Assembly: GCA_937125225.1 (NCBI GenBank)
Contig: CAKZLE010000014.1
Span: 1 to 64,000 of the forward strand
Length of the DNA stretch: 64,000 bases
From: an uncultured Spirochaetia bacterium
Lineage (GTDB): Bacteria; Spirochaetota; Spirochaetia; CAKZLE01
Direction: 5' to 3'
A program made the position numbers and the translations under genes. Below are positions 1-64,000 of this stretch, in pieces (position 1 is the stretch's first letter; the number at the start of each line of letters is the position of its first letter). Below the pieces are notes generated by a model. That model was not told the DNA's origin and did no database searches. It saw only the letters and a list, made by a program, of their open reading frames with translations.

Positions 1-112
1 TAACAGAGGTCTTGCCCAATTTCATTCTTTTCTACTTTTTTAGTTATTTCATATCACACAGATTTTATTCTAGAGCCTAAAGTAACACCGCTGCCCTATA
101 CCCACCAAAAGA

Positions 113-263
113 TTAAAAAAAGAGGCTGCTGTTATTATAACAGCAGCCTCAAAACAACAATGTATGGCAATAGTAAATTCTTAAAGAAAACAGAACAGCA
201 TCGCAAGAAATAGGAGTAATCTCTTGGAGCGATGAACTATCAAGCCCTTTAATACATGAGCTT
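113..263 (-). ncRNA. Candidate small RNA, about 150 nt
   Basis: No protein gene is convincing between position 1 and 429, but the minus strand has a promoter (-35 TTTACA at 298-293, -10 TATATT at 275-270, 17-nt spacer) and, about 115 nt further on, a strong intrinsic terminator (150-114). The predicted transcript runs from about 263 to 113. The only reading frame that ends at the terminator is a 44-codon GTG frame whose start overlaps the promoter spacer, so it would not be on this transcript. I therefore favour a non-coding RNA. It resembles no RNA family I recognise. The rest of 1-429 shows nothing else except the promoter and leader of the next gene. Confidence 0.45.
114..150 (-). terminator. 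Rho-independent terminator
   Basis: Perfect 13-bp inverted repeat (GAGGCTGCTGTTA at 122-134 and its complement at 138-150) around a 3-nt loop. On the minus strand it is followed at once by a run of U residues (A-run at 115-121 on the plus strand). It ends leftward transcription, although no protein gene lies to its right on that strand. Confidence 0.85.
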
Positions 264-269
264 ATTAGT

Positions 270-298
270 AATATAACATTGTTCACCTAACTTGTAAA
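270..298 (-). promoter_or_regulatory. Sigma-70-type promoter of candidate small RNA
   Basis: Read on the minus strand: TTTACA (298-293), 17-nt spacer, TATATT (275-270). It points toward the terminator at 150-114. Confidence 0.45.
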
Positions 299-429
299 CA
301 TTAAAATACAAATTCTTCCCTTTTTTTTCTTATCCCGAATTTCAGACAATCTGTTAAACTAAAGTTATCTTCACATAGGACACTATGCTATGATACATAA
401 GATGCTCAACTTATTACAGGAGGGGTCGT

Positions 430-1179
430 TTGCAGATTTCACTGACCGTCAATGGTTTCTCTGATCTCCTTGAATTTCCTGATCAAGAGATAGCTACGAT
501 CCATACCAAACTACTTGATCATTTTCATGAGATCTACCTGAAGAAAGGAAGTCCCATCATAGTCTTCTTCGCAGCGCCTCCAGCTACCGGTAAATCTACT
601 TTAGCGGCTCTATGGGAGGAACTTGCTGAATCCTATAGCGACTATCCGAGATTGCAGTCAGTATCGATTGATGGATTCCACTATCCGAACCGCTATCTCC
701 TGAACCACTATCTTAATGATGATGAGAACCAAGTTCTTTTAAAGGAGATCAAGGGTGCTCCAGAGACATATAACACAAAGGCTCTTTATGAATCATTGAC
801 CCAGCTAAAGAGAAGAGGTACTGTCACCTGGCCCTACTATGATAGAAATATCCATGATCCGGTACCAGATGCTGTCATATTAGATGCTCCGATCATCGTT
901 ATCGAAGGAAACTGGTTACTTCTCAAGGAGGCCGGGTGGGAGGATCTATCATCGTTCGCAGATATCACCATATTCCATGAAGCGGAGAAAGAGGAACTGA
1001 AAGATCGCTTGATACAGCGCAAAATCCGAGGTGGTTACTCACAGACTGAGGCTGAAGCACATGTGAATAGTAGTGATCTTCCCAATATCACCCGTGTATT
1101 ACAACATAGTGGACCTGCAGACATCATCCTCAGTTGGGATAGGATGCACCAAAAGAGACTCCTTGATTTCACCTTATAG
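430..1179 (+). CDS. P-loop kinase of the uridine kinase / phosphoribulokinase type
   Basis: A 249-residue cytosolic protein with a Walker A loop (APPATGKST, about residues 49-57), a YDR motif after the SID/H segment, and the IVIEGNWLLL strand typical of the pantothenate/uridine kinase-like family (YggC/FrcK group). It should transfer phosphate from ATP to a small sugar or nucleoside; the substrate cannot be read from the sequence. The start is TTG, chosen because AGGAGG (418-423) sits 6 nt upstream and the next in-frame ATGs lie beyond the P-loop. It appears monocistronic or first of a run with the lipid kinase 72 nt downstream. Confidence 0.75.
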   Translation: MQISLTVNGFSDLLEFPDQEIATIHTKLLDHFHEIYLKKGSPIIVFFAAPPATGKSTLAALWEELAESYSDYPRLQSVSIDGFHYPNRYLLNHYLNDDENQVLLKEIKGAPETYNTKALYESLTQLKRRGTVTWPYYDRNIHDPVPDAVILDAPIIVIEGNWLLLKEAGWEDLSSFADITIFHEAEKEELKDRLIQRKIRGGYSQTEAEAHVNSSDLPNITRVLQHSGPADIILSWDRMHQKRLLDFTL

Positions 1180-1251
1180 TGATTCTTTTTCATCGTTGTC
1201 TTAAAAACCGTGCTATGATTATCAAAAATCAAACACATAGGGTAACAATCT

Positions 1252-2181
1252 ATGATCGATCATCTCACGGTAATCCTTAATCCAACAGCAGCTAATGGTT
1301 CTGCTGAACAAAGAATCCCAGAAATCCAGAAACGGTTAGATGCACATACGGTCCCCTATACTCTTATTCAGACAGAGTATCCAGGACATGCTAAAGAACT
1401 TGCCATCAAGGCCTCTGAGTCCGGTGGGACTACGGTCATAGCCGCCGGTGGTGATGGGACGATCAATGAAGTCATAAATGGTCTTATGGAACAGAAAACG
1501 ATAAGTCAGCCTCTATTGGGAGTCATCCCAATAGGTAGGGGTAATGACTTTGCGTTTGGAGTATCGGTCCCCACTACCCTTGATTCCTGCCTTGATATCA
1601 TCTGTGAGGGTCATTCTTCACCTATCGACATCGGAGAGGTCCGTGGGGGAGATTACCCCGAGGGCAGATGGTTCGGCAATGGCATCGGTATTGGATTCGA
1701 TACGATCGTAGGTCTAGAAGCGGCGAAGATGAAACATCTCAATGGAGCTGCCGGCTATATATTCGGCGCATTGAAGACACTGTTCCTCTATCCAAAAGCG
1801 CCTTCTCTTACTATCACTCATGATGCTGGGAAGTTGGAAAACACCCCGGCTTTAGTCTCGATCATGAATGGGAAACGTATGGGTGGGGCTTTTTACATGG
1901 CGCCGGATGGAGACCCGACAGATGGTCTTTTCAATCTTTGTATGACTAGACAGGGAACAAGACGAAGATTATTGAAAGATATGCTCCATTATACCAAAGG
2001 GACACAAGCCTCACTTGATGATACCACTACCCTGCAGTCATCATCCTTTATTATCACTGCGCTTAAGGGAGCGATGGCAGTCCATGCGGATGGTGAGACT
2101 ATTTGTATCGCAGGAAAGCATCTTGAACTCAACTGTCATCATCATGCAATACAATTGATCATAGGAAAGGAGCCTTTATGA
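1252..2181 (+). CDS. Diacylglycerol kinase-family lipid kinase (YegS/BmrU/DgkB type)
   Basis: A 309-residue protein with the N-terminal motif ILNPTAANGSA, the nucleotide-binding GGDGTINEV motif (about residues 64-72) and the GRGNDFA segment. These define the DAGK catalytic family, soluble kinases that phosphorylate diacylglycerol or related lipids at the inner face of the membrane. Its stop codon overlaps the start of the acyltransferase gene by 4 nt (ATGA), so the two are co-translated. A lipid kinase next to a PlsC-like acyltransferase suggests a phospholipid or phosphatidate recycling pair. Confidence 0.85.
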   Translation: MIDHLTVILNPTAANGSAEQRIPEIQKRLDAHTVPYTLIQTEYPGHAKELAIKASESGGTTVIAAGGDGTINEVINGLMEQKTISQPLLGVIPIGRGNDFAFGVSVPTTLDSCLDIICEGHSSPIDIGEVRGGDYPEGRWFGNGIGIGFDTIVGLEAAKMKHLNGAAGYIFGALKTLFLYPKAPSLTITHDAGKLENTPALVSIMNGKRMGGAFYMAPDGDPTDGLFNLCMTRQGTRRRLLKDMLHYTKGTQASLDDTTTLQSSSFIITALKGAMAVHADGETICIAGKHLELNCHHHAIQLIIGKEPL

Positions 2182-2852
2182 CGCTTCGTGGAAGATGCCT
2201 GAATATGGGAGTAAAAATGATCCTCCGTATCATCTGTTCAGTTGATGGGACGGAACTCAACAGAGTCCCGATGGAGGGACCTCTTATCGTTATGGTAAAC
2301 CATATCAATTTTCTCGAGGTACCGCTGTTGAGCACAAGAATGCTACCAAGAGAGTTCAGGGCTCTTACTAAGCAGGAGACTTGGGATAACCCTATCTTCC
2401 GTATCCTTGCTGATGAATGGGGAGGTATACCACTCAATAGAGATAAGCCTGGAATCGAGTCCTTCCGAAGATCTTTAGAGAGTCTCAAGGAAAACAAGAT
2501 CCTCTTCATCGCTCCTGAGGGGACGAGGACTGAGGATGGGATACTTCGAGAAGGGCATACCGGAATAACTAGTCTTGCACTCAAGAGTGGAGCCCCAATC
2601 CTGCCGATAGCCCACTATGGCGGCGAACAGTTCTGGAGGAATATAAAGAGAATGAGAAGGACAAAAGTCACATTCAAGATTGGGGATCCCTTAATGATAT
2701 TACGACCTGACGTGATTAATAAGGATATGAAGAAAGTAATCACTGATCAACTCATGTATGAATTGGCCTCTCTGTTGCCACCATCCTATCGAGGCCATTA
2801 CCATCAGAGGAAAGACTATGATCGATCCTACCTAAAACAGATAGCCAATTGA
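2178..2852 (+). CDS. PlsC-like 1-acylglycerol-3-phosphate acyltransferase
   Basis: A 224-residue member of the PlsC/LPLAT family, which acylates lysophosphatidic acid at the membrane. Block I reads NHINFLE (H42, E47) and block III reads APEGTR (113-117). The usual block I is H-X4-D; here the acidic residue is Glu, a conservative but uncommon change. A hydrophobic N-terminus (residues 10-22) may dip into the membrane. The start overlaps the lipid kinase stop by 4 nt and has an AGGAAAGGAG ribosome site upstream. The residues APILPIAHYGGEQFW match block IV of the family. Confidence 0.82.
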   Translation: MTLRGRCLNMGVKMILRIICSVDGTELNRVPMEGPLIVMVNHINFLEVPLLSTRMLPREFRALTKQETWDNPIFRILADEWGGIPLNRDKPGIESFRRSLESLKENKILFIAPEGTRTEDGILREGHTGITSLALKSGAPILPIAHYGGEQFWRNIKRMRRTKVTFKIGDPLMILRPDVINKDMKKVITDQLMYELASLLPPSYRGHYHQRKDYDRSYLKQIAN

Positions 2853-2926
2853 AAGCAGACCCTCTTTTGAGATCAGTATTCTGAGAGATCAGGGTAAAGA
2901 TTCTCCATCGAAGAGGCGAACGTTAG

Positions 2927-3346
2927 CTATTTCCAGAGTGTGATGATCACTGAGACAATATTCCATGAAACAACGAAATACCCTGTATTCAATAGCGAGA
3001 GCTTCAAGGAACGTCCTTCGAACAGGACCAGATTCAACGCACTCATACCAGAGAACACCACTGAGGCAAGAGACCCAATCAGTAGTGCATCAGTTACGGT
3101 ATCTGCGTGAGCTATTCCAACTAGGAAAGCTAAGCCAAATGCTGAAACAGCAGCGGGAATAATGGCAAATGACATTGATTTATTTGCATCTTTCTTGCTT
3201 ATCTCATCAGAACCCTTACCAATCATCTCAAGCCACATCTTGCCGAACAGCAGAGGAGAATACCAGAGAGTCCCGATGATCATATTCACCAGAATACCGA
3301 CAATCACTGCAAACATATTGAATGAAAAATCTTGTAACATATTCAA
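2927..3346 (-). CDS. DUF1761 family membrane protein
   Basis: A 139-residue protein with four likely membrane helices (about 8-30, 56-77, 84-106 and 118-137) and the typical DUF1761 start, in which an aromatic LWYSPLLFGKMW segment follows the first helix. Function of the family is unknown. The ATG is preceded by AGAGG at 8 nt spacing. It stands alone, with a 263-nt gap on its upstream side. Convergent with the acyltransferase gene. Confidence 0.8.
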   Translation of the reverse strand: MNMLQDFSFNMFAVIVGILVNMIIGTLWYSPLLFGKMWLEMIGKGSDEISKKDANKSMSFAIIPAAVSAFGLAFLVGIAHADTVTDALLIGSLASVVFSGMSALNLVLFEGRSLKLSLLNTGYFVVSWNIVSVIITLWK

Positions 3347-3549
3347 ACCTCTTTGTCTTAGTATGAGTTAAATCATATCTCACGAAAATTGAATTAACAA
3401 GAGAAGCCCATTCATATAGATTCTTTTATTCTTTGTTAGGATAGAGATTTAACAATCCATCCAATGATACCGAGGACAGGAGTAAGATAACGTGAGATAA
3501 GATATTCTTGAATTCCTATCACTCAGAGATTCTAGTTGGACTGTAAAAA

Positions 3550-3580
3550 AGGACTATCACACATTACATGCAATAGTCCT
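3550..3580 (-). terminator. Terminator of the PEP carboxykinase gene
   Basis: Inverted repeat AGGACTAT (3550-3557) / ATAGTCCT (3573-3580), followed on the minus strand by TTTTTT. It lies 30 nt after the pckG stop. The remaining part of the 3347-3609 gap shows no gene. Confidence 0.75.
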
Positions 3581-3609
3581 CTATAAGAATCAATCAAGCG
3601 CTTTGCTTA

Positions 3610-5529
3610 TTAACAACAGCAGTTTCCACCACAGCTGTATCCACCAGGAAGGATCTCGGTTCCGAAATCTTCTCCAGCTTTTGTGATCTTAGCAATTGCT
3701 TCATCCCATTTGTTGATGATGAACTCTGGACAGTTCTTATCCATCTTCGTATAGAATGCTTTTGATCTCTCGAGTTTAGCAACCCATTTGTCACATCTGA
3801 ATGTGAACTGGTAGGTGTATTCTTCGAGTGTATAGTCAAGATCAAGATATTTCTTGAAGAGAGCCTTGAGGTCTTCGTACAGTGGGATCTTTCCTGTAGG
3901 AGTAGGAATTGCTTCATACTCACCATGTACTCTACCCTCTGCCCAATGTAACCATACTTTCTTAGCAAGTTTATCAGTACAGAAGTCACCTTCTGGAGTT
4001 CTGAGGAAGTAGTTAGTTGAGAATACTTTTGGAACTTCTTTCATATCTTTTACGAAGTTGATGTTGTTCATAGTGTATTCACCAAGTGGGTAAGATACGA
4101 AGTCCATGTTAGCCATTGGACTAGGTACTCTGACACCCTCAGCTCCAAGAGTTGCAGAGGTAGTCTCTGACTCAAGAGTACAAGCTTTGAGGAGGATACC
4201 ATCTTCCCATGAAGAAGACTCTTCACAAGGTACTGTCGTATCACTGTCTCGACCACCGTAAAGAACACCGTCAACCTTAACACCAGTCTTAGCGTCGAAT
4301 CCAGCTTTGTCGAAGTTTGCAAGATAGTCGAGTCTCATGGTGTATCGTGAGTTACCATGAGCGATTCCGATCTCATTACCCTTAGCGTCTTTCTTCCCAA
4401 CATACCAGTCTGGACCTGAGTGATTGTCACCCTTGTCTGGAGTCTCAAGACCTGAACCTAACCAGTAGGGGTTATTGTCTTCGCCACGAAGAACGTTTGA
4501 GAAGATCATCTCCTGTTCTAGGTTGAGGTTCTCAAAGATAACTGGGTCGTCTTTTGCATTTACGTCTTTGATGATACCGAAGATACCCTGTTCAACGTTA
4601 ACTGCTTTGAATGCACCATCGATGTTTCTGAAATATGCGATATCGTCACCAACGATCTCTTCACCAGGGATCATTGCTGTTGATGTCTTACCACAAGCTG
4701 ATGGGTAAGCACCTGCGAAATAGGTTCTTCTATCAGCATCTTCGTTAATACATGCCATAACGAACATATGTTCACATAACCAGCCTTCCTGGCCTGATTT
4801 GTTGATAGCAAGTCTCATTGAATGTTTCTTCAGCCCAACTGAGTTACCAGCGTACTGTGCATTCATTGAATATACGATGTTGTTCTGTGTATCCATGTAG
4901 ATTCTTCTCTTATCGAGATTAGCTGAACATCCTCTCTCATCCTGTTCTCCAGCAGAGTGGATGAATCGGAAGAAATCATCTTTTTCAGCAGCTTCCATAC
5001 CTTTGAAGTGCTCGTAAGCTGATCGGTAAAGAATCGCTTCTGAATGAGCTACATACCATGAGTCAGTGAACTGTACACATGGGATAGTGAATTCTGAGAA
5101 AGCAGGTCCTTCACAGAAGAACTTGACTACTGCGTCTTTTCCAGCCATGTTGTTCTTTGCAAAACCCATGATCTCTTCAAGACCTTCGTTGTACTCAACA
5201 GAGTTAAGAGAAGCCATCTTCTCAAGGTTCTCTTTATAGACCATATATTTTGTATTGACTTTGTCTCGAGCCTGATCACCATACCCATCCCAGTGGATTG
5301 TCTGACCATTCTTAGCAAGTTTGAATTCCTCACCCTTCTCAATTGACATGTCTCTGATGTATTGTTCATCTTCAGCGCTATCGTCACAAACATAGATAGT
5401 TGCTGGATTACAATGTTCAGCGAACTTTCCAATAAAATCCATTACCTTTTCATTTTCGAGAATTGCGAGTTTCTGAAAACTTTCCTCGCTCATTTTGCCT
5501 TTCAGCAGATCCGTATACTTTGAATCCAT
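3610..5529 (-). CDS. pckG: Phosphoenolpyruvate carboxykinase (GTP)
   Basis: A 639-residue enzyme interconverting oxaloacetate plus GTP and PEP plus CO2. The reactive-Cys/P-loop PSACGKTSTAM, the downstream GDDIAYFR metal/nucleotide region and the FPLGEYTM-like C-terminal block (here YPLGEYTMNNI) identify the GTP-dependent family. The reading frame is open further upstream, but the ATG at 5529 has AGGAG 8 nt before it and gives the family N-terminus. The protein ends in a Cys-rich tail, GGYSCGGNCCC, not part of the classical fold. A candidate promoter (TTGAAT, 18 nt, TAATAT) lies in the 131-nt gap upstream. Cytosolic; anaplerotic or fermentative role inferred. Confidence 0.95.
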   Translation of the reverse strand: MDSKYTDLLKGKMSEESFQKLAILENEKVMDFIGKFAEHCNPATIYVCDDSAEDEQYIRDMSIEKGEEFKLAKNGQTIHWDGYGDQARDKVNTKYMVYKENLEKMASLNSVEYNEGLEEIMGFAKNNMAGKDAVVKFFCEGPAFSEFTIPCVQFTDSWYVAHSEAILYRSAYEHFKGMEAAEKDDFFRFIHSAGEQDERGCSANLDKRRIYMDTQNNIVYSMNAQYAGNSVGLKKHSMRLAINKSGQEGWLCEHMFVMACINEDADRRTYFAGAYPSACGKTSTAMIPGEEIVGDDIAYFRNIDGAFKAVNVEQGIFGIIKDVNAKDDPVIFENLNLEQEMIFSNVLRGEDNNPYWLGSGLETPDKGDNHSGPDWYVGKKDAKGNEIGIAHGNSRYTMRLDYLANFDKAGFDAKTGVKVDGVLYGGRDSDTTVPCEESSSWEDGILLKACTLESETTSATLGAEGVRVPSPMANMDFVSYPLGEYTMNNINFVKDMKEVPKVFSTNYFLRTPEGDFCTDKLAKKVWLHWAEGRVHGEYEAIPTPTGKIPLYEDLKALFKKYLDLDYTLEEYTYQFTFRCDKWVAKLERSKAFYTKMDKNCPEFIINKWDEAIAKITKAGEDFGTEILPGGYSCGGNCCC

Positions 5530-5660
5530 ATATTTTACTCCTGTGATAAAAGTTATCCACTTTGATATTATCTTGTTATTGGCAACAAATTCAATACTAT
5601 TTTTGCCCTGATGATGAATTTTTTTTAAATGAGAATGATTCACAACTTGAGAATGGAAGC

Positions 5661-6452
5661 CTACTCTGTAAGCCAGTCGGAGAGGATTTGCATCTGTTTC
5701 TCAGAAATCCCCACACCTTTTCTCATATAGGGTAAAAAACCACCATATGAGTGTTTTACCAACTCGAGCATACCAAGCAGAGCCTCTTCAGATACAGTAA
5801 GGAATGGGGCTGCTACCTCAGGAGGTATCTCAATACCAAAGGAGTCTCTGAATCTCTTCAGATACCTCTCGAGAATCTGTGCATCCTCTTGAGCACTCTT
5901 CTTACTGCGAAGAAAGTCATGGAGTATCCCCTCATCAGGTACCCCGACAGCTCCGAGGATCGTTGCAGTGAGAAAACCTGTCCGATCCTTTCCCCCAGCA
6001 CAGTGGATAAGATAGACTCCCTCGGGCTTCGAAGTGATCAGCTCTATACAACGGTAAACCTCTTCAGTACACTGTTGAGGCAGTTCCCTATAGCTTTCCA
6101 GGATATATTCATGAGCATCTACGGTACCGGGATTTTCTGCTGCCTCTCGATAGATAGAGATCACATGGTCGAGTCCCAGTTTTCCCGCACTCATATCAAT
6201 ATGATGATTCTCGATCCCCTCGATTGGGGGGTCCGGTTGTGCTTTACGTTCCGATTCCGATCGAAGGTCTATAATATCTGAGACACCCAGAGTTCGGATG
6301 ACTGTCATCTCTTCCTTAGAGAAACCATAGAGTTTCCCCATACGAAAGAGTCTTCCAGAACGGACCTGTAATCCAAAGTCATTTGAGAGATCTCCTACAT
6401 CACGAAGGTTGCGTGTCTGTTTTAGCCCCTCTAGGACCGACATTCGACTCAT
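5661..6452 (-). CDS. Tyrosine/dual-specificity protein phosphatase (Y_phosphatase3 type)
   Basis: A 263-residue protein with the N-terminal NLRDVGDL motif and the P-loop HCAGGKDRTG (C151, R157), i.e. the CX5R signature of cysteine phosphatases close to bacterial PTPs such as the LipA/MptpB group, which act on phosphotyrosine or phosphoinositides. Its start overlaps the stop of the upstream TIGR00300 gene (ATGA), so the two are translationally coupled. The substrate is unknown. Confidence 0.85.
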   Translation of the reverse strand: MSRMSVLEGLKQTRNLRDVGDLSNDFGLQVRSGRLFRMGKLYGFSKEEMTVIRTLGVSDIIDLRSESERKAQPDPPIEGIENHHIDMSAGKLGLDHVISIYREAAENPGTVDAHEYILESYRELPQQCTEEVYRCIELITSKPEGVYLIHCAGGKDRTGFLTATILGAVGVPDEGILHDFLRSKKSAQEDAQILERYLKRFRDSFGIEIPPEVAAPFLTVSEEALLGMLELVKHSYGGFLPYMRKGVGISEKQMQILSDWLTE

Positions 6453-7654
6453 CCCTCTAATTCTCTTTCAAGATCCCGCAGGAACAATCCTACGTCACTG
6501 ACGATACCTATAGCCTGCCCCGAACCCCTATCTGACAATTTGGTCACTACTGCAGGATTGATATCAACGCAGATCGTCTTCACCCAGGAGGGGGTCATGT
6601 TCCCGGTACCGATTGAATGGAGCATAGAGGAGAGCATGATGATCATATCTGCATCTTTGATGATCTCTGCATATTGGCTTTGAGCCTCTATCATATCATT
6701 GACTGTCTCAGGGAGTGGTCCATCATCACGGATAGACCCCGCAAGACAATAGGGGATCCCTGCTCTCTCGACCTCAAACATCAAACCTTCTGTGAGGACA
6801 CCCTCATCGATAGCATCACGGATCGATCCACAACCATAGATCTTGTTGATCGCCTTCATATGGTGGTTATGACCATGCTCTGCTACGACTCCAGACTTAA
6901 GATCCACCCCTAAGGAGGTCCCGAAGAATCGATATTCAAGATCATGGACAGCGACTGCATTACCACCGAGGAATCCCTGAATAAAACCATTTCTCACAAT
7001 CGATGCCAAAGCATCGGCCCCACCCGTATGAACGACGACCGGCCCACAAACCACGACCACTTTACCATCATGCTCTCGGACCTTGGTGAGTTCTTTAGCT
7101 ACGCGCTCCACAGCGACTCTTCCACTTCGTTCTGATGAGACCTCATTTGCCATGAAAGCGAATTCGGATCGCTGCTCGATAAAGGGGGGATAGACTCTGA
7201 TAGAGTCAGATCCACAGATCACTTGGTCACCCTTTTTAATATCTCGAAGCTTCACACAGCTGAAACGCTGATCCCTATAGGTGATCGCAGCATCCATCCT
7301 CTGCTCTGCGACCTCAAACCACTGCCCCATATAAAAGACTTCGGTTCTATGATTAGTTGTTGAATAGAAGGTCTGTGGTACATGCCTATCTTTGTCTGTC
7401 TCAATAAGGACAGCGGAAGGGACCTCTTTCTCAAAGGCTCCGAACTGAGTGAGTCTGCTCCCTATATGCTGGAGGAGTCCTTCTGTATCCGAGAGGACAG
7501 CGAACTCGAGAAATGAGGGTTCCCCAGGATGCTTCCCCACATTGAAGCGTATAATCTGATAATCACCGCTCTCATTGAGGATCGTATTGAGGATCAGGGA
7601 AAATACACCAGAATCGATCAGGTGTCCTTCTGTTTGATATATTCGTTTCTTCAT
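6449..7654 (-). CDS. TIGR00300 / LOR-SDH family protein (ornithine cyclodeaminase-like)
   Basis: A 401-residue protein of the family annotated as TIGR00300: an N-terminal LOR/SDH-type domain (about 1-100) and a C-terminal NAD-binding-like domain containing VVVCGPVVVHTGGADAL and GHNHHMKAINKIYGCGSIRDAI. Family members include the archaeal ornithine cyclodeaminase and the C-terminal half of cyanobacterial ArgZ/AgrE, which convert ornithine to proline with ammonia release. That activity is plausible but not provable here. First gene of an operon with the phosphatase. Confidence 0.72.
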   Translation of the reverse strand: MKKRIYQTEGHLIDSGVFSLILNTILNESGDYQIIRFNVGKHPGEPSFLEFAVLSDTEGLLQHIGSRLTQFGAFEKEVPSAVLIETDKDRHVPQTFYSTTNHRTEVFYMGQWFEVAEQRMDAAITYRDQRFSCVKLRDIKKGDQVICGSDSIRVYPPFIEQRSEFAFMANEVSSERSGRVAVERVAKELTKVREHDGKVVVVCGPVVVHTGGADALASIVRNGFIQGFLGGNAVAVHDLEYRFFGTSLGVDLKSGVVAEHGHNHHMKAINKIYGCGSIRDAIDEGVLTEGLMFEVERAGIPYCLAGSIRDDGPLPETVNDMIEAQSQYAEIIKDADMIIMLSSMLHSIGTGNMTPSWVKTICVDINPAVVTKLSDRGSGQAIGIVSDVGLFLRDLERELEG

Positions 7655-7797
7655 ACTTCTGTGATATCACTAATATGTGATACTGTAAAGAATTTTCTCT
7701 CACTCCTACCCATGTGGTCTCACCTAATAAATCTCTTCCACTGCCTGACAGATGGTGATACACTGAGTATCAATGAAGAGTGAAAAAGGGGCTGTAT

Positions 7798-9162
7798 ATG
7801 AGTAGTGCTGATGGTAAAGTTCCACAGAGAGAGAAGATCGCCTATGGTATAGGCTGCCTTGGCCAGAATATGATCTATACCTATTTTGGGACCTTCCTGC
7901 TCTATTTTTATACTGAGATCTTCGGCCTCCTCCCTGCAGCCGCAGGGATACTCCTATTAGTCGCACGGATCTGGGATGCAGTCAACGATCCCATGATGGG
8001 AGTCCTCGTCGACAGGACGAAGACCCGATGGGGTAAGTTTCGCCCCTACCTGCTCTTCTCTCCCATATTCTTTGCGATCATCGCAGTACTCTGTTTCTCA
8101 GTACCACCTTTCAGTGCGGCTGGAAAACTCGTCTATGCCTATATCACCTATATTCTCTTCGGCATGATCTATACAGCCTCGGACGTTCCCTATTGGGCTA
8201 TGTCAGGTGCGATCACCGTCGATGCTCAGGAGAGGAACTCTATCGTGATGTTCCCAAGGTTCGTAGGAACAATAGGAGCTGCGGTAGCGACTATTGGGAC
8301 TCTCCCTTTAATCTATCTCTTCAGAGACCTGACAAATGGAAATGTTGTTGCAGGGTACCAACTCACGGCAGCCTTCTTCGGTCTGATCACCATTGGATGT
8401 TTCCTGATCACCTTCTTCTTCGTCAAGGAGCGAGTCACCTCGACGAACAAGAAGAAGGCCTCATGGTCTACGATCTCTGAGGCGATCTTCAAGAACAAAC
8501 CATTGATGATCGTCATCATCTCCGGTTTCTTCTCAGGTGTAGCCCAGACTGCCAAGCTACAGGCTCTCATATACTATGCAGCCTACAACCTTCAGAGTGA
8601 GGCCCTCTATACCTTACTTGTCGGGATCAACATCCCCTTCCTACTTATCGGGATCATGCTCGTACCGTTCTTCACCAAACGTCTGGGCAAGAAAGGGACC
8701 TATATAGCTGCGAATATTATCTATGCAGTCTCTTCTATCGGATTCTTCCTATCAGGTTGGAATAACTTCACCGTGATCGTCATCTGGAATTGTATCGGCT
8801 CATTTGCTATGGGAATCCCACTAGTCATACAGACCTCCATGATCGCTGATACGATCGAGTATGTGGAACTGAAGACAGGTGAACGTTCCGAAGGAACGAT
8901 CTTCTCGACTCAGACATTCCTCGCTAAACTCACCGCAGCAGCTACATCGGGACTCATCGGCGTGTTGTTGGCGATACTGGGATTCAAAGCCGGTGCTACC
9001 CAGTCTCAGAGTGTCCTTCAAGGGATCCATCAGGTCACCTCTTTGCTACCGTTTTTCGCAAGCATGCTCGCCTTCATCACTATGCTCCTATACCCTTTAT
9101 CAGAGAAGGAACATGCGAAGATCGTACAAGAGCTCGAAGACAGACAGATGATCAAGGATTAG
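7798..9162 (+). CDS. GPH-family sugar:cation symporter (MelB type)
   Basis: A 454-residue, 12-helix transporter. The early segment ending in RIWDAVNDPMMGVLVDRT, then KTRWGKFRPY, is the signature of the glycoside-pentoside-hexuronide family, which imports sugars with Na+ or H+. The frame is open from a GTG at 7780, but AAGGGG (7785-7790) sits 7 nt before the ATG at 7798, so that start is preferred. The central loop (about residues 190-215) is lysine-rich as in MelB. No glycosidase is adjacent, so the substrate is not indicated. Confidence 0.88.
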   Translation: MSSADGKVPQREKIAYGIGCLGQNMIYTYFGTFLLYFYTEIFGLLPAAAGILLLVARIWDAVNDPMMGVLVDRTKTRWGKFRPYLLFSPIFFAIIAVLCFSVPPFSAAGKLVYAYITYILFGMIYTASDVPYWAMSGAITVDAQERNSIVMFPRFVGTIGAAVATIGTLPLIYLFRDLTNGNVVAGYQLTAAFFGLITIGCFLITFFFVKERVTSTNKKKASWSTISEAIFKNKPLMIVIISGFFSGVAQTAKLQALIYYAAYNLQSEALYTLLVGINIPFLLIGIMLVPFFTKRLGKKGTYIAANIIYAVSSIGFFLSGWNNFTVIVIWNCIGSFAMGIPLVIQTSMIADTIEYVELKTGERSEGTIFSTQTFLAKLTAAATSGLIGVLLAILGFKAGATQSQSVLQGIHQVTSLLPFFASMLAFITMLLYPLSEKEHAKIVQELEDRQMIKD

Positions 9163-9180
9163 TATCTCTTCCCATAAGAG

Positions 9181-9216
9181 CTCGATGATTCACAACATAG
9201 ATCGAGACTTCTTTTT
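9181..9216 (+). terminator. Possible terminator after the sugar symporter
   Basis: Short inverted repeat CTCGAT (9181-9186) / ATCGAG (9201-9206) followed by ACTTCTTTTT. Modest strength. A second inverted repeat, TGACCCT (9234-9240) / AGGGTCA (9258-9264), lies further on in the leader of the next gene; it could be an operator or leader hairpin. Confidence 0.4.
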
Positions 9217-9313
9217 AGACAGACCTTTTCAGATGACCCTGTCGTATGACATGTCTGAGGGTCACTTCCTATGATATTCTGAGTTCACAGATCATAAAAA
9301 GGGAGAATCATAG

Positions 9314-9613
9314 ATGGCAACAGTTCATATAGGAGCAGAGTTGATAATAGCTCCAATCCATACACATGACACCTTCTATAGCGAGTATACTGCAGAACAC
9401 TTCAGCGAGAAGTTCAAGAAATATGGCTGTGTATGTGTTGAGGATGAGAGTTTTGCACTATTTCATAATGCTTCGATCCTAAATCGACAAGCCGCTACCC
9501 TACTGACTATCTCGAACTCACTTGTGAATCAGGAATCTATCGATTCAGCAGCGAGAGAGACCGGATTATCGACTATGATGCAGATCGCTTTGAAAACAGC
9601 TGTTTCATTATAG
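9314..9613 (+). CDS. Stand-alone C-terminal part of a DeoD-type purine nucleoside phosphorylase
   Basis: A 99-residue protein with an AGGGAGA ribosome site. Residues from about 40 on align without gaps, as I recall the family, to the last third of hexameric DeoD: VEDESFALF matches VEMEAAGIY, LLTISNSLV matches ICTVSDHIR, and TMMQIAL matches DMIKIAL. The segment APIHTHDTFY matches the strand leading to the DeoD S/DxFY region. The phosphate-binding N-terminal two thirds are absent, and the catalytic Asp (E. coli D204) reads Asn and the Met of EME reads Asp. It cannot be a normal phosphorylase. Either a relic that kept an open frame or a repurposed small protein; no N-terminal remnant is visible upstream. 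Confidence 0.65.
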   Translation: MATVHIGAELIIAPIHTHDTFYSEYTAEHFSEKFKKYGCVCVEDESFALFHNASILNRQAATLLTISNSLVNQESIDSAARETGLSTMMQIALKTAVSL

Positions 9614-9631
9614 GGACTCAGTCCTCAGACC

Positions 9632-9660
9632 TTGAGCAGGAGATAGAATAGATCTACAAT
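9632..9660 (+). promoter_or_regulatory. Promoter for leaderless U32 peptidase mRNA
   Basis: TTGAGC (9632-9637), 17-nt spacer, TACAAT (9655-9660), then 6 nt to the ATG at 9667. Transcription would start at or within one base of the start codon. Confidence 0.5.
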
Positions 9661-9666
9661 AGCGCC

Positions 9667-11826
9667 ATGGAACTCATGGCACCTGCAGGTGATCTTCAAT
9701 CAGCATACCAGGCATTGACTCATGGAGCCGATGCGATCTATCTCGGTCTCGGAGACTACTCTGCACGTAAATCTGCAAAGAACCTCTCTCTTGACGAACT
9801 ACGTAGAGTCATCCAGTTCGCTCATGAACAGGAGAAGTTCGTCTATCTCGCAATGAACACACTCATCAGAGAGAACGAACTCCCTGATCTCATCAGGCTC
9901 CTGCATCGTGTCGCTTTGACTGGTGTAGATGGAATCATCGTTCAGGACCTGGGATTAGCTCATATCATCCATACATATTTTCCTTCACTCGCTCTTCATG
10001 GATCGACACAGTTAGCAGTCCATAACATCAATGGGGTCAGATTCCTGCAAAAGCTCGGATTCTCAAGAGTCGTTCTGGCACGAGAACTCTCCTTTGAAGA
10101 GATCCGCACCATCAGAGAAGCCTGTCCTGATGTGGAGTTGAAGGTCTTCATTCATGGGGCCCTCTGCTATAGTATATCCGGGATGTGCCTCGCATCGGGA
10201 ATGATCCTAGGCAGGTCAGGGAACAGAGGTTCCTGTGGCCAGATCTGCAGGACCTGGTCTGAATTGGTATCTGAAGATTCAGATACTCCCAATGGGTATT
10301 TCTTCTCCATGAAGGATCTATCACTTGAAGAACAGGTTCTTAGACTCAGAGATATCGGTATCGAGGCTCTTAAGATAGAGGGACGGATGAAATCCCCCTC
10401 CTATGTCGCTGAGACTACCAGTCTCTATCGTTCCATCCTCGATGGAAAGCCCCACGACCCTTCAGCAAGTCGTCTTGCATTCTCAAGGACTGCAGAGACG
10501 GGTTGGTTCGGGAACTATCACAGACCCGACCGCACTGAAAAAGATGCTAAATTAGTATATTCACCCTTCTCTGGACATACTGGGATACCTGCAGGGAAGA
10601 TCATCTCACGAAAGGGAAATAGAGCGACTGTAAGGACTACAAGGGCTTTAGCTCTCAGAGATGGCCTACAGATCATTGCAGATGACCCTATCCATGAGGG
10701 AATGAAGGTAAGTAGTCCTTTCAGTATCACGACAATGCGATCGAAGAGGGGAGAGTCCATCACCGAGTGTCGAGCAAACACCGAGATACATATCATCATC
10801 GATGAGGAGTTCTCTGAAGGTGATACGCTCTACCAAGTCTCCACACATGATAGTGAACTGAAACAGATAAATCCTCTCTCCCTTCCCCTGTTTACCTATC
10901 CTCTCATGGTTACGATCATCCTCTTGGATGAGAAATTCATCATCTCCAGTAAGATAGGACCATTGGGATTCAGCTTCACATGGGAACAGGAGCTTACCTT
11001 GCTACCGGCAAGGGTTGAGAAACCTATCCTCCCTATCTTGGAAAAAGGTTTCTGTGTGACCGATAAGAGCCTACCGTTCTTCTCTTCACGCATAGAACTG
11101 ATCAATAACAGCCGCTTCAACGATCAGGGGATCTTCATCCCACCGAAGGTGATCAAACAACTGAGACGATCCTGGTATGAGGCATTATCAAAGACTTTTG
11201 AAAAGCACATCACCGAAAGGACTCAAAATATCCTATCTGAGAAGCCACAGATCATAGAGAGACAGCAGATATCACTTCCAAAAAGGTCCCTGCTGACTGC
11301 AGATGGCTATATCACTGATTCCCATATATTCCTTCCTCTCTCCCCAGTCCAGTTCCTGAAGGATTCCTTCTCTATGATCGATGAGAGGATCTCACAGCTT
11401 AAGAATACCCATCCTGAGAAACAGATCATCGTCGGGATAAGTAATATCGGACAGATTCCTTGGTATGAGCAGCAAGAGGGGTTGAGTTGTTTTATCGATT
11501 ATTATCTCTACTGTGTCAATTCACAGGCTATACAGCTCATCGCTGATAATCTGCATGATTGTATCGGAGCCTTCTACTGGATAGAGGATGATCAAAGACC
11601 AATACCTTCAGGATCCCATGAGTGGGGCATCCCATTATATTATATAGATGAAGATTTCGATCCACCGATCTTCATCACGAGAACCTGCTTCAGAAAGGAC
11701 AGTCTCTCAAAGAGTTGTTCAGACTGTAAGATCAGGTCCTATGAGTATGAACTCAAACAGACTGGCAGAGATTATCAGGTTATCGTGAAAGATTGTATGA
11801 GCTATGTCTATGTGAAAAGCCCATAG
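9667..11826 (+). CDS. U32 family peptidase (collagenase-like)
   Basis: A 719-residue protein. It begins MELMAPAGDLQSAYQAL, the classic U32 start, continues through GADAIYLGLGDYSAR, and carries the Cys-rich core of the family (HGALCYSISGMCLASGMILGRSGNRGSCGQICR, split by me as HGALCYSISGMC and GNRGSCGQICR) and LKIEGRMKSPSYV. The C-terminal half (about 390-719) is the longer YhbU/DUF3656-like extension and ends with CSDCKIR. U32 proteins include proteases and the RlhA/TrhP RNA-hydroxylation proteins; which applies is open. The ATG has no ribosome site; a promoter ends 6 nt before it. Confidence 0.82.
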   Translation: MELMAPAGDLQSAYQALTHGADAIYLGLGDYSARKSAKNLSLDELRRVIQFAHEQEKFVYLAMNTLIRENELPDLIRLLHRVALTGVDGIIVQDLGLAHIIHTYFPSLALHGSTQLAVHNINGVRFLQKLGFSRVVLARELSFEEIRTIREACPDVELKVFIHGALCYSISGMCLASGMILGRSGNRGSCGQICRTWSELVSEDSDTPNGYFFSMKDLSLEEQVLRLRDIGIEALKIEGRMKSPSYVAETTSLYRSILDGKPHDPSASRLAFSRTAETGWFGNYHRPDRTEKDAKLVYSPFSGHTGIPAGKIISRKGNRATVRTTRALALRDGLQIIADDPIHEGMKVSSPFSITTMRSKRGESITECRANTEIHIIIDEEFSEGDTLYQVSTHDSELKQINPLSLPLFTYPLMVTIILLDEKFIISSKIGPLGFSFTWEQELTLLPARVEKPILPILEKGFCVTDKSLPFFSSRIELINNSRFNDQGIFIPPKVIKQLRRSWYEALSKTFEKHITERTQNILSEKPQIIERQQISLPKRSLLTADGYITDSHIFLPLSPVQFLKDSFSMIDERISQLKNTHPEKQIIVGISNIGQIPWYEQQEGLSCFIDYYLYCVNSQAIQLIADNLHDCIGAFYWIEDDQRPIPSGSHEWGIPLYYIDEDFDPPIFITRTCFRKDSLSKSCSDCKIRSYEYELKQTGRDYQVIVKDCMSYVYVKSP

Positions 11827-12824
11827 ACAGGTGTTCCACAGGAGGTACAACTCCCCTCTTTCATCGTTCTTGCTACATCATAACGAGCTTCACCTCGGTA
11901 ACTATGACTATTGATCAGAGTCGCTCCACAAACAGGACAGATGGTCTTCTCATGTTTCAGGTTGATACTGTTCCCTGCATAGATATGGGGGATGGGAGAA
12001 TCCTTTACTGCCTCTAGTATCCTGGCAAGAAAGACCTCAGAGGTAGCTGCCCTATCCTCCATTCGATAATGGGGGAAGAATCTGGAAAGATGCCAAACCT
12101 CAACCCCTGACTCATGCAGTCTTTGTCCAAGTTCCCTGATACCCTCGACAGTATGAATCCCCTCGATGATCATGGTGGTAACCTCAAGAACGGATCTAGG
12201 ATCCTTTGCGATTCGCTCTATCGAACTCAATACGGGAGATAGACTTCCCTTACATACACTTTTATAGAACTGATCATCACCCTTCACATCTACATTGAAC
12301 CCATCGATATGAGGAAGTACTCTCTCCAACGATGTTGGGGAAAACGAACCGTTAGTCACCATGAGATTATAACCACCAGCCTTTTTCACATACCTAGCAG
12401 TATCGATCATATAGTCCTGCCACACGATCGGATCCGAATAGGTATAACACATGATGTTAAGATTCTTCTGTCTCATGATCTCAACGATCCGCTCAGGTGA
12501 TATCTCGGGTACGGATCTCAGTCCTGCTGCGTGTTCATAATCCGGTGAGTAGAAACCATCAGGCTGAGATACTTCAGAGTTCTGACAGAAATCACAACGG
12601 AAATTACATCCGTACAATGAGATAGACAGGGTCTTCTCTCCTGGGAAGATGTGAAAGAAGGGCTTCTTCTCTACAGGATCCACAGCAGCAGTGAGTACTC
12701 GTCCATAACCGATCGTCTGAAGTCTTCCCTCTTTATGTTCCCGGGCGCCACAGGCCCCTCTGCTCCCTTCGGGGATACTGCACATCCTGTAACAGAAGTC
12801 ACAGTTCAATATATCATTTATCAT
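11808..12824 (-). CDS. amrS: AmmeMemoRadiSam system radical SAM enzyme
   Basis: A 338-residue radical SAM protein of the PflA-like AmrS family. The 4Fe-4S binding motif is CNFRCDFC (C73, C77, C80). The N-terminus has a further Cys cluster (C8, C11, C15, C25), and the C-terminus a CPVC...CTSC pair, both usual for AmrS. The reaction is unknown. It is the last gene of a tight three-gene run with the AMMECR1 and MEMO proteins (3-nt gap to the former), which defines the AmmeMemoRadiSam system. The 3' end overlaps that of the U32 peptidase by 19 nt. Confidence 0.93.
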   Translation of the reverse strand: MINDILNCDFCYRMCSIPEGSRGACGAREHKEGRLQTIGYGRVLTAAVDPVEKKPFFHIFPGEKTLSISLYGCNFRCDFCQNSEVSQPDGFYSPDYEHAAGLRSVPEISPERIVEIMRQKNLNIMCYTYSDPIVWQDYMIDTARYVKKAGGYNLMVTNGSFSPTSLERVLPHIDGFNVDVKGDDQFYKSVCKGSLSPVLSSIERIAKDPRSVLEVTTMIIEGIHTVEGIRELGQRLHESGVEVWHLSRFFPHYRMEDRAATSEVFLARILEAVKDSPIPHIYAGNSINLKHEKTICPVCGATLINSHSYRGEARYDVARTMKEGSCTSCGTPVYGLFT

Positions 12825-12827
12825 GTA

Positions 12828-13412
12828 TTACTCTTCTTCGCTGAAGATCTCAGCCTGAAATATAGTGAAGAAACAATCTGGATCTTTCCAGGTATCTTCA
12901 GGGAGACCAGCTTTGAGAGAAAGGTGTTGAAGCATAGTAGCTTTATCCCAGCCCTCCTCGGTCGCTACCTGAGGAAGGAATACTGCAACTCGCCCCTGAT
13001 AGTTGAGAATCACACCATCCTGTCCAAGTACGATGTCATCAGTAGACAGAGCCCTTTCTGGTGGGGTGAGAACCGATATCTCGATAGTGATCCAGGAGAG
13101 TTCGTCCTCGGTCACTGGATTGAATCTTGGATCATTGAAGGCAGCTTCGGAAGAGAATCTCTTGACTCCCTCATATAAGGACTCTCTCCCGATGATCGAA
13201 CCGATACAACCTCGGAGTCCTTCTCCTACTACGGGGTCAGAGATCTTCAAAGTGACGAATACCCCACAATGATCGAAGAGTTCAGGATATCTTCGATAGA
13301 CTAGTTCAGAAGAGAGAATCTTCTTCTCACAGGAACCATCATCTATGAGACTACACTCGATCATATCTCTTGCTGTCTTGAGTAGCAGATTCTTCACATC
13401 TTCTTGTAACAT
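12828..13412 (-). CDS. amrA: AmmeMemoRadiSam system protein A (AMMECR1 family)
   Basis: A 194-residue AMMECR1-domain protein. The conserved LRGCIGSI hexapeptide region (about 69-77) is present, as is the DPRFNPVTEDEL segment typical of the family; the C-terminal half includes VFLPQVATEEGWDK. Human AMMECR1 is linked to a developmental disorder; the biochemical role in bacteria is unknown. GAGG lies 5 nt or so before the ATG. It sits between the radical SAM and MEMO genes, 21 nt after the latter. Confidence 0.92.
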   Translation of the reverse strand: MLQEDVKNLLLKTARDMIECSLIDDGSCEKKILSSELVYRRYPELFDHCGVFVTLKISDPVVGEGLRGCIGSIIGRESLYEGVKRFSSEAAFNDPRFNPVTEDELSWITIEISVLTPPERALSTDDIVLGQDGVILNYQGRVAVFLPQVATEEGWDKATMLQHLSLKAGLPEDTWKDPDCFFTIFQAEIFSEEE

Positions 13413-13433
13413 AATAACCTCACCATAGGTGTA

Positions 13434-14330
13434 TCACTCCCAGAATACGGAGCAGTACGATACGAAATCAGAAAGGGGATTCTTGTTCAATTCATTTGAA
13501 GTGTAATAGTCCACAACAACCCCTGTCAACTTCATTTTTCGAGATATTGCAGAAACTAACAAAGCAGGAGCAAAACCACAGATAGTCGGATGCTCTTCAT
13601 CGAACCTTCTGAGGAGCTCTTCGATCGATCCCTCTGCAAAACCTCTCGCATAGGATCTGTCATATTCTTCGACGGAACTCATGATCGATCTGATATCCTC
13701 TGAACCATAGGGGGTGAAACCGAAACGTGTCCCATAATGGGTAAAATCTGAACTAGCTATGATCACGGTCTTTCCCTCAGCTATCCGTTCTCTTCCAAGA
13801 TTATCCAAAGTCATCTGAGCGATCTCATTGACCTGTTCTAAGGTCTTCACTGAGGATACGAGCATAATTGATACAGAGATCTCCCTTTGGCGCTTCTCAG
13901 AGAGATAGGAGATGAACGGAAGGACCATCTCTACAGCATGTTCATCTTTTACCGCACGCACATTACATTCTCTCATCGTCTTCGGGATCCCCTCACAGAT
14001 AGACCTGTAGGGAATCTGGGCTAGTGGAGTCTCAAGCGTATCGAAATCTGCCGTGGTGATCTTATCTGGCGTCAAGTAGGTATAATGTGATGGTGATATA
14101 ATACAGACATTATCTGTATTCTCAGGTAGATTGTTGAAGAATCTTGCGATAGAACGTCCTGAATAGTAGAGCCCGGCATGAGGTAATACCGCCATCCTCA
14201 CATTGTAGGAATCGACATCTGCAGATGAATAGGAAAGATATTTCCCTATCTCAGATCTCAGGTCCTCCGGCTCTCCGGCGTACCATGCTCCTGCATATCT
14301 CGCTTTTCGGCAAAGACTCTCATTATGCAT
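13434..14330 (-). CDS. amrB: AmmeMemoRadiSam system protein B (MEMO1 family)
   Basis: A 298-residue MEMO-like protein, related in fold to extradiol dioxygenases. Candidate metal ligands are visible in PHAGLYYSG, SPSHYTY and SSDFTHYG, with a Cys in HPTICGFAP. Human MEMO1 binds copper or iron, and bacterial function is unknown. It has a strong GGAGGTGG ribosome site and is the first gene of the amrB-amrA-amrS operon. Confidence 0.92.
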   Translation of the reverse strand: MHNESLCRKARYAGAWYAGEPEDLRSEIGKYLSYSSADVDSYNVRMAVLPHAGLYYSGRSIARFFNNLPENTDNVCIISPSHYTYLTPDKITTADFDTLETPLAQIPYRSICEGIPKTMRECNVRAVKDEHAVEMVLPFISYLSEKRQREISVSIMLVSSVKTLEQVNEIAQMTLDNLGRERIAEGKTVIIASSDFTHYGTRFGFTPYGSEDIRSIMSSVEEYDRSYARGFAEGSIEELLRRFDEEHPTICGFAPALLVSAISRKMKLTGVVVDYYTSNELNKNPLSDFVSYCSVFWE

Positions 14331-14403
14331 ATGACCACCTCCATACTCTCTTCACTCAGTATACAATACCGAACTTCAATTGGTAAGAGATGGTCTTCAT
14401 TTT

Positions 14404-15312
14404 CTATGAGTTTACCATTTCTCTAGCAGCCAACTCTTCATAAACCATCGTATTTGCAGGAACTGACAATCCCAACTCTCTAGCCTTCTCCAATACCGTT
14501 CCTGCAAATAGTCCGAGTTCGCTCTTTCTTCCAGCCTCGAAGTCCTGGTACATCGATGGTTTTCCCAAGGGATTGAGAGTCATCAACAGTACGACCCACC
14601 TATCGAAATCAAGAGTACTCAGAGGATGTTCTGTGAACTGTGATAGGGTTATGACCTCTTCCATGAGATCTTTCATCAGATCGAAGGATTCACCTCCCTT
14701 CTGAAACTCTCCGAAAGATCTCTCAAGATATGCAGAGGCTTGATTGATACCTACGTTGACCATGAACTTCCACCACAGTTCATATATCATATCATCTGCG
14801 ACAACGGCATTCACCCCCGCAGCACAGAGATACCTCTCGATCTCTGATACTCTCTCAGTGAGATCTTCTCTATCATTCTCTATCTCTCCGAAGACGACTC
14901 GTCCCATCAGAGTGTAGTGGATACTGTTATTCAGACGAAGTGCATCCTGTCCGACCGTGAAGGAATAGAGAACATGCTCAGACCCATACCTCTCGATCAG
15001 GATCTCTTCAGTCACCAATCCATTGAGAAGTGATAGGATCTGAGTATGTTCTCCAATGAGTTTATCCACCACAGGCAGGATCTCATGGAATTGGTTGAAC
15101 TTGACTGCGATGATCACCAGATCATAGGTATGGTCACCAGATTCGACAGCAGGGATCCACCTCTTCTCATTGATCACAAACCCTTCAGAAGAATAGCGTT
15201 TAGCACGTTCACCTGTAGCTATGATCCTTACCGAATCATAGGTTCGAGAAAGTAGTTCACCTAAAGAGGCCCCTATAGCTCCAGCACCGATTATCGCACA
15301 ATCTTCAATCAT
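14404..15312 (-). CDS. panE: 2-dehydropantoate 2-reductase family protein
   Basis: A 302-residue ketopantoate reductase-like enzyme: N-terminal Rossmann motif IIGAGAIGASLGELL (about 7-21), the VKFNQ segment that corresponds to the VKxxQ substrate/NADPH region, and the C-terminal helical domain with WWKFMVNVGINQASA (K and N catalytic in the family). It would reduce 2-dehydropantoate to pantoate for CoA. No other pantothenate genes are near, so a related 2-oxo substrate is possible. Starts 4 nt after the MATE stop; likely one operon. Confidence 0.82.
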   Translation of the reverse strand: MIEDCAIIGAGAIGASLGELLSRTYDSVRIIATGERAKRYSSEGFVINEKRWIPAVESGDHTYDLVIIAVKFNQFHEILPVVDKLIGEHTQILSLLNGLVTEEILIERYGSEHVLYSFTVGQDALRLNNSIHYTLMGRVVFGEIENDREDLTERVSEIERYLCAAGVNAVVADDMIYELWWKFMVNVGINQASAYLERSFGEFQKGGESFDLMKDLMEEVITLSQFTEHPLSTLDFDRWVVLLMTLNPLGKPSMYQDFEAGRKSELGLFAGTVLEKARELGLSVPANTMVYEELAAREMVNS

Positions 15313-15316
15313 TGAT

Positions 15317-16678
15317 TCATACCCTCTTCTTGATCCAGGTACCCCGCCTATAGGAGTGATAGAGAACTATCCCCTCAGCGATCTCACTCAACCAGAACGA
15401 GATCCAGATAAAGGCTAGAGGAGCCTGGAATATATATATGGTTATTGCGACATAGGGGATCATGATCACCCATTTCCCAATGATACAACTATAGAAGAAG
15501 GGGATATTATGACCTGCCCCAGAGAGAGAAGAGGCTATTCCGAAACTGAACGCAGCAACGATCAGTGAAGGAGCCACGATCCTCATCATGAGGATACCCT
15601 CCTGCATATTTGACAGATCGGTCAAAAACAGCCCGAGGATATCTTCTGCACATATCACTATAACAAGAGAGAAGACTGTAGCTATGACCATTCCCAATAG
15701 AGCGGAATAGCGGGCAGTGGATTTTGCCCTGTCCACCTGTTCAGCTCCCAGATTTTGTCCAGCGATAGTCCCTGAACCCATGAGGATACCTAACAGGGGC
15801 ATCATCATAAATGAATAGATCCTTGTCCCCACTCCAATGAGTGCTATAGCAGCCACTCCATAGATTCCGACCATCCGAATCAGAAGACTGTTCGCAGCGT
15901 TCCTGAAGAGCATCTCCATTCCGGAGGGAAGACCTATCGTCAGGAGTTTCTTATCGATCTCTCTATCAAGAACGAATAACCCTCGAATAGATATCTTGAT
16001 CCTCTTCGTTCCTTTGAACAGTATGACCAGTCCAATGATAAAAGAGAGGCTGAAGGAGATATTCGTAGCCATTGCAGCTCCATAGAGCCCCATACCGAGG
16101 CCGGGTATAGATGTCCCTGGAATCTGATCGAACATCATCACCGGATCGAGGATGATATTCAAGATCGCTGACCCGATGAGTAAATACATCGGAGTCTTAG
16201 CATCTCCGGTACAACGGAAGATCGTATTCACACTGAAAGATGAGAAGAATATTGGGATGAACAGCACTCGCGGTCTACCATAGGCAACCGCTTGTTCGAT
16301 GACTAACGCATCATTGGTGAATAGTCGCAATAGGGGGATAAGAAGAATCCAGAGAATCGAGGCAGCTAGAATAGCTACCGAGAACTTGAAGGTGAGTGTC
16401 TGTTCAGCTGCCTTCTTCGTCCGCTCTTTGTTTCCGGCTCCAAAACTCTGAGAGATAAGAGAGACAGAACTGATCCCAATGATCGAGTTCACAACCTCGA
16501 AGAGCCAGAATAGAGATACGAAGATCGTAACAGAGGCTACAGCTGAATAGGATATCCTACCGATCCATATCATATCCACGATATCATAGAGAGCCTGAAA
16601 GAGTAGACCCGACATCGTTGGAAGAGACATACGGAGAATATGTTTAGGGATAGAACCCTTAGTAAGATCTTGTGACAC
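15317..16678 (-). CDS. MATE family multidrug/Na+ efflux transporter
   Basis: A 453-residue, 12-helix protein with duplicated MatE domains. The N-terminal GSIPKHILRMSLPTM, the GNKERTKKAAEQTL loop and the second-half GQNLGAEQVDRAKSTARYS loop are typical. It exports cationic or other compounds in exchange for Na+ or H+; substrate unknown. GAAGGA precedes the ATG. Encoded directly upstream of panE and separated from asd by that gene's terminator. Confidence 0.88.
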   Translation of the reverse strand: MSQDLTKGSIPKHILRMSLPTMSGLLFQALYDIVDMIWIGRISYSAVASVTIFVSLFWLFEVVNSIIGISSVSLISQSFGAGNKERTKKAAEQTLTFKFSVAILAASILWILLIPLLRLFTNDALVIEQAVAYGRPRVLFIPIFFSSFSVNTIFRCTGDAKTPMYLLIGSAILNIILDPVMMFDQIPGTSIPGLGMGLYGAAMATNISFSLSFIIGLVILFKGTKRIKISIRGLFVLDREIDKKLLTIGLPSGMEMLFRNAANSLLIRMVGIYGVAAIALIGVGTRIYSFMMMPLLGILMGSGTIAGQNLGAEQVDRAKSTARYSALLGMVIATVFSLVIVICAEDILGLFLTDLSNMQEGILMMRIVAPSLIVAAFSFGIASSLSGAGHNIPFFYSCIIGKWVIMIPYVAITIYIFQAPLAFIWISFWLSEIAEGIVLYHSYRRGTWIKKRV

Positions 16679-16718
16679 ATCGAATCCTTCATGAACCTAG
16701 TTAGAATTTAGTTATACA

Positions 16719-16773
16719 CAAAAAAGCAGCTGTCTGTCACCAACCTGTCAGGTCGATTAAGAATCAGCTGCTT
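16719..16773 (-). terminator. Terminator of asd
   Basis: Inverted repeat AAGCAGCTG (16724-16732) / CAGCTGCTT (16765-16773) with an internal small hairpin (CCTGACAGG on the minus strand), followed on that strand by TTTTTTG. Located 33 nt beyond the asd stop. Confidence 0.75.
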
Positions 16774-16805
16774 CTCATCTTAAGAGATATTTTGGATCAG
16801 GGTTT

Positions 16806-17825
16806 CTATTTCAGACCGTACAATTTAACAAAGGCCTCTGCATTCTGGATCGAACCACCTGCAGCACCTTTGACGACATTATTGACCATCAGAGTAAAAC
16901 CGATCTTATTATTCTTTTTCTTCAACCTACCGGTGTAAACAACCATACCTTTTGGAGTTCCCCAGAAAGCATATTTTGGTTGAGGGAAAGTGTTATCAGC
17001 ATCAAAAACGACTGGTTTTACTGGAGAAGAGGGAAGACCTGATTCCTCGATGACAAACTCATCCCAATCTCTGATAATATCTTCTACCTCGACCTCATCT
17101 TCAAAAGTCAACCAAACAGATTCCAGGTGGCCGAACATAACCGGTACTCGAACACAATATGCATATACTTCAGGAGTGATTTCAAGAATCTTTCTGATCT
17201 CTGCCTCCATCTTCTCCTCTTCACCGCCAATGAAAGGGATCACATTATCAGTGATATCGAAAGAAGAGAGTCCTGGATATCCTGCGCCACTGACTGACTG
17301 ATAGGTTGAGACTGAGATCTCTTTGATACCATGTTTCTTCAAGGGAGCCAGAGCAATAGCGAGACCTGTAGTCGAACAGTTCGCATTTGTCACTACAAAG
17401 CCTGATTCAGGGTAACCCTGATCCTTGATCATATCCAATGAACTGAAGTTCGCTTCAGGTATCATGATAGGTACATTCTTCTCATATCTCATTGCACCAG
17501 CATTAGAGAATACATAGAACCCATGATCTCTAAGTTCCGGTTCAGCAGTCTTAGCCACATCTGCAGGCATTGCTGAGAAGACGATCTGTACACCAGCGTC
17601 CTTCATTGCATCAAGATCATAGCCTTTGATCTCAAGTGGTTTGATCTTCTCTGGGATCTCAAAAGGGATTACCCAGTGAACAGAACTTCCGTATCTTTGA
17701 CCGATTCGAGCTGCAGAAGCTGTAATATATTCTACATCGAACCATGGATGGTCTGAGAGCATCCACATGAACACCTGTCCTACTGCGCCTGTTGCACCAA
17801 TAATCGCAACTTTAATTTTTTCCAT
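16806..17825 (-). CDS. asd: Aspartate-semialdehyde dehydrogenase
   Basis: A 339-residue enzyme making L-aspartate 4-semialdehyde from aspartyl phosphate with NADPH, the branch point to lysine/diaminopimelate, threonine and methionine. It has the nucleotide-binding IIGATGAVGQVF at the N-terminus and the active-site NANCSTTGLA (catalytic Cys). The frame is open to 17849, but GAGGAGG lies 6 nt before the ATG at 17825, so the shorter start is used. A plausible promoter (TTGCCT, 17 nt, TATATA) sits in the 206-nt divergent gap to the DUF763 gene. Confidence 0.93.
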   Translation of the reverse strand: MEKIKVAIIGATGAVGQVFMWMLSDHPWFDVEYITASAARIGQRYGSSVHWVIPFEIPEKIKPLEIKGYDLDAMKDAGVQIVFSAMPADVAKTAEPELRDHGFYVFSNAGAMRYEKNVPIMIPEANFSSLDMIKDQGYPESGFVVTNANCSTTGLAIALAPLKKHGIKEISVSTYQSVSGAGYPGLSSFDITDNVIPFIGGEEEKMEAEIRKILEITPEVYAYCVRVPVMFGHLESVWLTFEDEVEVEDIIRDWDEFVIEESGLPSSPVKPVVFDADNTFPQPKYAFWGTPKGMVVYTGRLKKKNNKIGFTLMVNNVVKGAAGGSIQNAEAFVKLYGLK

Positions 17826-17944
17826 GGTGTCCTCCTCATATTTATTCAAATGTTTTCATATTTTCTCGTATATTTATACGATTTATATACAATATTCTTC
17901 AAGAAAAGGCAAGTAACTTTTTCTTTGTGTTTCTATAGTAACAG

Positions 17945-17973
17945 TATGTTATTTTAATTACAATATGTTATTT
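17945..17973. repeat. Short direct repeat in the asd / DUF763 divergent gap
   Basis: TATGTTATTT occurs at 17945-17954 and again at 17964-17973, within an A/T-rich stretch about 25-50 nt upstream of the -35 box of the DUF763 promoter. Possible activator sites or an UP-like element. Confidence 0.35.
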
Positions 17974-17996
17974 AAAATAATTGGAGAAAAATGCCC

Positions 17997-18025
17997 TTTT
18001 CAATTATCATCCTCACTGCTATACT
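17997..18025 (+). promoter_or_regulatory. Promoter for leaderless DUF763 mRNA
   Basis: TTTTCA (17997-18002), 17-nt spacer, TATACT (18020-18025), then 6 nt to the ATG at 18032. No ribosome site is present before the ATG. Confidence 0.5.
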
Positions 18026-18031
18026 TAACAT

Positions 18032-19237
18032 ATGATTAGTAGCGGAAGAGCAAATCTCCCCCTCCATCCTGGGAAAGTACCAAAATGGCTCTATCAACGA
18101 ATGGAGAAGATCGGATTAGCAATAACAGAACTCATCCTCGATGAGTACGGGACAGCGGGTTTCATCTCAAGAATCAGTAATCCCTACTGGTTCCAGGCCC
18201 TTGGGTGTGTGATGGGCATGGATTGGCATTCCTCTGGGATCACGACTTCGGTGTTGGGATCCTTGAAACATGCGATCAATAGTAATAGCCGATCATTAGG
18301 TCTCCATGTCTGTGGGGGGAGAGGGTCTCACTCGAGAAAGACCCCTGATGAGTTGATAGCGATCAGCAATATCTTCGGTTTTGACCCTGACTCTCTCGTT
18401 ACAGCTTCTAGACTCAGTGCAAAAGTAGATAACAACTGTCTTGGAGACGGATATCAACTCTATCTTCACAGCTTCATCATAGATAAGGATAAGAACTGGG
18501 CAGTAGTACAGCAGGGGATGAATGGAAAGGAGAGGATGGCAAGACGCTATCACTGGCATAGTGAAACAGTACATTCATTTGTCGATGAGCCACATGAGGC
18601 AATCATCGGAGAATCTTCTGGCAAGATATTGAATCTTACCGATCATCGATCAGAGGACTCTCGTGATGCGATAGTCGACTTTCTCAATCAACACCCCGAC
18701 CGACAGGTCAAAGAGCTTGAAGCCTTGGGGTTTCCTGTAACTCGGAACCTACAATTGGAGCTATTCATGCCTGAAAGGCATGAGGTCAAAGCTAAAGATG
18801 TAGATGCAGGAAGGCTTGGGGCCCTTTTGGCGACAGCCTATGAGAGACATCCAGAGAATCTATCTGAATCTCTGTTGATCCCGGGAGTCGGGCCGAGAAC
18901 GGTACAATCTTTGGCATTAGTCAGTGAGGTGGTCTACGGAAAGCCCAATAGGTTCTCTGATCCAGCTCGATTCTCCTTTGCTCATGGTGGAAAAGACGGC
19001 CACCCCTTCCCTGTCCCCCTAAAGACCTATGACGAATCGATCCATACGCTACAGAAAGCGATCGAAGCCGCAAAGATCGGTCAGCAGGAAAAAGTAGAAT
19101 CATTCAAGCGATTGCATAGGTTTGCTCTAGAGGTTGAGGAACATCTTGATCCTATAGCCGATGTCGAAGCAGTCATTGCCCATGAGAGAAGCATATCAAA
19201 GAGTCTTGGCGGTAGGACCTGTTCTAGATCCGAGTAA
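18032..19237 (+). CDS. DUF763 domain protein
   Basis: A 401-residue protein matching the DUF763 family: N-terminal SGRANLPLHPGKVPKWL, then HVCGGRGSHSRKTP, and an NNCLGDGYQLYLH block. The family is best known from archaea and thermophiles and has no assigned function. Near residue 285 is a helix-hairpin-helix-like LLIPGVGPRTVQSLAL, followed by FAHGGKDGHPFPVP, which suggests nucleic-acid contact (inference). The 3' end overlaps the convergent regulator gene by 14 nt. Confidence 0.82.
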   Translation: MISSGRANLPLHPGKVPKWLYQRMEKIGLAITELILDEYGTAGFISRISNPYWFQALGCVMGMDWHSSGITTSVLGSLKHAINSNSRSLGLHVCGGRGSHSRKTPDELIAISNIFGFDPDSLVTASRLSAKVDNNCLGDGYQLYLHSFIIDKDKNWAVVQQGMNGKERMARRYHWHSETVHSFVDEPHEAIIGESSGKILNLTDHRSEDSRDAIVDFLNQHPDRQVKELEALGFPVTRNLQLELFMPERHEVKAKDVDAGRLGALLATAYERHPENLSESLLIPGVGPRTVQSLALVSEVVYGKPNRFSDPARFSFAHGGKDGHPFPVPLKTYDESIHTLQKAIEAAKIGQQEKVESFKRLHRFALEVEEHLDPIADVEAVIAHERSISKSLGGRTCSRSE

Positions 19238-20333
19238 GATCTTTCACACTCTCTCTTTCTATAAGTAACGGTTCAAAGATCATCTTCATCGGTAATCTTG
19301 ATCTTGTACCTGCAAGTTCATCCAATAGGATCTTTGCTGCCCACTTCCCAAGATCATACTTTGGATGTTCGAAGGTCGTTAGAGGGGGATCTACCATCTC
19401 AGTCGTATTGAAGTTATCAAAACCTATAACTGATATATCATCAGGGATTCTAAGCCCCTGTTCTCTGATTGCAGCATATCCTTGAAGAGCGGTCAAGTCA
19501 TTGAAATAGAAGATCGCAGTAGGTCTTCTTTGTTGATCTAAGAGCATCTCTTTCGTCTTGATATAACCTTGTCTTGGATGGTGAATCTCATCACTGTTAT
19601 CGAAAGTCTTGATCATAGAGGGATCGACTTCTATCTTAGCCTCTTCCAATGCTCTAACGAATCCGATATATCTGTCATGGCCTGCCTGAATATCCTCTTT
19701 ATAGAGAATCCCAATAGCTTTATGACCTCTTTCTATCAGATATCTACCAGCCTCATAACCGGCTTGAACATCATCATTTGAGACAGTCGAGACCCTTTTA
19801 TTCGAAATGCCCCAATGGGTTGTGACCACAGGGATACCTGATTCTTCTACCATCTTCAATACCGGGTGATCCTTCATAATCTGGAGGTTTCGATTCGGCT
19901 CGAGGATGAGACCATCGATCCCCTGATCAAGAAGTCTCTTGATGACCTCAGTCTGCTTCACATCATCAGGGTCACTGCTAGCCACGACTAGGGAATAACC
20001 TTCCTCGGAGATAGTATTCTCAATCCCCCTGATGATCTCAGGATAGATATAGTCAAGTTGGAAGAAGTTAAGCAATCCTATCAGTTTAGGGGTGACCTTC
20101 TCCTCCACACACACCTCTTCTGTCTCCCCATTATAATAGGAGCCACTACCATGGATCCGTTTGATGACACCCTCTTCTTCCAACAGTGCTAAAGATTGCC
20201 TGATAGTCGTTCTTGAGGAGTCATAATAGGTGACAAGGTCCTGTTCTGTCGGGAGTTTCTGACCAGGGATGAAACTCTCTTTCTCAAATCGTTGAGTCAA
20301 ATGGTCTTTAATAAACATGTATTTGGGTTTCAT
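19224..20333 (-). CDS. GntR-type HTH / LacI-type sensor transcription regulator (AraR-like)
   Basis: A 369-residue regulator: N-terminal GntR winged helix (about 1-70, with PTEQDLVTYYDSSRTTIRQ) joined to a LacI/periplasmic-binding sensor domain (about 85-369, with LIGLLNFF, ISVIGFDNF and TTFEHP). The layout is that of B. subtilis AraR. It is divergent from a GH1 beta-glucosidase gene, and several TTGTAT/ATACAA half-sites fill the gap, so it most likely represses that gene until a sugar binds. AGAAGGTAG precedes the ATG. Confidence 0.88.
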   Translation of the reverse strand: MKPKYMFIKDHLTQRFEKESFIPGQKLPTEQDLVTYYDSSRTTIRQSLALLEEEGVIKRIHGSGSYYNGETEEVCVEEKVTPKLIGLLNFFQLDYIYPEIIRGIENTISEEGYSLVVASSDPDDVKQTEVIKRLLDQGIDGLILEPNRNLQIMKDHPVLKMVEESGIPVVTTHWGISNKRVSTVSNDDVQAGYEAGRYLIERGHKAIGILYKEDIQAGHDRYIGFVRALEEAKIEVDPSMIKTFDNSDEIHHPRQGYIKTKEMLLDQQRRPTAIFYFNDLTALQGYAAIREQGLRIPDDISVIGFDNFNTTEMVDPPLTTFEHPKYDLGKWAAKILLDELAGTRSRLPMKMIFEPLLIERESVKDLTRI

Positions 20334-20425
20334 CTAATGATCTACCTTCTTTTCACCATATACATCGGATCAATGATACATATACCCCACAGGACTGGTA
20401 TATCTCACTGTAGTTGTTTTTCAAG

Positions 20426-20492
20426 TTGTATCTTTTATAATGTACCATTCAATACAATTCGTCAAGTTGTTCTTTTTCTTTAATACAACTTG
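20426..20492. promoter_or_regulatory. Candidate operator array for the GntR/LacI-type regulator
   Basis: The divergent gap contains TTGTAT (20426-20431), ATACAA (20452-20457) and ATACAA (20484-20489), and a perfect 8-bp inverted repeat CAAGTTGT (20463-20470) / ACAACTTG (20485-20492). A further AGTTGT lies at 20412. Repeated TTGTAY half-sites resemble AraR-type operators. Binding by the neighbouring regulator is inferred from position. Confidence 0.5.
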
Positions 20493-20552
20493 CTCTTTAC
20501 AGGTAGAAAGTCATATGGTAATATCAGGATTGATAAGATAATGGAGGTTTTT

Positions 20553-21884
20553 ATGTCTAAACCATTAAGATTCCCAAAAGAGTTCGTCTTCGGAACCGCA
20601 ACATCCAGTTTTCAGATAGAGGGTGATGCTCATCATCGTGGAAGATCGATCTGGGACGACTTCTGCAATATCCCTGGAGCTATTCTCGATAACAGTGACG
20701 GGCTTATCGCCTGTGATCATGTGAACAGATATAAAGAGGACGTCGCTCTGATGAAAGAGATGGGAGTAGATTCCTATAGATTCTCTATCTCTTGGCCAAG
20801 GATCATCCCTGATGGCTCTGGAGAGGTCTCAAAAGAGGGGATCGCCTTCTATCGAAATCTCCTCAAAGAATTGAACGCACAAGGGATCAGCCCAATGGCG
20901 ACTCTCTATCACTGGGATCTTCCTAGTATATTAGAACTCAAAGGGGGTTGGAGGAACCGTGAGACAGCCTATCATTTCAGAAGATATGCCGAAGTCTGTT
21001 TCACAGAGCTTGGCGACCTTGTTGAGAAGTGGCTGACTTTCAACGAGCCCTTCTGTACAGCTATTCTTGGTCACCTCACAGGAGAACATGCCCCTGGGAT
21101 GAAAGATCTGGCAGCGACACATAAAGTCATCCATCATATAAACCTAGCTCATGGCCTAACCATGGAGGCTTTCAGAACAGGTGGCTATAATGGTGAGATC
21201 GGAACGACTCTCAATCTCTCGACCCCAAGACCGGCAACCGACTGTCCTGAGGATATCCTTGCTGCAGATCGTGCGGCTGACCGTGATGCGAGGGTCTACC
21301 TTGATCCGGTCATCGGAAAAGGCTACCCAAAGCGCTATCTTGATGCCTACCCTGAGGCTCCCTTTCCTATCGAAGAGGGAGATATGGAGATCATCGGGAA
21401 ACATAAACTCGATTACCTTGGTATCAACTACTATACAGAATATCCGGTGACCTTTGATAAGGATCATCCTGAGAACTTCAAAGGGATCGCAACAGATCTT
21501 CCAAAGACCCACATGGGTTGGGATATCACCCCTGAAGGGCTCTTGAGACTCCTACATTGGACACATAAGAGGACTGAAGATATCCAGATCTTCATCACTG
21601 AGAATGGTTCTGCCTGGGATGATAGACTCGATGAACAGGGAAAGATCAATGATACTGATCGGGTCTCATATCTGGAATCACATCTTGCTATCTGTCAGAG
21701 AGCTATCGAAGAAGATATCCCTCTTACCGGATACTATGCCTGGAGTACCATGGATAATTTCGAATGGGCCTGGGGATATGCACGAAGGTTCGGTCTGATC
21801 TATTGTGATTTCGAGACTCAAAAAAGAACTCCCAAAGAGAGTTTCTATAGATATAGAGAGATTGTGAAGAACTCAAGGGATTAG
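20553..21884 (+). CDS. Glycoside hydrolase family 1 beta-glucosidase
   Basis: A 443-residue GH1 enzyme that releases glucose (or 6-phosphoglucose or galactose) from beta-glycosides. Signatures: FVFGTATSSFQIEGD at the N-terminus, acid/base Glu in TFNEPF, nucleophile Glu in ITENGSAW, and the C-terminal DNFEWAWGY. The last two point to an unphosphorylated beta-glucoside. The start at 20553 has ATGGAGG 6 nt upstream; the frame is open further left, but without a ribosome site. No signal peptide: cytosolic. Likely controlled by the divergent GntR/LacI-type regulator. Confidence 0.93.
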   Translation: MSKPLRFPKEFVFGTATSSFQIEGDAHHRGRSIWDDFCNIPGAILDNSDGLIACDHVNRYKEDVALMKEMGVDSYRFSISWPRIIPDGSGEVSKEGIAFYRNLLKELNAQGISPMATLYHWDLPSILELKGGWRNRETAYHFRRYAEVCFTELGDLVEKWLTFNEPFCTAILGHLTGEHAPGMKDLAATHKVIHHINLAHGLTMEAFRTGGYNGEIGTTLNLSTPRPATDCPEDILAADRAADRDARVYLDPVIGKGYPKRYLDAYPEAPFPIEEGDMEIIGKHKLDYLGINYYTEYPVTFDKDHPENFKGIATDLPKTHMGWDITPEGLLRLLHWTHKRTEDIQIFITENGSAWDDRLDEQGKINDTDRVSYLESHLAICQRAIEEDIPLTGYYAWSTMDNFEWAWGYARRFGLIYCDFETQKRTPKESFYRYREIVKNSRD

Positions 21885-21902
21885 TATCCTATAGCATCCC
21901 AT

Positions 21903-21946
21903 AGAAGGCCCTGTTATCCATCAAGGAGGCAGGGCCTTCTCAATTT
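21903..21946 (+). terminator. Terminator of the GH1 gene
   Basis: An 11-bp inverted repeat, AGAAGGCCCTG (21903-21913) / CAGGGCCTTCT (21930-21940), followed by CAATTTTCT. Confidence 0.7.
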
Positions 21947-21972
21947 TCTATACACCTAGTAACTATTACCTA

Positions 21973-22001
21973 TTGCTACTCTGAGAGTTCTCCCATAGGA
22001 T
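21973..22001 (+). promoter_or_regulatory. Promoter for leaderless esterase mRNA
   Basis: TTGCTA (21973-21978), 17-nt spacer, TAGGAT (21996-22001), then 6 nt to the ATG at 22008. Confidence 0.45.
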
Positions 22002-22007
22002 AATGAC

Positions 22008-22976
22008 ATGGCAGAGTACATATTGACCCCATATATGCGTAGGATTCTCAAACTACAGAGTAGCATCAAACTCAAACGAGTATGTGATATGAGTCAGGAA
22101 GAGATCGATAAGCTCAGTACTGCTAAGATACCGAACAACAGGCTAACGAGAAGGCTATTGGCTAAACCTGCTGAGAATATCCTCAAGAAGACTCTTCAGA
22201 TACCTGTAGAAGATAGTTTCATTAATGGATATCTCTTCACTAAGATGGAGCATCCGAACCAGAAGCGTGATCCCGTACGCTTCGATCGTCCGTTGATCAT
22301 CTACTTCCATGGTGGGGGGTGGGTCATCGGTCATACGATCCTCAATGATTTCTTTTGTCGAAGGATCGCTAGTATCACCGATTCGGTGGTCCTCTCTGTT
22401 GATTATCGCCTCGCCCCTGCCCATAAGTTCCCCACAGCGGTCACAGATGCAACAGCAGCCCTTCTCTGGGCAAAGCGGCACGCATCAGCATGGGGGGCTT
22501 CCAAGGATAAGATATTCACTATGGGCAGTAGTGCCGGTGGGAATCTTGCTGCAGTCATCGGTCTGAGAGAACATCATGCGATCACTGGAGAGATCCTCAT
22601 CTATCCGGTAACTGATGGTCGGATGCAGACTCCTTCATATACAGAGCATGAGTTCGCCCCACAGCTCGACAAGAAATTGATGGATTTCTTCATCAACAGC
22701 TATAAAAGAACAGATGATGATATCCTAGACCCAGATTTCTCACCGCTCCTGTCAGAACATGCACAGAAGGCCCCTCCAACCCTTATTATCACCGCAGAGT
22801 ATGATCCACTTCACGACGATGGGATCCTGTATGGGAAGAAACTCGAGGAGAGTGGAATATCTGTTACCTATCTTGAATGTAAGAAGACTATTCACGGCTT
22901 CATCAACTACCCAGATGCACAGGGTGTTGCATTAGTCGAAGAGGCCGTATCAGATTTTATCATGACCACTTCGTGA
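22008..22976 (+). CDS. Alpha/beta hydrolase, hormone-sensitive-lipase-like esterase
   Basis: A 322-residue family IV (HSL) carboxylesterase. The oxyanion motif HGGGW and nucleophile elbow GSSAGGN are clear; the acid is probably in EYDPLHDDG and the His in TIHGFINY. It hydrolyses short acyl esters; the natural substrate is unknown and no sugar-ester context is evident. No signal peptide. There is no ribosome site; a -10 box lies 6 nt before the ATG. Confidence 0.88.
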   Translation: MAEYILTPYMRRILKLQSSIKLKRVCDMSQEEIDKLSTAKIPNNRLTRRLLAKPAENILKKTLQIPVEDSFINGYLFTKMEHPNQKRDPVRFDRPLIIYFHGGGWVIGHTILNDFFCRRIASITDSVVLSVDYRLAPAHKFPTAVTDATAALLWAKRHASAWGASKDKIFTMGSSAGGNLAAVIGLREHHAITGEILIYPVTDGRMQTPSYTEHEFAPQLDKKLMDFFINSYKRTDDDILDPDFSPLLSEHAQKAPPTLIITAEYDPLHDDGILYGKKLEESGISVTYLECKKTIHGFINYPDAQGVALVEEAVSDFIMTTS

Positions 22977-22982
22977 TCGGCT

Positions 22983-23261
22983 CTATCTCTTTTTCTTAGG
23001 CTTGAAGATCGGATGGAAATATTGATCCATATCATATTTATTAGAGATGAACTTGATAATGAGAGAATAGATCCCATAGGTTCCGGCGATAGACCCCAAG
23101 AAGGTGAATAACAGGATGAATTGTCCTACAGTCGCTGAGGTGTCTTCTGGTAGGATCATTCCTAATAGGGAAAGTACCAAGACGAAGATGGCGATCATGA
23201 TGACAATGTTCAACAATGACGCTGCTAAGATGAAAATACCTGTATTAACTTTTTTGTTCAT
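22983..23261 (-). CDS. Small two-to-three-helix membrane protein downstream of lspA
   Basis: A 92-residue protein with two clear membrane helices (about 8-34 and 46-72) and a basic C-terminus (KPKKKR). It overlaps the end of lspA by 17 nt, so it is translated from the same message. I recall spirochaetes carrying a small membrane protein at this place, sometimes called a leader peptide processing protein, without proven function. Confidence 0.65.
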   Translation of the reverse strand: MNKKVNTGIFILAASLLNIVIMIAIFVLVLSLLGMILPEDTSATVGQFILLFTFLGSIAGTYGIYSLIIKFISNKYDMDQYFHPIFKPKKKR

Positions 23262-23781
23262 GTTCTCTCCTAATCATTACGAACAGTGATAGGATCAGTA
23301 GTATACCACCGACGACTATCCCTGAATCGGCGACATTGAATGTCGGCCATCTCTCTAGTCCAAAGATACCATAGAATCTGACATCAATGAAGTCAACCAC
23401 CCCATCTACTCTGAAGATCCTATCTATGAGGTTTCCTACCCCTCCTCCCATGATCGAGGCAATCGCCCACCGCTGGAACAGGGTGAACTCCTGAGTCTTC
23501 AACACATAGACGAACATCCCGATGATTATCAGAACAGGGATGGCGATGAAGAGTATCAATCTCATTTGATCGGGAAGAGCATGTCCCAAGGAAAAGGCTA
23601 CAGCCTTGTTCTGAACATGGATGATCCGCAGGAAGTCACCTTTCCCATAGGAAGCACCGATCCCATAGACCGGAATCCTATTCACGACAAGAGCCTTTGT
23701 GATCTGATCTGCGATAATGATCACTACAGATAGAATAAAAGGGATAAGCTTCTGTTTATAGTTCAATTCTTCATTCATCAT
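23245..23781 (-). CDS. lspA: Lipoprotein signal peptidase (signal peptidase II)
   Basis: A 178-residue inner-membrane aspartic protease that removes signal peptides from prolipoproteins before the lipobox Cys. The two catalytic Asp motifs are present (GNLIDRIF and VVDFIDV), with four predicted helices. It overlaps the Nif3-like gene upstream by 4 nt and the small membrane protein downstream by 17 nt. At least one lipoprotein substrate lies in this window (TlpA-like, 48475-49074). Confidence 0.93.
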   Translation of the reverse strand: MMNEELNYKQKLIPFILSVVIIIADQITKALVVNRIPVYGIGASYGKGDFLRIIHVQNKAVAFSLGHALPDQMRLILFIAIPVLIIIGMFVYVLKTQEFTLFQRWAIASIMGGGVGNLIDRIFRVDGVVDFIDVRFYGIFGLERWPTFNVADSGIVVGGILLILSLFVMIRREHEQKS

Positions 23782-24536
23782 AATCCTGTCGGGATATCGA
23801 TGAATCGAGTCTCTATCCCAAGCTCCTTCTTCATATGTGATGCCAATGCCACCGGACCGAACACCTCAGTAGCATAATGGCCACCTGCGAGGAAGTTGAT
23901 CCTACTCTCCTGACATTGATGATATACCTGATGAAGTGCCTCTCCGGTGATATAGAGGTCGATCGATTTATCGATCGCTTCACTCACACTCGAAGCTGCC
24001 CCTCCTGAGACGATCGCGACAGTCGAAATCTCTTGAGCATTACCGAAGGAGAGCATAGTCGAATCAATCGAGAAGCCTAAGATACTCCGGATCTCCTGAA
24101 GGGTCATTGGTTCTGCTAATCTACCGGCATATCCGATCTCGACACCATGATAGAGACCGAAGGGTTCGATATCTTGGAGTTTGAGTCTCTCTGCCATAGC
24201 AGCATTATTACCGAATACAGGATGTGCATCTAGTGGTAGATGTGCAGCATAGAGTGCAAGATCATTCTTCAAGGCACAAGATACTCTATCATAATGGATA
24301 TCAGTTATGGCGATCGGAGCGCCCCAGAACAGCCCGTGATGGACGAAGAGCATATCAGCCCCGAGAGCAGCTGCCCGTTCTAGAGACTCTTTACAGGCAT
24401 CTACTGCGAAAGCCACGAGAGAGACCTCTTCGTGCACTGCTGAAATCTGCAATCCATTAAGAGATGCATCCAACTTCTTGAAAGAATCGATATCCAATTC
24501 TCTATCTAACCAATCAGTCACGTTTTTAAGATTCAT
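23778..24536 (-). CDS. Nif3-like dinuclear metal centre protein
   Basis: A 252-residue Nif3/YbgI/DUF34 family protein. Metal-binding blocks are visible: LFVHHGLFWG near the N-terminus (HH), DAHPVFGNN, and GGHYATEVFG near the C-terminus. Members form hexamers with two metals; function is uncertain (linked to GTP cyclohydrolase-like or metal roles). The frame is open to 24647, but the family N-terminus starts at the ATG used here (MNLKNVTDWL). No good ribosome site is seen. First gene of the operon with lspA. Confidence 0.87.
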   Translation of the reverse strand: MNLKNVTDWLDRELDIDSFKKLDASLNGLQISAVHEEVSLVAFAVDACKESLERAAALGADMLFVHHGLFWGAPIAITDIHYDRVSCALKNDLALYAAHLPLDAHPVFGNNAAMAERLKLQDIEPFGLYHGVEIGYAGRLAEPMTLQEIRSILGFSIDSTMLSFGNAQEISTVAIVSGGAASSVSEAIDKSIDLYITGEALHQVYHQCQESRINFLAGGHYATEVFGPVALASHMKKELGIETRFIDIPTGL

Positions 24537-24640
24537 ACTGAACATTATTAGCCACATAGCATCTTTTTGCAAGTATAGGATTCTTATGAGCTGATTTTGC
24601 CTGATACCCCTTTGTTTACCACTTAAATCAGGTAATAAAC

Positions 24641-24669
24641 TTGACACCCCTGCAGAACCTACCTATATT
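24641..24669 (+). promoter_or_regulatory. Strong promoter for leaderless Lon-like protease mRNA
   Basis: A consensus -35 TTGACA (24641-24646), 17-nt spacer, TATATT (24664-24669), then 8 nt to the ATG at 24678. The best promoter in the window by consensus; the predicted start site is at or just before the ATG. Confidence 0.65.
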
Positions 24670-24677
24670 GAACATCT

Positions 24678-26744
24678 ATGGCAGACCTTGATTTTTCAAT
24701 TGAAGAGATTACACACGAAGAGGCCTCATTCTCATACGATCAGAGTGTCGTAGAGTCGTGTACCCCGTCATCCTTCCATGGCGATATCATCGGACAACCC
24801 CGAGCAGTCAAAGCGATCGAGATGGGAATCAAGATCCCATCTAAGGGCTACAACATATTCGTCACAGGTGACCCTGGAACAGGCAGAACTACTGCCATCA
24901 AAAAGATCCTGAAAGAACAACCCTTTGATAAGGGTAGACTCAAAGATATCGCTTATGTTCATAATTTCATCAAACCAGAGAATCCCATCCTCCTGATACT
25001 CGAACCTGGCAGAGGACGGGAGATCGTATTGCTCATGCAGGATGTGATAAAACAACTGAAAGAGCATATCATCATAGAACTCTCAAAAGAGAATACTCTG
25101 ATCACCCCTGAGGGGCTGACCAAGACATCTCACGAGGCTCTTCAGAAGGTGTTAGCATCCTTTGATGACCCTAAGATCACCTCCTTCATAGAACAAGTAG
25201 AGAAGGATATCACGTCCATCTCCTATATCTTTAATGGGGTCTCCCCTGATATGGTCAAGAACACCTCATTCTTCTTACGTTATACAGTGAATCTTCTTGT
25301 CGATCATGCAGATACGAAATCGAATCCGATGAACTTCGAGATGCATCCGACGCTGTCGAACCTCATGGGTTCCATCGACACGAAACATGATTCAAGCGAT
25401 GAGAATCTCCCCTTCCTCTCGATCCATGTTGGAACCATCATGGAGGCTGCAGGAGGATGTCTGATCATCAATGCAGAAGATCTTCTTAAAGAGGAGCAAC
25501 TCTGGGATCGTGTGAAACAGTTACTCAAGACTTCCAGACTCTATGTGCAGAACCATTCGAGTTCTCACCAGAGCAGTAGTATAAGGCCTGAACCTATCCC
25601 GATGGATATCAAGATCATCGCCCTAGGGACAGAGGAACTCTATGACTATCTCTATAATAACGATCCTGATTTCTATAAACTTTTCAAGGTCTCAGCAGAG
25701 TTCGATTTCTCCATGCCCGCTACGAGACAGAATATCGGGAACTATATCGGGTTCATACAGATGGTGACCTCTGAAGAGGCTCTGCTGCCGGTCGATACAT
25801 CAGGAATCCTTGAGATCCTCAGATACGGTTCCTATCTTGTAGAACAAAGGAATGAGTTGAGTACTCAATTCTCTCTCATTGCTGATCTTATCAGAGAAGC
25901 TCATTATCATGCGAAGAAAGTCTCTGAAGCTATTATCACTAGCAAGACCATCTTACAGGCTCGAGAAGAGCGTGATTACCTATCGAGCCTCCCAGAATCA
26001 AAGATCATCGAACAGATTACGACCGGAGAGATGTTCCTTCATCTTGAAGGTTCGAAGATCGGTGTGGTGAACGCTCTAGCTGTCCTTGATAGAGGCTATT
26101 ACAGCTTCGGGATACCGACGGTCATCTCAGCTACGGTAGCACCGGGAACAGAGGGGATCGTCAATATCGAACATGAGGCAGGTCTTTCAGGAGAGATCCA
26201 TGATAAGGGTCTTCTGATCCTCGAAGGATATCTCCGTAAGATGTATGCCCGAAATTTCCCTCTTTCGATCTACTCAGGTATCTGTTTCGAACAGTCCTAT
26301 GCTGAAGTAGATGGTGATTCTGCCTCATCGAGTGAACTCTATGCACTCCTATCAGCGATCGGAGAGATCCCGATCAGACAGGATGTCGCGGTCACCGGTT
26401 CAGTCAATCAGACAGGTGAGGTCCAACCGGTTGGTGGAATCAATGAGAAGATCATCGGTTTCTTCAGGATCTGTAGACATATGGGTCTCACTGGACATCA
26501 GGGTGTCATCATACCCAAGAAGAACCTTCGAAACCTCATCCTTCCTCAATATGTATTGGATGCGATAAAAGAGAAGAGATTCCATATCTACCCGATCGCG
26601 ACCATAGATGAGGGGATGCAGATCCTCACCTTACGAAAAGCAGGAGATCGTTCAACGAAGGGCCCCTTCCCGGTTAATACGATCAACCGGGTAGTAGAGG
26701 ACCAACTGAAATCTCTGTCCAACATATCAAGGGCTAACAACTAG
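24678..26744 (+). CDS. Lon-like ATP-dependent protease (AAA_32 / YcbZ-LonC type)
   Basis: A 688-residue protein with a Walker A loop GDPGTGRT (about 61-68), a long helical insertion, and a C-terminal Lon protease domain. The catalytic Ser lies in DGDSASSSE (S548) and the Lys in GGINEKI (K591); their 43-residue spacing equals that of E. coli Lon S679/K722. The Walker A has GRT in place of GKT, which may weaken ATP binding. Lacks the Lon substrate-binding N-domain. Cytosolic protein quality control is inferred. It is preceded by a consensus promoter and no ribosome site. Confidence 0.88.
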   Translation: MADLDFSIEEITHEEASFSYDQSVVESCTPSSFHGDIIGQPRAVKAIEMGIKIPSKGYNIFVTGDPGTGRTTAIKKILKEQPFDKGRLKDIAYVHNFIKPENPILLILEPGRGREIVLLMQDVIKQLKEHIIIELSKENTLITPEGLTKTSHEALQKVLASFDDPKITSFIEQVEKDITSISYIFNGVSPDMVKNTSFFLRYTVNLLVDHADTKSNPMNFEMHPTLSNLMGSIDTKHDSSDENLPFLSIHVGTIMEAAGGCLIINAEDLLKEEQLWDRVKQLLKTSRLYVQNHSSSHQSSSIRPEPIPMDIKIIALGTEELYDYLYNNDPDFYKLFKVSAEFDFSMPATRQNIGNYIGFIQMVTSEEALLPVDTSGILEILRYGSYLVEQRNELSTQFSLIADLIREAHYHAKKVSEAIITSKTILQAREERDYLSSLPESKIIEQITTGEMFLHLEGSKIGVVNALAVLDRGYYSFGIPTVISATVAPGTEGIVNIEHEAGLSGEIHDKGLLILEGYLRKMYARNFPLSIYSGICFEQSYAEVDGDSASSSELYALLSAIGEIPIRQDVAVTGSVNQTGEVQPVGGINEKIIGFFRICRHMGLTGHQGVIIPKKNLRNLILPQYVLDAIKEKRFHIYPIATIDEGMQILTLRKAGDRSTKGPFPVNTINRVVEDQLKSLSNISRANN

Positions 26745-26794
26745 CCAAAAAAATATGATAAGTATGAAATGTGTGATTTTATTTGACTCTTTGA

Positions 26795-26902
26795 TATAAT
26801 ATTACTATGTTACTCATGAGAAAAGAAAACAGAGGGAACAGCCCCAAGGAGAATGATCATGGCAGTAAAATTATATTCAACACCCACTTGTGGGTATTGT
26901 AA
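26795..26902 (+). other. TATAAT box and possible leaderless upstream ORF before glutaredoxin
   Basis: A perfect TATAAT (26795-26800) is followed 6 nt later by an ATG (26807), the same geometry as at the leaderless genes here. That ATG opens a 31-codon frame ending at 26902, inside the glutaredoxin gene and in another frame. The ribosome site of the glutaredoxin gene lies inside it. Translation of this frame is hypothetical; it could instead be simply the promoter and leader of the glutaredoxin gene. Confidence 0.3.
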
Positions 26903-27089
26903 ATTAGCGAAGAGTTACTTCGAGAAGAACAATATAGCATTCACCGAGTTCAATGTAGCTCAGGATATGAAACGAGCACAGGAGATGGTGAAGAAATCAG
27001 GTCAGATGGGAGTCCCAGTAATCGATATCCAGGGACAGGTGATCATTGGTTTCAACAAACAGGCTATTGAGAAAGCTCTCAAGCGTTAA
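26859..27089 (+). CDS. Glutaredoxin-like thiol reductase
   Basis: A 76-residue protein of the NrdH/YruB glutaredoxin-like type: YSTPTCGYCKLAK has the redox CxxC (CGYC), and GVPVIDIQGQVIIGF holds the cis-Pro loop and glutathione/thioredoxin-reductase contact region. It reduces disulfides in the cytosol. Of two close ATGs, the second (26859) has AAGGAG at 8 nt and is preferred. It ends one base before the convergent methyltransferase gene. Confidence 0.88.
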   Translation: MAVKLYSTPTCGYCKLAKSYFEKNNIAFTEFNVAQDMKRAQEMVKKSGQMGVPVIDIQGQVIIGFNKQAIEKALKR

Positions 27090-27884
27090 TCACTGCAGTG
27101 CTGAGAACCAGTGCTGCATGAGTATTCCAAAGGCAACAGATACATTCAAAGAGCCTTTGGTTCCGGCAAGCGGGATTGATACACGTCCGAGTGATCTATC
27201 TGCTAAGGAAAGCATCTCCGGGCTGACACCAAGCTCTTCTGAGCCAATGATGACAGTCCCCCTTGCTGGAAATGGGAAATCTCCGATCGGAGTCCCCCCG
27301 AGTTCAAGAGCGAATATTGGGTTGGAGTTCTTTTCGGTCATTCGGCTAGGAGTTATATTCTCCCAGTCGATAGTCGAATCACAGCCTCTAGCCGTCCTTA
27401 TCGCCCTCGGGTGCTCCGGTGGTGTTGTCCCCTCTCCTATATAGATCCTATCTACACCGAAAGAATCAGCAGTACGAAACACCGATCCCACATTGAAAGG
27501 GGATCTTAGTCTGTCTAGATAGACTGAGAGGGGAAACGTCAGCCTCGATGAGGCATCTAAGGTCCCAGTCTCATCATCGAGAATATCCCAATCGGCTACC
27601 GAAGCACCTATCTCTGCCAAAAGCAGATAGTAAAGATCATCAAGTAATACGATCTGAGTTCTCTCATCAGAGGAGAGTATCCTTCCCTCAGAATTTCGAA
27701 GGGTCTCTTGAGCATCAGAACTGATAGATTGTAACAACTCAGGAAGATTGATAAGAGCCCTGACATACCCGAGATCTATCTCTTCTCCCCTCAGCAGGGA
27801 TCGACTGAACTCTTTGAACAGATAAGCGGACTTTCTGATCCTCGTCCTCTCTTTGAGCCCAGAGAGTTTCTTGATCGTGATCAC
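27090..27884 (-). CDS. TrmH/SpoU family RNA 2'-O-methyltransferase
   Basis: A 264-residue SPOUT methyltransferase. The three family motifs are present: motif 1 NVGSVFRTADSFG, motif 2 IIGSEELGVSP, and motif 3 SIPLAGTKGSLNVSVAFGI, the knotted SAM site. It methylates a ribose in tRNA or rRNA; the target cannot be told. Its N-terminal extension of about 120 residues is helical and family-specific. The start overlaps the rsmI stop by 4 nt, so two rRNA/tRNA methyltransferases are co-expressed. Confidence 0.88.
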   Translation of the reverse strand: MITIKKLSGLKERTRIRKSAYLFKEFSRSLLRGEEIDLGYVRALINLPELLQSISSDAQETLRNSEGRILSSDERTQIVLLDDLYYLLLAEIGASVADWDILDDETGTLDASSRLTFPLSVYLDRLRSPFNVGSVFRTADSFGVDRIYIGEGTTPPEHPRAIRTARGCDSTIDWENITPSRMTEKNSNPIFALELGGTPIGDFPFPARGTVIIGSEELGVSPEMLSLADRSLGRVSIPLAGTKGSLNVSVAFGILMQHWFSALQ

Positions 27885-28576
27885 TCCTCACTCCTGCGTT
27901 TCTTCTCCTGTGGAGAGACGAGGACTGCGAACTCCCCTTTGATAGAGGTTCTAGAGGAGAAATCCTCATACAATTCGGAGGTAGTTCCCTCGATATATTC
28001 CTCAAAGTTCTTGGTCATCTCACGCCCTATGAGAATGTTCCGTTCAGGAGCTAGTTCCTGCAGGGTCTGTAACACCTTAACAATCCGGAAAGGAGATTCA
28101 TAGATAACGAAGGCTTCGTTACGCTCTAGCAGTTCACTTAATCGAGTCTTCCTCTTACCACTCTTAGGGGAGAGGAACCCCTCGAATAGCACACTTTTCC
28201 CCATGAAACCCGCTACTGAGCAGATCGCCGTGAGAGCTGATACTCCAGGTATAGGTATGACAGAGAACCCTGCATCCCGAACGGCCCGTACAAGACGATT
28301 CCCTGGATCACTTACTCCCGGTGTCCCCGCATCACTGACATAGGCTACCACATTCTCCTCTTCAAGGAGTTTTATGATCCCCTGCGCTGAATTGAGCTCA
28401 TTGTGAGCGTGACAGGCGATCGTCCGTTTCTTGATCTCATACTTATTCAACAGACGGGAGGTATGTCTTGTATCTTCACAGGCTATCACATCGACTTCCC
28501 TCAGGATGTTCAATGCTCGTAAAGTAATATCTTCTAGATTTCCGATAGGGGTTGCGACCATATATAGTGTACTCAT
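27881..28576 (-). CDS. rsmI: 16S rRNA (cytidine-1402-2'-O)-methyltransferase
   Basis: A 231-residue tetrapyrrole-methylase-fold enzyme that 2'-O-methylates C1402 of 16S rRNA. MYVATPIGNLEDITLRAL-like N-terminus (here LYMVATPIGNLEDITL), CEDTRHTSRLL, YVSDAGTPGVSDPG and YESPFRI are diagnostic. There is no ribosome site; a promoter with a -10 6 nt before the ATG indicates a leaderless message. That promoter is back to back with the regulatory region of the first psp operon. Confidence 0.93.
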   Translation of the reverse strand: MSTLYMVATPIGNLEDITLRALNILREVDVIACEDTRHTSRLLNKYEIKKRTIACHAHNELNSAQGIIKLLEEENVVAYVSDAGTPGVSDPGNRLVRAVRDAGFSVIPIPGVSALTAICSVAGFMGKSVLFEGFLSPKSGKRKTRLSELLERNEAFVIYESPFRIVKVLQTLQELAPERNILIGREMTKNFEEYIEGTTSELYEDFSSRTSIKGEFAVLVSPQEKKRRSEE

Positions 28577-28582
28577 GCTGTT

Positions 28583-28611
28583 ATTCTACAAATTTGTGGA
28601 TCGCCACACAA
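28583..28611 (-). promoter_or_regulatory. Promoter for leaderless rsmI mRNA
   Basis: On the minus strand: TTGTGT (28611-28606), 17-nt spacer, TAGAAT (28588-28583), then 6 nt to the ATG at 28576. Confidence 0.5.
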
Positions 28612-28633
28612 GTAGCATTCTCTCATTATGGCA

Positions 28634-28669
28634 ATGGTATATTTTACCATTCATGGTTCTTTATACCAC
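28634..28669. promoter_or_regulatory. Two tandem palindromes, candidate PspF enhancer sites of psp operon 1
   Basis: ATGGTA-TATTT-TACCAT (28634-28650, perfect 6-bp arms) and ATGGTT-CTTTA-TACCAC (28653-28669). Their centres lie about 78 and 59 nt upstream of the GG of the sigma-54 promoter and 19 nt apart. The same architecture recurs upstream of psp operon 2, which supports a common activator, most likely the PspF encoded between them. Confidence 0.65.
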
Positions 28670-28718
28670 AATTTTGTTAAAATCCCTCTATTTCACCCCA
28701 TTTCAACCATATTTTTTT

Positions 28719-28734
28719 TGGCACGGTTTCTGCA
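28719..28734 (+). promoter_or_regulatory. Sigma-54 promoter of psp operon 1
   Basis: TGGCACGGTTTCTGCA: invariant GG (28720-28721) and GC (28732-28733) exactly 10 nt apart, matching the -24/-12 consensus TGGCACG-N4-TTGCW except for one base. The start codon of pspA lies about 35 nt beyond the expected transcription start. Confidence 0.88.
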
Positions 28735-28781
28735 ATATAGTATCCAAGAAGAAAAAATATATATCCTAATTGGAGGGAATT

Positions 28782-29444
28782 ATGAAACATATGAGAAGAT
28801 TCAAGGACATCATCAACGCCAACATCAACGCTACTCTCGATAAAGCGGAGAATCCAGACAAGATGATCAGATACATGGTTCAAGAGATGGAAGAGACTCT
28901 CGTTGAGCTTAAAGCATCCTGTGCTGCGAAGATTGCTGAGAAGACGCAGGTCGCTGGAGAGTTGAGAGAGGTCGAGTCGGTGATGAACCGATGGGTCAAT
29001 CGTGCTGAGCTTGCTGTAGAGAAAGGTAAGGACGAGTTGGCAAGAGAGGCTCTTATAGAGAAACAGAGAGCGGAAAAGAGTGCTAATGCTTTAAGAGAGC
29101 ACCTGACCAAGATCGATTCTATCATCGGCGAATGCAAGGGAAACACGCTCAAACTTGAAGAGAAGCTCCAGACTGTCAAAGACAAACAAAGAATCCTCAT
29201 TCAACGTGGGATCCATGCACAGGAGACCATCATTGCTCGAGAGAAGATCAAAGAGGCAACCGGGAATGAGGCATTTCGAAGATTCTCAGAACTTGAGAAT
29301 AGGATCGAGCAGATGGAAGCTGAGGCTGAAGTAGCCGGTTTTGGGAATGACCCTCTCAAAGAGGATGCATTCTTCAATCTAGAACATGACGAAGCGATCG
29401 AGGCAGAACTCGCAAAGATGAAGAAAAAGGCAGCTAAGAAATAA
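28782..29444 (+). CDS. pspA: Phage shock protein A family (PspA/IM30), copy 1
   Basis: A 220-residue, almost wholly coiled-coil protein with the PspA/Vipp1 N-terminal helix (MRRFKDIINANIN) and DKAENPDKMIRYMVQEMEE. PspA assembles on the inner face of the cytoplasmic membrane, stabilises it under stress, and in enterobacteria inhibits PspF. The ATG follows GGAGGG closely; a second ATG 9 nt on is also possible. Its stop overlaps the pspB start by 1 nt. About 60% similar by eye to the copy at 31150. Confidence 0.93.
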   Translation: MKHMRRFKDIINANINATLDKAENPDKMIRYMVQEMEETLVELKASCAAKIAEKTQVAGELREVESVMNRWVNRAELAVEKGKDELAREALIEKQRAEKSANALREHLTKIDSIIGECKGNTLKLEEKLQTVKDKQRILIQRGIHAQETIIAREKIKEATGNEAFRRFSELENRIEQMEAEAEVAGFGNDPLKEDAFFNLEHDEAIEAELAKMKKKAAKK

Positions 29445-29662
29445 TGTTCAGCCAAACTATCATCATTCTGTTCATTACTGTGGGATTCCCAGTCATCTGC
29501 CTGACTAAGATCATCACGATGAAGATGCAGCAGAATCATGAAAGAGCTACAAAAGGTGATTCGAAGACCTTCGAGGTAATCGACTCACTTGCCAATACCG
29601 TCAGCAGACTCCAGAAACGAATTGAGAATCTGGAGACGATTATCCAACGAAGATACGAATAA
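29444..29662 (+). CDS. pspB: PspB-like membrane protein, copy 1
   Basis: A 72-residue protein with one N-terminal membrane helix (about 4-25) and a short C-terminal amphipathic coiled coil (VSRLQKRIENLETII), the layout and end motif of PspB (E. coli has MRERIQALESIL there). PspB and PspC sense membrane stress and release PspA. Start overlaps the pspA stop by 1 nt. Identified by size, topology, end motif and position rather than strong identity. Confidence 0.78.
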   Translation: MFSQTIIILFITVGFPVICLTKIITMKMQQNHERATKGDSKTFEVIDSLANTVSRLQKRIENLETIIQRRYE

Positions 29663-29672
29663 GGAGAATACC

Positions 29673-29939
29673 ATGAGATATTCAACAAGAAGACGATTGT
29701 ACCGATCAAGAAGTGGTATCATCTGGGGTGTCTGTCAGGGACTCGCCGATTGGTTGGAAGTACCGGTAGGTGTCGTAAGGACTATCTGTATCGTGATCCT
29801 AGTCTTATCAGGGTTCTTTCCATTAGCTGCGATCTATGCTCTGGCAGCTCTACTCATCCCAGTAGAGCCAGTGGCCCAAAAAAGCTATCACTATTCATTC
29901 CATGAACATGATTGGGACCGAAAGTTCTATCATAACTAG
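29673..29939 (+). CDS. pspC: PspC domain protein, copy 1
   Basis: An 88-residue PspC-domain protein: RRLYRSRSGIIWGVCQGLADWLEVPVG, split as RRLYRSRSG and GVCQGLADWLEVPVG, is the family signature, followed by one membrane helix. AAGGAG lies 6-7 nt before the ATG. It ends HDWDRKFYHN, a motif echoed at the C-terminus of the longer copy 2 (EWDNKFHST), although the linkers differ. A run of nine C follows the stop codon. Confidence 0.9.
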   Translation: MRYSTRRRLYRSRSGIIWGVCQGLADWLEVPVGVVRTICIVILVLSGFFPLAAIYALAALLIPVEPVAQKSYHYSFHEHDWDRKFYHN

Positions 29940-29961
29940 GCCCCCCCCCTAAAAGCTATAC

Positions 29962-29990
29962 GGCAGATGTGAATACATCTGCCTCATTTT
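29962..29990. terminator. Shared terminator between psp operon 1 and pspF
   Basis: A 9-bp stem GGCAGATGT (29962-29970) / ACATCTGCC (29975-29983) with a 4-nt loop, followed by TCATTTTT on the plus strand. It ends the psp operon 1 transcript and lies against the 3' end of the convergent pspF gene. Confidence 0.8.
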
Positions 29991-30988
29991 TATCCGAGCA
30001 GGTCCTTGTACTTCCGGTAGAGCCCCCGAAACTGATCATAGGTCAGACTAAGCAGTTGTGCTGCTCGTCTCTGATTCTGACTTGCACGAAACAGAGCCTT
30101 CCTGATGAATACTATATCCAACTGCTCTTTCATACGCTGATACTCTTCAAGTTCAACCCTCGAGAAGAGGTCCCCCTGGTCATCTGATTCGGGTCGGTTA
30201 CTCTTGAAGGGATTCTTGAAGGGATCTAATACCAGCTCAGTAACTCTATCCTCCTCAGTCCTGTAGACCGCTCTCTCGATAGTGTTCTTCAACTCCCTTA
30301 TATTACCAGGCCAATGGTAGGAGAGCATCTTATCTACGATCTCGTCAGAGAAACTCGGATCTTGCTCCTTCCCGCATTCGAAGGCCATCTTAGCGGCGAA
30401 GTAACTAGCGAGAAGCAGGATATCATCACCTCTATCACGTAGTGGAGGGATGAACAGGACTTCAAACGAAAGTCGATCAAGCAGATCCTGTTTGAACTTA
30501 CCCTCCTTACAGAGAGCTGGCAGATCTGCATTAGTCGCTCCGATTATCCTGACATCGACCTCAATCGTCTTTGAGGAACCCACTCGTTCGAATGATCCAT
30601 ACTCGACGACTCTCAGAATCTTCTCCTGAACCTCTAAGGGGATCAGACCGATCTCATCTAGAAAGAGAGTCCCGGTATTGGCCTCTTCGAATCTACCCTT
30701 CCTCGTTTTGATCGCCCCAGTATAGGCACCAGCCTCATGCCCAAAGAGTTCTGTCTCAATAAGACTCTGAGGCAGGGCAGCACAATTGATCGCCACAAAG
30801 GGATTCTGCCATCTTGGTGATAGATAGTGAAGGCGGGAGGCTGCAAGTTCCTTACCGCTTCCCCTCTCTCCGATAACGAGTACGGATCTGTCTACTTTTG
30901 CAGCTAAGCTCAACTCCTGTTGGAAATTGATGAAAGCCTCTGACTCACCTAGAGGAGTCTCTCTTTTTAATTCTTCTATTCTAACCAT
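29990..30988 (-). CDS. pspF: PspF-like sigma-54-dependent activator
   Basis: A 332-residue bacterial enhancer-binding protein without a receiver domain: AAA+ domain from the start, with Walker A GERGSGKE (40-47), the sigma-54 contact loop as GAYTGA (87-92; usual GAFTGA), Walker B LFLDEI (108-113), and a C-terminal Fis-type HTH (about 300-330). This short plan is that of PspF, which drives psp transcription and is held off by PspA. It lies between two psp operons with sigma-54 promoters. One candidate operator palindrome (30987-31003) covers its own -10 region and start codon, suggesting autorepression. No clear ribosome site at normal spacing. Confidence 0.9.
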   Translation of the reverse strand: MVRIEELKRETPLGESEAFINFQQELSLAAKVDRSVLVIGERGSGKELAASRLHYLSPRWQNPFVAINCAALPQSLIETELFGHEAGAYTGAIKTRKGRFEEANTGTLFLDEIGLIPLEVQEKILRVVEYGSFERVGSSKTIEVDVRIIGATNADLPALCKEGKFKQDLLDRLSFEVLFIPPLRDRGDDILLLASYFAAKMAFECGKEQDPSFSDEIVDKMLSYHWPGNIRELKNTIERAVYRTEEDRVTELVLDPFKNPFKSNRPESDDQGDLFSRVELEEYQRMKEQLDIVFIRKALFRASQNQRRAAQLLSLTYDQFRGLYRKYKDLLG

Positions 30989-31023
30989 GGTGTATCATAC
31001 CACCTCGTGGTAGTATTTACCAT
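30987..31023. promoter_or_regulatory. Two tandem palindromes, candidate PspF enhancer sites of psp operon 2
   Basis: ATGGTG-TATCA-TACCAC (30987-31003) and GTGGTA-GTATT-TACCAT (31007-31023), centres 20 nt apart and about 89 and 69 nt upstream of the GG of the sigma-54 promoter. Same form as the pair upstream of operon 1. The first covers the start codon and -10 (ATCATA, 30994-30999 on the plus strand) of pspF. A partial third copy (GTGGTATCATAAACC) starts at 31036. Confidence 0.65.
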
Positions 31024-31082
31024 AAGAAGTAGCTTGTGGTATCATAAACCTTCATACAATGAGCTGAAACGCAACAGAGAAT

Positions 31083-31098
31083 TGGCACGATAGTTGCT
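31083..31098 (+). promoter_or_regulatory. Sigma-54 promoter of psp operon 2
   Basis: TGGCACGATAGTTGCT, with GG at 31084-31085 and GC at 31096-31097, 10 nt apart: a full match to TGGCACG-N4-TTGCW. Confidence 0.92.
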
Positions 31099-31149
31099 TT
31101 ATAACTTGCATAAGTGCAAAAAGCATACTACCCTTTCTAGGAGGAATAT

Positions 31150-31815
31150 ATGGGAGTTTTTACAAGATTCAAAGATATTATTAATGCGAACATCAACTCG
31201 ATGTTGGACAAAGCAGAGAATCCAGAGAAGATGATTCGTCTTATGATGCAGGAGATGGAAGATACTCTTATAGATTTAAAATCATCCTGTGCAGCAAAGA
31301 TGGCTGCCAAGACTAAGACTGAAAGAGAACTCAAAGAGCTCACAGCTCGAGTGAATAGATGGCAGAAACGTGCAGAATTAGCAATAAACAAGAATCGAGA
31401 CGATCTTGCAAGAGAGGCTCTCCTTGAGAAGAAACGAGCTGAAACAGATACGACAGGTCTTCAAGATGATCTCACACAATATGTTAAACTCATCGAAGAG
31501 TGTAAAGCTAACATCATAGAGCTCGAAGAGAAGTTACAGAGTGTTCGTCAAAAGCATAAGATTCTCGTACAGAGATCTCTTCATGCGCAGGACCAGAAGA
31601 AGGCTAAAGATAATATCAAGAAAGCGAACGGGGAAGATGCATACAAAAGATTCTCTGAGCTAGAAGGTAAGATCGAACGAATGGAAGCTGAGGCAGAGAT
31701 GTCAGACTTCGGTCAATCAGGATCCCTGGAAGATGAGTTCTCTCAGTTAGAGAATACTGATGATATCGAAGATGAACTCAATCAGTTAAAAAAGAAGATA
31801 ACGAAAGAAAAGTAG
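31150..31815 (+). CDS. pspA: Phage shock protein A family (PspA/IM30), copy 2
   Basis: A 221-residue PspA paralogue (MGVFTRFKDIINANIN, then DKAENPEKMIRLMMQEMED), coiled coil throughout, acting at the inner membrane face. AGGAGGAATAT precedes the ATG, a much stronger ribosome site than copy 1. It shares the first 50 residues closely with copy 1 and diverges most in the last 40. The presence of two pspA genes around one pspF suggests subfunctions, e.g. a PspF-inhibiting form and a membrane-scaffold form (inference). Confidence 0.93.
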   Translation: MGVFTRFKDIINANINSMLDKAENPEKMIRLMMQEMEDTLIDLKSSCAAKMAAKTKTERELKELTARVNRWQKRAELAINKNRDDLAREALLEKKRAETDTTGLQDDLTQYVKLIEECKANIIELEEKLQSVRQKHKILVQRSLHAQDQKKAKDNIKKANGEDAYKRFSELEGKIERMEAEAEMSDFGQSGSLEDEFSQLENTDDIEDELNQLKKKITKEK

Positions 31816-31824
31816 GTATTAGTC

Positions 31825-32049
31825 ATGAGTGAGACTCCATTAATCGTATTTATCGTCATAGGGTTACCATCCATATGCCTTACCATCATCTTTCTTACGA
31901 AGATGATCCTCAAGCAGGGGAAAGAGACTAAGAAGCAGCATTCGGATGAAGATACTGAGGTGATAGACCAGATCTATTATGGTATCAAAGACCTTCATAA
32001 GAGAGTCGATAATCTTGAGACTATCCTACATGCAAAAGATAGAGAGTAG
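31825..32049 (+). CDS. pspB: PspB-like membrane protein, copy 2
   Basis: A 74-residue protein with one N-terminal membrane helix (about 5-28) and the C-terminal coiled coil IKDLHKRVDNLETILHAKDRE, close to copy 1 and to the end motif of enterobacterial PspB. Starts 9 nt after pspA copy 2; ribosome site weak (TAGGTATT). Confidence 0.78.
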   Translation: MSETPLIVFIVIGLPSICLTIIFLTKMILKQGKETKKQHSDEDTEVIDQIYYGIKDLHKRVDNLETILHAKDRE

Positions 32050-32060
32050 AGGGAAATACT

Positions 32061-32471
32061 ATGTCATATGGTAGAAAATTATACAGATCAAGACAGGGTG
32101 AGATGCTAGGGGTCTGTCAGGGAATTGCAGATTGGAGAGATCTTCCTGTCGGACCGATCAGGCTGCTTTTCATCATCATAGCAGTATCGACTGCGATCGT
32201 ACCGGTACTTCTAGTATATATAGCAGCAGGGTTCATCCTACCGATCGAACCAACAGGTACACAAAGAAAAGAGGCTCGTGGTGGATTCTGGGGAAAACAA
32301 TCGAAAGAAGATTTCAAAGATAGTTTCAAGAAAGACAGACATCACACGGTCAATGACATCAAAGAAGAGTTCGATGACCTAAAAGAGAAGGTATCGAAGA
32401 TGGAAGCAGATGTCTTTGATAAAGAAAAGGAGTGGGACAACAAGTTCCATTCAACAGATTCAGAATCATAG
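32061..32471 (+). CDS. pspC: PspC domain protein with C-terminal coiled coil, copy 2
   Basis: A 136-residue protein: PspC signature RKLYRSRQGEMLGVCQGIADW (residues 5-25, seen as RKLYRSRQG and GVCQGIADW), one membrane helix (about 36-60), then a charged tail of about 70 residues with a heptad-like stretch (DDLKEKVSKMEADV) absent from copy 1. It ends EWDNKFHST, like the end of copy 1. GAGGG lies before the ATG. The GCAGG-GTCT-CCTGC hairpin (32481-32496) after the stop lacks a U-run and may modulate the next gene. Confidence 0.88.
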   Translation: MSYGRKLYRSRQGEMLGVCQGIADWRDLPVGPIRLLFIIIAVSTAIVPVLLVYIAAGFILPIEPTGTQRKEARGGFWGKQSKEDFKDSFKKDRHHTVNDIKEEFDDLKEKVSKMEADVFDKEKEWDNKFHSTDSES

Positions 32472-32511
32472 AATAGGGGTGCAGGGTCTCCTGCATCCTC
32501 TGAGGAACACC

Positions 32512-33441
32512 ATGAAAAAGATAGCAACCGTCCTGAGTTTGCTGATAATAATCTCCTCTGTACTCTGGGCTAACGGAGGATCGGAGATATTACCGAACCT
32601 AGGGCTAAAAAGAATAGAAGAATCAACGATCGATCGTATCAATGATGATGGAGAATTGACCCTATCTGCAATATCTGCAGATATCGAGATCTTTAGGGAC
32701 AATACCTCTGATACCGTATCAGCTATACTGACCGGACATGCGAGTTATTCCATAGAGTTGAACTCCAACGGCAGCAGATCGTCCTTGAGTATCGAGACTG
32801 ATCGACATAACAAGAAGAATGTTACCACAAAGGACCTGAAGCTGGAGATCCATCTGCCAAGAACCTATTATGGAGATATCCATGTAGAGACGATCTCAGG
32901 TTCGATCACATTCCCTGCCGGGAAACTTACCGATGTATATGCCTCGACTACTTCAGGAGAGATCTACCTCTCTGATATAGAAACAGCCAATATCACATTG
33001 CAAGCTGTCTCAGGAGATATTGAAGCGATCGATATCATCAGTGAGAGTCTTGGGATCCATACCACCTCCGGGGAGATCGATATCACAGCTAAGATCACTG
33101 ACACCCTCATTGCAGCAGCGGTATCCGGTGATATAGAGGTGAAAGGGACTGCTGAGACTTTCAATGTGTCCACGACTTCAGGTGAGATCGAACTCGACGT
33201 CCTTGAGATCCCAAAGAAGATAGATACATCCTCGATATCTGGTGAGATTGAGATCACGATACCAAAGAATCTTGGGGTGAAAGGATCTGTGAGCTCTGTG
33301 AGCGGAGACAAGAACATAAGACTCCCTCTTGCTCAGATAAGTGGTGGATCGAAGAAACTAGAATTCTCAGCTCCCGGGAATACCGTAAGCATCACAGCCT
33401 CTACGATCTCCGGTGATATAACCATCCAGGAATCCCGCTAG
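32512..33441 (+). CDS. Exported DUF4097 / toast-rack-like protein in psp operon 2
   Basis: A 309-residue protein with a signal peptide (MKKIATVLSLLIIISSVLWA, then NGGSE). The remainder is a repetitive beta structure in which T/V-SG-E/D-I recurs about every 17-24 residues (TTSGEI, VSGDIE, TTSGEID, VSGDIEV, TSGEIEL, ISGEIEI, VSGDKN, ISGDIT), the pattern of DUF4097 solenoids. Such domains accompany PspC/LiaF proteins in envelope-stress systems of other bacteria. GAGGA lies 6 nt before the ATG; the longer frame to the left has no ribosome site. Function inferred: periplasmic sensor or scaffold of the Psp response. Confidence 0.8.
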   Translation: MKKIATVLSLLIIISSVLWANGGSEILPNLGLKRIEESTIDRINDDGELTLSAISADIEIFRDNTSDTVSAILTGHASYSIELNSNGSRSSLSIETDRHNKKNVTTKDLKLEIHLPRTYYGDIHVETISGSITFPAGKLTDVYASTTSGEIYLSDIETANITLQAVSGDIEAIDIISESLGIHTTSGEIDITAKITDTLIAAAVSGDIEVKGTAETFNVSTTSGEIELDVLEIPKKIDTSSISGEIEITIPKNLGVKGSVSSVSGDKNIRLPLAQISGGSKKLEFSAPGNTVSITASTISGDITIQESR

Positions 33442-33507
33442 TCTCATAGGCGACAGAGTTAGAAACTTCCCATCTGTCGTCCTATGAACGAATCAATAAA
33501 TCATTTA

Positions 33508-33536
33508 TTGTATAAAGAATTATATCGTGATAATAT
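33508..33536 (+). promoter_or_regulatory. Promoter for leaderless aspS mRNA
   Basis: TTGTAT (33508-33513), 17-nt spacer, TAATAT (33531-33536), then 7 nt to the ATG at 33544. Supports that ATG over the in-frame ATG at 33484, which lies upstream of the promoter. Confidence 0.5.
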
Positions 33537-33543
33537 CCGCACT

Positions 33544-35328
33544 ATGGAAACGATGAGAAGAACCGTAACATGCGGACAATTAAGACAAGAAGATGGTGAT
33601 AAGAACGTGATCCTCAATGGTTGGGTACATAGAAACCGAGACCATGGTGGAATTCACTTTATCAACCTACGTGATCGATATGGGATCACACAGATAGTGA
33701 TAGATCAGGATGCCTCTGATGAACTCAAAGCAATAGCTGAACAAGTCAAATTCGAATACTGTATCGCAGTAGAGGGTACCGTACGTATCAGACCTGAATC
33801 GATGAGAAATTCAGATATGGATACAGGCGAGATAGAAGTAGTAGCAGCTAAGATAGAGATCCTATCGAACTGTCTCACACTTCCCTTCATGATCGATGAG
33901 GAATCAGATGCTAAAGAGGAACTTCGATTAGCATATAGATTCCTAGACCTCCGTTCTACAGGTATGCAGAAGAGAATCAAATTGAGACATGATTTCACCT
34001 TCGCAGTGAGAGAATTCCTCAGCGACAACGGATTCCTCGAGATCGAGACTCCTACACTGATTAAATCTACACCGGAGGGAGCACGTGACTTCCTAGTCCC
34101 TTCTAGGATCCAACCTGGTAAGTTCTATGCACTGCCACAATCACCTCAACTGTTCAAACAGATATTGATGGTCTCAGGATTTGATAAGTACTTCCAGATT
34201 GCACGTTGCTATAGAGATGAGGATGCCCGAGGGGATCGTCAGCTCGAATTCACTCAGATCGATATGGAGATGAGTTTCGTCAATAGAGATGACGTGTTTG
34301 CCGTAACAGAGGGTATGTTCGGACATGTCTTCTCAAAAGCTGTCGGAATCACTCTTCCTGAGAATTTCAGGAGGATATCCTACGATGATGCGATGAACAC
34401 CTATGGTAGCGACAAACCAGACCTCCGATTCGATATCCCTATGACATCTTTCGATGATTTCGCTGAAAAGAGCTCTTTCAATGCCTTTAAAGGGGTCCTA
34501 GAGAATGGTGGATGTGTCAAGGCGCTTGTAGCACCAGGGTGTGCAAAGTACTCACGAAAGCTCATAACAGAACTCGAGGATGCTGCCAAGATCTATAAAG
34601 CTAAAGGTCTTGCATGGATGAAGGTATCTGAGAATGGTTTCGAAGGTGGAGTCTCAAAGTTCTTCAACGATTCCTATCAGGAGATCGTTGATCATATGAA
34701 GGCCTCTGTGGGGGACTTGATCCTCATGGTCGCTGACTCTTGGCTCGTTACCTGTAACTCTCTTGGAGCAGTAAGAAGTAAACTCGGAAAGGATCTAGGA
34801 CTTCTTGATCCCAACCGATTCGAGTTCTGCTGGATCATCGACTTCCCACTCTTTGAATATGATGAAGAGGGAGAGAGATGGGCTGCAGCCCATCATATGT
34901 TCTCCATGCCTCAGGCTCAATACCTTGATACCATGGAAGAGAACCCAGGTGAGGTAAAGGGCGACCTCTACGACCTCGTACTCAATGGATACGAAGTAGC
35001 TTCCGGATCAATAAGGATCCATGACCCTGAGATCCAGAAAAGAATCTTTAAGATCGTTGGATTCTCGGAAGAAGAGGCAGAGGAACGATTCGGTTTCCTC
35101 CTCAATGCATTCCGTTATGGTGCCCCACCACATGGTGGTATTGCTCCAGGACTTGATAGAATGCTTATGATCATCAGTGGAGAGACCTCGATCAAAGAGG
35201 TCATCGCATTCCCAAAGAACTCAGCGGGAATCTCACCAATGGATGACTCTCCATCTCCAGTAGATGATGAGCAACTCAAGGACCTTCATCTTGCTCTTGA
35301 CCTGCCCCCTGTTAAAGAACAGGAATAG
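33544..35328 (+). CDS. aspS: Aspartate-tRNA ligase
   Basis: A 594-residue class IIb synthetase charging tRNA-Asp. N-terminal OB fold (VILNGWVHRNRDHGG), motif 2 with RCYRDEDARGDRQLEFTQ, the bacterial GAD insertion (about 280-420), and motif 3 with PPHGGIAPGLDR. Length and insertion fit the bacterial type. Whether it is discriminating or also charges tRNA-Asn depends on genes outside the window. The start is chosen from the promoter position, since no ATG here has a ribosome site. Confidence 0.95.
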   Translation: METMRRTVTCGQLRQEDGDKNVILNGWVHRNRDHGGIHFINLRDRYGITQIVIDQDASDELKAIAEQVKFEYCIAVEGTVRIRPESMRNSDMDTGEIEVVAAKIEILSNCLTLPFMIDEESDAKEELRLAYRFLDLRSTGMQKRIKLRHDFTFAVREFLSDNGFLEIETPTLIKSTPEGARDFLVPSRIQPGKFYALPQSPQLFKQILMVSGFDKYFQIARCYRDEDARGDRQLEFTQIDMEMSFVNRDDVFAVTEGMFGHVFSKAVGITLPENFRRISYDDAMNTYGSDKPDLRFDIPMTSFDDFAEKSSFNAFKGVLENGGCVKALVAPGCAKYSRKLITELEDAAKIYKAKGLAWMKVSENGFEGGVSKFFNDSYQEIVDHMKASVGDLILMVADSWLVTCNSLGAVRSKLGKDLGLLDPNRFEFCWIIDFPLFEYDEEGERWAAAHHMFSMPQAQYLDTMEENPGEVKGDLYDLVLNGYEVASGSIRIHDPEIQKRIFKIVGFSEEEAEERFGFLLNAFRYGAPPHGGIAPGLDRMLMIISGETSIKEVIAFPKNSAGISPMDDSPSPVDDEQLKDLHLALDLPPVKEQE

Positions 35329-35338
35329 ATACTGATAG

Positions 35339-35357
35339 CAGCCTCCGTTCGGAGGCT
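35339..35357 (+). terminator. Hairpin after aspS
   Basis: AGCCTCC (35340-35346), loop GTTC, GGAGGCT (35351-35357), followed by GTTCTCTATT. A compact hairpin with a poor U-run; probable terminator. Confidence 0.55.
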
Positions 35358-35458
35358 GTTCTCTATTAACAAATCTCAATCAACAGAACATCTCATTTTA
35401 ACCTTGACCCATTACATTGGATATACCAAAACAAAAGAATGGATAAGGAGATATCAAC

Positions 35459-36148
35459 ATGAAGAGATTCACCATAGTATTAGCATTATTGATCACAGGA
35501 ATGGCTCTATTCGCAAATGGAGCAAAAGAACAGGGAACAGGAGACAGAGAATATCGGGATACAGTTCAGGTATCTATCACAACCGAAGGCATCATCGAAG
35601 TCACAGAGGATGAGGTACTGCTAGAGACAGCAGAAGGGACCTACTCCCTCTCAGCAAGAGGTGGCAGGTTAGTCGATCTTGATTCTATAGATGGAAAACA
35701 GGTAGAGGTTACCGGAGCAGTCAAAGAGTGTGAAGACTGTGATGAACCTAGCGATGGCCATATATTCGTTTTCGAAGCTTCAGGAGATGACCTATCTTAT
35801 GAATTCGATGATCGGAACCCAAGAGATATGAGAGAAATGGACACCCGAAGAAATTCTGATTCAAGATCACAGAATAGCGAGAGACAGAGACCTTCTGGTA
35901 ATAGAGATCAAGATAGGAGAGATACAGATAGAGGCAATGGTCAAGACCGATCAAATCAGAGGGATTCTGATTCAAGATCACAGAATAGCCAGGGACAGAG
36001 ACCTTCTGGTAATAGAGATCAGGATATGAGAGAACATGGGAATTACCAGGAACTGACCGATCAGAGAGGGAATCAAGGAGAGTATATGGACAAGTACTCT
36101 TTCGAGAGAGCACAGGGAGAATCTCGTAGAGGGTCGAACCTCATCTAG
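35459..36148 (+). CDS. Exported low-complexity protein with duplicated Arg/Ser/Asp-rich segment
   Basis: A 229-residue protein with a signal peptide (MKRFTIVLALLITGMALFA, then NGAKEQG). Residues about 35-115 form a small beta-rich domain (VSITTEGIIEVTEDEVLLET... with CEDC). From about 118 on it is disordered, hydrophilic and very rich in R, D, S, Q and N, with a 22-residue unit (SDSRSQNSERQRPSGNRDQD and its near-copy) repeated 37 residues apart. I do not recognise the family. Likely periplasmic or surface-bound. It has its own terminator at 36180. Confidence 0.65.
   Translation: MKRFTIVLALLITGMALFANGAKEQGTGDREYRDTVQVSITTEGIIEVTEDEVLLETAEGTYSLSARGGRLVDLDSIDGKQVEVTGAVKECEDCDEPSDGHIFVFEASGDDLSYEFDDRNPRDMREMDTRRNSDSRSQNSERQRPSGNRDQDRRDTDRGNGQDRSNQRDSDSRSQNSQGQRPSGNRDQDMREHGNYQELTDQRGNQGEYMDKYSFERAQGESRRGSNLI
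35853..36031 (+). repeat. In-gene direct repeat, about 68 bp, period 111 bp
   Basis: The segment at 35853-35920 recurs at 35964-36031 with few changes, in frame (37 codons apart). It encodes the repeated SDSRSQNS..RPSGNRDQD unit of the exported protein. High DNA identity suggests a recent duplication. Confidence 0.8.
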
Positions 36149-36179
36149 ATGATCAAAGAGTTTCCCTATAGATAACAGA

Positions 36180-36210
36180 AGTGTTGGATTGGTAGTCCAA
36201 CACTTTTTTT
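36180..36210 (+). terminator. Terminator of the exported repeat protein gene
   Basis: AGTGTTGGA (36180-36188) / TCCAACACT (36196-36204), then a run of T to 36210. Confidence 0.85.
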
Positions 36211-36216
36211 ACGTGT

Positions 36217-38193
36217 TTAATCCTGGACAGGAAGAAAGCAGAAGGCCTCATCATCAGAGGAGCGAATACATCGCTTCAGATCCTCATCACTGAATCCGAC
36301 GAACTCCTCTAAGGTAGTCGTGAAGTCAGTGTCGATCTCATACCCATGTTGGATATAGGTAACCTGATAGAAGGCAAGCCGCTTCTCCTTATGGATAGAC
36401 TTCTCTATCAGCCTCTGAGCTCCCTTTCGTAATAGTCGCAGTCTATCCATCAACTCATCCTCTGATTTCACACTCCAGACACCAAGAAGGATCGGTTGAC
36501 TATGATCATTAAGATCCCCTACCATCTCACCTCTCAGAAGCGTATCTCTTGGTCGGTCCAAGTATGGGACGAAATCCAGATGCTCTGCGAGTTTTCTATC
36601 GGTTGCATAGAAGCTGCCACTTTCGGGGTCCATAGTGAAGATCATCACATGATTGAGGGCCTGTCCATAGGATCTGAATAGAGGCCCCCTATATTCAGAT
36701 ACATCAATCACCTCAAGTAGGTGTGTATTCTGTTTCCTGATCATCTTCACAATACCATAGAGCCATTTACGGATCTCAGGACGATCTATCCGGTAGGAAT
36801 AGATCTGTTTCTTGACCTCTTTCTGAGATATGAAGCCTTCAAGATAGGATAACATCACTCGATAGATATCTCTGATATTATGTTCTTTCCCGTACTGGTT
36901 TATGATGTCATACAGAAAGATTTCCATCTTACGAAGTTGCCAGATATAGGAGATGATCTCAAGCCGTGCTGTTTCTTTATCGATCTTCTGCATCACGATA
37001 AGGTCCTGAAACTCATGATACCTACGTTCTAGTTGGGCAAACCATTTCTCAACACCCTGTTTTGGCCTCTTTAGGATCAAAGTCCACTGAGACCCTATTC
37101 CTTGCTGACTCTCCACTACGATATTCTCTGGACCGAAGGTCTCATAGACCTGAACAGTCCCCAAGCCTTCACCTACTGCCCTATCCTTAGAGGACTTACC
37201 GACAAACAGAGGGTACCCTCTCTCATCTAGAACCAATAGAGGTTCAGGGATCCCTACTCCATTATCTGAGATTGTGAGGATCGCTTGCTCGATATCATCT
37301 GAGAGATCGATCTTAAGTACACCGGGAACACCCCGCTCATCTATAGCATCCAAAGCATTAGCTACGATATTCACCAATGCTCTACTATGGCTGATATAGT
37401 AGCCCATCACCATAGGATTCTCACTGTCCAGTGTCAGTTTGATCGTACAGGGGATATGAGAACCGTTTATGAAGGGAATGATCCTCTCTAGGAGCAACTC
37501 CTGGATATTTATCTCATGAGTGATACTCACCGAATCCCTGAACTCATTGAGCATGTTAATCAAGGTCGTAGTCTCTCTGTTGATATCTTCGATGATCCTT
37601 CCGGCATTGGCAAGATCGAGCATATCGACAAGATGAGACAGGAGTCTGATCGTCTTTCGAGAATCATGACGAGTCTTTCCTATATCCTCTTTTCTTATCG
37701 TCCTCGATGGACTCCAATCAACATGATAGATCTGTTCACGAAGAGACTTCGCTGTAGCCGAAAGGTGGTAATACCGTCTATTCCGGTAGACTACAGGTTC
37801 TAGGACATTAAAGCCCTTGTTCTGGAAGTATTCGATGGTGTCGGTCTGCTTCTCCCACAGATAGAGAAAGATATTCGCATCAGAACAGACCTTCTCAGAG
37901 AGGTGGTTGATAAAGGCGTTTCCTATTCCCCGACCTCGACCGAAAGGACTCGTAACGATCTTATAGATATGAAAGTTCATCTTCTGCTCATCAGAGTAGA
38001 CCTGCATATAACCAAGGATCTCCCCCTCATCCATCCAGACATAACTATGCTGATAATCCTTTGCGATCTCTATATCTCGAATATAGGGAGAGGGGATGAT
38101 GAAGGTATCGATATTGAGAAGTGGATTTCTCAGGATACTCTCTTCGAGTCCTGAGTCCATGATATGGATATTGTTCAGTTTGATTTCACTCAT
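36217..38193 (-). CDS. GNAT acetyltransferase-histidine kinase fusion protein
   Basis: A 658-residue soluble protein (no membrane helix). Residues about 1-150 form a GNAT domain with the acetyl-CoA loop FGRGRGIGNAF. Residues about 165-375 form a histidine-kinase core: candidate phospho-acceptor H176 in RHDSRK, N-box NIVANALDAIDE (275-286), G1 DNGVGI (310-315) and G2 GEGLG (341-345). The last 280 residues are of no family I recognise, mostly helical (about 380-520) then mixed. The frame is open to 38277, but the ATG at 38193 gives the GNAT start. Convergent with the repeat protein and divergent from alpha-mannosidase. Role and partner response regulator unknown; none is nearby. Confidence 0.72.
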   Translation of the reverse strand: MSEIKLNNIHIMDSGLEESILRNPLLNIDTFIIPSPYIRDIEIAKDYQHSYVWMDEGEILGYMQVYSDEQKMNFHIYKIVTSPFGRGRGIGNAFINHLSEKVCSDANIFLYLWEKQTDTIEYFQNKGFNVLEPVVYRNRRYYHLSATAKSLREQIYHVDWSPSRTIRKEDIGKTRHDSRKTIRLLSHLVDMLDLANAGRIIEDINRETTTLINMLNEFRDSVSITHEINIQELLLERIIPFINGSHIPCTIKLTLDSENPMVMGYYISHSRALVNIVANALDAIDERGVPGVLKIDLSDDIEQAILTISDNGVGIPEPLLVLDERGYPLFVGKSSKDRAVGEGLGTVQVYETFGPENIVVESQQGIGSQWTLILKRPKQGVEKWFAQLERRYHEFQDLIVMQKIDKETARLEIISYIWQLRKMEIFLYDIINQYGKEHNIRDIYRVMLSYLEGFISQKEVKKQIYSYRIDRPEIRKWLYGIVKMIRKQNTHLLEVIDVSEYRGPLFRSYGQALNHVMIFTMDPESGSFYATDRKLAEHLDFVPYLDRPRDTLLRGEMVGDLNDHSQPILLGVWSVKSEDELMDRLRLLRKGAQRLIEKSIHKEKRLAFYQVTYIQHGYEIDTDFTTTLEEFVGFSDEDLKRCIRSSDDEAFCFLPVQD

Positions 38194-38324
38194 CTCTCTA
38201 TTATTACGGGATTGATATCTAGTAGCAAGTAGTGATCCTGCCTTCAGATCATAGATGTCACCTGATCTCCCGAACACTTACCAGAAAATATACACTACAT
38301 ATAATGTGAAGCCAATCTATTTAA

Positions 38325-38353
38325 TTGCAAATACACTAAATAGGGTCTACAAT
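38325..38353 (+). promoter_or_regulatory. Promoter of the alpha-mannosidase gene
   Basis: TTGCAA (38325-38330), 17-nt spacer, TACAAT (38348-38353); leader of about 40 nt to the start codon. Confidence 0.5.
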
Positions 38354-38402
38354 AGAAGTATACAGCCAGTATATGTTAATATGTGATCTCAGGAGGTCTT
38401 CT

Positions 38403-41400
38403 TTGGGCTCCTCTGAAAAAAGGACCTTATACCTCATACCGTATGTCCATTTAGATACGCAATGGCGTTGGACAACCGCTACAACTATCTCTAAATATCT
38501 TCCGGATACTATCGAAAAGAACCTCTCTCTCATTGAAGAGTTCCCGCAATACTCCATCAACTTCACTGGTGCATACCGGTATGCACTCCTTGAGGAGTAC
38601 TATCCAGATCTATTCCAAAAGGTAAAGAAGGCAGTCGAAGCACATAACTGGCACCCCTCTGGTTCGATGTGGGAAGAGACCGACGTCCTGATACCTTCAG
38701 CAGAATCTATCATCAGGAACCTACTCTATGGAAAAAACTATTTCCAGAGTCATTTTGGAAGATCCACACAAGATGTCATGCTCCCAGACTCCTTCGGGTT
38801 TCTAGAAGACTTCCCCACCTTATTGACTCACTGCAGGATCATAGGATTCTCAACTCAGAAGATGACTTGGGATCCGGTGAAACCAATACCCTTCGATATA
38901 GGAATCTGGAATGGTTCGGATGGGTCCTCTCTGCCAACAGTCCTGAGGCCGGGAAGGTATGAGTCAAAACTCCGTATCCCACCCCACCTCAACCCAAAAT
39001 GGCTGAGGCGAATGAAAAGGCATAAGAGGAACCTCTCTATATCAAAGGCAGTCCGGTACTATGGAGATGGAGATATCGGGGGAGCCCCATCAAGACTCTC
39101 TATCAAGAATGCTTTATGCTCTGCTAGAGGTACAGGAGCCAAGACTGTCACTTTACATGGCGAGTCCGATCTCTTCTTCAAACAACTCGAAGAACAAGAA
39201 CGTTCGAACCTGCCCCGTTATGCAGGAGAACTCCTGCTGACAAAGCACTCTACCGGGACTCTCAGCTCACAACATATGATAAAAAGATGGAATAAGCGGT
39301 GTGAACAGCTCGCTTTTCTTGCTGATACCTCATCTGTGATAGCATCCGAGGAAGTTCACGTCCCCTACCCCAAGGAGCTGCTCGAGAAGGGGTGGAAACA
39401 ACTCATCGCGAACCAGATGCATGACACTCTTCCGGGGACCTGTACACCAGAGGCCTATAAGGATACCTATAATTCGTTGATCCTCATTGCCAATACCTTT
39501 AATGGGATCATTGATGATGCGGTCATGGCCATCGCAAGACAACTCCCGCTACGAAAGTATGAGCAAGCGATCGGGATCGTGAATCCCAACTCCTACAGAA
39601 GAGAAGAACTCCTTGAGGTTGAACTTCCTCTCAGAGAGGATGAACTGTTGACTATCTATGATAAGGATGGTCATACCGTTCCCTTTCAAGAGATCTCATC
39701 ATTCGAATCTCTTGTGCAGATAGCATTGAAGGTGATTGTACCCCCAGTCGGCTGGACCTCCTATAGGTTTACCACAGAACAGAGAAAGGAGCAGTTCCTC
39801 CTTCCGGTCACTATGTATGAGGATACCGTTTATCTATTGGAGAATGACTGTCTTATGGTAGAGGTCAATGAGAGTGGGAATATCTCCTCGATCATCGATA
39901 AGCGAAATAATAAGGAGATGTTGCAGGCGCCTATCGAGTTTGTCTGCCTAGCTGAAAGACCTTCAGCCTTCCCGTCCTGGAATATGGACTGGAAGGATCG
40001 GAAGAAGGGGGTCGAAACCCCGCTCCCCCCTGCCCACAAGATATACTTCAGCAAGCGGGGGACTTTCATCACCACTCTGACCATAGAGAGGACCCTTGGA
40101 GAATCCCGTTTTGTCCATATGCTATCGGTACATCATACAGGCTGCCAAGACATGATCTATTGTCAGGATAGGATCTTCTGGCAGGGAAGCGCCTGTTCTC
40201 TGAAACTCTCGATTCCCCTCTCCTTCTCAAATGAGAGTGCCACCTATGCTCTAGATACGGTCCAAGTCCCTCGCTCGGAGAACTCTTCCCATATGTATGA
40301 GTATCCCTCAAAAGGGTGGATCGATCAGGAATCTGAGAATGGAGCCTATGGCTTCTCGTTCATTCATGCAGATATCTATGGTTCTGACAGACCAAATGAT
40401 CATACGCTACGTCCAACGTTGCTCTATACACCTGGCAGAAATATAAGAAACTTCGCGTTCTTAGACCAGATGACTCAGGATTGGGGACGCCATACGTTAA
40501 GCTATGGACTTCATCCTCATATCGGCTCATGGAAATCAGAACATATCGAATCCTACTGTTCCCAGATAGCCAATCCCTTACGCCCCTATCTGATCACTCG
40601 AGAAAGACGAGCTCTCAGAAACCATCTGAACCATCCAAGCAGCTCTTCATTCATCACCTTCTCTACCAACAAGATAGATCTGATCACCTGCAAAAGATCT
40701 GAAGAGGATCAATCCTTCATCATCCTACGAGTCAGAGAGATGATCGGAGGTGATATCCCCTCTGCTCTCATCACCTTCAATACTCAGATCGATGAGGCCT
40801 ATGAGGTCGATGGGATGGAGACCCCTATACGTTCAGTCACTATCTTAGGAAAGGCAATCTCCTTCTCCATTGAGAGAAACAGTATCAAGTCCTTCGCCGT
40901 TCGCCTGCAGAATCAGGATGTAGCGATATCGATCGATTCTGCAAGACACGCTCCAATACAGATCGAGACTCAGAATCCAGAGCAACTGCTCAGTGAGGAC
41001 TTCTGTGATGAGAATATTGATTTCTCCTCTCCCTCGTTACGTTATACCCATATCCCTCTTCCCTATAATATCTCGACCTGTACCTTTGACCAACAGAGGA
41101 CTCCTTCAGGGGATATCACCTTTCCGTTAGAACTTTTACCTGGATCCTTGAAGATTTCAGATATCCATTTCCCCCTTCATCTCAAGGATGAGTGTCAGGC
41201 CCTAGCCTGTGGAGGAGAACAGATTGAGATCCCACAGAACCAGGGGGACAACACTCCGGGGACCCTCCATCTGATTATCACATCGACAGATGGTAGAGAC
41301 TGCAATCTTTCAATGAGTCATCTCAATGGTGACATATCGACAGAACGATTTCATGTCCCCCCGTTCACCGGTTATATCGGACAATATGATACGAGGATCT

Positions 41401-41699
41401 GGAAACACCCAGCTAGATCTCCTCGAGATTACCTCTGGTGGAACAGATTCATGAGATTGGATCAGGGGTATGTGTATAAGCAGAGAGTAGCATGGTATAC
41501 GACCCATATGCATGCTGGAGGGACTAACCTCCCTCACCAGTTCGGATATCTGTATTATGTGAGTATCCCTCTCAAGGAAGATACAAGATTCATTGTCCTA
41601 CCAGAGGATATCCGTATCCATATCTATGCTGCTGCAGTCTCTTCATTTCTCGTCAATGCAGCCACCTGCAGGGTAGAGTCGGATCCTTTCGATCTCTAG
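38403..41699 (+). CDS. Glycoside hydrolase family 38 alpha-mannosidase
   Basis: A 1098-residue GH38 enzyme removing alpha-mannose from glycans. The zinc site begins with PYVHLDTQWRW (His and Asp), the nucleophile Asp is in LPDSFGF, and NQMHDTLPGTC supplies a later zinc His. The C-terminal 600 residues are the beta-rich GH38C region. The start is TTG: AGGAGG at 38391-38396 lies 6 nt before it, whereas the in-frame ATG at 38373 lies upstream of that site. No signal peptide, so cytosolic use of imported oligosaccharides is likely. Confidence 0.92.
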   Translation: MGSSEKRTLYLIPYVHLDTQWRWTTATTISKYLPDTIEKNLSLIEEFPQYSINFTGAYRYALLEEYYPDLFQKVKKAVEAHNWHPSGSMWEETDVLIPSAESIIRNLLYGKNYFQSHFGRSTQDVMLPDSFGFLEDFPTLLTHCRIIGFSTQKMTWDPVKPIPFDIGIWNGSDGSSLPTVLRPGRYESKLRIPPHLNPKWLRRMKRHKRNLSISKAVRYYGDGDIGGAPSRLSIKNALCSARGTGAKTVTLHGESDLFFKQLEEQERSNLPRYAGELLLTKHSTGTLSSQHMIKRWNKRCEQLAFLADTSSVIASEEVHVPYPKELLEKGWKQLIANQMHDTLPGTCTPEAYKDTYNSLILIANTFNGIIDDAVMAIARQLPLRKYEQAIGIVNPNSYRREELLEVELPLREDELLTIYDKDGHTVPFQEISSFESLVQIALKVIVPPVGWTSYRFTTEQRKEQFLLPVTMYEDTVYLLENDCLMVEVNESGNISSIIDKRNNKEMLQAPIEFVCLAERPSAFPSWNMDWKDRKKGVETPLPPAHKIYFSKRGTFITTLTIERTLGESRFVHMLSVHHTGCQDMIYCQDRIFWQGSACSLKLSIPLSFSNESATYALDTVQVPRSENSSHMYEYPSKGWIDQESENGAYGFSFIHADIYGSDRPNDHTLRPTLLYTPGRNIRNFAFLDQMTQDWGRHTLSYGLHPHIGSWKSEHIESYCSQIANPLRPYLITRERRALRNHLNHPSSSSFITFSTNKIDLITCKRSEEDQSFIILRVREMIGGDIPSALITFNTQIDEAYEVDGMETPIRSVTILGKAISFSIERNSIKSFAVRLQNQDVAISIDSARHAPIQIETQNPEQLLSEDFCDENIDFSSPSLRYTHIPLPYNISTCTFDQQRTPSGDITFPLELLPGSLKISDIHFPLHLKDECQALACGGEQIEIPQNQGDNTPGTLHLIITSTDGRDCNLSMSHLNGDISTERFHVPPFTGYIGQYDTRIWKHPARSPRDYLWWNRFMRLDQGYVYKQRVAWYTTHMHAGGTNLPHQFGYLYYVSIPLKEDTRFIVLPEDIRIHIYAAAVSSFLVNAATCRVESDPFDL

Positions 41700-41728
41700 T
41701 TGACCCGTTGTTTTTATCAATATATTCT
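41700..41728 (+). promoter_or_regulatory. Promoter of proS
   Basis: TTGACC (41700-41705), 17-nt spacer, TATTCT (41723-41728). Leader of about 47 nt with a CAGGAG ribosome site. Confidence 0.5.
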
Positions 41729-41781
41729 GTTATCCTGACGCAATATAAACCACGATAATTACCATACAGGAGTATAACTAT

Positions 41782-43530
41782 ATGAAAATGTCTCAACTAT
41801 TCTCCAAAACCCTCCGTGAGGCTCCAGCTGGAGCTGAGAGCAAGGGGTATGAATTCCTTCTTAGAGCAGGTTTCATCAGACAGCTAGGTGCAGGAATCTT
41901 CTCTTCCTTACCTCTAGGGCTGAGGACAGTCAGAAAGATCGAGAATATCATCCGAGCTGAGATCGATGCTATCGGTGGACAGGAAATACAGATGCCTCTC
42001 GTCAATCCTGCAGACATCTGGAAAGAGACAGGAAGATTCTACTCCATCGATAAGGAGTTGAGCCGATTCGAAGACAGGACCGGTCGTGACATGGTCCTGG
42101 CCATGACTCATGAAGAGGCCGCTACCGATATAGCTCGCGGAGAGATCGACTCCTACAAGAAACTTCCTTCATTGATCTACCAGATCCAGACTAAGTGGAG
42201 AGACGACCCAAGACCAAGAGCAGGTCTTATCAGAGTCAGAGAGTTCACTATGAAAGATAGTTACAGTTTCGATAAGGACTGGGAAGGTCTTGAGAAACAA
42301 TATAAGGCTCACTATGAGGCATATTTCAAGATCTTTGGAAAGTGTGGACTACCAGTGATCGCAGTTGGATCCGATTCAGGAATGATGGGAGGAAAGGTCG
42401 CTCATGAATATATGTATCTCTCGCCAATCGGTGAGGATTCAATCGTCATCTGTCCAGATTGCGGTTTGACTGCGAACAGACAGGTCGCGACCTTCAAGAA
42501 AGAGATCTTTTCAGAAGATCCTTTAGAGATGGAGGAGGTCCATACTCCAGGAACCAAGACAATTGATGATCTTGCGACCTTCCTCGATATCCCAAAGAGT
42601 AAGACTGCTAAGGGGGTCTTCATGATGGGTAGTTATACCAATGATGAGGGCGAAGAGTACGAAGAACTCATCTGTGCGGTCATCCGTGGTGACCTGGATG
42701 TTGAAGAGGCAAAACTTCAGAATGCAGCGAAAGCGAACGGACTCAGACCTGCACATGAAGATGAGATCCGTGCACAAGGTATCGTACCTGGATTTGGTTC
42801 ACCGATTGGAACAGCAGTGAAGAACATCATCGTCGATGACAGTGTCTCATCCTCAAACAATCTGGTAGCAGGAGCTAATAAGGAAGAATATCACTTCATC
42901 AATACCAATTTCGAACGAGATTTCAACGGAACAGTTGCCGATATCGCAAGTGCAGCAGAAGGCTATATCTGTCCTGACTGTGGTACCCCACTGACTATGA
43001 GTAAAGGGGTCGAGGTAGGAAACATCTTCCAGCTCGGTACACGTTATTCTGAAGCTATGGGATGCTCTTTCCAGACAGAACAGGGAAAAAGAGCTCCTGT
43101 GATCATGGGCTCCTATGGTATTGGAGTCGGAAGACTTCTTGCCTGTCTTGCAGAGGAGACCAGTACAGAAACAGGTCTGCAACTGCCAATCACCGTTGCA
43201 CCTTATCAGGTACATCTCGTTGGTCTCGTGAAGAACTCCACAGTTCCTGAAGAGATCTATGAAGAGTTACAAAGACGGGGTGTCGAAGTACTCTTCGATG
43301 ATAGAAAAGCATCTCCTGGAGTGAAGTTCAATGATGCGGACCTCATCGGGATACCTAATAGGATCACCATTGGAAACAGGGGTCTTAAAGAAAATAGTGT
43401 TGAGTTACGTGTACTTGGAGAAGAGGAGAGCAGTATGGTCCCAATTACTGAGATAGCTGATAGAATTCAGCAAATCATTTCTTCTCAAATATCTGCAATC
43501 TATGATACTATGGTGGTTAAGAGCCTATAA
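41782..43530 (+). CDS. proS: Proline-tRNA ligase (bacterial type with editing domain)
   Basis: A 582-residue class IIa synthetase charging tRNA-Pro. N-terminal FLLRAGFIRQLGAGIFSSLPLG, motif 2 TKWRDDPRPRAGLIRVREFTMKD (seen as RDDPRPRAGLIR), the YbaK-like editing insertion (about 230-390) that clears Ala-tRNA-Pro, and motif 3 GSYGIGVGRL. The anticodon-binding domain closes the protein. Good ribosome site, own promoter and terminator: monocistronic. Confidence 0.95.
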   Translation: MKMSQLFSKTLREAPAGAESKGYEFLLRAGFIRQLGAGIFSSLPLGLRTVRKIENIIRAEIDAIGGQEIQMPLVNPADIWKETGRFYSIDKELSRFEDRTGRDMVLAMTHEEAATDIARGEIDSYKKLPSLIYQIQTKWRDDPRPRAGLIRVREFTMKDSYSFDKDWEGLEKQYKAHYEAYFKIFGKCGLPVIAVGSDSGMMGGKVAHEYMYLSPIGEDSIVICPDCGLTANRQVATFKKEIFSEDPLEMEEVHTPGTKTIDDLATFLDIPKSKTAKGVFMMGSYTNDEGEEYEELICAVIRGDLDVEEAKLQNAAKANGLRPAHEDEIRAQGIVPGFGSPIGTAVKNIIVDDSVSSSNNLVAGANKEEYHFINTNFERDFNGTVADIASAAEGYICPDCGTPLTMSKGVEVGNIFQLGTRYSEAMGCSFQTEQGKRAPVIMGSYGIGVGRLLACLAEETSTETGLQLPITVAPYQVHLVGLVKNSTVPEEIYEELQRRGVEVLFDDRKASPGVKFNDADLIGIPNRITIGNRGLKENSVELRVLGEEESSMVPITEIADRIQQIISSQISAIYDTMVVKSL

Positions 43531-43559
43531 TTTTCTGCTTCTTAGGCTATACGCTATTT

Positions 43560-43594
43560 GGCTATCCCACTCGTCCCGGGATAGCCTTTTTTTT
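43560..43594 (+). terminator. Terminator of proS
   Basis: GGCTATCCC (43560-43568) / GGGATAGCC (43578-43586), followed by eight T. Confidence 0.9.
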
Positions 43595-43661
43595 GCCAAA
43601 ATCAAAATTTCTCAGTATATTCAATCTATCTTATAGAAGAATGATTGGAGTGATTTTACTC

Positions 43662-44639
43662 ATGAAAGCAGTAACTTTTGACCCAAATACCGATAGATTC
43701 TCAATCAATAAAATCCCCATCCCTGAGCCTAGTCCAGATGAGGTACGTATCAGAGTGGAGGCCTGTTCCCTGAATCCCGTTGATGCGAAGATAATCAAGT
43801 GGAAGAGACAAATAAAAACTATGGACTCCTCCTGGGTACCAGGACTCGATGTCTCAGGTTATGTCGAGGCAGTCGGAACTGAGGTAACTATGTGGGAACC
43901 AGGGGATCAGGTCCTCTACCACGGCAATATGCATAAACCCCATGGAGGCCTTGCAGAATATGCGATACATAGGGCGGCGACTCTCATTCATCACCCGGAT
44001 GTACCAGCTAAGATTGCAGCAACCACCCCCTGTGCAGGATGGACTGCCTTCAGAGCCCTCACCGATCGTCTGAGGATCGATAAGGATAGTACACTTCTCA
44101 TTAGTGGAGCTTCAGGGGGAGTTGGGGGCTTTGCCGTTCAGATCGCAAAGGCCTTAGGGGTGAGAACGATCATTGCCACCTGTTCATCTGAGAATATACC
44201 ATATGTTTCAGAACTTGGAGCGACCCACACGATCGATTATCACCATGAGAACATCGTTCAAAGAGTAATAGATATCACCGAAGGTAACGGGGTGACTCAT
44301 GCCCTTGATACCGTAGGGAATGGTGCAGAAGTCCCGATTGTTGATTCTCTAGCTTTTGAGGGACAGATCGTAGAGGTTGCCTCACTACTGAGACCGGAAC
44401 TTTATGAAGATGCTTTCAAGAAGGGACTCACCTTTCATCAGCTAGCACTGGGAATGGCCCATACGACACCTGAGACCGAGCACCTTCTCGTTGAGGCTGG
44501 TACTGAATTCTCAAGACTTCTCGAAGAGGGTTTGATCACTATCAAGCGCAAACGGATCATCTCATTATCAGAGGCTCCTCATGCACTTGAACATCTATTG
44601 CAAAGGAGCTCTCCTGATAAGATCATAGTCTCTCTGTGA
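43662..44639 (+). CDS. Zinc-independent alcohol dehydrogenase / quinone oxidoreductase-like protein
   Basis: A 325-residue MDR-superfamily enzyme (quinone oxidoreductase/enoyl reductase group). The GroES-like domain has CSLNPVDAKI and GLDVSGYVEAVG; the NADPH Rossmann motif is SGASGGVGGFAVQIAKALG. The structural zinc Cys cluster and catalytic zinc residues are absent, so it is likely an NADPH-dependent quinone or alkenal reductase. The ATG at 43662 has GGAG at about 11 nt; the longer frame has no site. The 234-nt gap after it (44640-44873) shows no gene or clear terminator. Confidence 0.82.
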   Translation: MKAVTFDPNTDRFSINKIPIPEPSPDEVRIRVEACSLNPVDAKIIKWKRQIKTMDSSWVPGLDVSGYVEAVGTEVTMWEPGDQVLYHGNMHKPHGGLAEYAIHRAATLIHHPDVPAKIAATTPCAGWTAFRALTDRLRIDKDSTLLISGASGGVGGFAVQIAKALGVRTIIATCSSENIPYVSELGATHTIDYHHENIVQRVIDITEGNGVTHALDTVGNGAEVPIVDSLAFEGQIVEVASLLRPELYEDAFKKGLTFHQLALGMAHTTPETEHLLVEAGTEFSRLLEEGLITIKRKRIISLSEAPHALEHLLQRSSPDKIIVSL

Positions 44640-44873
44640 TATATAAGCAGTTAACAGGTCATGTCCATCTCCTAGAGGCAATAGAACGATACTAAAACAG
44701 AGATCTCATTGGCATTATCGTGTATCTCTTGACAGGAAAAAGAATACTAGTAGAACACCTCATGATTATGATAAGATGGCTTGGTATTTGTTATCAACCT
44801 CTCCATCCCCGAACTGTTTTTCGTTGATCAACAGCTGGAGAGAAGTAAAATGTTTTTTTAAGGATTAGTATAA

Positions 44874-47036
44874 ATGATTGGATTGGTAATCATTGCAGCT
44901 ATCGCTGCGCTCGCCTTTGCAGCCATAAATTTCTATGGTATGAAGCGAAAGGATCCGGGCAATGAAGAGATGCAGACCATTGCAGAAGCTATTCAAGAGG
45001 GAGCAGGAGCGTTCCTCAGACTTGAATACTCAATTATTGCAAAAGTGGTCGTTCTCATTGCGGTTATTCTATTAGTGGTCGTCTCATGGACAGGAGCAGT
45101 CTCTTTCGTCATTGGAGCTCTCATGAGTGCTAGTGCCGGATGGATCGGCATGAATATCGCGACTATCTCGAATGTCAGAGTCTCTAATGAGGCTAGGACC
45201 ACAAGAAGTATTGGTAAGACCCTTCGTGTAGCTTTCCAGGGAGGCTCAGTCATGGGTCTTTGTGTTGGAGGTTTCGCACTTCTCGGTCTCGTTATCGTAT
45301 ACCTCGTATTTGGTGTCTTGATGAAACAGGCAACACCTGAACATCTGGTATTCCATAAGAACTGGTTAGGTATCAGTGATATCCCCTTCACCATGACCGT
45401 ATCAAGTTATGCATTGGGATGTTCTATCATTGCTATGTTCAACCGTGTTGGTGGTGGAATCTACACCAAAGCTGCCGATATGGGAGCTGACCTAGTAGGA
45501 AAGACCGAAGCAGGGATCCCCGAAGATGATCCTAGAAACCCAGCAACTATCGCTGATAACGTTGGAGATAACGTAGGTGATGTCGCAGGACTCGGATCAG
45601 ACCTTCTCGAAAGTTATGTCGGAGCACTTGTATCAGCGACTATCCTTGCTGCATACACCTATTTCGCCAATCAGCATGCAGATATTCTGATCACCACATC
45701 ATTGATCAGTAAACTCATATATCTTCCTCTGATCATTGCGGCAGTTGGCCTGATCTCATCAATGGTCGGGATTCTCTTCCTCCTTGTGAAGAAAGTATCG
45801 AAAGATCCCCATAAAGAGCTTAACATGGCAACTTTTGTCGGTGCAGGGCTTACGATCATCAGTTCTGGTGTAGCCGTATACCTCACCCTCAAGGGTGAGA
45901 ATGTCGCAGCGATCGGATTCAATCTTGGAGCCCTTTCTCCTTGGGTCTGTGCTGTTCTCGGTATCGTCAGCGGTATTGTGATCGGCCAGTTAGCTGAGTA
46001 TTACACGAGTTATGACTATAAACCTACTCAGAAGATAGCAGCCTCCTCACAGGAAGGTGCGGCATTGACTATCACACAGGGTATGTCAGTCGGTATGATC
46101 TCAGTAATCGCACCGGTACTCATCCTAGGTATCTGTATCATCGCAGCGAATTCAGTCGCAGGGTTATACGGAGTAGCTATGGCAGCTATCGGAATGCTCT
46201 CATTCGTAACCGTCACGGTATCGGTAGATACCTACGGACCTATCGCAGATAATGCGGGAGGAATCAGTGAGATGGCAAAACTTCACCCTGAAGTACGAGA
46301 GATCACAGATGAACTTGATGCAGTAGGAAACACTACCGCTGCTATTGGAAAAGGCTTCGCTATCGGATCTGCTGCACTTGCAGCTCTTTCACTATTCGCC
46401 TCTTATCTCTATGCTCAGGCTGGAGAGAGTGCTTCGAATGGAATAGAACTCATATTGAACATGGTTAACACACTGACCCTCGTTGGTGCGCTCGTTGGTG
46501 CAGCTCTTCCCTATCTCTTCTCTGGAATCCTCATCGAAGCTGTCGCTAATGCGGCAAGAAAGATGGTGCAAGAGGTACGAAGGCAGTTCAAAGCTGATCC
46601 AGGGATCATTCAGGGAACAAGTAAACCTGATTACAAGACCTGTATCTCTATCTCCTCTGCAGGAGCTCTTAAAGAGATGAAGTTCCCAGCACTACTATCA
46701 GTAGCTACTCCACTTGTCACAGGATTCCTCTTCGGAGCTGAGTTCGTTGGTGGATTATTGATCGGAACGACTCTATCTTCCATCATGCTCGCACTGTATA
46801 CTGCAAATGCAGGAGGTGCTTGGGATAACGGTAAGAAATATATTGAACATGGTCACTTCGGTGGTAAGGGTTCAGATGCCCATAAGGCAGCTGTTGTTGG
46901 TGATACAGTCGGTGACCCACTCAAGGACACAGTCGGACCATCCTTGGATATCTTGATCAAGATCATGTCAATCATCTCCCTGATCTCTGTATCTATCTTC
47001 AGTAAGTATAATCTGTTTTCCTTTCTGTTCAAATAA
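44874..47036 (+). CDS. hppA: Membrane-bound pyrophosphatase (ion-pumping)
   Basis: A 720-residue, roughly 16-helix H+- or Na+-translocating pyrophosphatase. The substrate-binding DMGADLVGK, EDDPRNPATIADNVGDNVGD and C-terminal HKAAVVGDTVGDPLKDT are diagnostic. GNTTAAIGKG has Ala at the position that separates K+-dependent (Ala) from K+-independent (Lys) enzymes, so it is predicted K+-dependent; such enzymes pump H+, Na+ or both. It recovers energy from biosynthetic PPi, useful to a fermenter. Confidence 0.95.
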   Translation: MIGLVIIAAIAALAFAAINFYGMKRKDPGNEEMQTIAEAIQEGAGAFLRLEYSIIAKVVVLIAVILLVVVSWTGAVSFVIGALMSASAGWIGMNIATISNVRVSNEARTTRSIGKTLRVAFQGGSVMGLCVGGFALLGLVIVYLVFGVLMKQATPEHLVFHKNWLGISDIPFTMTVSSYALGCSIIAMFNRVGGGIYTKAADMGADLVGKTEAGIPEDDPRNPATIADNVGDNVGDVAGLGSDLLESYVGALVSATILAAYTYFANQHADILITTSLISKLIYLPLIIAAVGLISSMVGILFLLVKKVSKDPHKELNMATFVGAGLTIISSGVAVYLTLKGENVAAIGFNLGALSPWVCAVLGIVSGIVIGQLAEYYTSYDYKPTQKIAASSQEGAALTITQGMSVGMISVIAPVLILGICIIAANSVAGLYGVAMAAIGMLSFVTVTVSVDTYGPIADNAGGISEMAKLHPEVREITDELDAVGNTTAAIGKGFAIGSAALAALSLFASYLYAQAGESASNGIELILNMVNTLTLVGALVGAALPYLFSGILIEAVANAARKMVQEVRRQFKADPGIIQGTSKPDYKTCISISSAGALKEMKFPALLSVATPLVTGFLFGAEFVGGLLIGTTLSSIMLALYTANAGGAWDNGKKYIEHGHFGGKGSDAHKAAVVGDTVGDPLKDTVGPSLDILIKIMSIISLISVSIFSKYNLFSFLFK

Positions 47037-47048
47037 ATGGGGGTTATT

Positions 47049-47819
47049 ATGATTCATTACTATTTTATCTTTTCACCAAATGAAGCTCTGATAGCTTCAC
47101 AACTCGGACCAAAAGAGTTTGGTATGTATATGGCACAGGGATCAAAGAAAGGGGCAGCTGAACAGTTGATGTTCTCTGAGATCTCTGGTGGATTCGGTGA
47201 CCATTTTGATTGGGCATACGCAGAGGAAAATTGTATCAACCATTCTGACGGTAGACCAAAACACTCACTGTATCTCTCAATCTATCGAGTACTCGAACAT
47301 ATTCCTCTTGATGCATTCATGATGACATATCTTGTCACCAAAGATGGGAGAACATTGAGTCTTGATCAAGAAAAGTACAGCAGTCCAGCGAACTGGACAG
47401 GTTTTGCGCTCTATAAGGAATTATGTCCTGTACCTCCACTGATCGTAAGTTCACTCCAGCCAAAGGAACTTGGCCAGCATATCGTAGGTGGAAGTGCAAA
47501 GAAGATCACTGTTCCTGCTCTGATCTTCACTGATATCCAGGTCATCGATTTTGAGGATATGGAAAATAGTGGAAATGTCGGCAGGATGTATGACAGAAAT
47601 CTAGATCACCTCAAAGAGTGTATTGCCTCATTGGAGAGTGGGAAAGGGAAGAAGACCAAGACTGTTGATAGATCTTTCAATAGTAAATTCTCCTACCAGA
47701 TCATTGATAATGGCATCTATGTCGTAAAGGGAGAGGAGATCATCTTCTTCAGAATGCCTTCACATGAGGTTCTCAGAGAGACCGCCTATGACTGGGCTCG
47801 ATCTGCTAATATCTTCTAA
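47049..47819 (+). CDS. Conserved-looking protein with an internal duplication, unknown function
   Basis: A 256-residue soluble protein of no family I recognise. The N-terminal segment SQLGPKEFGMYMAQGSKKG..EQLMFSEI and a later one SSLQPKELGQHIVGGSAKK..PALIFTDI are clearly related, about 120 residues apart, so it consists of two diverged copies of one module. GGGGGT lies 5 nt before the ATG at 47049; an in-frame ATG 12 nt earlier directly follows the hppA stop but has no site. Co-transcription with hppA is likely, up to the terminator at 47847. Confidence 0.6.
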   Translation: MIHYYFIFSPNEALIASQLGPKEFGMYMAQGSKKGAAEQLMFSEISGGFGDHFDWAYAEENCINHSDGRPKHSLYLSIYRVLEHIPLDAFMMTYLVTKDGRTLSLDQEKYSSPANWTGFALYKELCPVPPLIVSSLQPKELGQHIVGGSAKKITVPALIFTDIQVIDFEDMENSGNVGRMYDRNLDHLKECIASLESGKGKKTKTVDRSFNSKFSYQIIDNGIYVVKGEEIIFFRMPSHEVLRETAYDWARSANIF

Positions 47820-47846
47820 TATGTTGATTTGAATAGTGACTCAAGG

Positions 47847-47877
47847 GCCTGTCTGAAGTATCAGACAGGCTTTTTCT
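47847..47877 (+). terminator. Terminator after hppA operon
   Basis: Perfect 10-bp stem GCCTGTCTGA (47847-47856), loop AGTA, TCAGACAGGC (47861-47870), then TTTTTCTTT. It abuts the 3' end of the convergent GNAT gene. Confidence 0.92.
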
Positions 47878-48414
47878 TTAGTTCCGGATAAGATCAGAGG
47901 GGAGACAATCCATGAGGATCGTATCATAAGCTCTACCTCTCATGATAAATGAATCCCTCAGGAGACCAGAGCGCTTGAAGCCTACCTTCTCATAACAACG
48001 AATACCAGCCTCATTGAACTCGAAGACCCTCAAGAAAAGAGAGCCCATGTTCATATAGTCAAAAGCATACCCACAGAGAAGTCTTAGTGCCTCTGTGCCG
48101 ATTCCCCTACCTCTAGACTCTTTGGGACCGATGAAGATACCGACCTCTCCGGTCCGGTGAGTCTGATCCCAATTCATGATCCCGCAATTCCCTATCAGAG
48201 TATCATCTCTAGAGTCCACGATCGCATAGTTATGTCCCTTAGATAATTCCTCTAACAGGACTCTCTCACCATGAAGGGTAATATTCTTGGAGGACAAGGT
48301 AAGATTCTGCGTCACCTGAAGATCATTGAGCCATTCAGTATAGAGATCAGAGTCTTCTAGGTTTATCGGGGAGAGATAACATTGATCTCCAGCAATTTTC
48401 TTGAAATATCGCAT
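47878..48414 (-). CDS. GNAT N-acetyltransferase (RimJ/RimL-like)
   Basis: A 178-residue acetyltransferase. ESRGRGIGTEALRLL is the acetyl-CoA pyrophosphate loop, followed by VFEFNEAGIRCYEKVGFKRSG, the fingerprint of the RimJ/L type that acetylates N-terminal or side-chain amines. Target unknown. The ATG at 48414 has GGAGGTG at 5 nt, whereas the longer frame has none. Confidence 0.87.
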   Translation of the reverse strand: MRYFKKIAGDQCYLSPINLEDSDLYTEWLNDLQVTQNLTLSSKNITLHGERVLLEELSKGHNYAIVDSRDDTLIGNCGIMNWDQTHRTGEVGIFIGPKESRGRGIGTEALRLLCGYAFDYMNMGSLFLRVFEFNEAGIRCYEKVGFKRSGLLRDSFIMRGRAYDTILMDCLPSDLIRN

Positions 48415-48474
48415 ACGAGCACCTCCGTTGAGAATATCATACAGGAGATGCTCATCTTTTTCCAATTATTTCTG

Positions 48475-49074
48475 TTAAAGAGCTTTCAAGGCCTCTCTTG
48501 CAAGAGCTGTATACTCATCTTTCGAACGAACCCCTAAGATTGGTTCACCGATGACCCGACCGTTCTGATCGACGAATAGGGTTGTAGGTACAGCATAGGC
48601 GATTTCGAATATGATCTTCTCACTAGTCCCTGTAGGAACTAGGTTCAGATAGGTTACACCAGTAGAGTCTATGATCTTCTGTGCAGCCGATGCGCTGTAT
48701 TTTCCATCACCGATCACCCCAATGATCTGAACACCTTCAGAGATCAACTCTGAGGAGAGCTCCTCCAACATTGGCATCTCTTCGATACAATAGGGACAGG
48801 TAGTCGTCCAGACATTCATCATAGTCAGAGTCTGTTCTTTGAGAACCTCAGGACCATATGAAATCCCTTCTAGAGTCTCACCTGCAAAGATCGCAAGCTT
48901 GTAATCCTGCTTCAACAGAAGAGAACCACTCCCATCACCACTAGAGGTTGTCGTTGCAACTTGTGACTTCTCGATTACCGGGGCTACACTCTCTACAGTC
49001 TCTGGACTTTTTGAGCATCCTACCATTGCTATGATGGTTCCAATCACTATTATATATATTACTGTTTTTCTCAT
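48475..49074 (-). CDS. TlpA-like thioredoxin-fold lipoprotein
   Basis: A 199-residue lipoprotein: signal helix and lipobox IAMVGC (C20), a linker, then a TlpA/ResA-type thioredoxin domain with the redox motif TTCPYCIEEMPML and the cis-Pro loop AYAVPTTLFVDQNG. It would act at the periplasmic face, reducing cysteines or helping cytochrome/metal-protein maturation. No ribosome site; TATATT lies 6 nt before the ATG. Convergent order after rph suggests it has its own promoter. Confidence 0.88.
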   Translation of the reverse strand: MRKTVIYIIVIGTIIAMVGCSKSPETVESVAPVIEKSQVATTTSSGDGSGSLLLKQDYKLAIFAGETLEGISYGPEVLKEQTLTMMNVWTTTCPYCIEEMPMLEELSSELISEGVQIIGVIGDGKYSASAAQKIIDSTGVTYLNLVPTGTSEKIIFEIAYAVPTTLFVDQNGRVIGEPILGVRSKDEYTALAREALKAL

Positions 49075-49116
49075 GTTTTCAATATACCGTCTTATGATAA
49101 AAAAATCCAGACTTTT

Positions 49117-49803
49117 TTATATACCCAAAGCCTCTCTCTGCTTGAGCATGATCTCAGAGATCCCCTCTTCTGCAGAGTCAAGGAGCAAATTCAGTTCAGC
49201 TCGTGAGAAGACCCCATCTTCACCAGTACCTTGTACTTCAACAAGAGATCCAGCTCGCATAACCACATTCATATCGACCTCGGCTCTTGAATCATGATAA
49301 TAATCAAGATCACAGATAATCTGTCCTGCTACTTTACCAACACTCACTGCAGCTACCTGTCCAAGAAGATACTCCTCGGGACCAGTCTTTCCTTGATCTT
49401 CAGCGAGCTTTCTCAAGGCATCATACAAAGCAACCCAACCACCGGTGATCGAAGCAGTTCTCGTACCTCCGTCAGCCTGAAGCACATCACAGTCGATGGT
49501 GATCGATACCTCTCCAAGACTCTCCAGATCGACAGCAGCTCTGAGAGATCTTCCGATGAGTCTCTGTATCTCGGTGCTTCGACCATCTTTCTTGATACCG
49601 TCTCTTCTCTTTCGTCCCCCACCGGTACTTCCTGGTAGCATCGAATATTCAGCGGTGATCCAGCCCTTTCCTGAACCGATCAGAAAAGGAGGAACGGAGT
49701 TACTCATACTTGCTGTACAGATGACTTTGGTATCACCAAAGCTTATTAGACATGATCCTGATGGATACTTGATATAGTTTCTTTCTATTGTTATGTTTCT
49801 CAT
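49117..49803 (-). CDS. rph: Ribonuclease PH
   Basis: A 228-residue phosphorolytic exoribonuclease trimming tRNA 3' ends. [24 protein letters not shown]-like core (here [19 protein letters not shown]), [19 protein letters not shown] and [15 protein letters not shown] are family blocks. Short C-terminus for the family. No ribosome site; TAGGAT ends 6 nt before the ATG. Confidence 0.94.
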
Positions 49804-49878
49804 GAAAATATCCTATCACACAACGTAAGTCATAACCATACTCTTTTGTTTCCCCTTTCCTTATTGTATAGTAGATGC

Positions 49879-50970
49879 ATGGTAACAAAAGAACTCATAA
49901 AGCAGATTCCTAAAGTGGAGTTACACGATCACCTTGATGGGGGTCTTCGTCCAAAGACGATCATAGATCTGGCATCAGAGTATCATATAGCCCTCCCATC
50001 GACCGATGAGGACCAACTGACTAACTGGTTTCATAGGGGAGCTAAGCAAAAGAGTCTTCCCCTGTATCTTGAGACTTTCTCTGTGACTACCGCTGTCATG
50101 CAAAGTAAAGATGCATTAGAACGTATCGCCTTTGAAGCGATGGAGGACTTTGCACAGGACCATGTAGTATATGCCGAGATCCGTTTTGCCCCTATTCTCC
50201 ATCAACAGAAGGGCATGAATCTTGAAGATATCGTGACATCTGTATTGGATGGTCTCGAACGAGGAAGACGTACGACCGGAGTATGCTATGGACTGATACT
50301 CTGTGCCCTCCGTAATCAGGATCCAAAGATATCTTTGGATATTGCAGAACTCGCAGTCGCCTTCAGCGACCGAGGTGTGGTTGGATTCGATCTAGCTGGG
50401 GATGAGAATGGTCATCCACCAAAGAAACATATCGAAGCGTTCCAATATATCAGGAACAAGAACTTCAATATTACGATCCATGCAGGCGAAGCATTTGGGC
50501 TGGAATCTATCTGGCAGGCAATACAGACCTGCGGAGCCCACAGGATTGGGCATGGGACTCATCTGCTCGAGGATATGACGATTCAGGGACTACGAATAGA
50601 GAAACTCGGATCCCTCTCGAATTTCATCAGAGACAAACGAATACCTTTAGAGATGTGTTTGAGTTCCAACATCGGGACCGGGGCTGCAAAGAATTTTGAT
50701 GAACACCCGTTCAATCTCTTCTATCGTAACCATTTTAGAGTACTCCTCAGTAGCGATAACCGCCTCATGAGTGACACCACTCTCTCTCATGAGATGGCTC
50801 TAGCGGTTGATCACTTCAATCTATCCCTACGGGATCTAGAGAAGATCACGCTCAATGCCATGAAATCATCGTTCGTGCATCATGAGGAAAAGATCAGACT
50901 CATCTATGATGTGATCAAACGAGGCTATGCTGACATAAGAAACGAATTGAACTACCACGGAGAACTATAA
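49879..50970 (+). CDS. add: Adenosine deaminase
   Basis: A 363-residue zinc amidohydrolase converting adenosine to inosine. Metal ligands: HDHLDGG (HxH) at the N-terminus, HAGEAFG (His, catalytic Glu), and the DN of LLSSDNRLMSDT (usual SDDP is SDNR here). GHGTHLL supplies the catalytic His. Related 6-aminodeoxyfutalosine or methylthioadenosine deaminases are less likely. TATAGT lies 6 nt before the ATG and no ribosome site is seen; the longer frame starts upstream of that box. Starts an operon with the VIT-family gene 4 nt downstream. Confidence 0.88.
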   Translation: MVTKELIKQIPKVELHDHLDGGLRPKTIIDLASEYHIALPSTDEDQLTNWFHRGAKQKSLPLYLETFSVTTAVMQSKDALERIAFEAMEDFAQDHVVYAEIRFAPILHQQKGMNLEDIVTSVLDGLERGRRTTGVCYGLILCALRNQDPKISLDIAELAVAFSDRGVVGFDLAGDENGHPPKKHIEAFQYIRNKNFNITIHAGEAFGLESIWQAIQTCGAHRIGHGTHLLEDMTIQGLRIEKLGSLSNFIRDKRIPLEMCLSSNIGTGAAKNFDEHPFNLFYRNHFRVLLSSDNRLMSDTTLSHEMALAVDHFNLSLRDLEKITLNAMKSSFVHHEEKIRLIYDVIKRGYADIRNELNYHGEL

Positions 50971-50974
50971 GATT

Positions 50975-51856
50975 ATGAGCACAAAACCGATTCCTCAAGC
51001 TATCATGGAACAACTGATCATAGATCAGCAGAATGAGATCGACGCATACGAGATATATACGAGAGTTGCAGCAAGGTGTAAGGATCCTGAGAACAAGAAG
51101 GTTCTCGAACATATCGCAAAGGATGAACTCGCTCATTATAAGATGCTCAAACTCCATACAAAAAAAGAGATGTCCTTCAGAAGACATAAAGTGGTCTTCT
51201 TCCTATTCGTCACTACGATATTCGGTCTGACCTTCGGGTTGAAGCTTCTTGAGAAGGGAGAAGAACAGGCGGTAAATCTTGATTATGTTGGACTCGATGA
51301 CTATATCCCAGGAATCAAGCAGGTCATTGAACAAGAAGAGAGACATGAACATGAACTTCTCGGAATGATCAATGAGGAGAGGCTCGCCTATCTAGGATCG
51401 ATCGTTCTTGGTCTCAATGATGCTCTCGTAGAGTTGACTGGAACCCTAGCTGGACTCTCTTTTGCTTTTCAGAATACCAGGATCATCGCCCTATCAGGAT
51501 TGATCACCGGTATTGCAGCATCCTTTTCCATGGCTGCCTCGGAGTATCTCTCCACAAAGGCAGAGAATGGGGAGAATGCCCTGACCTCATCGATCTATAC
51601 GGGAATCGCCTATATCATCACAGTCATATTACTGATCCTACCCTATCTACTTTTTGATCATTATCTTGTCTGCCTAGCGGTGACTTTGACTACCTCAGTA
51701 GTCATCATATTTCTCTTCAACTACTATATATCGGTAGCTAAGGATTATAAATTCTCCAAGAGATTCTTCGAGATGGCTGGTATCAGTCTAGGTGTAGCAG
51801 CATTCTCTTTCGGAATCGGAGTGTTGGTAAAACTTATCTTTGGAGTTGAACTCTAG
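50975..51856 (+). CDS. Ferritin-like / VIT1-CCC1 fusion membrane protein
   Basis: A 293-residue protein. Residues about 1-130 form a rubrerythrin/ferritin-like four-helix region with metal-binding pairs (DAYEIY, DELAHYKML, EQEERHEHELL). Residues about 140-293 form a VIT1/CCC1 transporter domain with the marker GLNDALVELTGTLAGLSFA and five helices. The same fusion is known in MbfA-type iron exporters; iron or manganese export from the cytosol is the likely role. It lies 4 nt after add and is directly followed by the Imm5-like gene. Confidence 0.88.
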   Translation: MSTKPIPQAIMEQLIIDQQNEIDAYEIYTRVAARCKDPENKKVLEHIAKDELAHYKMLKLHTKKEMSFRRHKVVFFLFVTTIFGLTFGLKLLEKGEEQAVNLDYVGLDDYIPGIKQVIEQEERHEHELLGMINEERLAYLGSIVLGLNDALVELTGTLAGLSFAFQNTRIIALSGLITGIAASFSMAASEYLSTKAENGENALTSSIYTGIAYIITVILLILPYLLFDHYLVCLAVTLTTSVVIIFLFNYYISVAKDYKFSKRFFEMAGISLGVAAFSFGIGVLVKLIFGVEL

Positions 51857-52300
51857 GTGAGAGACAGAGAGTTCCTTGCCATTCACCGCGGGGGTGCCCT
51901 CACCAAGGAGAATCATCGACTCTTGATGCTATGGAGTTTGAGCTGTGTAGAACATGTTCTATCCTATCTAGATGAATCCTATCAGGTATTCCTGCAGGAA
52001 CTCATGAAGACTGCCAGAGGTTGGATCGAGGGTTCAGTTACCGTGGGAGAGGCACGAGAAGCCTCGATGAGAGCTGTGATCGAAGCACGTTCTATCACAG
52101 ATACAACCACATGTTTGGTAGTAAGAGCTGGTGGGCATATGGTTGCAACAGCTCATATGGCAGATCATGCGATAACAGCTGGGAATTATGCATTGAAGGC
52201 GATCAAGGCATCGACTGGGTCACCTGTAGAAGATGAGAGGGTATGGCAGAATGATCAGCTACCGGACCCTATCAAGAGTTTAGTACTCTCAAGCAGATAA
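51857..52300 (+). CDS. Imm5-like putative immunity-domain protein
   Basis: A 147-residue protein resembling the Imm-5-like family: CVEHVLSYLDESY, LMKTARGWIEGSVTVGEAREAS and RAGGHMVATAHMADHAITAGNYALKA match the family blocks (typically CAEHVLP, ARAWARGE, GHAAATAHVADHA). The family is labelled immunity by comparison with polymorphic toxin loci, but no toxin is nearby. Start GTG directly follows the VIT gene stop. Many bacteria carry such orphans; real function unknown. Confidence 0.72.
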   Translation: MRDREFLAIHRGGALTKENHRLLMLWSLSCVEHVLSYLDESYQVFLQELMKTARGWIEGSVTVGEAREASMRAVIEARSITDTTTCLVVRAGGHMVATAHMADHAITAGNYALKAIKASTGSPVEDERVWQNDQLPDPIKSLVLSSR

Positions 52301-52302
52301 TA

Positions 52303-52956
52303 TCAACCCCATGGACCTCTTCTCGATATACCTCTCCATTCATCGATGGGATTGATTCGTAATCTGATCAGGAGATACAGGTAAGCGAAGGCGAATCCGG
52401 CAAGGTGTGTCAGATGTGCGACACCTGAACTGATCGAGGCCATCTGACTAAAGAGTTCGATCGCCGTATAGATGATGACCAGGATAGGAGCTTTTATCGG
52501 GATGATCCCGAAGACGAAGATCCTTGCCTGAGGATAGTAGGCTGCAAAGGCCAGCAATACCGCATAGACAGCACCAGAGGCTCCCAAGAGAAATACTCCA
52601 TACCCTCCACTTATCCAATAGAAGAAGAAAGAGAACAGACCTGCAAGAAATCCAGTAGACAAGTAGAATAGCAGGAACTCCTTCGAACCCATTCGCCTCT
52701 CGACCTGTGTTCCAAAGAAAAAGAGACCGAGCATATTGAATAGGATATGATTGAAGTTCGAATGGGCGAACATATAGGTGAGGAACTGCCAATAGTAGTG
52801 CTTCTCTATCACAAGCCCAGGAACCATAGAAAGATAGACTAAGAGATTCCTATCCATATAGGTAAGCAGAAAGACTGCTGCATTTATAATGATCAGATAG
52901 AGGGTGACATTGCTATAACTGTAGCGAAATCGCTTCTGGAGTATTGAAATATTCAT
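52303..52956 (-). CDS. Rhomboid family intramembrane serine protease
   Basis: A 217-residue, six-helix protein. The nucleophile Ser lies in GASGAVYAV, the oxyanion/structural motif HILFNMLGLFFFG in helix 2, and the catalytic His in THLAGFAFAYL in the last helix. It cleaves membrane proteins within the bilayer; substrates unknown. Two nt separate it from the convergent Imm5-like gene. Confidence 0.92.
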   Translation of the reverse strand: MNISILQKRFRYSYSNVTLYLIIINAAVFLLTYMDRNLLVYLSMVPGLVIEKHYYWQFLTYMFAHSNFNHILFNMLGLFFFGTQVERRMGSKEFLLFYLSTGFLAGLFSFFFYWISGGYGVFLLGASGAVYAVLLAFAAYYPQARIFVFGIIPIKAPILVIIYTAIELFSQMASISSGVAHLTHLAGFAFAYLYLLIRLRINPIDEWRGISRRGPWG

Positions 52957-53002
52957 CTGTTAAACATAGGAAAAATCCTGAGAACAGTCAAATGCTTTAG
53001 CC

Positions 53003-54043
53003 CTAGGAATCTCGAAATCTCGTGAGCATCGATAACAGTTCGACCCTTGCAGGAGAGTCGTCAAACAGCTCTTTGATCTCAGCTACTGACTCCTCAAGTA
53101 GTGCAAGTGCCCGCTTCTCAGCTCGATCGACGGCACCACTTTCTAAGAGCAATTCTATAAGCTCTTCGATCTCTGAGTGAGCCTTTTCAATACCTTTCTC
53201 TCTAGCGATCTTGAAGATCGAGAGAAGGTACTCCAGTTTCTGGGGATTCTCCTTGAGAAAGAGGATGATCGGAAGACTCTTCTTGTTCTCTACGATATCA
53301 TCTCCTCTATGCTTTCCAGGATTACCGACTCTCAAGTTGATCACATCATCTTTTATCTGGAAGCCGACTCCGATCTTTTCAGCTAGTATACCGGCTCTCC
53401 TGATGATCTGTTGATCATCTGTGGCAGTGATAGCGCCAATCTCAGCACTCATTCCAGCAAGACAACCGGTCTTGAACCGGCACATCTGTTCATACTCCTC
53501 TACAGAGGGGATCATCTCAGGATGTCTATGCCAAGTAATATCAAGTCCCTGTCCAAAGTGGACTCTTCGGAGATACTTCGAATAGACCTGATAGATCTGC
53601 AACCGTTTCGCATCGGTGATATCAGCAGCATCAAGAGCAGAGGTAGGGAGATAATACAGAAGATTCCCGGCATTTATCGCAATATCGATACCATGAGTGA
53701 TATAGGCAGCAGGGGCGCCCCGACGGTATTCTGAGGCATCTTCAATATCATCGATGATAAGAGACCCATTATGTGGAAGCTCAACGACAGTCACCAGACT
53801 GTAGGCTTTCTCTGCAGCTTCCTGGGAACCCAATATCTCAGCAATAAGGACCATGAGAAGAGGTCTCCAACGTTTCCCCCCAGAGGAAAGGAGCTCTTTT
53901 GCCGGAAGGCAGAACTCATCATAGGTCTGAGCAGTCGGATTATCCATTATTTGCTCGACGATCTGCTCTATCCATTCTGAAGAACAATGGTCGGGCAATA
54001 CTCTCTCGATCTCTTTTTCAATTCGGTCTAAACGGTTTTGCAT
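53003..54043 (-). CDS. Polyprenyl (geranylgeranyl/farnesyl) diphosphate synthase
   Basis: A 346-residue trans-prenyltransferase. GGKRWRP (substrate), the first Asp-rich motif DDIED, and a second QIKDDVINL where the usual DDxxD has Asn last. It elongates allylic diphosphates with IPP for quinone or undecaprenyl-type lipids. The frame continues upstream to a TTG at 54079, but that TTG is the beginning of the -35 box TTGACA; with TATGCT 6 nt before the ATG at 54043, the ATG is taken as start of a leaderless message. Confidence 0.88.
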   Translation of the reverse strand: MQNRLDRIEKEIERVLPDHCSSEWIEQIVEQIMDNPTAQTYDEFCLPAKELLSSGGKRWRPLLMVLIAEILGSQEAAEKAYSLVTVVELPHNGSLIIDDIEDASEYRRGAPAAYITHGIDIAINAGNLLYYLPTSALDAADITDAKRLQIYQVYSKYLRRVHFGQGLDITWHRHPEMIPSVEEYEQMCRFKTGCLAGMSAEIGAITATDDQQIIRRAGILAEKIGVGFQIKDDVINLRVGNPGKHRGDDIVENKKSLPIILFLKENPQKLEYLLSIFKIAREKGIEKAHSEIEELIELLLESGAVDRAEKRALALLEESVAEIKELFDDSPARVELLSMLTRFRDS

Positions 54044-54049
54044 ATCGCA

Positions 54050-54079
54050 AGCATAGGAGGGTTCTTGCTGTTCTGTCAA
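54050..54079 (-). promoter_or_regulatory. Promoter for leaderless prenyl synthase mRNA
   Basis: On the minus strand: consensus TTGACA (54079-54074), 18-nt spacer, TATGCT (54055-54050), then 6 nt to the ATG at 54043. Confidence 0.55.
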
Positions 54080-54180
54080 GAATAGCGGGTATTTTTTTCA
54101 CAGTAAGACCCACTCCTGTCAGAGTTGCACATTAAGCCTAGGTAAAACCCTGAATAAGAGTCATCACGAGCAGGAAAAGT

Positions 54181-54196
54181 TGGCACGGGGTTTGCT
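54181..54196 (+). promoter_or_regulatory. Sigma-54 promoter of a candidate small RNA
   Basis: TGGCACGGGGTTTGCT, with GG at 54182-54183 and GC at 54194-54195, 10 nt apart: a full match to TGGCACG-N4-TTGCW and of the same quality as the two psp promoters. No RTGGTN-N5-TACCAY palindrome is seen in the 120 nt upstream, so its activator may not be PspF. Confidence 0.88.
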
Positions 54197-54206
54197 TTAT
54201 AAATAG

Positions 54207-54310
54207 TACAAAGCAGTTTTATTTTTTTCATAAACTCCTCTATGTTTAGGCGGTTGATTCGAAAACCTCTCTCCCTCCCTCCCCCCTCTTCGAATCAACC
54301 GTCACTTTTT
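54207..54310 (+). ncRNA. Candidate sigma-54-dependent small RNA with C/U-rich loop
   Basis: From the expected start (about 54207) to the terminator U-run (54306-54310) is about 104 nt with no plausible ORF. The 3' half is a stem of 13 perfect pairs, CGGTTGATTCGAA (54251-54263) with TTCGAATCAACCG (54289-54301), extended by G-U and G-C pairs below (54250/54302 and 54249/54303). Its 25-nt loop (54264-54288) is A-A then only C and U, with core CTCCCTCCCTCCCCCC, complementary to GGAGG-type ribosome sites. The hairpin doubles as intrinsic terminator. It ends about 20 nt before the -10 box of rlmE. Role inferred: stress-induced RNA that could mask ribosome sites or titrate a protein that binds C-rich RNA. 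Confidence 0.62.
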
Positions 54311-54341
54311 ATATTCTACTAAATCGTGCTATACTCTCCCT

Positions 54342-54944
54342 ATGGGAAAAAACAGAGAACAAGCAGATCATTATACGAAGAAAGCAAAAAAAGAGGGATA
54401 CCCCGCTCGCTCGGTCTACAAGCTCGAAGAGATACAACAAAAATTTCATATGATTAAACCTGGAGATAAGGTCCTGGATATTGGGGCGGCTCCTGGGAGC
54501 TGGACTCTTTATACCCACAGGAAACTGATCAAGGGGACAGGCTCAATCGTATCAGTGGACTTGAAGCCTCTTGAACTCAATCCATTACCTCCAACGGTAA
54601 CACCGTTGATCGGTGATGCTTTCAGTGAGGAGAACCTGAAAGTCATGACAGAACTTGGACCATATGACTGTATCATCAGTGATGCCGCTCCTGCGACCAC
54701 AGGGATCCGTTCAGTCGATACGATGAAGTCTCAGGGACTTGCAGAGTCTGTCGTCTATGTAGCACAATCACAGCTTAAGACTCATGGGAATCTGGTAATC
54801 AAGATCTTTCAGGGGGGTGGGGAGCAGGAGGTCATCAAGAATATGAGGACTATTTTCGCAAAGGTCAAGCCCCTCAAACCCAAAGCCTGTCGTAACGAAT
54901 CATTCGAGTTATTCCTTGTAGGTCTAGATAAGTTGGAGAGCTGA
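54342..54944 (+). CDS. rlmE: 23S rRNA (uridine-2552-2'-O)-methyltransferase
   Basis: A 200-residue RrmJ/FtsJ-family enzyme methylating U2552 of 23S rRNA late in 50S assembly. SAM motif LDIGAAPGSWT, D of the K-D-K-E tetrad in SDAAPATTG, K in NLVIKIFQGG and E in NESFELFLV; the first K is in YPARSVYKL. It has no ribosome site; TATACT (54330-54335) lies 6 nt before the ATG. It starts 32 nt after the end of the candidate small RNA; the pncA gene follows after 1 nt. Confidence 0.93.
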   Translation: MGKNREQADHYTKKAKKEGYPARSVYKLEEIQQKFHMIKPGDKVLDIGAAPGSWTLYTHRKLIKGTGSIVSVDLKPLELNPLPPTVTPLIGDAFSEENLKVMTELGPYDCIISDAAPATTGIRSVDTMKSQGLAESVVYVAQSQLKTHGNLVIKIFQGGGEQEVIKNMRTIFAKVKPLKPKACRNESFELFLVGLDKLES

Positions 54945-54945
54945 T

Positions 54946-55563
54946 ATGAGAGAAGACCATGCACTACTCATCATTGATATACAGAATGATTTCTGTCTAG
55001 GTGGCCCTCTGGAGGTACCTGGAGCAGAGCAGATCGTAGAGCCGGTTAACCGGCTCATGAGAGAGTATTCTTGCGTGGTCGCGACTCAGGATTGGCATCC
55101 TGAGAATCACTTCTCATTCCTATCAGAACATCCAGGAGAGGCTCCGTTCACTAGCATCCGATGGAGAGACAGTGAACAGGTAATCTGGCCAGATCATTGT
55201 ATCGCTGGTTCAGCAGGAGCTGACTTTCAGGCAGACCTTGATACCGAGCACATAGATCTGATTCTCAGAAAAGGGACCAACCCTAATATTGACTCCTATT
55301 CAGCCTTCTATGAAAATGACAAGGTGACGATTACAGGCCTAGCAGGATATTTCCGAGAGAGAGGTATCACCACGATCGATATCTGTGGACTTGCAGCAGA
55401 TGTCTGCGTCTTCTATACCGCTGTCGATGCTCGGAGAGAGGGATTCTCAGTCAATGTCCTACTGAATGCTGTCAGAGGGATCAATAACCCGGTAGGAACA
55501 TTGAGATCAAGATATGATCAGATGAGAGAGCTCTCAATAAACTTGATAGAGAAACAGGGTTGA
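54946..55563 (+). CDS. pncA: Nicotinamidase / pyrazinamidase
   Basis: A 205-residue isochorismatase-fold amidase converting nicotinamide to nicotinate for NAD salvage. Triad: D11 in IIDIQNDF, Lys in LRKGTN, Cys in AADVCVFYTA; the metal-binding DWHPENH (D, H, H) is present. One nt separates it from rlmE, so the two share a message. Confidence 0.93.
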   Translation: MREDHALLIIDIQNDFCLGGPLEVPGAEQIVEPVNRLMREYSCVVATQDWHPENHFSFLSEHPGEAPFTSIRWRDSEQVIWPDHCIAGSAGADFQADLDTEHIDLILRKGTNPNIDSYSAFYENDKVTITGLAGYFRERGITTIDICGLAADVCVFYTAVDARREGFSVNVLLNAVRGINNPVGTLRSRYDQMRELSINLIEKQG

Positions 55564-55605
55564 TATTCATCAACCCTGCCTTGCTCGATCTTTCCGAATA
55601 GATAA

Positions 55606-57609
55606 TTATGATAACTTAATGATCATGGGAGAGACTGCACGGATGCTGATCTTCTGGGAGACCTCTTCCCCTGAAAGTAGTTCGAGACCACTTAGGCCAC
55701 AAAGATCGATACTCATCTCGTCTCTATTGAAATTGAGGATGAATAACCATGTGTTCTCACCATCTACTCTTTTAGTGACTTCGACACCGAGAGGAGTCTT
55801 CAAGACCGGTTCGATACCATGGTCATAACAGACTTTCTCAAGGAACCTTCTTAAATAGGTAGGTTCCGGTCTAGTCCCTACATACCAGGACTGTCCCTTC
55901 TCATAATCATAACAGGTGACAGCTGGTTCACCTTCAAGGTAGTCCTCTGTAAAACTAGCATAGGCCTGGGCACCTTTCAATCTGATCAACTCTGTCCACA
56001 TCGTCACTTTACTTGACTGCAGAGCATCGGTGATCCCATTGAACATGTGACTCTCTAATGGATTGAACTCCTCAATAGAGATCCCGAGGATATCTGCCAA
56101 AGGTCCAGGATACCCGTTCTCGAAAACTGCATCCTCTTCATCTACGATCCCACTGAAGAAGCTGGTGATGAAGACACCACCAGAAGCTACGAATCGTTTG
56201 ACTGACTCTGCCATCGAGGGTTTGACCATATAAGACAAGGGTGCGATGACCAGTTCGTATTGAGAGATATCGCTGTCCTGGAATACAAAATCGACTCCGA
56301 TATTAGCATCATAACACGCTGTATAGTAGTCTAGGATCATATCCCGATACTTCACTGCGCAACTTGGTCCAGGTTCGTATTCTACTGCCCACCAGTTGTC
56401 ATAATCATACATGATAGCAACCTGATTCTTCACTTCACTACCAGATATATCGGTATGGGCTTTGAGCTCTTCTCCAATCTCTACAACCTCTTTGTAGACT
56501 CTCGAGTTCTCATCACCAGTATGGGTGATGCAGGCCGAATGGAATTTCTCAGCCCCACGTCGGGATTGTCTCCACTGGAAGTACATGACCCCCTCACTAC
56601 CATGTCCGATAGACTGCAGGCTATACAGCCTGTTCAGACCAGGGTATTTGACCGTGTTTATATCTCTCCAGTTCACCTGTGAGGGAGACTGTTCCATGAG
56701 TATGAAAGGTTTCCCATCAGCGAGACCTCTCATCAAGTCATGGTCGATGGCATTCTTTGCAGGATGGACCCCAGTCGCAGGATTCGGATAGGAGTCCCAA
56801 GAGATCACATCGATCTCCTTTGCCCATTTCACATAATCAAGAGGCTTCCAATCGAGCATGAAGTTCGTCGTGATAGGGATATCAGGTGACATCTCTCTGA
56901 TGATCTTCTTCTCGATCATAAAACAGTTGAGAACACTATCAGACATGAATCGTTGATAATCCAATACCTGACCTGGGTTATGTTGGGTTGTTGTCTGCCT
57001 TGGAGGCATCACATCTTCCCAGTTATGATACCACTGACTCCAAAAAGAGGTCCCCCAGGAACCATTGAGTCTATCCAGAGTCCCATATCGTTCTTTGAGC
57101 CAGACACGGAACTCAGCAGCACAAGTATCACAGAAGCATTCTCGGACATGGCAGGTATACTCATTGTTTATATGCCACATGACCAGTGCAGGATGATCCT
57201 TATAGCGATTGACTATCGTGGTAACCAGCTCTTTGGTCAGGTTGTGGTAGGAGGGGCTGTTCGGACAGTAGGTCTGTCTTGAGCCATACCACAACCTGTT
57301 TCCCTGTTTATCGACAGGAAAGATATCTGGATGATCCTTATAGGCCCAGGGTGGTACCGATGCGGTCGCAGTCGCCAAGTCTACAAAGATACCATTCTCA
57401 TGGCAAAGATCAAGGATCTCATCAAGCCAGGTGAAATCATACACACCCTCTTTTGACTGAAGTCTTGCCCAACTGAAGATACCAATAGATACCAGATTCA
57501 CCTGCGCCTTCTTCATCAAGCGCATATCATCTTCCCAATATGTCTTTTCCCACTGTTCCGGATTATAATCACCACCATAGGTGAAACCGTTTATCGTCTC
57601 TTTCAACAT
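55606..57609 (-). CDS. Glycoside hydrolase family 42 beta-galactosidase
   Basis: A 667-residue GH42 enzyme: GGDYNPEQW at the N-terminus, acid/base Glu in WHINNEYTCH, nucleophile Glu in LMEQSPSQVNW, and the Cys cluster CFCDTC in the TIM barrel. No signal peptide, so it hydrolyses imported beta-galactosides. It is the last gene of an operon with SBP and two permeases; the ABC ATPase is not in the operon, so a shared one is presumably used. Confidence 0.93.
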   Translation of the reverse strand: MLKETINGFTYGGDYNPEQWEKTYWEDDMRLMKKAQVNLVSIGIFSWARLQSKEGVYDFTWLDEILDLCHENGIFVDLATATASVPPWAYKDHPDIFPVDKQGNRLWYGSRQTYCPNSPSYHNLTKELVTTIVNRYKDHPALVMWHINNEYTCHVRECFCDTCAAEFRVWLKERYGTLDRLNGSWGTSFWSQWYHNWEDVMPPRQTTTQHNPGQVLDYQRFMSDSVLNCFMIEKKIIREMSPDIPITTNFMLDWKPLDYVKWAKEIDVISWDSYPNPATGVHPAKNAIDHDLMRGLADGKPFILMEQSPSQVNWRDINTVKYPGLNRLYSLQSIGHGSEGVMYFQWRQSRRGAEKFHSACITHTGDENSRVYKEVVEIGEELKAHTDISGSEVKNQVAIMYDYDNWWAVEYEPGPSCAVKYRDMILDYYTACYDANIGVDFVFQDSDISQYELVIAPLSYMVKPSMAESVKRFVASGGVFITSFFSGIVDEEDAVFENGYPGPLADILGISIEEFNPLESHMFNGITDALQSSKVTMWTELIRLKGAQAYASFTEDYLEGEPAVTCYDYEKGQSWYVGTRPEPTYLRRFLEKVCYDHGIEPVLKTPLGVEVTKRVDGENTWLFILNFNRDEMSIDLCGLSGLELLSGEEVSQKISIRAVSPMIIKLS

Positions 57610-57651
57610 GTCCTTATCCTATTCCTGTAAAAGTATATAGTATGAATTATA

Positions 57652-58491
57652 CTACTTATTCGATCCCATTGTCAGACCCTGAATAAAATATCTTTGAAGC
57701 GCTACGAATATGATGATCGTTGGAATAGCTGCAAGTAGTGCCCCAGCAGTGATGACAGTCCAATCCATGACATACTGGCCCTGTAGTTTTGCGAGTCCTG
57801 CAGTGACCGGCATCAGTTTCTCGGACCTCAGCAGAATCAAGGCCCATATATAATCATTGAATATCCAGGTGAATTCCAAGGTAGCTACAGCTGCCATCGC
57901 CGGAATTACAAGAGGCATGATTATCTTTGAATAGATCGTGAAATCATTACACCCATCAATACGTGCTGCTTCAGATACTGAATCAGGAATCGTAACCATA
58001 TAGTTTCTTAACACAAATGTACAGAATCCAAGTTGGAACGCTGTATGAATTCCAATCAACGCCCAGTAACTATCATAGATACCGAACGCTTCGGTGAGTC
58101 GAAAGACTGGCAGTAGAAGGATCTGAAACGGTAGCATCATACCACCGACGAAAATACCCAAGATGACATTCCTTCCTTTGAACTTATACTTTGCAAGCGC
58201 AAATGCAGATAGTGTCGAGAGAAATAAAGTCAGAACCAATGAAGGTACGGTGATGATAAAACTGTTTGGAAGGTACTGTTTGAGGTTACCTCTCTGCCAT
58301 GCGGCAACGAAACTATCGAATTTCAGTGTCTTTGGTAATGAGAGAAACCCATAGGTCATGATCTCATCATTAGATCTGAAGGATGTCATGATCGATGTGA
58401 TGAACGGGATCATCCAGATCACGACACCAAGGATGAGTAGCACATAGATGAGTATCTTCGAGATATGTCTGTTCGTTCTTACAGATTGCAT
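57652..58491 (-). CDS. Carbohydrate ABC transporter permease (MalG-like)
   Basis: A 279-residue inner-membrane permease with six helices and the EAA loop VSEAARIDGCNDFTIYSKIIMPL that docks the ATPase. It pairs with the MalF-like permease 11 nt upstream. The GH42 gene downstream suggests galacto-oligosaccharides as cargo. Confidence 0.92.
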   Translation of the reverse strand: MQSVRTNRHISKILIYVLLILGVVIWMIPFITSIMTSFRSNDEIMTYGFLSLPKTLKFDSFVAAWQRGNLKQYLPNSFIITVPSLVLTLFLSTLSAFALAKYKFKGRNVILGIFVGGMMLPFQILLLPVFRLTEAFGIYDSYWALIGIHTAFQLGFCTFVLRNYMVTIPDSVSEAARIDGCNDFTIYSKIIMPLVIPAMAAVATLEFTWIFNDYIWALILLRSEKLMPVTAGLAKLQGQYVMDWTVITAGALLAAIPTIIIFVALQRYFIQGLTMGSNK

Positions 58492-58502
58492 ACTACTCCC
58501 CT

Positions 58503-59390
58503 TTAGTTCTCTTCCTGCATGACGACACGCAGGTAGAAGATGATGAATATCAGACTGATCATGAAGAGGATCACTGATATTGCTGCTCCATAGCCCATCT
58601 TGTAGTTATTGAATGATTCGATATACATGAAGTTCGCCAATACACTCGTCCGATTATATGGACCCCCTCTCGTCATGACAGAGACCAGATCGAAGGCACG
58701 CAATGAATCTATGATACTGATGACTACCACTACTACGGTCATCGGGCGAAGTTGTGGGAGGATCACATGAACAAAGGATTGCCACTTGTTCGCACCATCG
58801 ATCAAAGACGCTTCAACCAGAAATGGATCTACACTCTGCAGACCAGCCAAATAGAGGATCATGACGTATCCGACCTGTCTCCATATCGCTACGGTAATGA
58901 CTGAGCCCAATGCATATGTTGGATCACTAAGCCATCCCTGAGCCATATGCTCTAGACCGACTGCCTCTAAGACAGCATTGAATAGTCCCTGTGTCGGATT
59001 ATAGAGCCAGGACCAGATCAGTCCACAGACGACTAGAGAGAGAACCATTGGAGAATAGAATAGTGCTTTGAAGATCTTTGATCCCCTGATGTCCCTGTTG
59101 AGAGCCATTGCCAGAGCAAGTCCCAGAATCACCGGGATAGTGATGAAGAAGGCTATCCATACAAAGTTATTCTTCAATGAGATGAAGAACACCGGATCAT
59201 CGAATAACTTCCGATAGTTCTTTATCCCGATGAACGATGGAGCTGATAGACCATCCCACTTGGTGAGGCTCAAAAAGAATGTGTAGAGCATCGGCCCGAT
59301 GACCCACACGAGATAGATAAGTAATGGCACAGCAAGGAATAACCATGGAGCCCATGGATTATATAGTTTTGCTTTCTTTGTCTTTCCCAT
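58503..59390 (-). CDS. Carbohydrate ABC transporter permease (MalF/UgpA-like)
   Basis: A 295-residue permease with six helices and an EAA loop VEASLIDGANKWQSFVHVILPQL. The ATG at 59390 has AGGTG at 5-6 nt; an ATG 15 nt upstream lacks one. Lies between the substrate-binding protein and MalG-like permease genes. Confidence 0.92.
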   Translation of the reverse strand: MGKTKKAKLYNPWAPWLFLAVPLLIYLVWVIGPMLYTFFLSLTKWDGLSAPSFIGIKNYRKLFDDPVFFISLKNNFVWIAFFITIPVILGLALAMALNRDIRGSKIFKALFYSPMVLSLVVCGLIWSWLYNPTQGLFNAVLEAVGLEHMAQGWLSDPTYALGSVITVAIWRQVGYVMILYLAGLQSVDPFLVEASLIDGANKWQSFVHVILPQLRPMTVVVVVISIIDSLRAFDLVSVMTRGGPYNRTSVLANFMYIESFNNYKMGYGAAISVILFMISLIFIIFYLRVVMQEEN

Positions 59391-59457
59391 ATTACACCTA
59401 TACATAGTTATAGGGAGCAGAGCACCTGCTCCCTATAGAGATTGTTTCTTATGTTAC

Positions 59458-60735
59458 CTATTGAGCGAATACTTCTTGTCGAACCTCTTCGAGTCGACCA
59501 CAGATTCTATCGATATCTGCTGCTGAGTGATTGTCCCAGAATTCCATGAATGCATTCATACCCTCATCAGCCATCTCAGGAGTTGTATCTCTATCATAGA
59601 ATTGAGCTACGAAGTCTGAGCTGTTGATCATATCGATACCTTTCTGCTGTGATGCATTGAACATACTTGTATCGACATCACCGTTCGTAGGTAGTCGTCC
59701 GAGTTCACTTGCATTGAATTCCTGTGCTGCCTTAGAACCGAATTTTGCAAGAAGTTTCTTAGCCTCTTCAGGATTCTGTGAGTTTGCAGCGATGAAATAA
59801 CCATCAGTAGGAGCATCTTCACCTACAGGTATTGAAGCATCGATGATAGGGAATCTGAAGAAGTCGATATCATCAGAGATCGTTGCTGGGACTGAGTCTC
59901 TGATGAAGTCTCCCATCAGATACATACCAGCACTCTCATCAGCCATGAAGGGAATAGCCTCTGCCCATGAATAGGCAGCAGGATTCTCGATGAAGTAGCC
60001 TTTTTCGATCATCATTCCCCATTTTTCGAATACGTCTTTGACTCTATCATCTGCATAACTCTCTTTTCCGAGCATCAGGTTGATATGGAACTCAGGTCCA
60101 TTGATTCGCATGTTGAGATAATCAAACCATGCAGCTGCAGTCCATCGGTACTTTGTTCCGATCGTGAAAGGAGCAATACCGTTATCAACAAGAGTCTCAC
60201 AGACATTCATGAGTTCATCCCATGTCTGTGGCTCTGTAAGTCCATATTTCTCGAATACACTTGGTCTATAGTATACAGCCCACCAGTACCATGAAGTTGG
60301 AAGGAAATACTGTTTCCCGTCAACAGAACTCATTGCCTGCCAACCCTTCGCATATGAATCATTCCATCCCTCTGATTCCCATACATCACTGATATCCATG
60401 ATCAGCCCCTTGTCTATGAAGAATCTAGCTCTGTTTCCAGCAAACCAGGTAAGTACATCTGGTGGGGTCGATGCTGTCAGATATGCTCTGATCGCTGTTT
60501 TAAAATCTTCATGAGCAATGATACTATGAACGACCTCAATATCACTATTTTCAGTCTCAAACTCGGCAACGAGAGCCTCATCTACCCGTCTTGGTTCCGG
60601 ATCACCATTCATTGAATTATAAATAACCATCGTCTGTTTTGATTCTACGACTGTTTCAGCTTGACCTCCACTGAATACAGGAAACGCAGTAATCATGAAT
60701 ACTACGACCATCAATACTAAACCTAACCTTTTCAT
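59458..60735 (-). CDS. Sugar ABC transporter substrate-binding protein
   Basis: A 425-residue family 1 solute-binding protein with a signal peptide (hydrophobic to about residue 20, then FSGGQAE). No lipobox Cys is seen, so it should be a free periplasmic protein. The sugar-binding region has SWYWWAVYYRPSVFEKYGL and PQTWDEL. It has an AAGGAGG ribosome site and a good promoter. First and probably most expressed gene of the operon; the divergent AraC regulator likely controls it. Confidence 0.92.
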   Translation of the reverse strand: MKRLGLVLMVVVFMITAFPVFSGGQAETVVESKQTMVIYNSMNGDPEPRRVDEALVAEFETENSDIEVVHSIIAHEDFKTAIRAYLTASTPPDVLTWFAGNRARFFIDKGLIMDISDVWESEGWNDSYAKGWQAMSSVDGKQYFLPTSWYWWAVYYRPSVFEKYGLTEPQTWDELMNVCETLVDNGIAPFTIGTKYRWTAAAWFDYLNMRINGPEFHINLMLGKESYADDRVKDVFEKWGMMIEKGYFIENPAAYSWAEAIPFMADESAGMYLMGDFIRDSVPATISDDIDFFRFPIIDASIPVGEDAPTDGYFIAANSQNPEEAKKLLAKFGSKAAQEFNASELGRLPTNGDVDTSMFNASQQKGIDMINSSDFVAQFYDRDTTPEMADEGMNAFMEFWDNHSAADIDRICGRLEEVRQEVFAQ

Positions 60736-60783
60736 TTCGTCCTCCTTGAATTTCTAACATCCTGTAAATATAAGGATATTAAT

Positions 60784-60811
60784 ATTATATACCACCATTC
60801 CACGCCGTCAA
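60784..60811 (-). promoter_or_regulatory. Promoter of the ABC importer/GH42 operon
   Basis: On the minus strand: TTGACG (60811-60806), 16-nt spacer, TATAAT (60789-60784). The rest of the 240-nt divergent gap is A/T-rich; no clear operator repeat was identified. Confidence 0.6.
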
Positions 60812-60975
60812 TGAAAGGATTTTTCTCGTTTTATCATTATTTTCATATTCAAACCTAAATACCAGCTTTAAAGCAGTTATAAAGATAGTACGAGTTTAAT
60901 ATTCTTATAGATTTCAGTTCGAAGACTGTATATTATGAAAAATAATTTGCAAAATATTCATAGTTATATTAAAAT

Positions 60976-61821
60976 ATGAATATGGAAAAGCATAATTACC
61001 AGTTCTCTATCCTTTCTGAACTTGAGAAACAACTCCCCTATTATCTTGTAGGGGCAGGAGCTATCTACGAACAGGAACCGATAGATCGGCCTTTTGGATA
61101 TCCCTATTTTCAATGGATCCAGTTTCTTGACGGTGAGGGAGAGGTCACTATCAATAAGGTGACCAAACAGGTGAAACCTGGAGAAGCTATACTCCTGTAT
61201 CCCAATGTGCCCCACAGCTATCACACAACAGCAGGATCCTGGACTGTCTCATGGTTCACCTTCGGAGGATCTCATATCATCCCCATGCTCCATACAGTTG
61301 GTCTTACAGAATCAGACTTCTTCACGATCTCTGATCCCATCGTCTTAGAGAACATGATTGAGAAGGCTCTTTTCATCCTGCAGTGTGACCAGCCTATGAA
61401 GGGCCTCGAAGCCTCCGCTCTTGTATACTCATTCATTCTTCGTCTCTACCGGTACGTCCACATCACTGGGGACGACTCCTTTGATGTGCAACATAATAGA
61501 TTACGACATGTCTTTGCCTATATCGAGCACAACTACAGGCTACCGATCACCATTGCAGAACTTGCTTCTGAGATTGATGTCTCTCCTCAGCATTTCTGTA
61601 TTCTTTTTAAAAAAGCTGTGAAATGCCGACCCTTTGAATACATAAATACTTTCAGAATAAACAAAAGTAAGTCTCTTCTCTGCGAGCATCCTGAAATGAG
61701 GATTTCTGAGATCGCGAAGTTAGTAGGCTACGATAGTGAAAGCTATTTCTGTTCGATCTTCAAACGGATCGAAGGGACCACCCCCAGGCGCTTCAGACAG
61801 CAGGAGAATGGTATCATCTAA
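60976..61821 (+). CDS. AraC family transcription regulator
   Basis: A 281-residue regulator: N-terminal cupin-type sugar-sensing domain (about 30-150, with PGEAILLYPNVPHSYH) and two C-terminal helix-turn-helix units (about 180-280, ending ISEIAKLVGYDSESYFCSIFKRIEGTTPRRFR). Divergent from the galactoside importer, so most likely its activator. Two ATGs are 6 nt apart; TATATT lies 5 nt before the first, without a ribosome site. Confidence 0.9.
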   Translation: MNMEKHNYQFSILSELEKQLPYYLVGAGAIYEQEPIDRPFGYPYFQWIQFLDGEGEVTINKVTKQVKPGEAILLYPNVPHSYHTTAGSWTVSWFTFGGSHIIPMLHTVGLTESDFFTISDPIVLENMIEKALFILQCDQPMKGLEASALVYSFILRLYRYVHITGDDSFDVQHNRLRHVFAYIEHNYRLPITIAELASEIDVSPQHFCILFKKAVKCRPFEYINTFRINKSKSLLCEHPEMRISEIAKLVGYDSESYFCSIFKRIEGTTPRRFRQQENGII

Positions 61822-61881
61822 TCATTGTTGCATATCAATATTTTTTTGCAACAAACATCCTCAAACATCTCTTTTACGTGT

Positions 61882-61957
61882 TGCATAAATATGTATAAAT
61901 AGGTAATATCCTACCAATTTAGATGCTGAATATACATAATTCTTGTATATTTATGCA
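61882..61957. promoter_or_regulatory. Twin operator-like sites upstream of carAB
   Basis: TGCATAAATATGTA (61882-61895) and TGTATATTTATGCA (61944-61957) are near-identical, inverted copies 62 nt apart. They follow the ArgR box plan TGNAT-N4-ATNCA, apt for carbamoyl phosphate synthase, which feeds arginine and pyrimidines. An 8-bp inverted repeat (TTGTTGCA at 61825-61832 / TGCAACAA at 61847-61854) lies just after the AraC gene and may be its weak 3' hairpin. Confidence 0.5.
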
Positions 61958-61989
61958 TAAATTATACAGAAACTATTAAGGAAGTCATA

Positions 61990-63138
61990 ATGAATACTGC
62001 GTATCTAGTCCTGGCAGATGGGACCGTGTATCAAGGTACATCATTTGGAACTCCACCCCTAAGACCAAATGAGCTTGCAGCTGCACTCATTTCCGGTTGT
62101 GGAGAAGTCGTTTTCAATACGAGTATGACAGGATACCATGAGATCCTGACAGACCCATCGTATACTGGTCAGATAGTTCTGATGACCTACCCTCATATTG
62201 GTAATTATGGAACAGAGAAAACATGGTCCGAGGGTGGTCCCCAACAGCGAAAGGGGTCCAAGGAGATCAAAGCTTCAGGGCTGGTCGTTCGTGATTATTA
62301 CGATGGGCCGCTTCCTCCGGGTAGAGAGTCACTAGACTCCTTTATGAAACGAGAAGGCATCTCTGGTATCTCCGATATCGATACAAGACGGCTTACTCTC
62401 TCCCTAAGGGACCAGGGTTCGCAGAATGGAGTGATCGTAGCTTCCGATCAAGACAAAATGACTGAAGAAGGTCTAGCACTCGTCCTATCCTGGCTAAAGG
62501 CTCGACCCTCTATGGAGGGACAGAATCTGATCACCGATGTAGGTACACAGAGGACTATGACCATAAACGAGAAAGGTTCATTCAAGATGGGTCTCGTCGA
62601 TTATGGGATCAAGAACTCGATCATAGACGAGCTCGTGAAAAGAGACGTTCAGGTGACCCTCTTCCCCTCCGATATAACCTACCAGGAGATAAGTACTGCC
62701 GGTATTCAAGCGCTCTTCCTATCAAATGGTCCAGGAGACCCAGCAGTACTCACACCACAGATCGAATTGATCAAACAATGTATCGGGAAGATGCCGATCT
62801 ATGGTATATGTCTCGGTCACCAGTTGATCGCCAATGCGATCGGTGCCAAGACCTACAAGATGACCTTCGGTCACCATGGTGGGAATCATCCGGTCCGAGA
62901 CGAGGAGACTGGCAAGGTCTTCGTAACCTCTCAGAACCATGGGTTCGCTGTAGAGGCAGAATGTCTACCAGAGGAGATCAGTTGCTGGTTCATCAATGCC
63001 AACGACGGTTCAGTCGAAGGGTTGAAGCATAACACACTGCCGATCATGTCTGTTCAGTTTCATCCCGAAGCATCGCCAGGACCTCATGATGGAAGCTGGT
63101 TCTTCGATGCAGTATTAACACAAGCACAGCAGTCCTAG
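61990..63138 (+). CDS. carA: Carbamoyl-phosphate synthase small (glutaminase) subunit
   Basis: A 382-residue protein that hydrolyses glutamine and channels ammonia to CarB. N-terminal small-subunit domain (about 1-180) and class I glutamine amidotransferase domain with LSNGPGDP, the nucleophile Cys in YGICLGHQL, and His/Glu in [16 protein letters not shown] precedes the ATG. Followed 8 nt later by carB; regulated possibly by arginine (see the upstream sites). Confidence 0.95.
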
Positions 63139-63146
63139 GAGGATAT

Positions 63147-64000
63147 ATGCCTGCAAGAAAAGATATTCAATCAATTCTGATCATTGGAAGCGGTCCGATC
63201 GTCATCGGTCAAGCCTGCGAATTCGACTATTCAGGGACCCAGGCAGTCAAAGCACTGAAGGAAGAGGGGTATCGGGTCATCCTCGTGAACCCGAACCCGG
63301 CGACTGTGATGACGACTCCAGGAATTGCAGACAGTATCTACATGGAGCCGTTATCGGTAGAGTATGTAGAGGAGATCATCAGGAACGAGAGACCCGATGC
63401 AGTCCTTACCACTATGGGGGGGCAGACAGGCTTGAACCTGACTTTAGAACTAGCCAAAGAGGGAATCCTCGAAAAATATGGGGTAGAAGTCATTGGAGCA
63501 GGAATCGACTCCATCACTCTGGCAGAGGATCGAGGAGAATTCAAGAAAGTCGTCGCAAAACTGGGATTGGAATCACCGAACTCACGATTGATCAACAATA
63601 TCGAGGACGCCATCTCTTTCAAAGAGAAACTAGGACTTCCGATCATCATCAGACCAAGCTATACCTTAGGTGGTTTTGGGGGAAGTATCGCGGAGACTGA
63701 AGAAGAATTCATCCCACTTATCGAGAAGGCCTTACATGCCAGTCCGACTCGTGAGGCTCTTGTTGAAGAATCTCTCATCGGCTGGAAGGAGTTCGAACTT
63801 GAAGTCATGAGAGACCATGCAGATAATGCGATCATCGTCTGTTCGATCGAGAATATCGATCCTATGGGGGTCCATACTGGTGACAGTATCACCGTTGCGC
63901 CTATCCAGACACTCTCCGACCGCCAATATCAGACCCTGAGGAATGCTTCGATAGATATCCTCAGAGCTGTAGGCGTAGACTGTGGTGGATCGAACGTACA
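63147..64000 (+). CDS. carB: Carbamoyl-phosphate synthase large subunit, 5' part
   Basis: The reading frame is open from the ATG at 63147 to the window end (284 complete codons of about 1,070 expected). It starts [30 protein letters not shown] and contains [31 protein letters not shown] and [18 protein letters not shown], all of the first carboxyphosphate ATP-grasp half. TAGGAGG lies 5-7 nt before the ATG. Truncated only by the window edge. Confidence 0.95.

Follow-up and report, generated by a model that had tools for sequence, protein, structure and literature searches.

The window analysed here, a 64-kb stretch of DNA (64,000 nucleotides) from an uncultured Spirochaetia bacterium, harbors a -24/-12 promoter, a predicted small RNA and the gene rlmE in close succession on the forward strand (Table 1). 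Inspection of the sequence shows the promoter TTGGCACGGGGTTTGCT at 54180-54196 (+) to be a full match to the consensus, as an earlier note on this DNA had claimed, and the start of the RNA, deduced from the promoter spacing, lies about 11 nt 3' of it. The same note had described the promoter as facing no protein gene, which is not the case: rlmE begins 145 nt downstream, though with a -10 box of its own. A single copy of the RNA was found in the genome of the window. Its most conserved part is the 5' half, which is absent from the earlier note.

Table 1. Features of the small-RNA locus and its surroundings, in window coordinates.
Feature	Position	Strand	Remarks
Candidate enhancer half-site 1 (..TTTTTCACA)	54086..54102	+	-121 from RNA start; right half of the palindrome, score 9/14, weak alone
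Candidate enhancer half-site 2 (..GTTGCACA)	54115..54131	+	-92 from RNA start; score 10/14
Palindromic candidate enhancer element, also written TGTGCAAAATTTGCACA			
Predicted small RNA	54207..54310	+	~104 nt (about 105); covariance-model match 54207-54309
5' box ACAAAGCAG	54208..54216	+	family consensus ACAGAGCAACAG; near-invariant AGCA in alignments; complements CUG UUG CUC-type leucine codons
5' block, also written UUUUUCAU-ACCUCC			
U-run, CAU and anti-SD segment	54222..54240	+	antisense to SD-AUG-AAA-AAA; UUUUUCAUA and CUCC invariant; from pairing and shuffle tests
Hairpin 1, UAAAC(UCCUCUAU)GUUUA	54231..54248	+	anti-SD in the 8-nt loop; from the fold
Terminator hairpin	54249..54303	+	C/U-rich loop 54264-54288
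Intrinsic-terminator U-run	54306..54310	+	from sequence; longer in most relatives
Extended -10 box of rlmE (TGCTATACT)	54330..54335	+	6 nt 5' of ATG
rlmE (FtsJ)	54342..54944	+	PF01728, E 1.8e-41; conserved neighbour, outside the RNA

The terminator stem comprises 15 pairs, one of them G-U, and is formed by the arms 54249-54263 and 54289-54303. The earlier description of a stem with a C/U-only loop and a U-run is correct as to the 15-bp hairpin and has to be amended as to the rest, since the 25-nt loop opens with AA and comprises 23 nt of C/U, and the U-run (54306-54310) is short. The folding energy of 54205-54330 amounts to -26.3 kcal/mol as compared to -11.1 ± 2.5 kcal/mol for dinucleotide shuffles (z -6.2, 0/200). 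The 64-kb window holds three inverted repeats of the kind that forms the 13-bp perfect core of the stem (arms of 13, loop of at most 40), this core included, and 54266-54291 is the sole C/U run of at least 22 nt.

In the whole genome (3.43 Mb) the TGGCAYRNNNNTTGCW pattern has just 8 matches, with one for the reversed control. The other sites precede pspA, a type III glutamine synthetase, a nucleobase permease, two sigma factors and, at a greater distance, two ABC/BMP-type binding-protein genes; these identities were read from the sequence, except for PspA (PF04012 match). RpoN itself is encoded in the genome (G000:C34, E 1.2e-54). As rpoN is near-universal in the class (381 of 395 genomes), its co-occurrence with the RNA is uninformative as a test. 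The two RNA-polymerase sigma-factor genes (L097, L099) follow immediately 3' of near-consensus sigma-54 promoters, which suggests a sigma cascade. At a further site of the same genome (L093, G000:C9:15325) the sigma-54 promoter is followed by the hairpin AAUCUAU-ACCUCCUGUUAGGAAAG-AUAGAUU with CCUCCU in its loop and then by an ABC binding-protein gene, and this hairpin may form a leader that acts on the SD it carries itself.

Alignment of the regions upstream of the first RNA copy in Sphaerochaeta depicts two palindromes, TGTGCAA-N3-TTGCACA, 29 bp apart. When the regions preceding the relatives were scanned for the consensus TGTGMAA-N3-TTKCACA, 66 of 87 reached a score of at least 11/14, versus 4 of 87 shuffled ones. 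The two half-sites in the window are weak, yet they are spaced by 29 bp as in Sphaerochaeta. The paired palindromes look like sites for an enhancer-binding protein, seven clear representatives of which are encoded in the window's genome, and their conservation provides a handle for finding the activator of the sRNA. Elsewhere in the window (30467-31812) an enhancer-binding protein gene is located divergently from pspA, the sigma-54 promoter of which lies at 31083; the position of this gene suggests that it encodes PspF. As an activator of the sRNA PspF is not favoured, since the sRNA palindrome was not seen upstream of pspA.

At the DNA level, a search retrieved the promoter and the 5' part of the locus beside rlmE in genome G008, and the pattern of promoter plus TTTCATA-N-TCC is present in 29 of the 395 genomes of the class, while the reversed pattern is present in none. 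The matches fold to the same plan with terminator stems that are wholly different in sequence. A minority of pattern matches in a GTDB scan came from outside the spirochaetes; these lack the AGCAAC box and any model match and were taken as chance. The first covariance model was built from three relatives with the promoters left out. With the promoter-free model the RNA is found in 75 of the 395 genomes, nearly all of them from one family, Sphaerochaetaceae, including Sphaerochaeta halotolerans and Sphaerochaeta sp. Phil3, and the relatives carry 1-4 tandem copies per genome (four in G256). Such tandem arrangements are common, and S. halotolerans (L166) has the array as well. The window's own family, which also holds the Spirochaetia MAG Tobar13m-G40 (G001), is separate from Sphaerochaetaceae. 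The window copy is divergent: 54207-54309 scores 45.1 bits with a covariance model that has the window among its 65 training sequences, and the same region scores 27.5 bits with a model from whose training set the window was absent.

Of the 81 distinct matches, all but one weak spurious match (80 of 81) have a -24/-12 promoter 11-18 nt 5' of the AGAGCAA box. Because the model contained no promoter, this constitutes largely independent evidence, where some of the 81 loci came from the promoter pattern and the tandem copies and many of the promoter-free-model loci did not. The sigma-54-driven sRNA that had been claimed for this locus is thereby upheld as a prediction.

For the terminator a model-guided alignment was employed, as plain MAFFT misaligned the stems. 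Among 65 distinct sequences 94.6% of the cells pair in this alignment; the fit to the model flatters such pair counts, but the controls score well below the alignment (covariation score 0.60 versus 0.16 for shuffles and at most 0.12 for slid partners). The terminator shows compensatory changes in 12 of 12 pairs with 98.5% paired, which is the outcome of the covariation search proposed for this hairpin. Hairpin 1, in relatives CAUAC(CUCCUUUA)GUGUG, is paired in 86% of the cells, with double changes in 5 of 6 pairs. Stem and -24/-12 elements, on whose conservation in relatives the earlier note had staked its prediction, are thus both kept. In genus g30 (L066 and L067, from G049 and G029) rlmE is still preceded by the promoter and the 5' part, but no clear terminator with a U-run follows them; these copies are possibly decaying or read-through.

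Searches against Rfam 15 with 20 type-1 loci (the RNA described so far), and then with 18 loci of the type-2 RNA described below and 2 of type 1, gave no family above the gathering threshold, so that an identity via Rfam, Qrr and GlmY included, was dismissed. The best matches of the window below threshold are VrrA, with 19.4 of 50 bits, and ZEB2_AS1_3. In open-licence papers no account was found in which Sphaerochaeta-type spirochaetes have an sRNA that depends on sigma-54. The locus is a member of a real, new small-RNA family linked to a sigma-54 promoter.

Reverse complementation turns the universal 5' element AGAGCAACAG-U5-8-CAU-ACCUCCUUU into AAAGGAGGU-AUG-AAA-AAA-CUG-UUG-CUC-U. Read in this way, it provides an SD, a start codon and codons that spell MKKLLL, a typical signal-peptide start, in one continuous register, and the matching type of exported-protein start is GGAGG...AUGAAAAAA. 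Because the U-run varies from 5 to 8, the register to the lysine and leucine codons is loose. The hairpin-1 region contains CCUCC/CUCCU in 65 of 65 relatives.

Pairing was examined in sampled stretches of about 0.4-0.46 Mb from the window's genome (376 genes) and from a Sphaerochaeta genome, G276 (358 genes). Genes were called with a simple home-made caller that uses the anti-SD for start choice and favours SD-led starts, and signal-peptide genes were picked by a crude rule. In both genomes none of 200 dinucleotide shuffles equals the 5' block in its pairing with start regions. A preference for signal-peptide genes as strong as the native one is reached by 3 of 200 shuffles in the window's genome, where it is modest, and by 0 of 200 in G276; after correction for SD strength the figures are 7 of 200 and 0 of 200. 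With the order of the blocks permuted, the SP coefficient ranges from -1.01 to +0.43 in five permutations compared to -1.84/-1.94 for the native order. Among the predicted targets are L201:4960 and L211:17703 in G276 and L231:10472 in the window's genome. No single conserved target mRNA emerged from these tests in the sampled stretches of the two genomes.

Three other readings of these elements have to be weighed against an antisense action of the 5' block. The earlier note placed the seed in the C/U-rich terminator loop and had the RNA repress leadered mRNAs globally by anti-SD pairing, with leaderless ones escaping. The loop is indeed complementary to GGAGGG/AGGAGG, CUCUCCC-type loops recur in the families f1 and f17 and in part of Sphaerochaetaceae despite differing stems, and the adjoining rlmE looks leaderless. 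As a main seed, however, the loop fails: it is C-rich in just 45 of 65 relatives and down to a few nt in the others, and in the target prediction that had been suggested for it 26/30 and 28/30 dinucleotide shuffles pair equally well with start regions. Moreover, GGAGGG, thought to precede many genes, is found before only 2-4% of the sampled ones, and the sample does not bear out a general abundance of leaderless genes, with only 40 of 376 sampled genes being without SD-like pairing according to a caller that favours SD-led starts. We therefore regard this reading as unlikely. What holds of it is that C-rich loops with anti-SD potential are present, the best-supported seed being the 5' block with hairpin 1. 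Equally improbable to us is that the RNA mainly titrates another factor that sees ACCUCCUUU, either as a mimic of the 16S rRNA 3'-end for a protein or as an mRNA sponge. In its favour ACCUCCUUU copies the anti-SD end of 16S rRNA and recurs in two loops of the type-2 RNA, yet titration leaves both the effect of block order and the conserved U-run, CAU and AGCAAC box in antisense register unexplained. Finally, the opposite strand of the conserved block might encode the N-terminus of a small secreted protein (AGGAGG-U-AUG-AAA-AAA-CUG...), as an SD and an MKKLLL-like start can be read there in many copies. Neither frame (MKKLLL, MKNCCS, MKKNCC) nor length (8 to 62 codons, about half below 15) is conserved, however, the SD is too close to the ATG at 1 nt, and covariation and terminators lie on the plus strand; this candidate is largely refuted and hardly credible.

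A last alternative, that the RNA is no free RNA and instead a 5' leader or attenuator of rlmE, draws on synteny: f1, f3 and f8 share the arrangement rhomboid - (polyprenyl synthetase) - sRNA - rlmE, and in f17 too the RNA is found directly before rlmE. Against this, TATACT/TATAGT is kept 6-7 nt before the rlmE ATG in many relatives across several families. From this -10 box we conclude that rlmE is transcribed separately, which argues against the RNA being its leader, and the spacing makes rlmE probably leaderless in the window and in relatives. Furthermore, the RNA is located away from rlmE in several relatives (L160, L175, L173, L144, L181), and Sphaerochaeta has 2-4 tandem terminated copies before the gene. 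A leader function is thus very unlikely.

A second RNA, denoted type 2, surfaced among the weak matches of the refined covariance model. It shares with the window RNA the AGAGC box, the U-run, CAU, the ACCUCCUUU hairpin and the terminator. In contrast to the window RNA it has no sigma-54 promoter and carries a TGTAAC element instead, its anti-SD is located in both loops, and it occurs in far more families. Its own model finds matches in 95 of 198 genomes, with strong ones across many families and weak, putative ones, some of which overlap type-1 loci. The window's genome carries a type-2 copy at G000:C6:53849-53933 (L265, L301), which scores 91.8 bits and lies outside the training set. Across the type-2 loci (L255-L284, L285-L299) both hairpin loops contain ACCUCCUUUU and TGTAAC is conserved about 40 nt upstream, a sequence that resembles the -35 element of ECF-sigma promoters. 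A gene that looks like glucose-6-phosphate isomerase adjoins type 2 in f1 and f25. In family f11 (L273:1029-1110, L275, L276, L280) an RNA-like match is found a few hundred bases from type 2, with a TGTAAC-type upstream element of its own and a C/U-rich loop ending in CUCUCCUUUCC; it is possibly a third type.

The antisense reading of the 5' block is the one we favour. Promoter, structure, covariation, family, motif, register and pairing bias, as computed here, render it fairly probable that the RNA is expressed as a sigma-54-dependent, trans-acting antisense sRNA, often multicopy, which would act independently of Hfq and lower the translation of exported proteins under stress. As to Hfq, no PF17209 match was found in the 97%-complete genome of the window, a situation that can be likened to other C-rich-seed systems. 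RNA polymerase with RpoN would transcribe the RNA, activated by an enhancer-binding protein at the paired upstream palindromes. The predicted product begins with an unpaired 5' block, followed by a small hairpin that has CUCC in its loop and by the intrinsic terminator. In one continuous register, the 5' block together with the hairpin loop is antisense to a ribosome-binding site, a start codon and the codons for two lysines and for leucines, from which it would follow that the RNA pairs over translation starts, most strongly where these belong to exported (signal-peptide) proteins, and keeps ribosomes from binding. In some members the C-rich terminator loop may serve as a secondary docking site. 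To judge from sequence, the RNA probably turns down the synthesis of cell-envelope proteins under stress.

A more far-reaching version is put forward tentatively and is in our estimate rather less likely than not. One generic seed against SD-AUG-Lys-Lys-Leu-Leu would act as a secretome-wide brake under sigma-54 and without Hfq, recognising exported mRNAs as a class via their signal-peptide start codons, and together with the type-2 relative it would make up a pair of anti-initiation RNAs that is present throughout the spirochaetes, with a different stress promoter for each. If the RNA recognises the common signature of SD, AUG, MKK and leucines, a single short RNA could adjust an entire functional class of proteins by way of their signal peptides, and sigma-54 would gain a post-transcriptional arm in Sphaerochaeta-type spirochaetes.

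In its mode of action the RNA may be compared to Qrr, GlmY, alpha-r14/NfeR1 and LhrC, an analogy only, as homology to any of them is not supported by a test here. Qrr of Vibrio and GlmY of enterobacteria (with QseF) are sigma-54-dependent sRNAs with upstream enhancer sites; Qrr is multicopy and needs Hfq. The window RNA family resembles them in its predicted sigma-54 dependence and in the candidate enhancer sites upstream of most relatives, which are weak half-sites in the window, and resembles Qrr also in the multicopy arrangement of relatives. It differs from them in sequence and predicted targets, and from Qrr in that the Hfq that Qrr requires was not found in the window's genome. In RepG of Helicobacter pylori the seed is a C/U-rich terminator loop. 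This small RNA reads a G-rich leader sequence (PMC8295292). Its terminator-loop seed and G-repeat target set it apart from the window RNA, whose loop is not the best-supported seed.

The alpha-r14/NfeR1 or 'cuckoo' RNAs of rhizobia silence mRNAs of periplasmic ABC transporters and are controlled by LsrB/NtrC (PMC10746234). As in the window RNA family, the anti-SD motif is conserved in hairpin loops while the stem sequences diverge (PMC10746234). Different are the phylogenetic group (alphaproteobacteria), the control, which is not by sigma-54, and the presence of CCUCCUCCC three times (PMC10746234); instead of CCUCCUCCC in three hairpins, by which cuckoo RNAs are recognised, the window RNA family has two hairpins, with CUCC(U) in hairpin 1. 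LhrC from Listeria is multicopy and induced by envelope stress, has three redundant CU-rich sites including hairpin and terminator loops, binds over the SD of a surface-protein mRNA and requires no chaperone either to be stable or to bind its targets (PMC4132741). The multicopy arrangement is common to LhrC and the relatives of the window RNA with their 1-4 copies, one having been found in the window's genome itself. LhrC is, however, under LisRK control and not under sigma-54, uses repeated UCCC sites and belongs to an unrelated sequence and phylum, and unlike LhrC the window RNA carries an antisense register that extends across the start codon and the signal-peptide codons.
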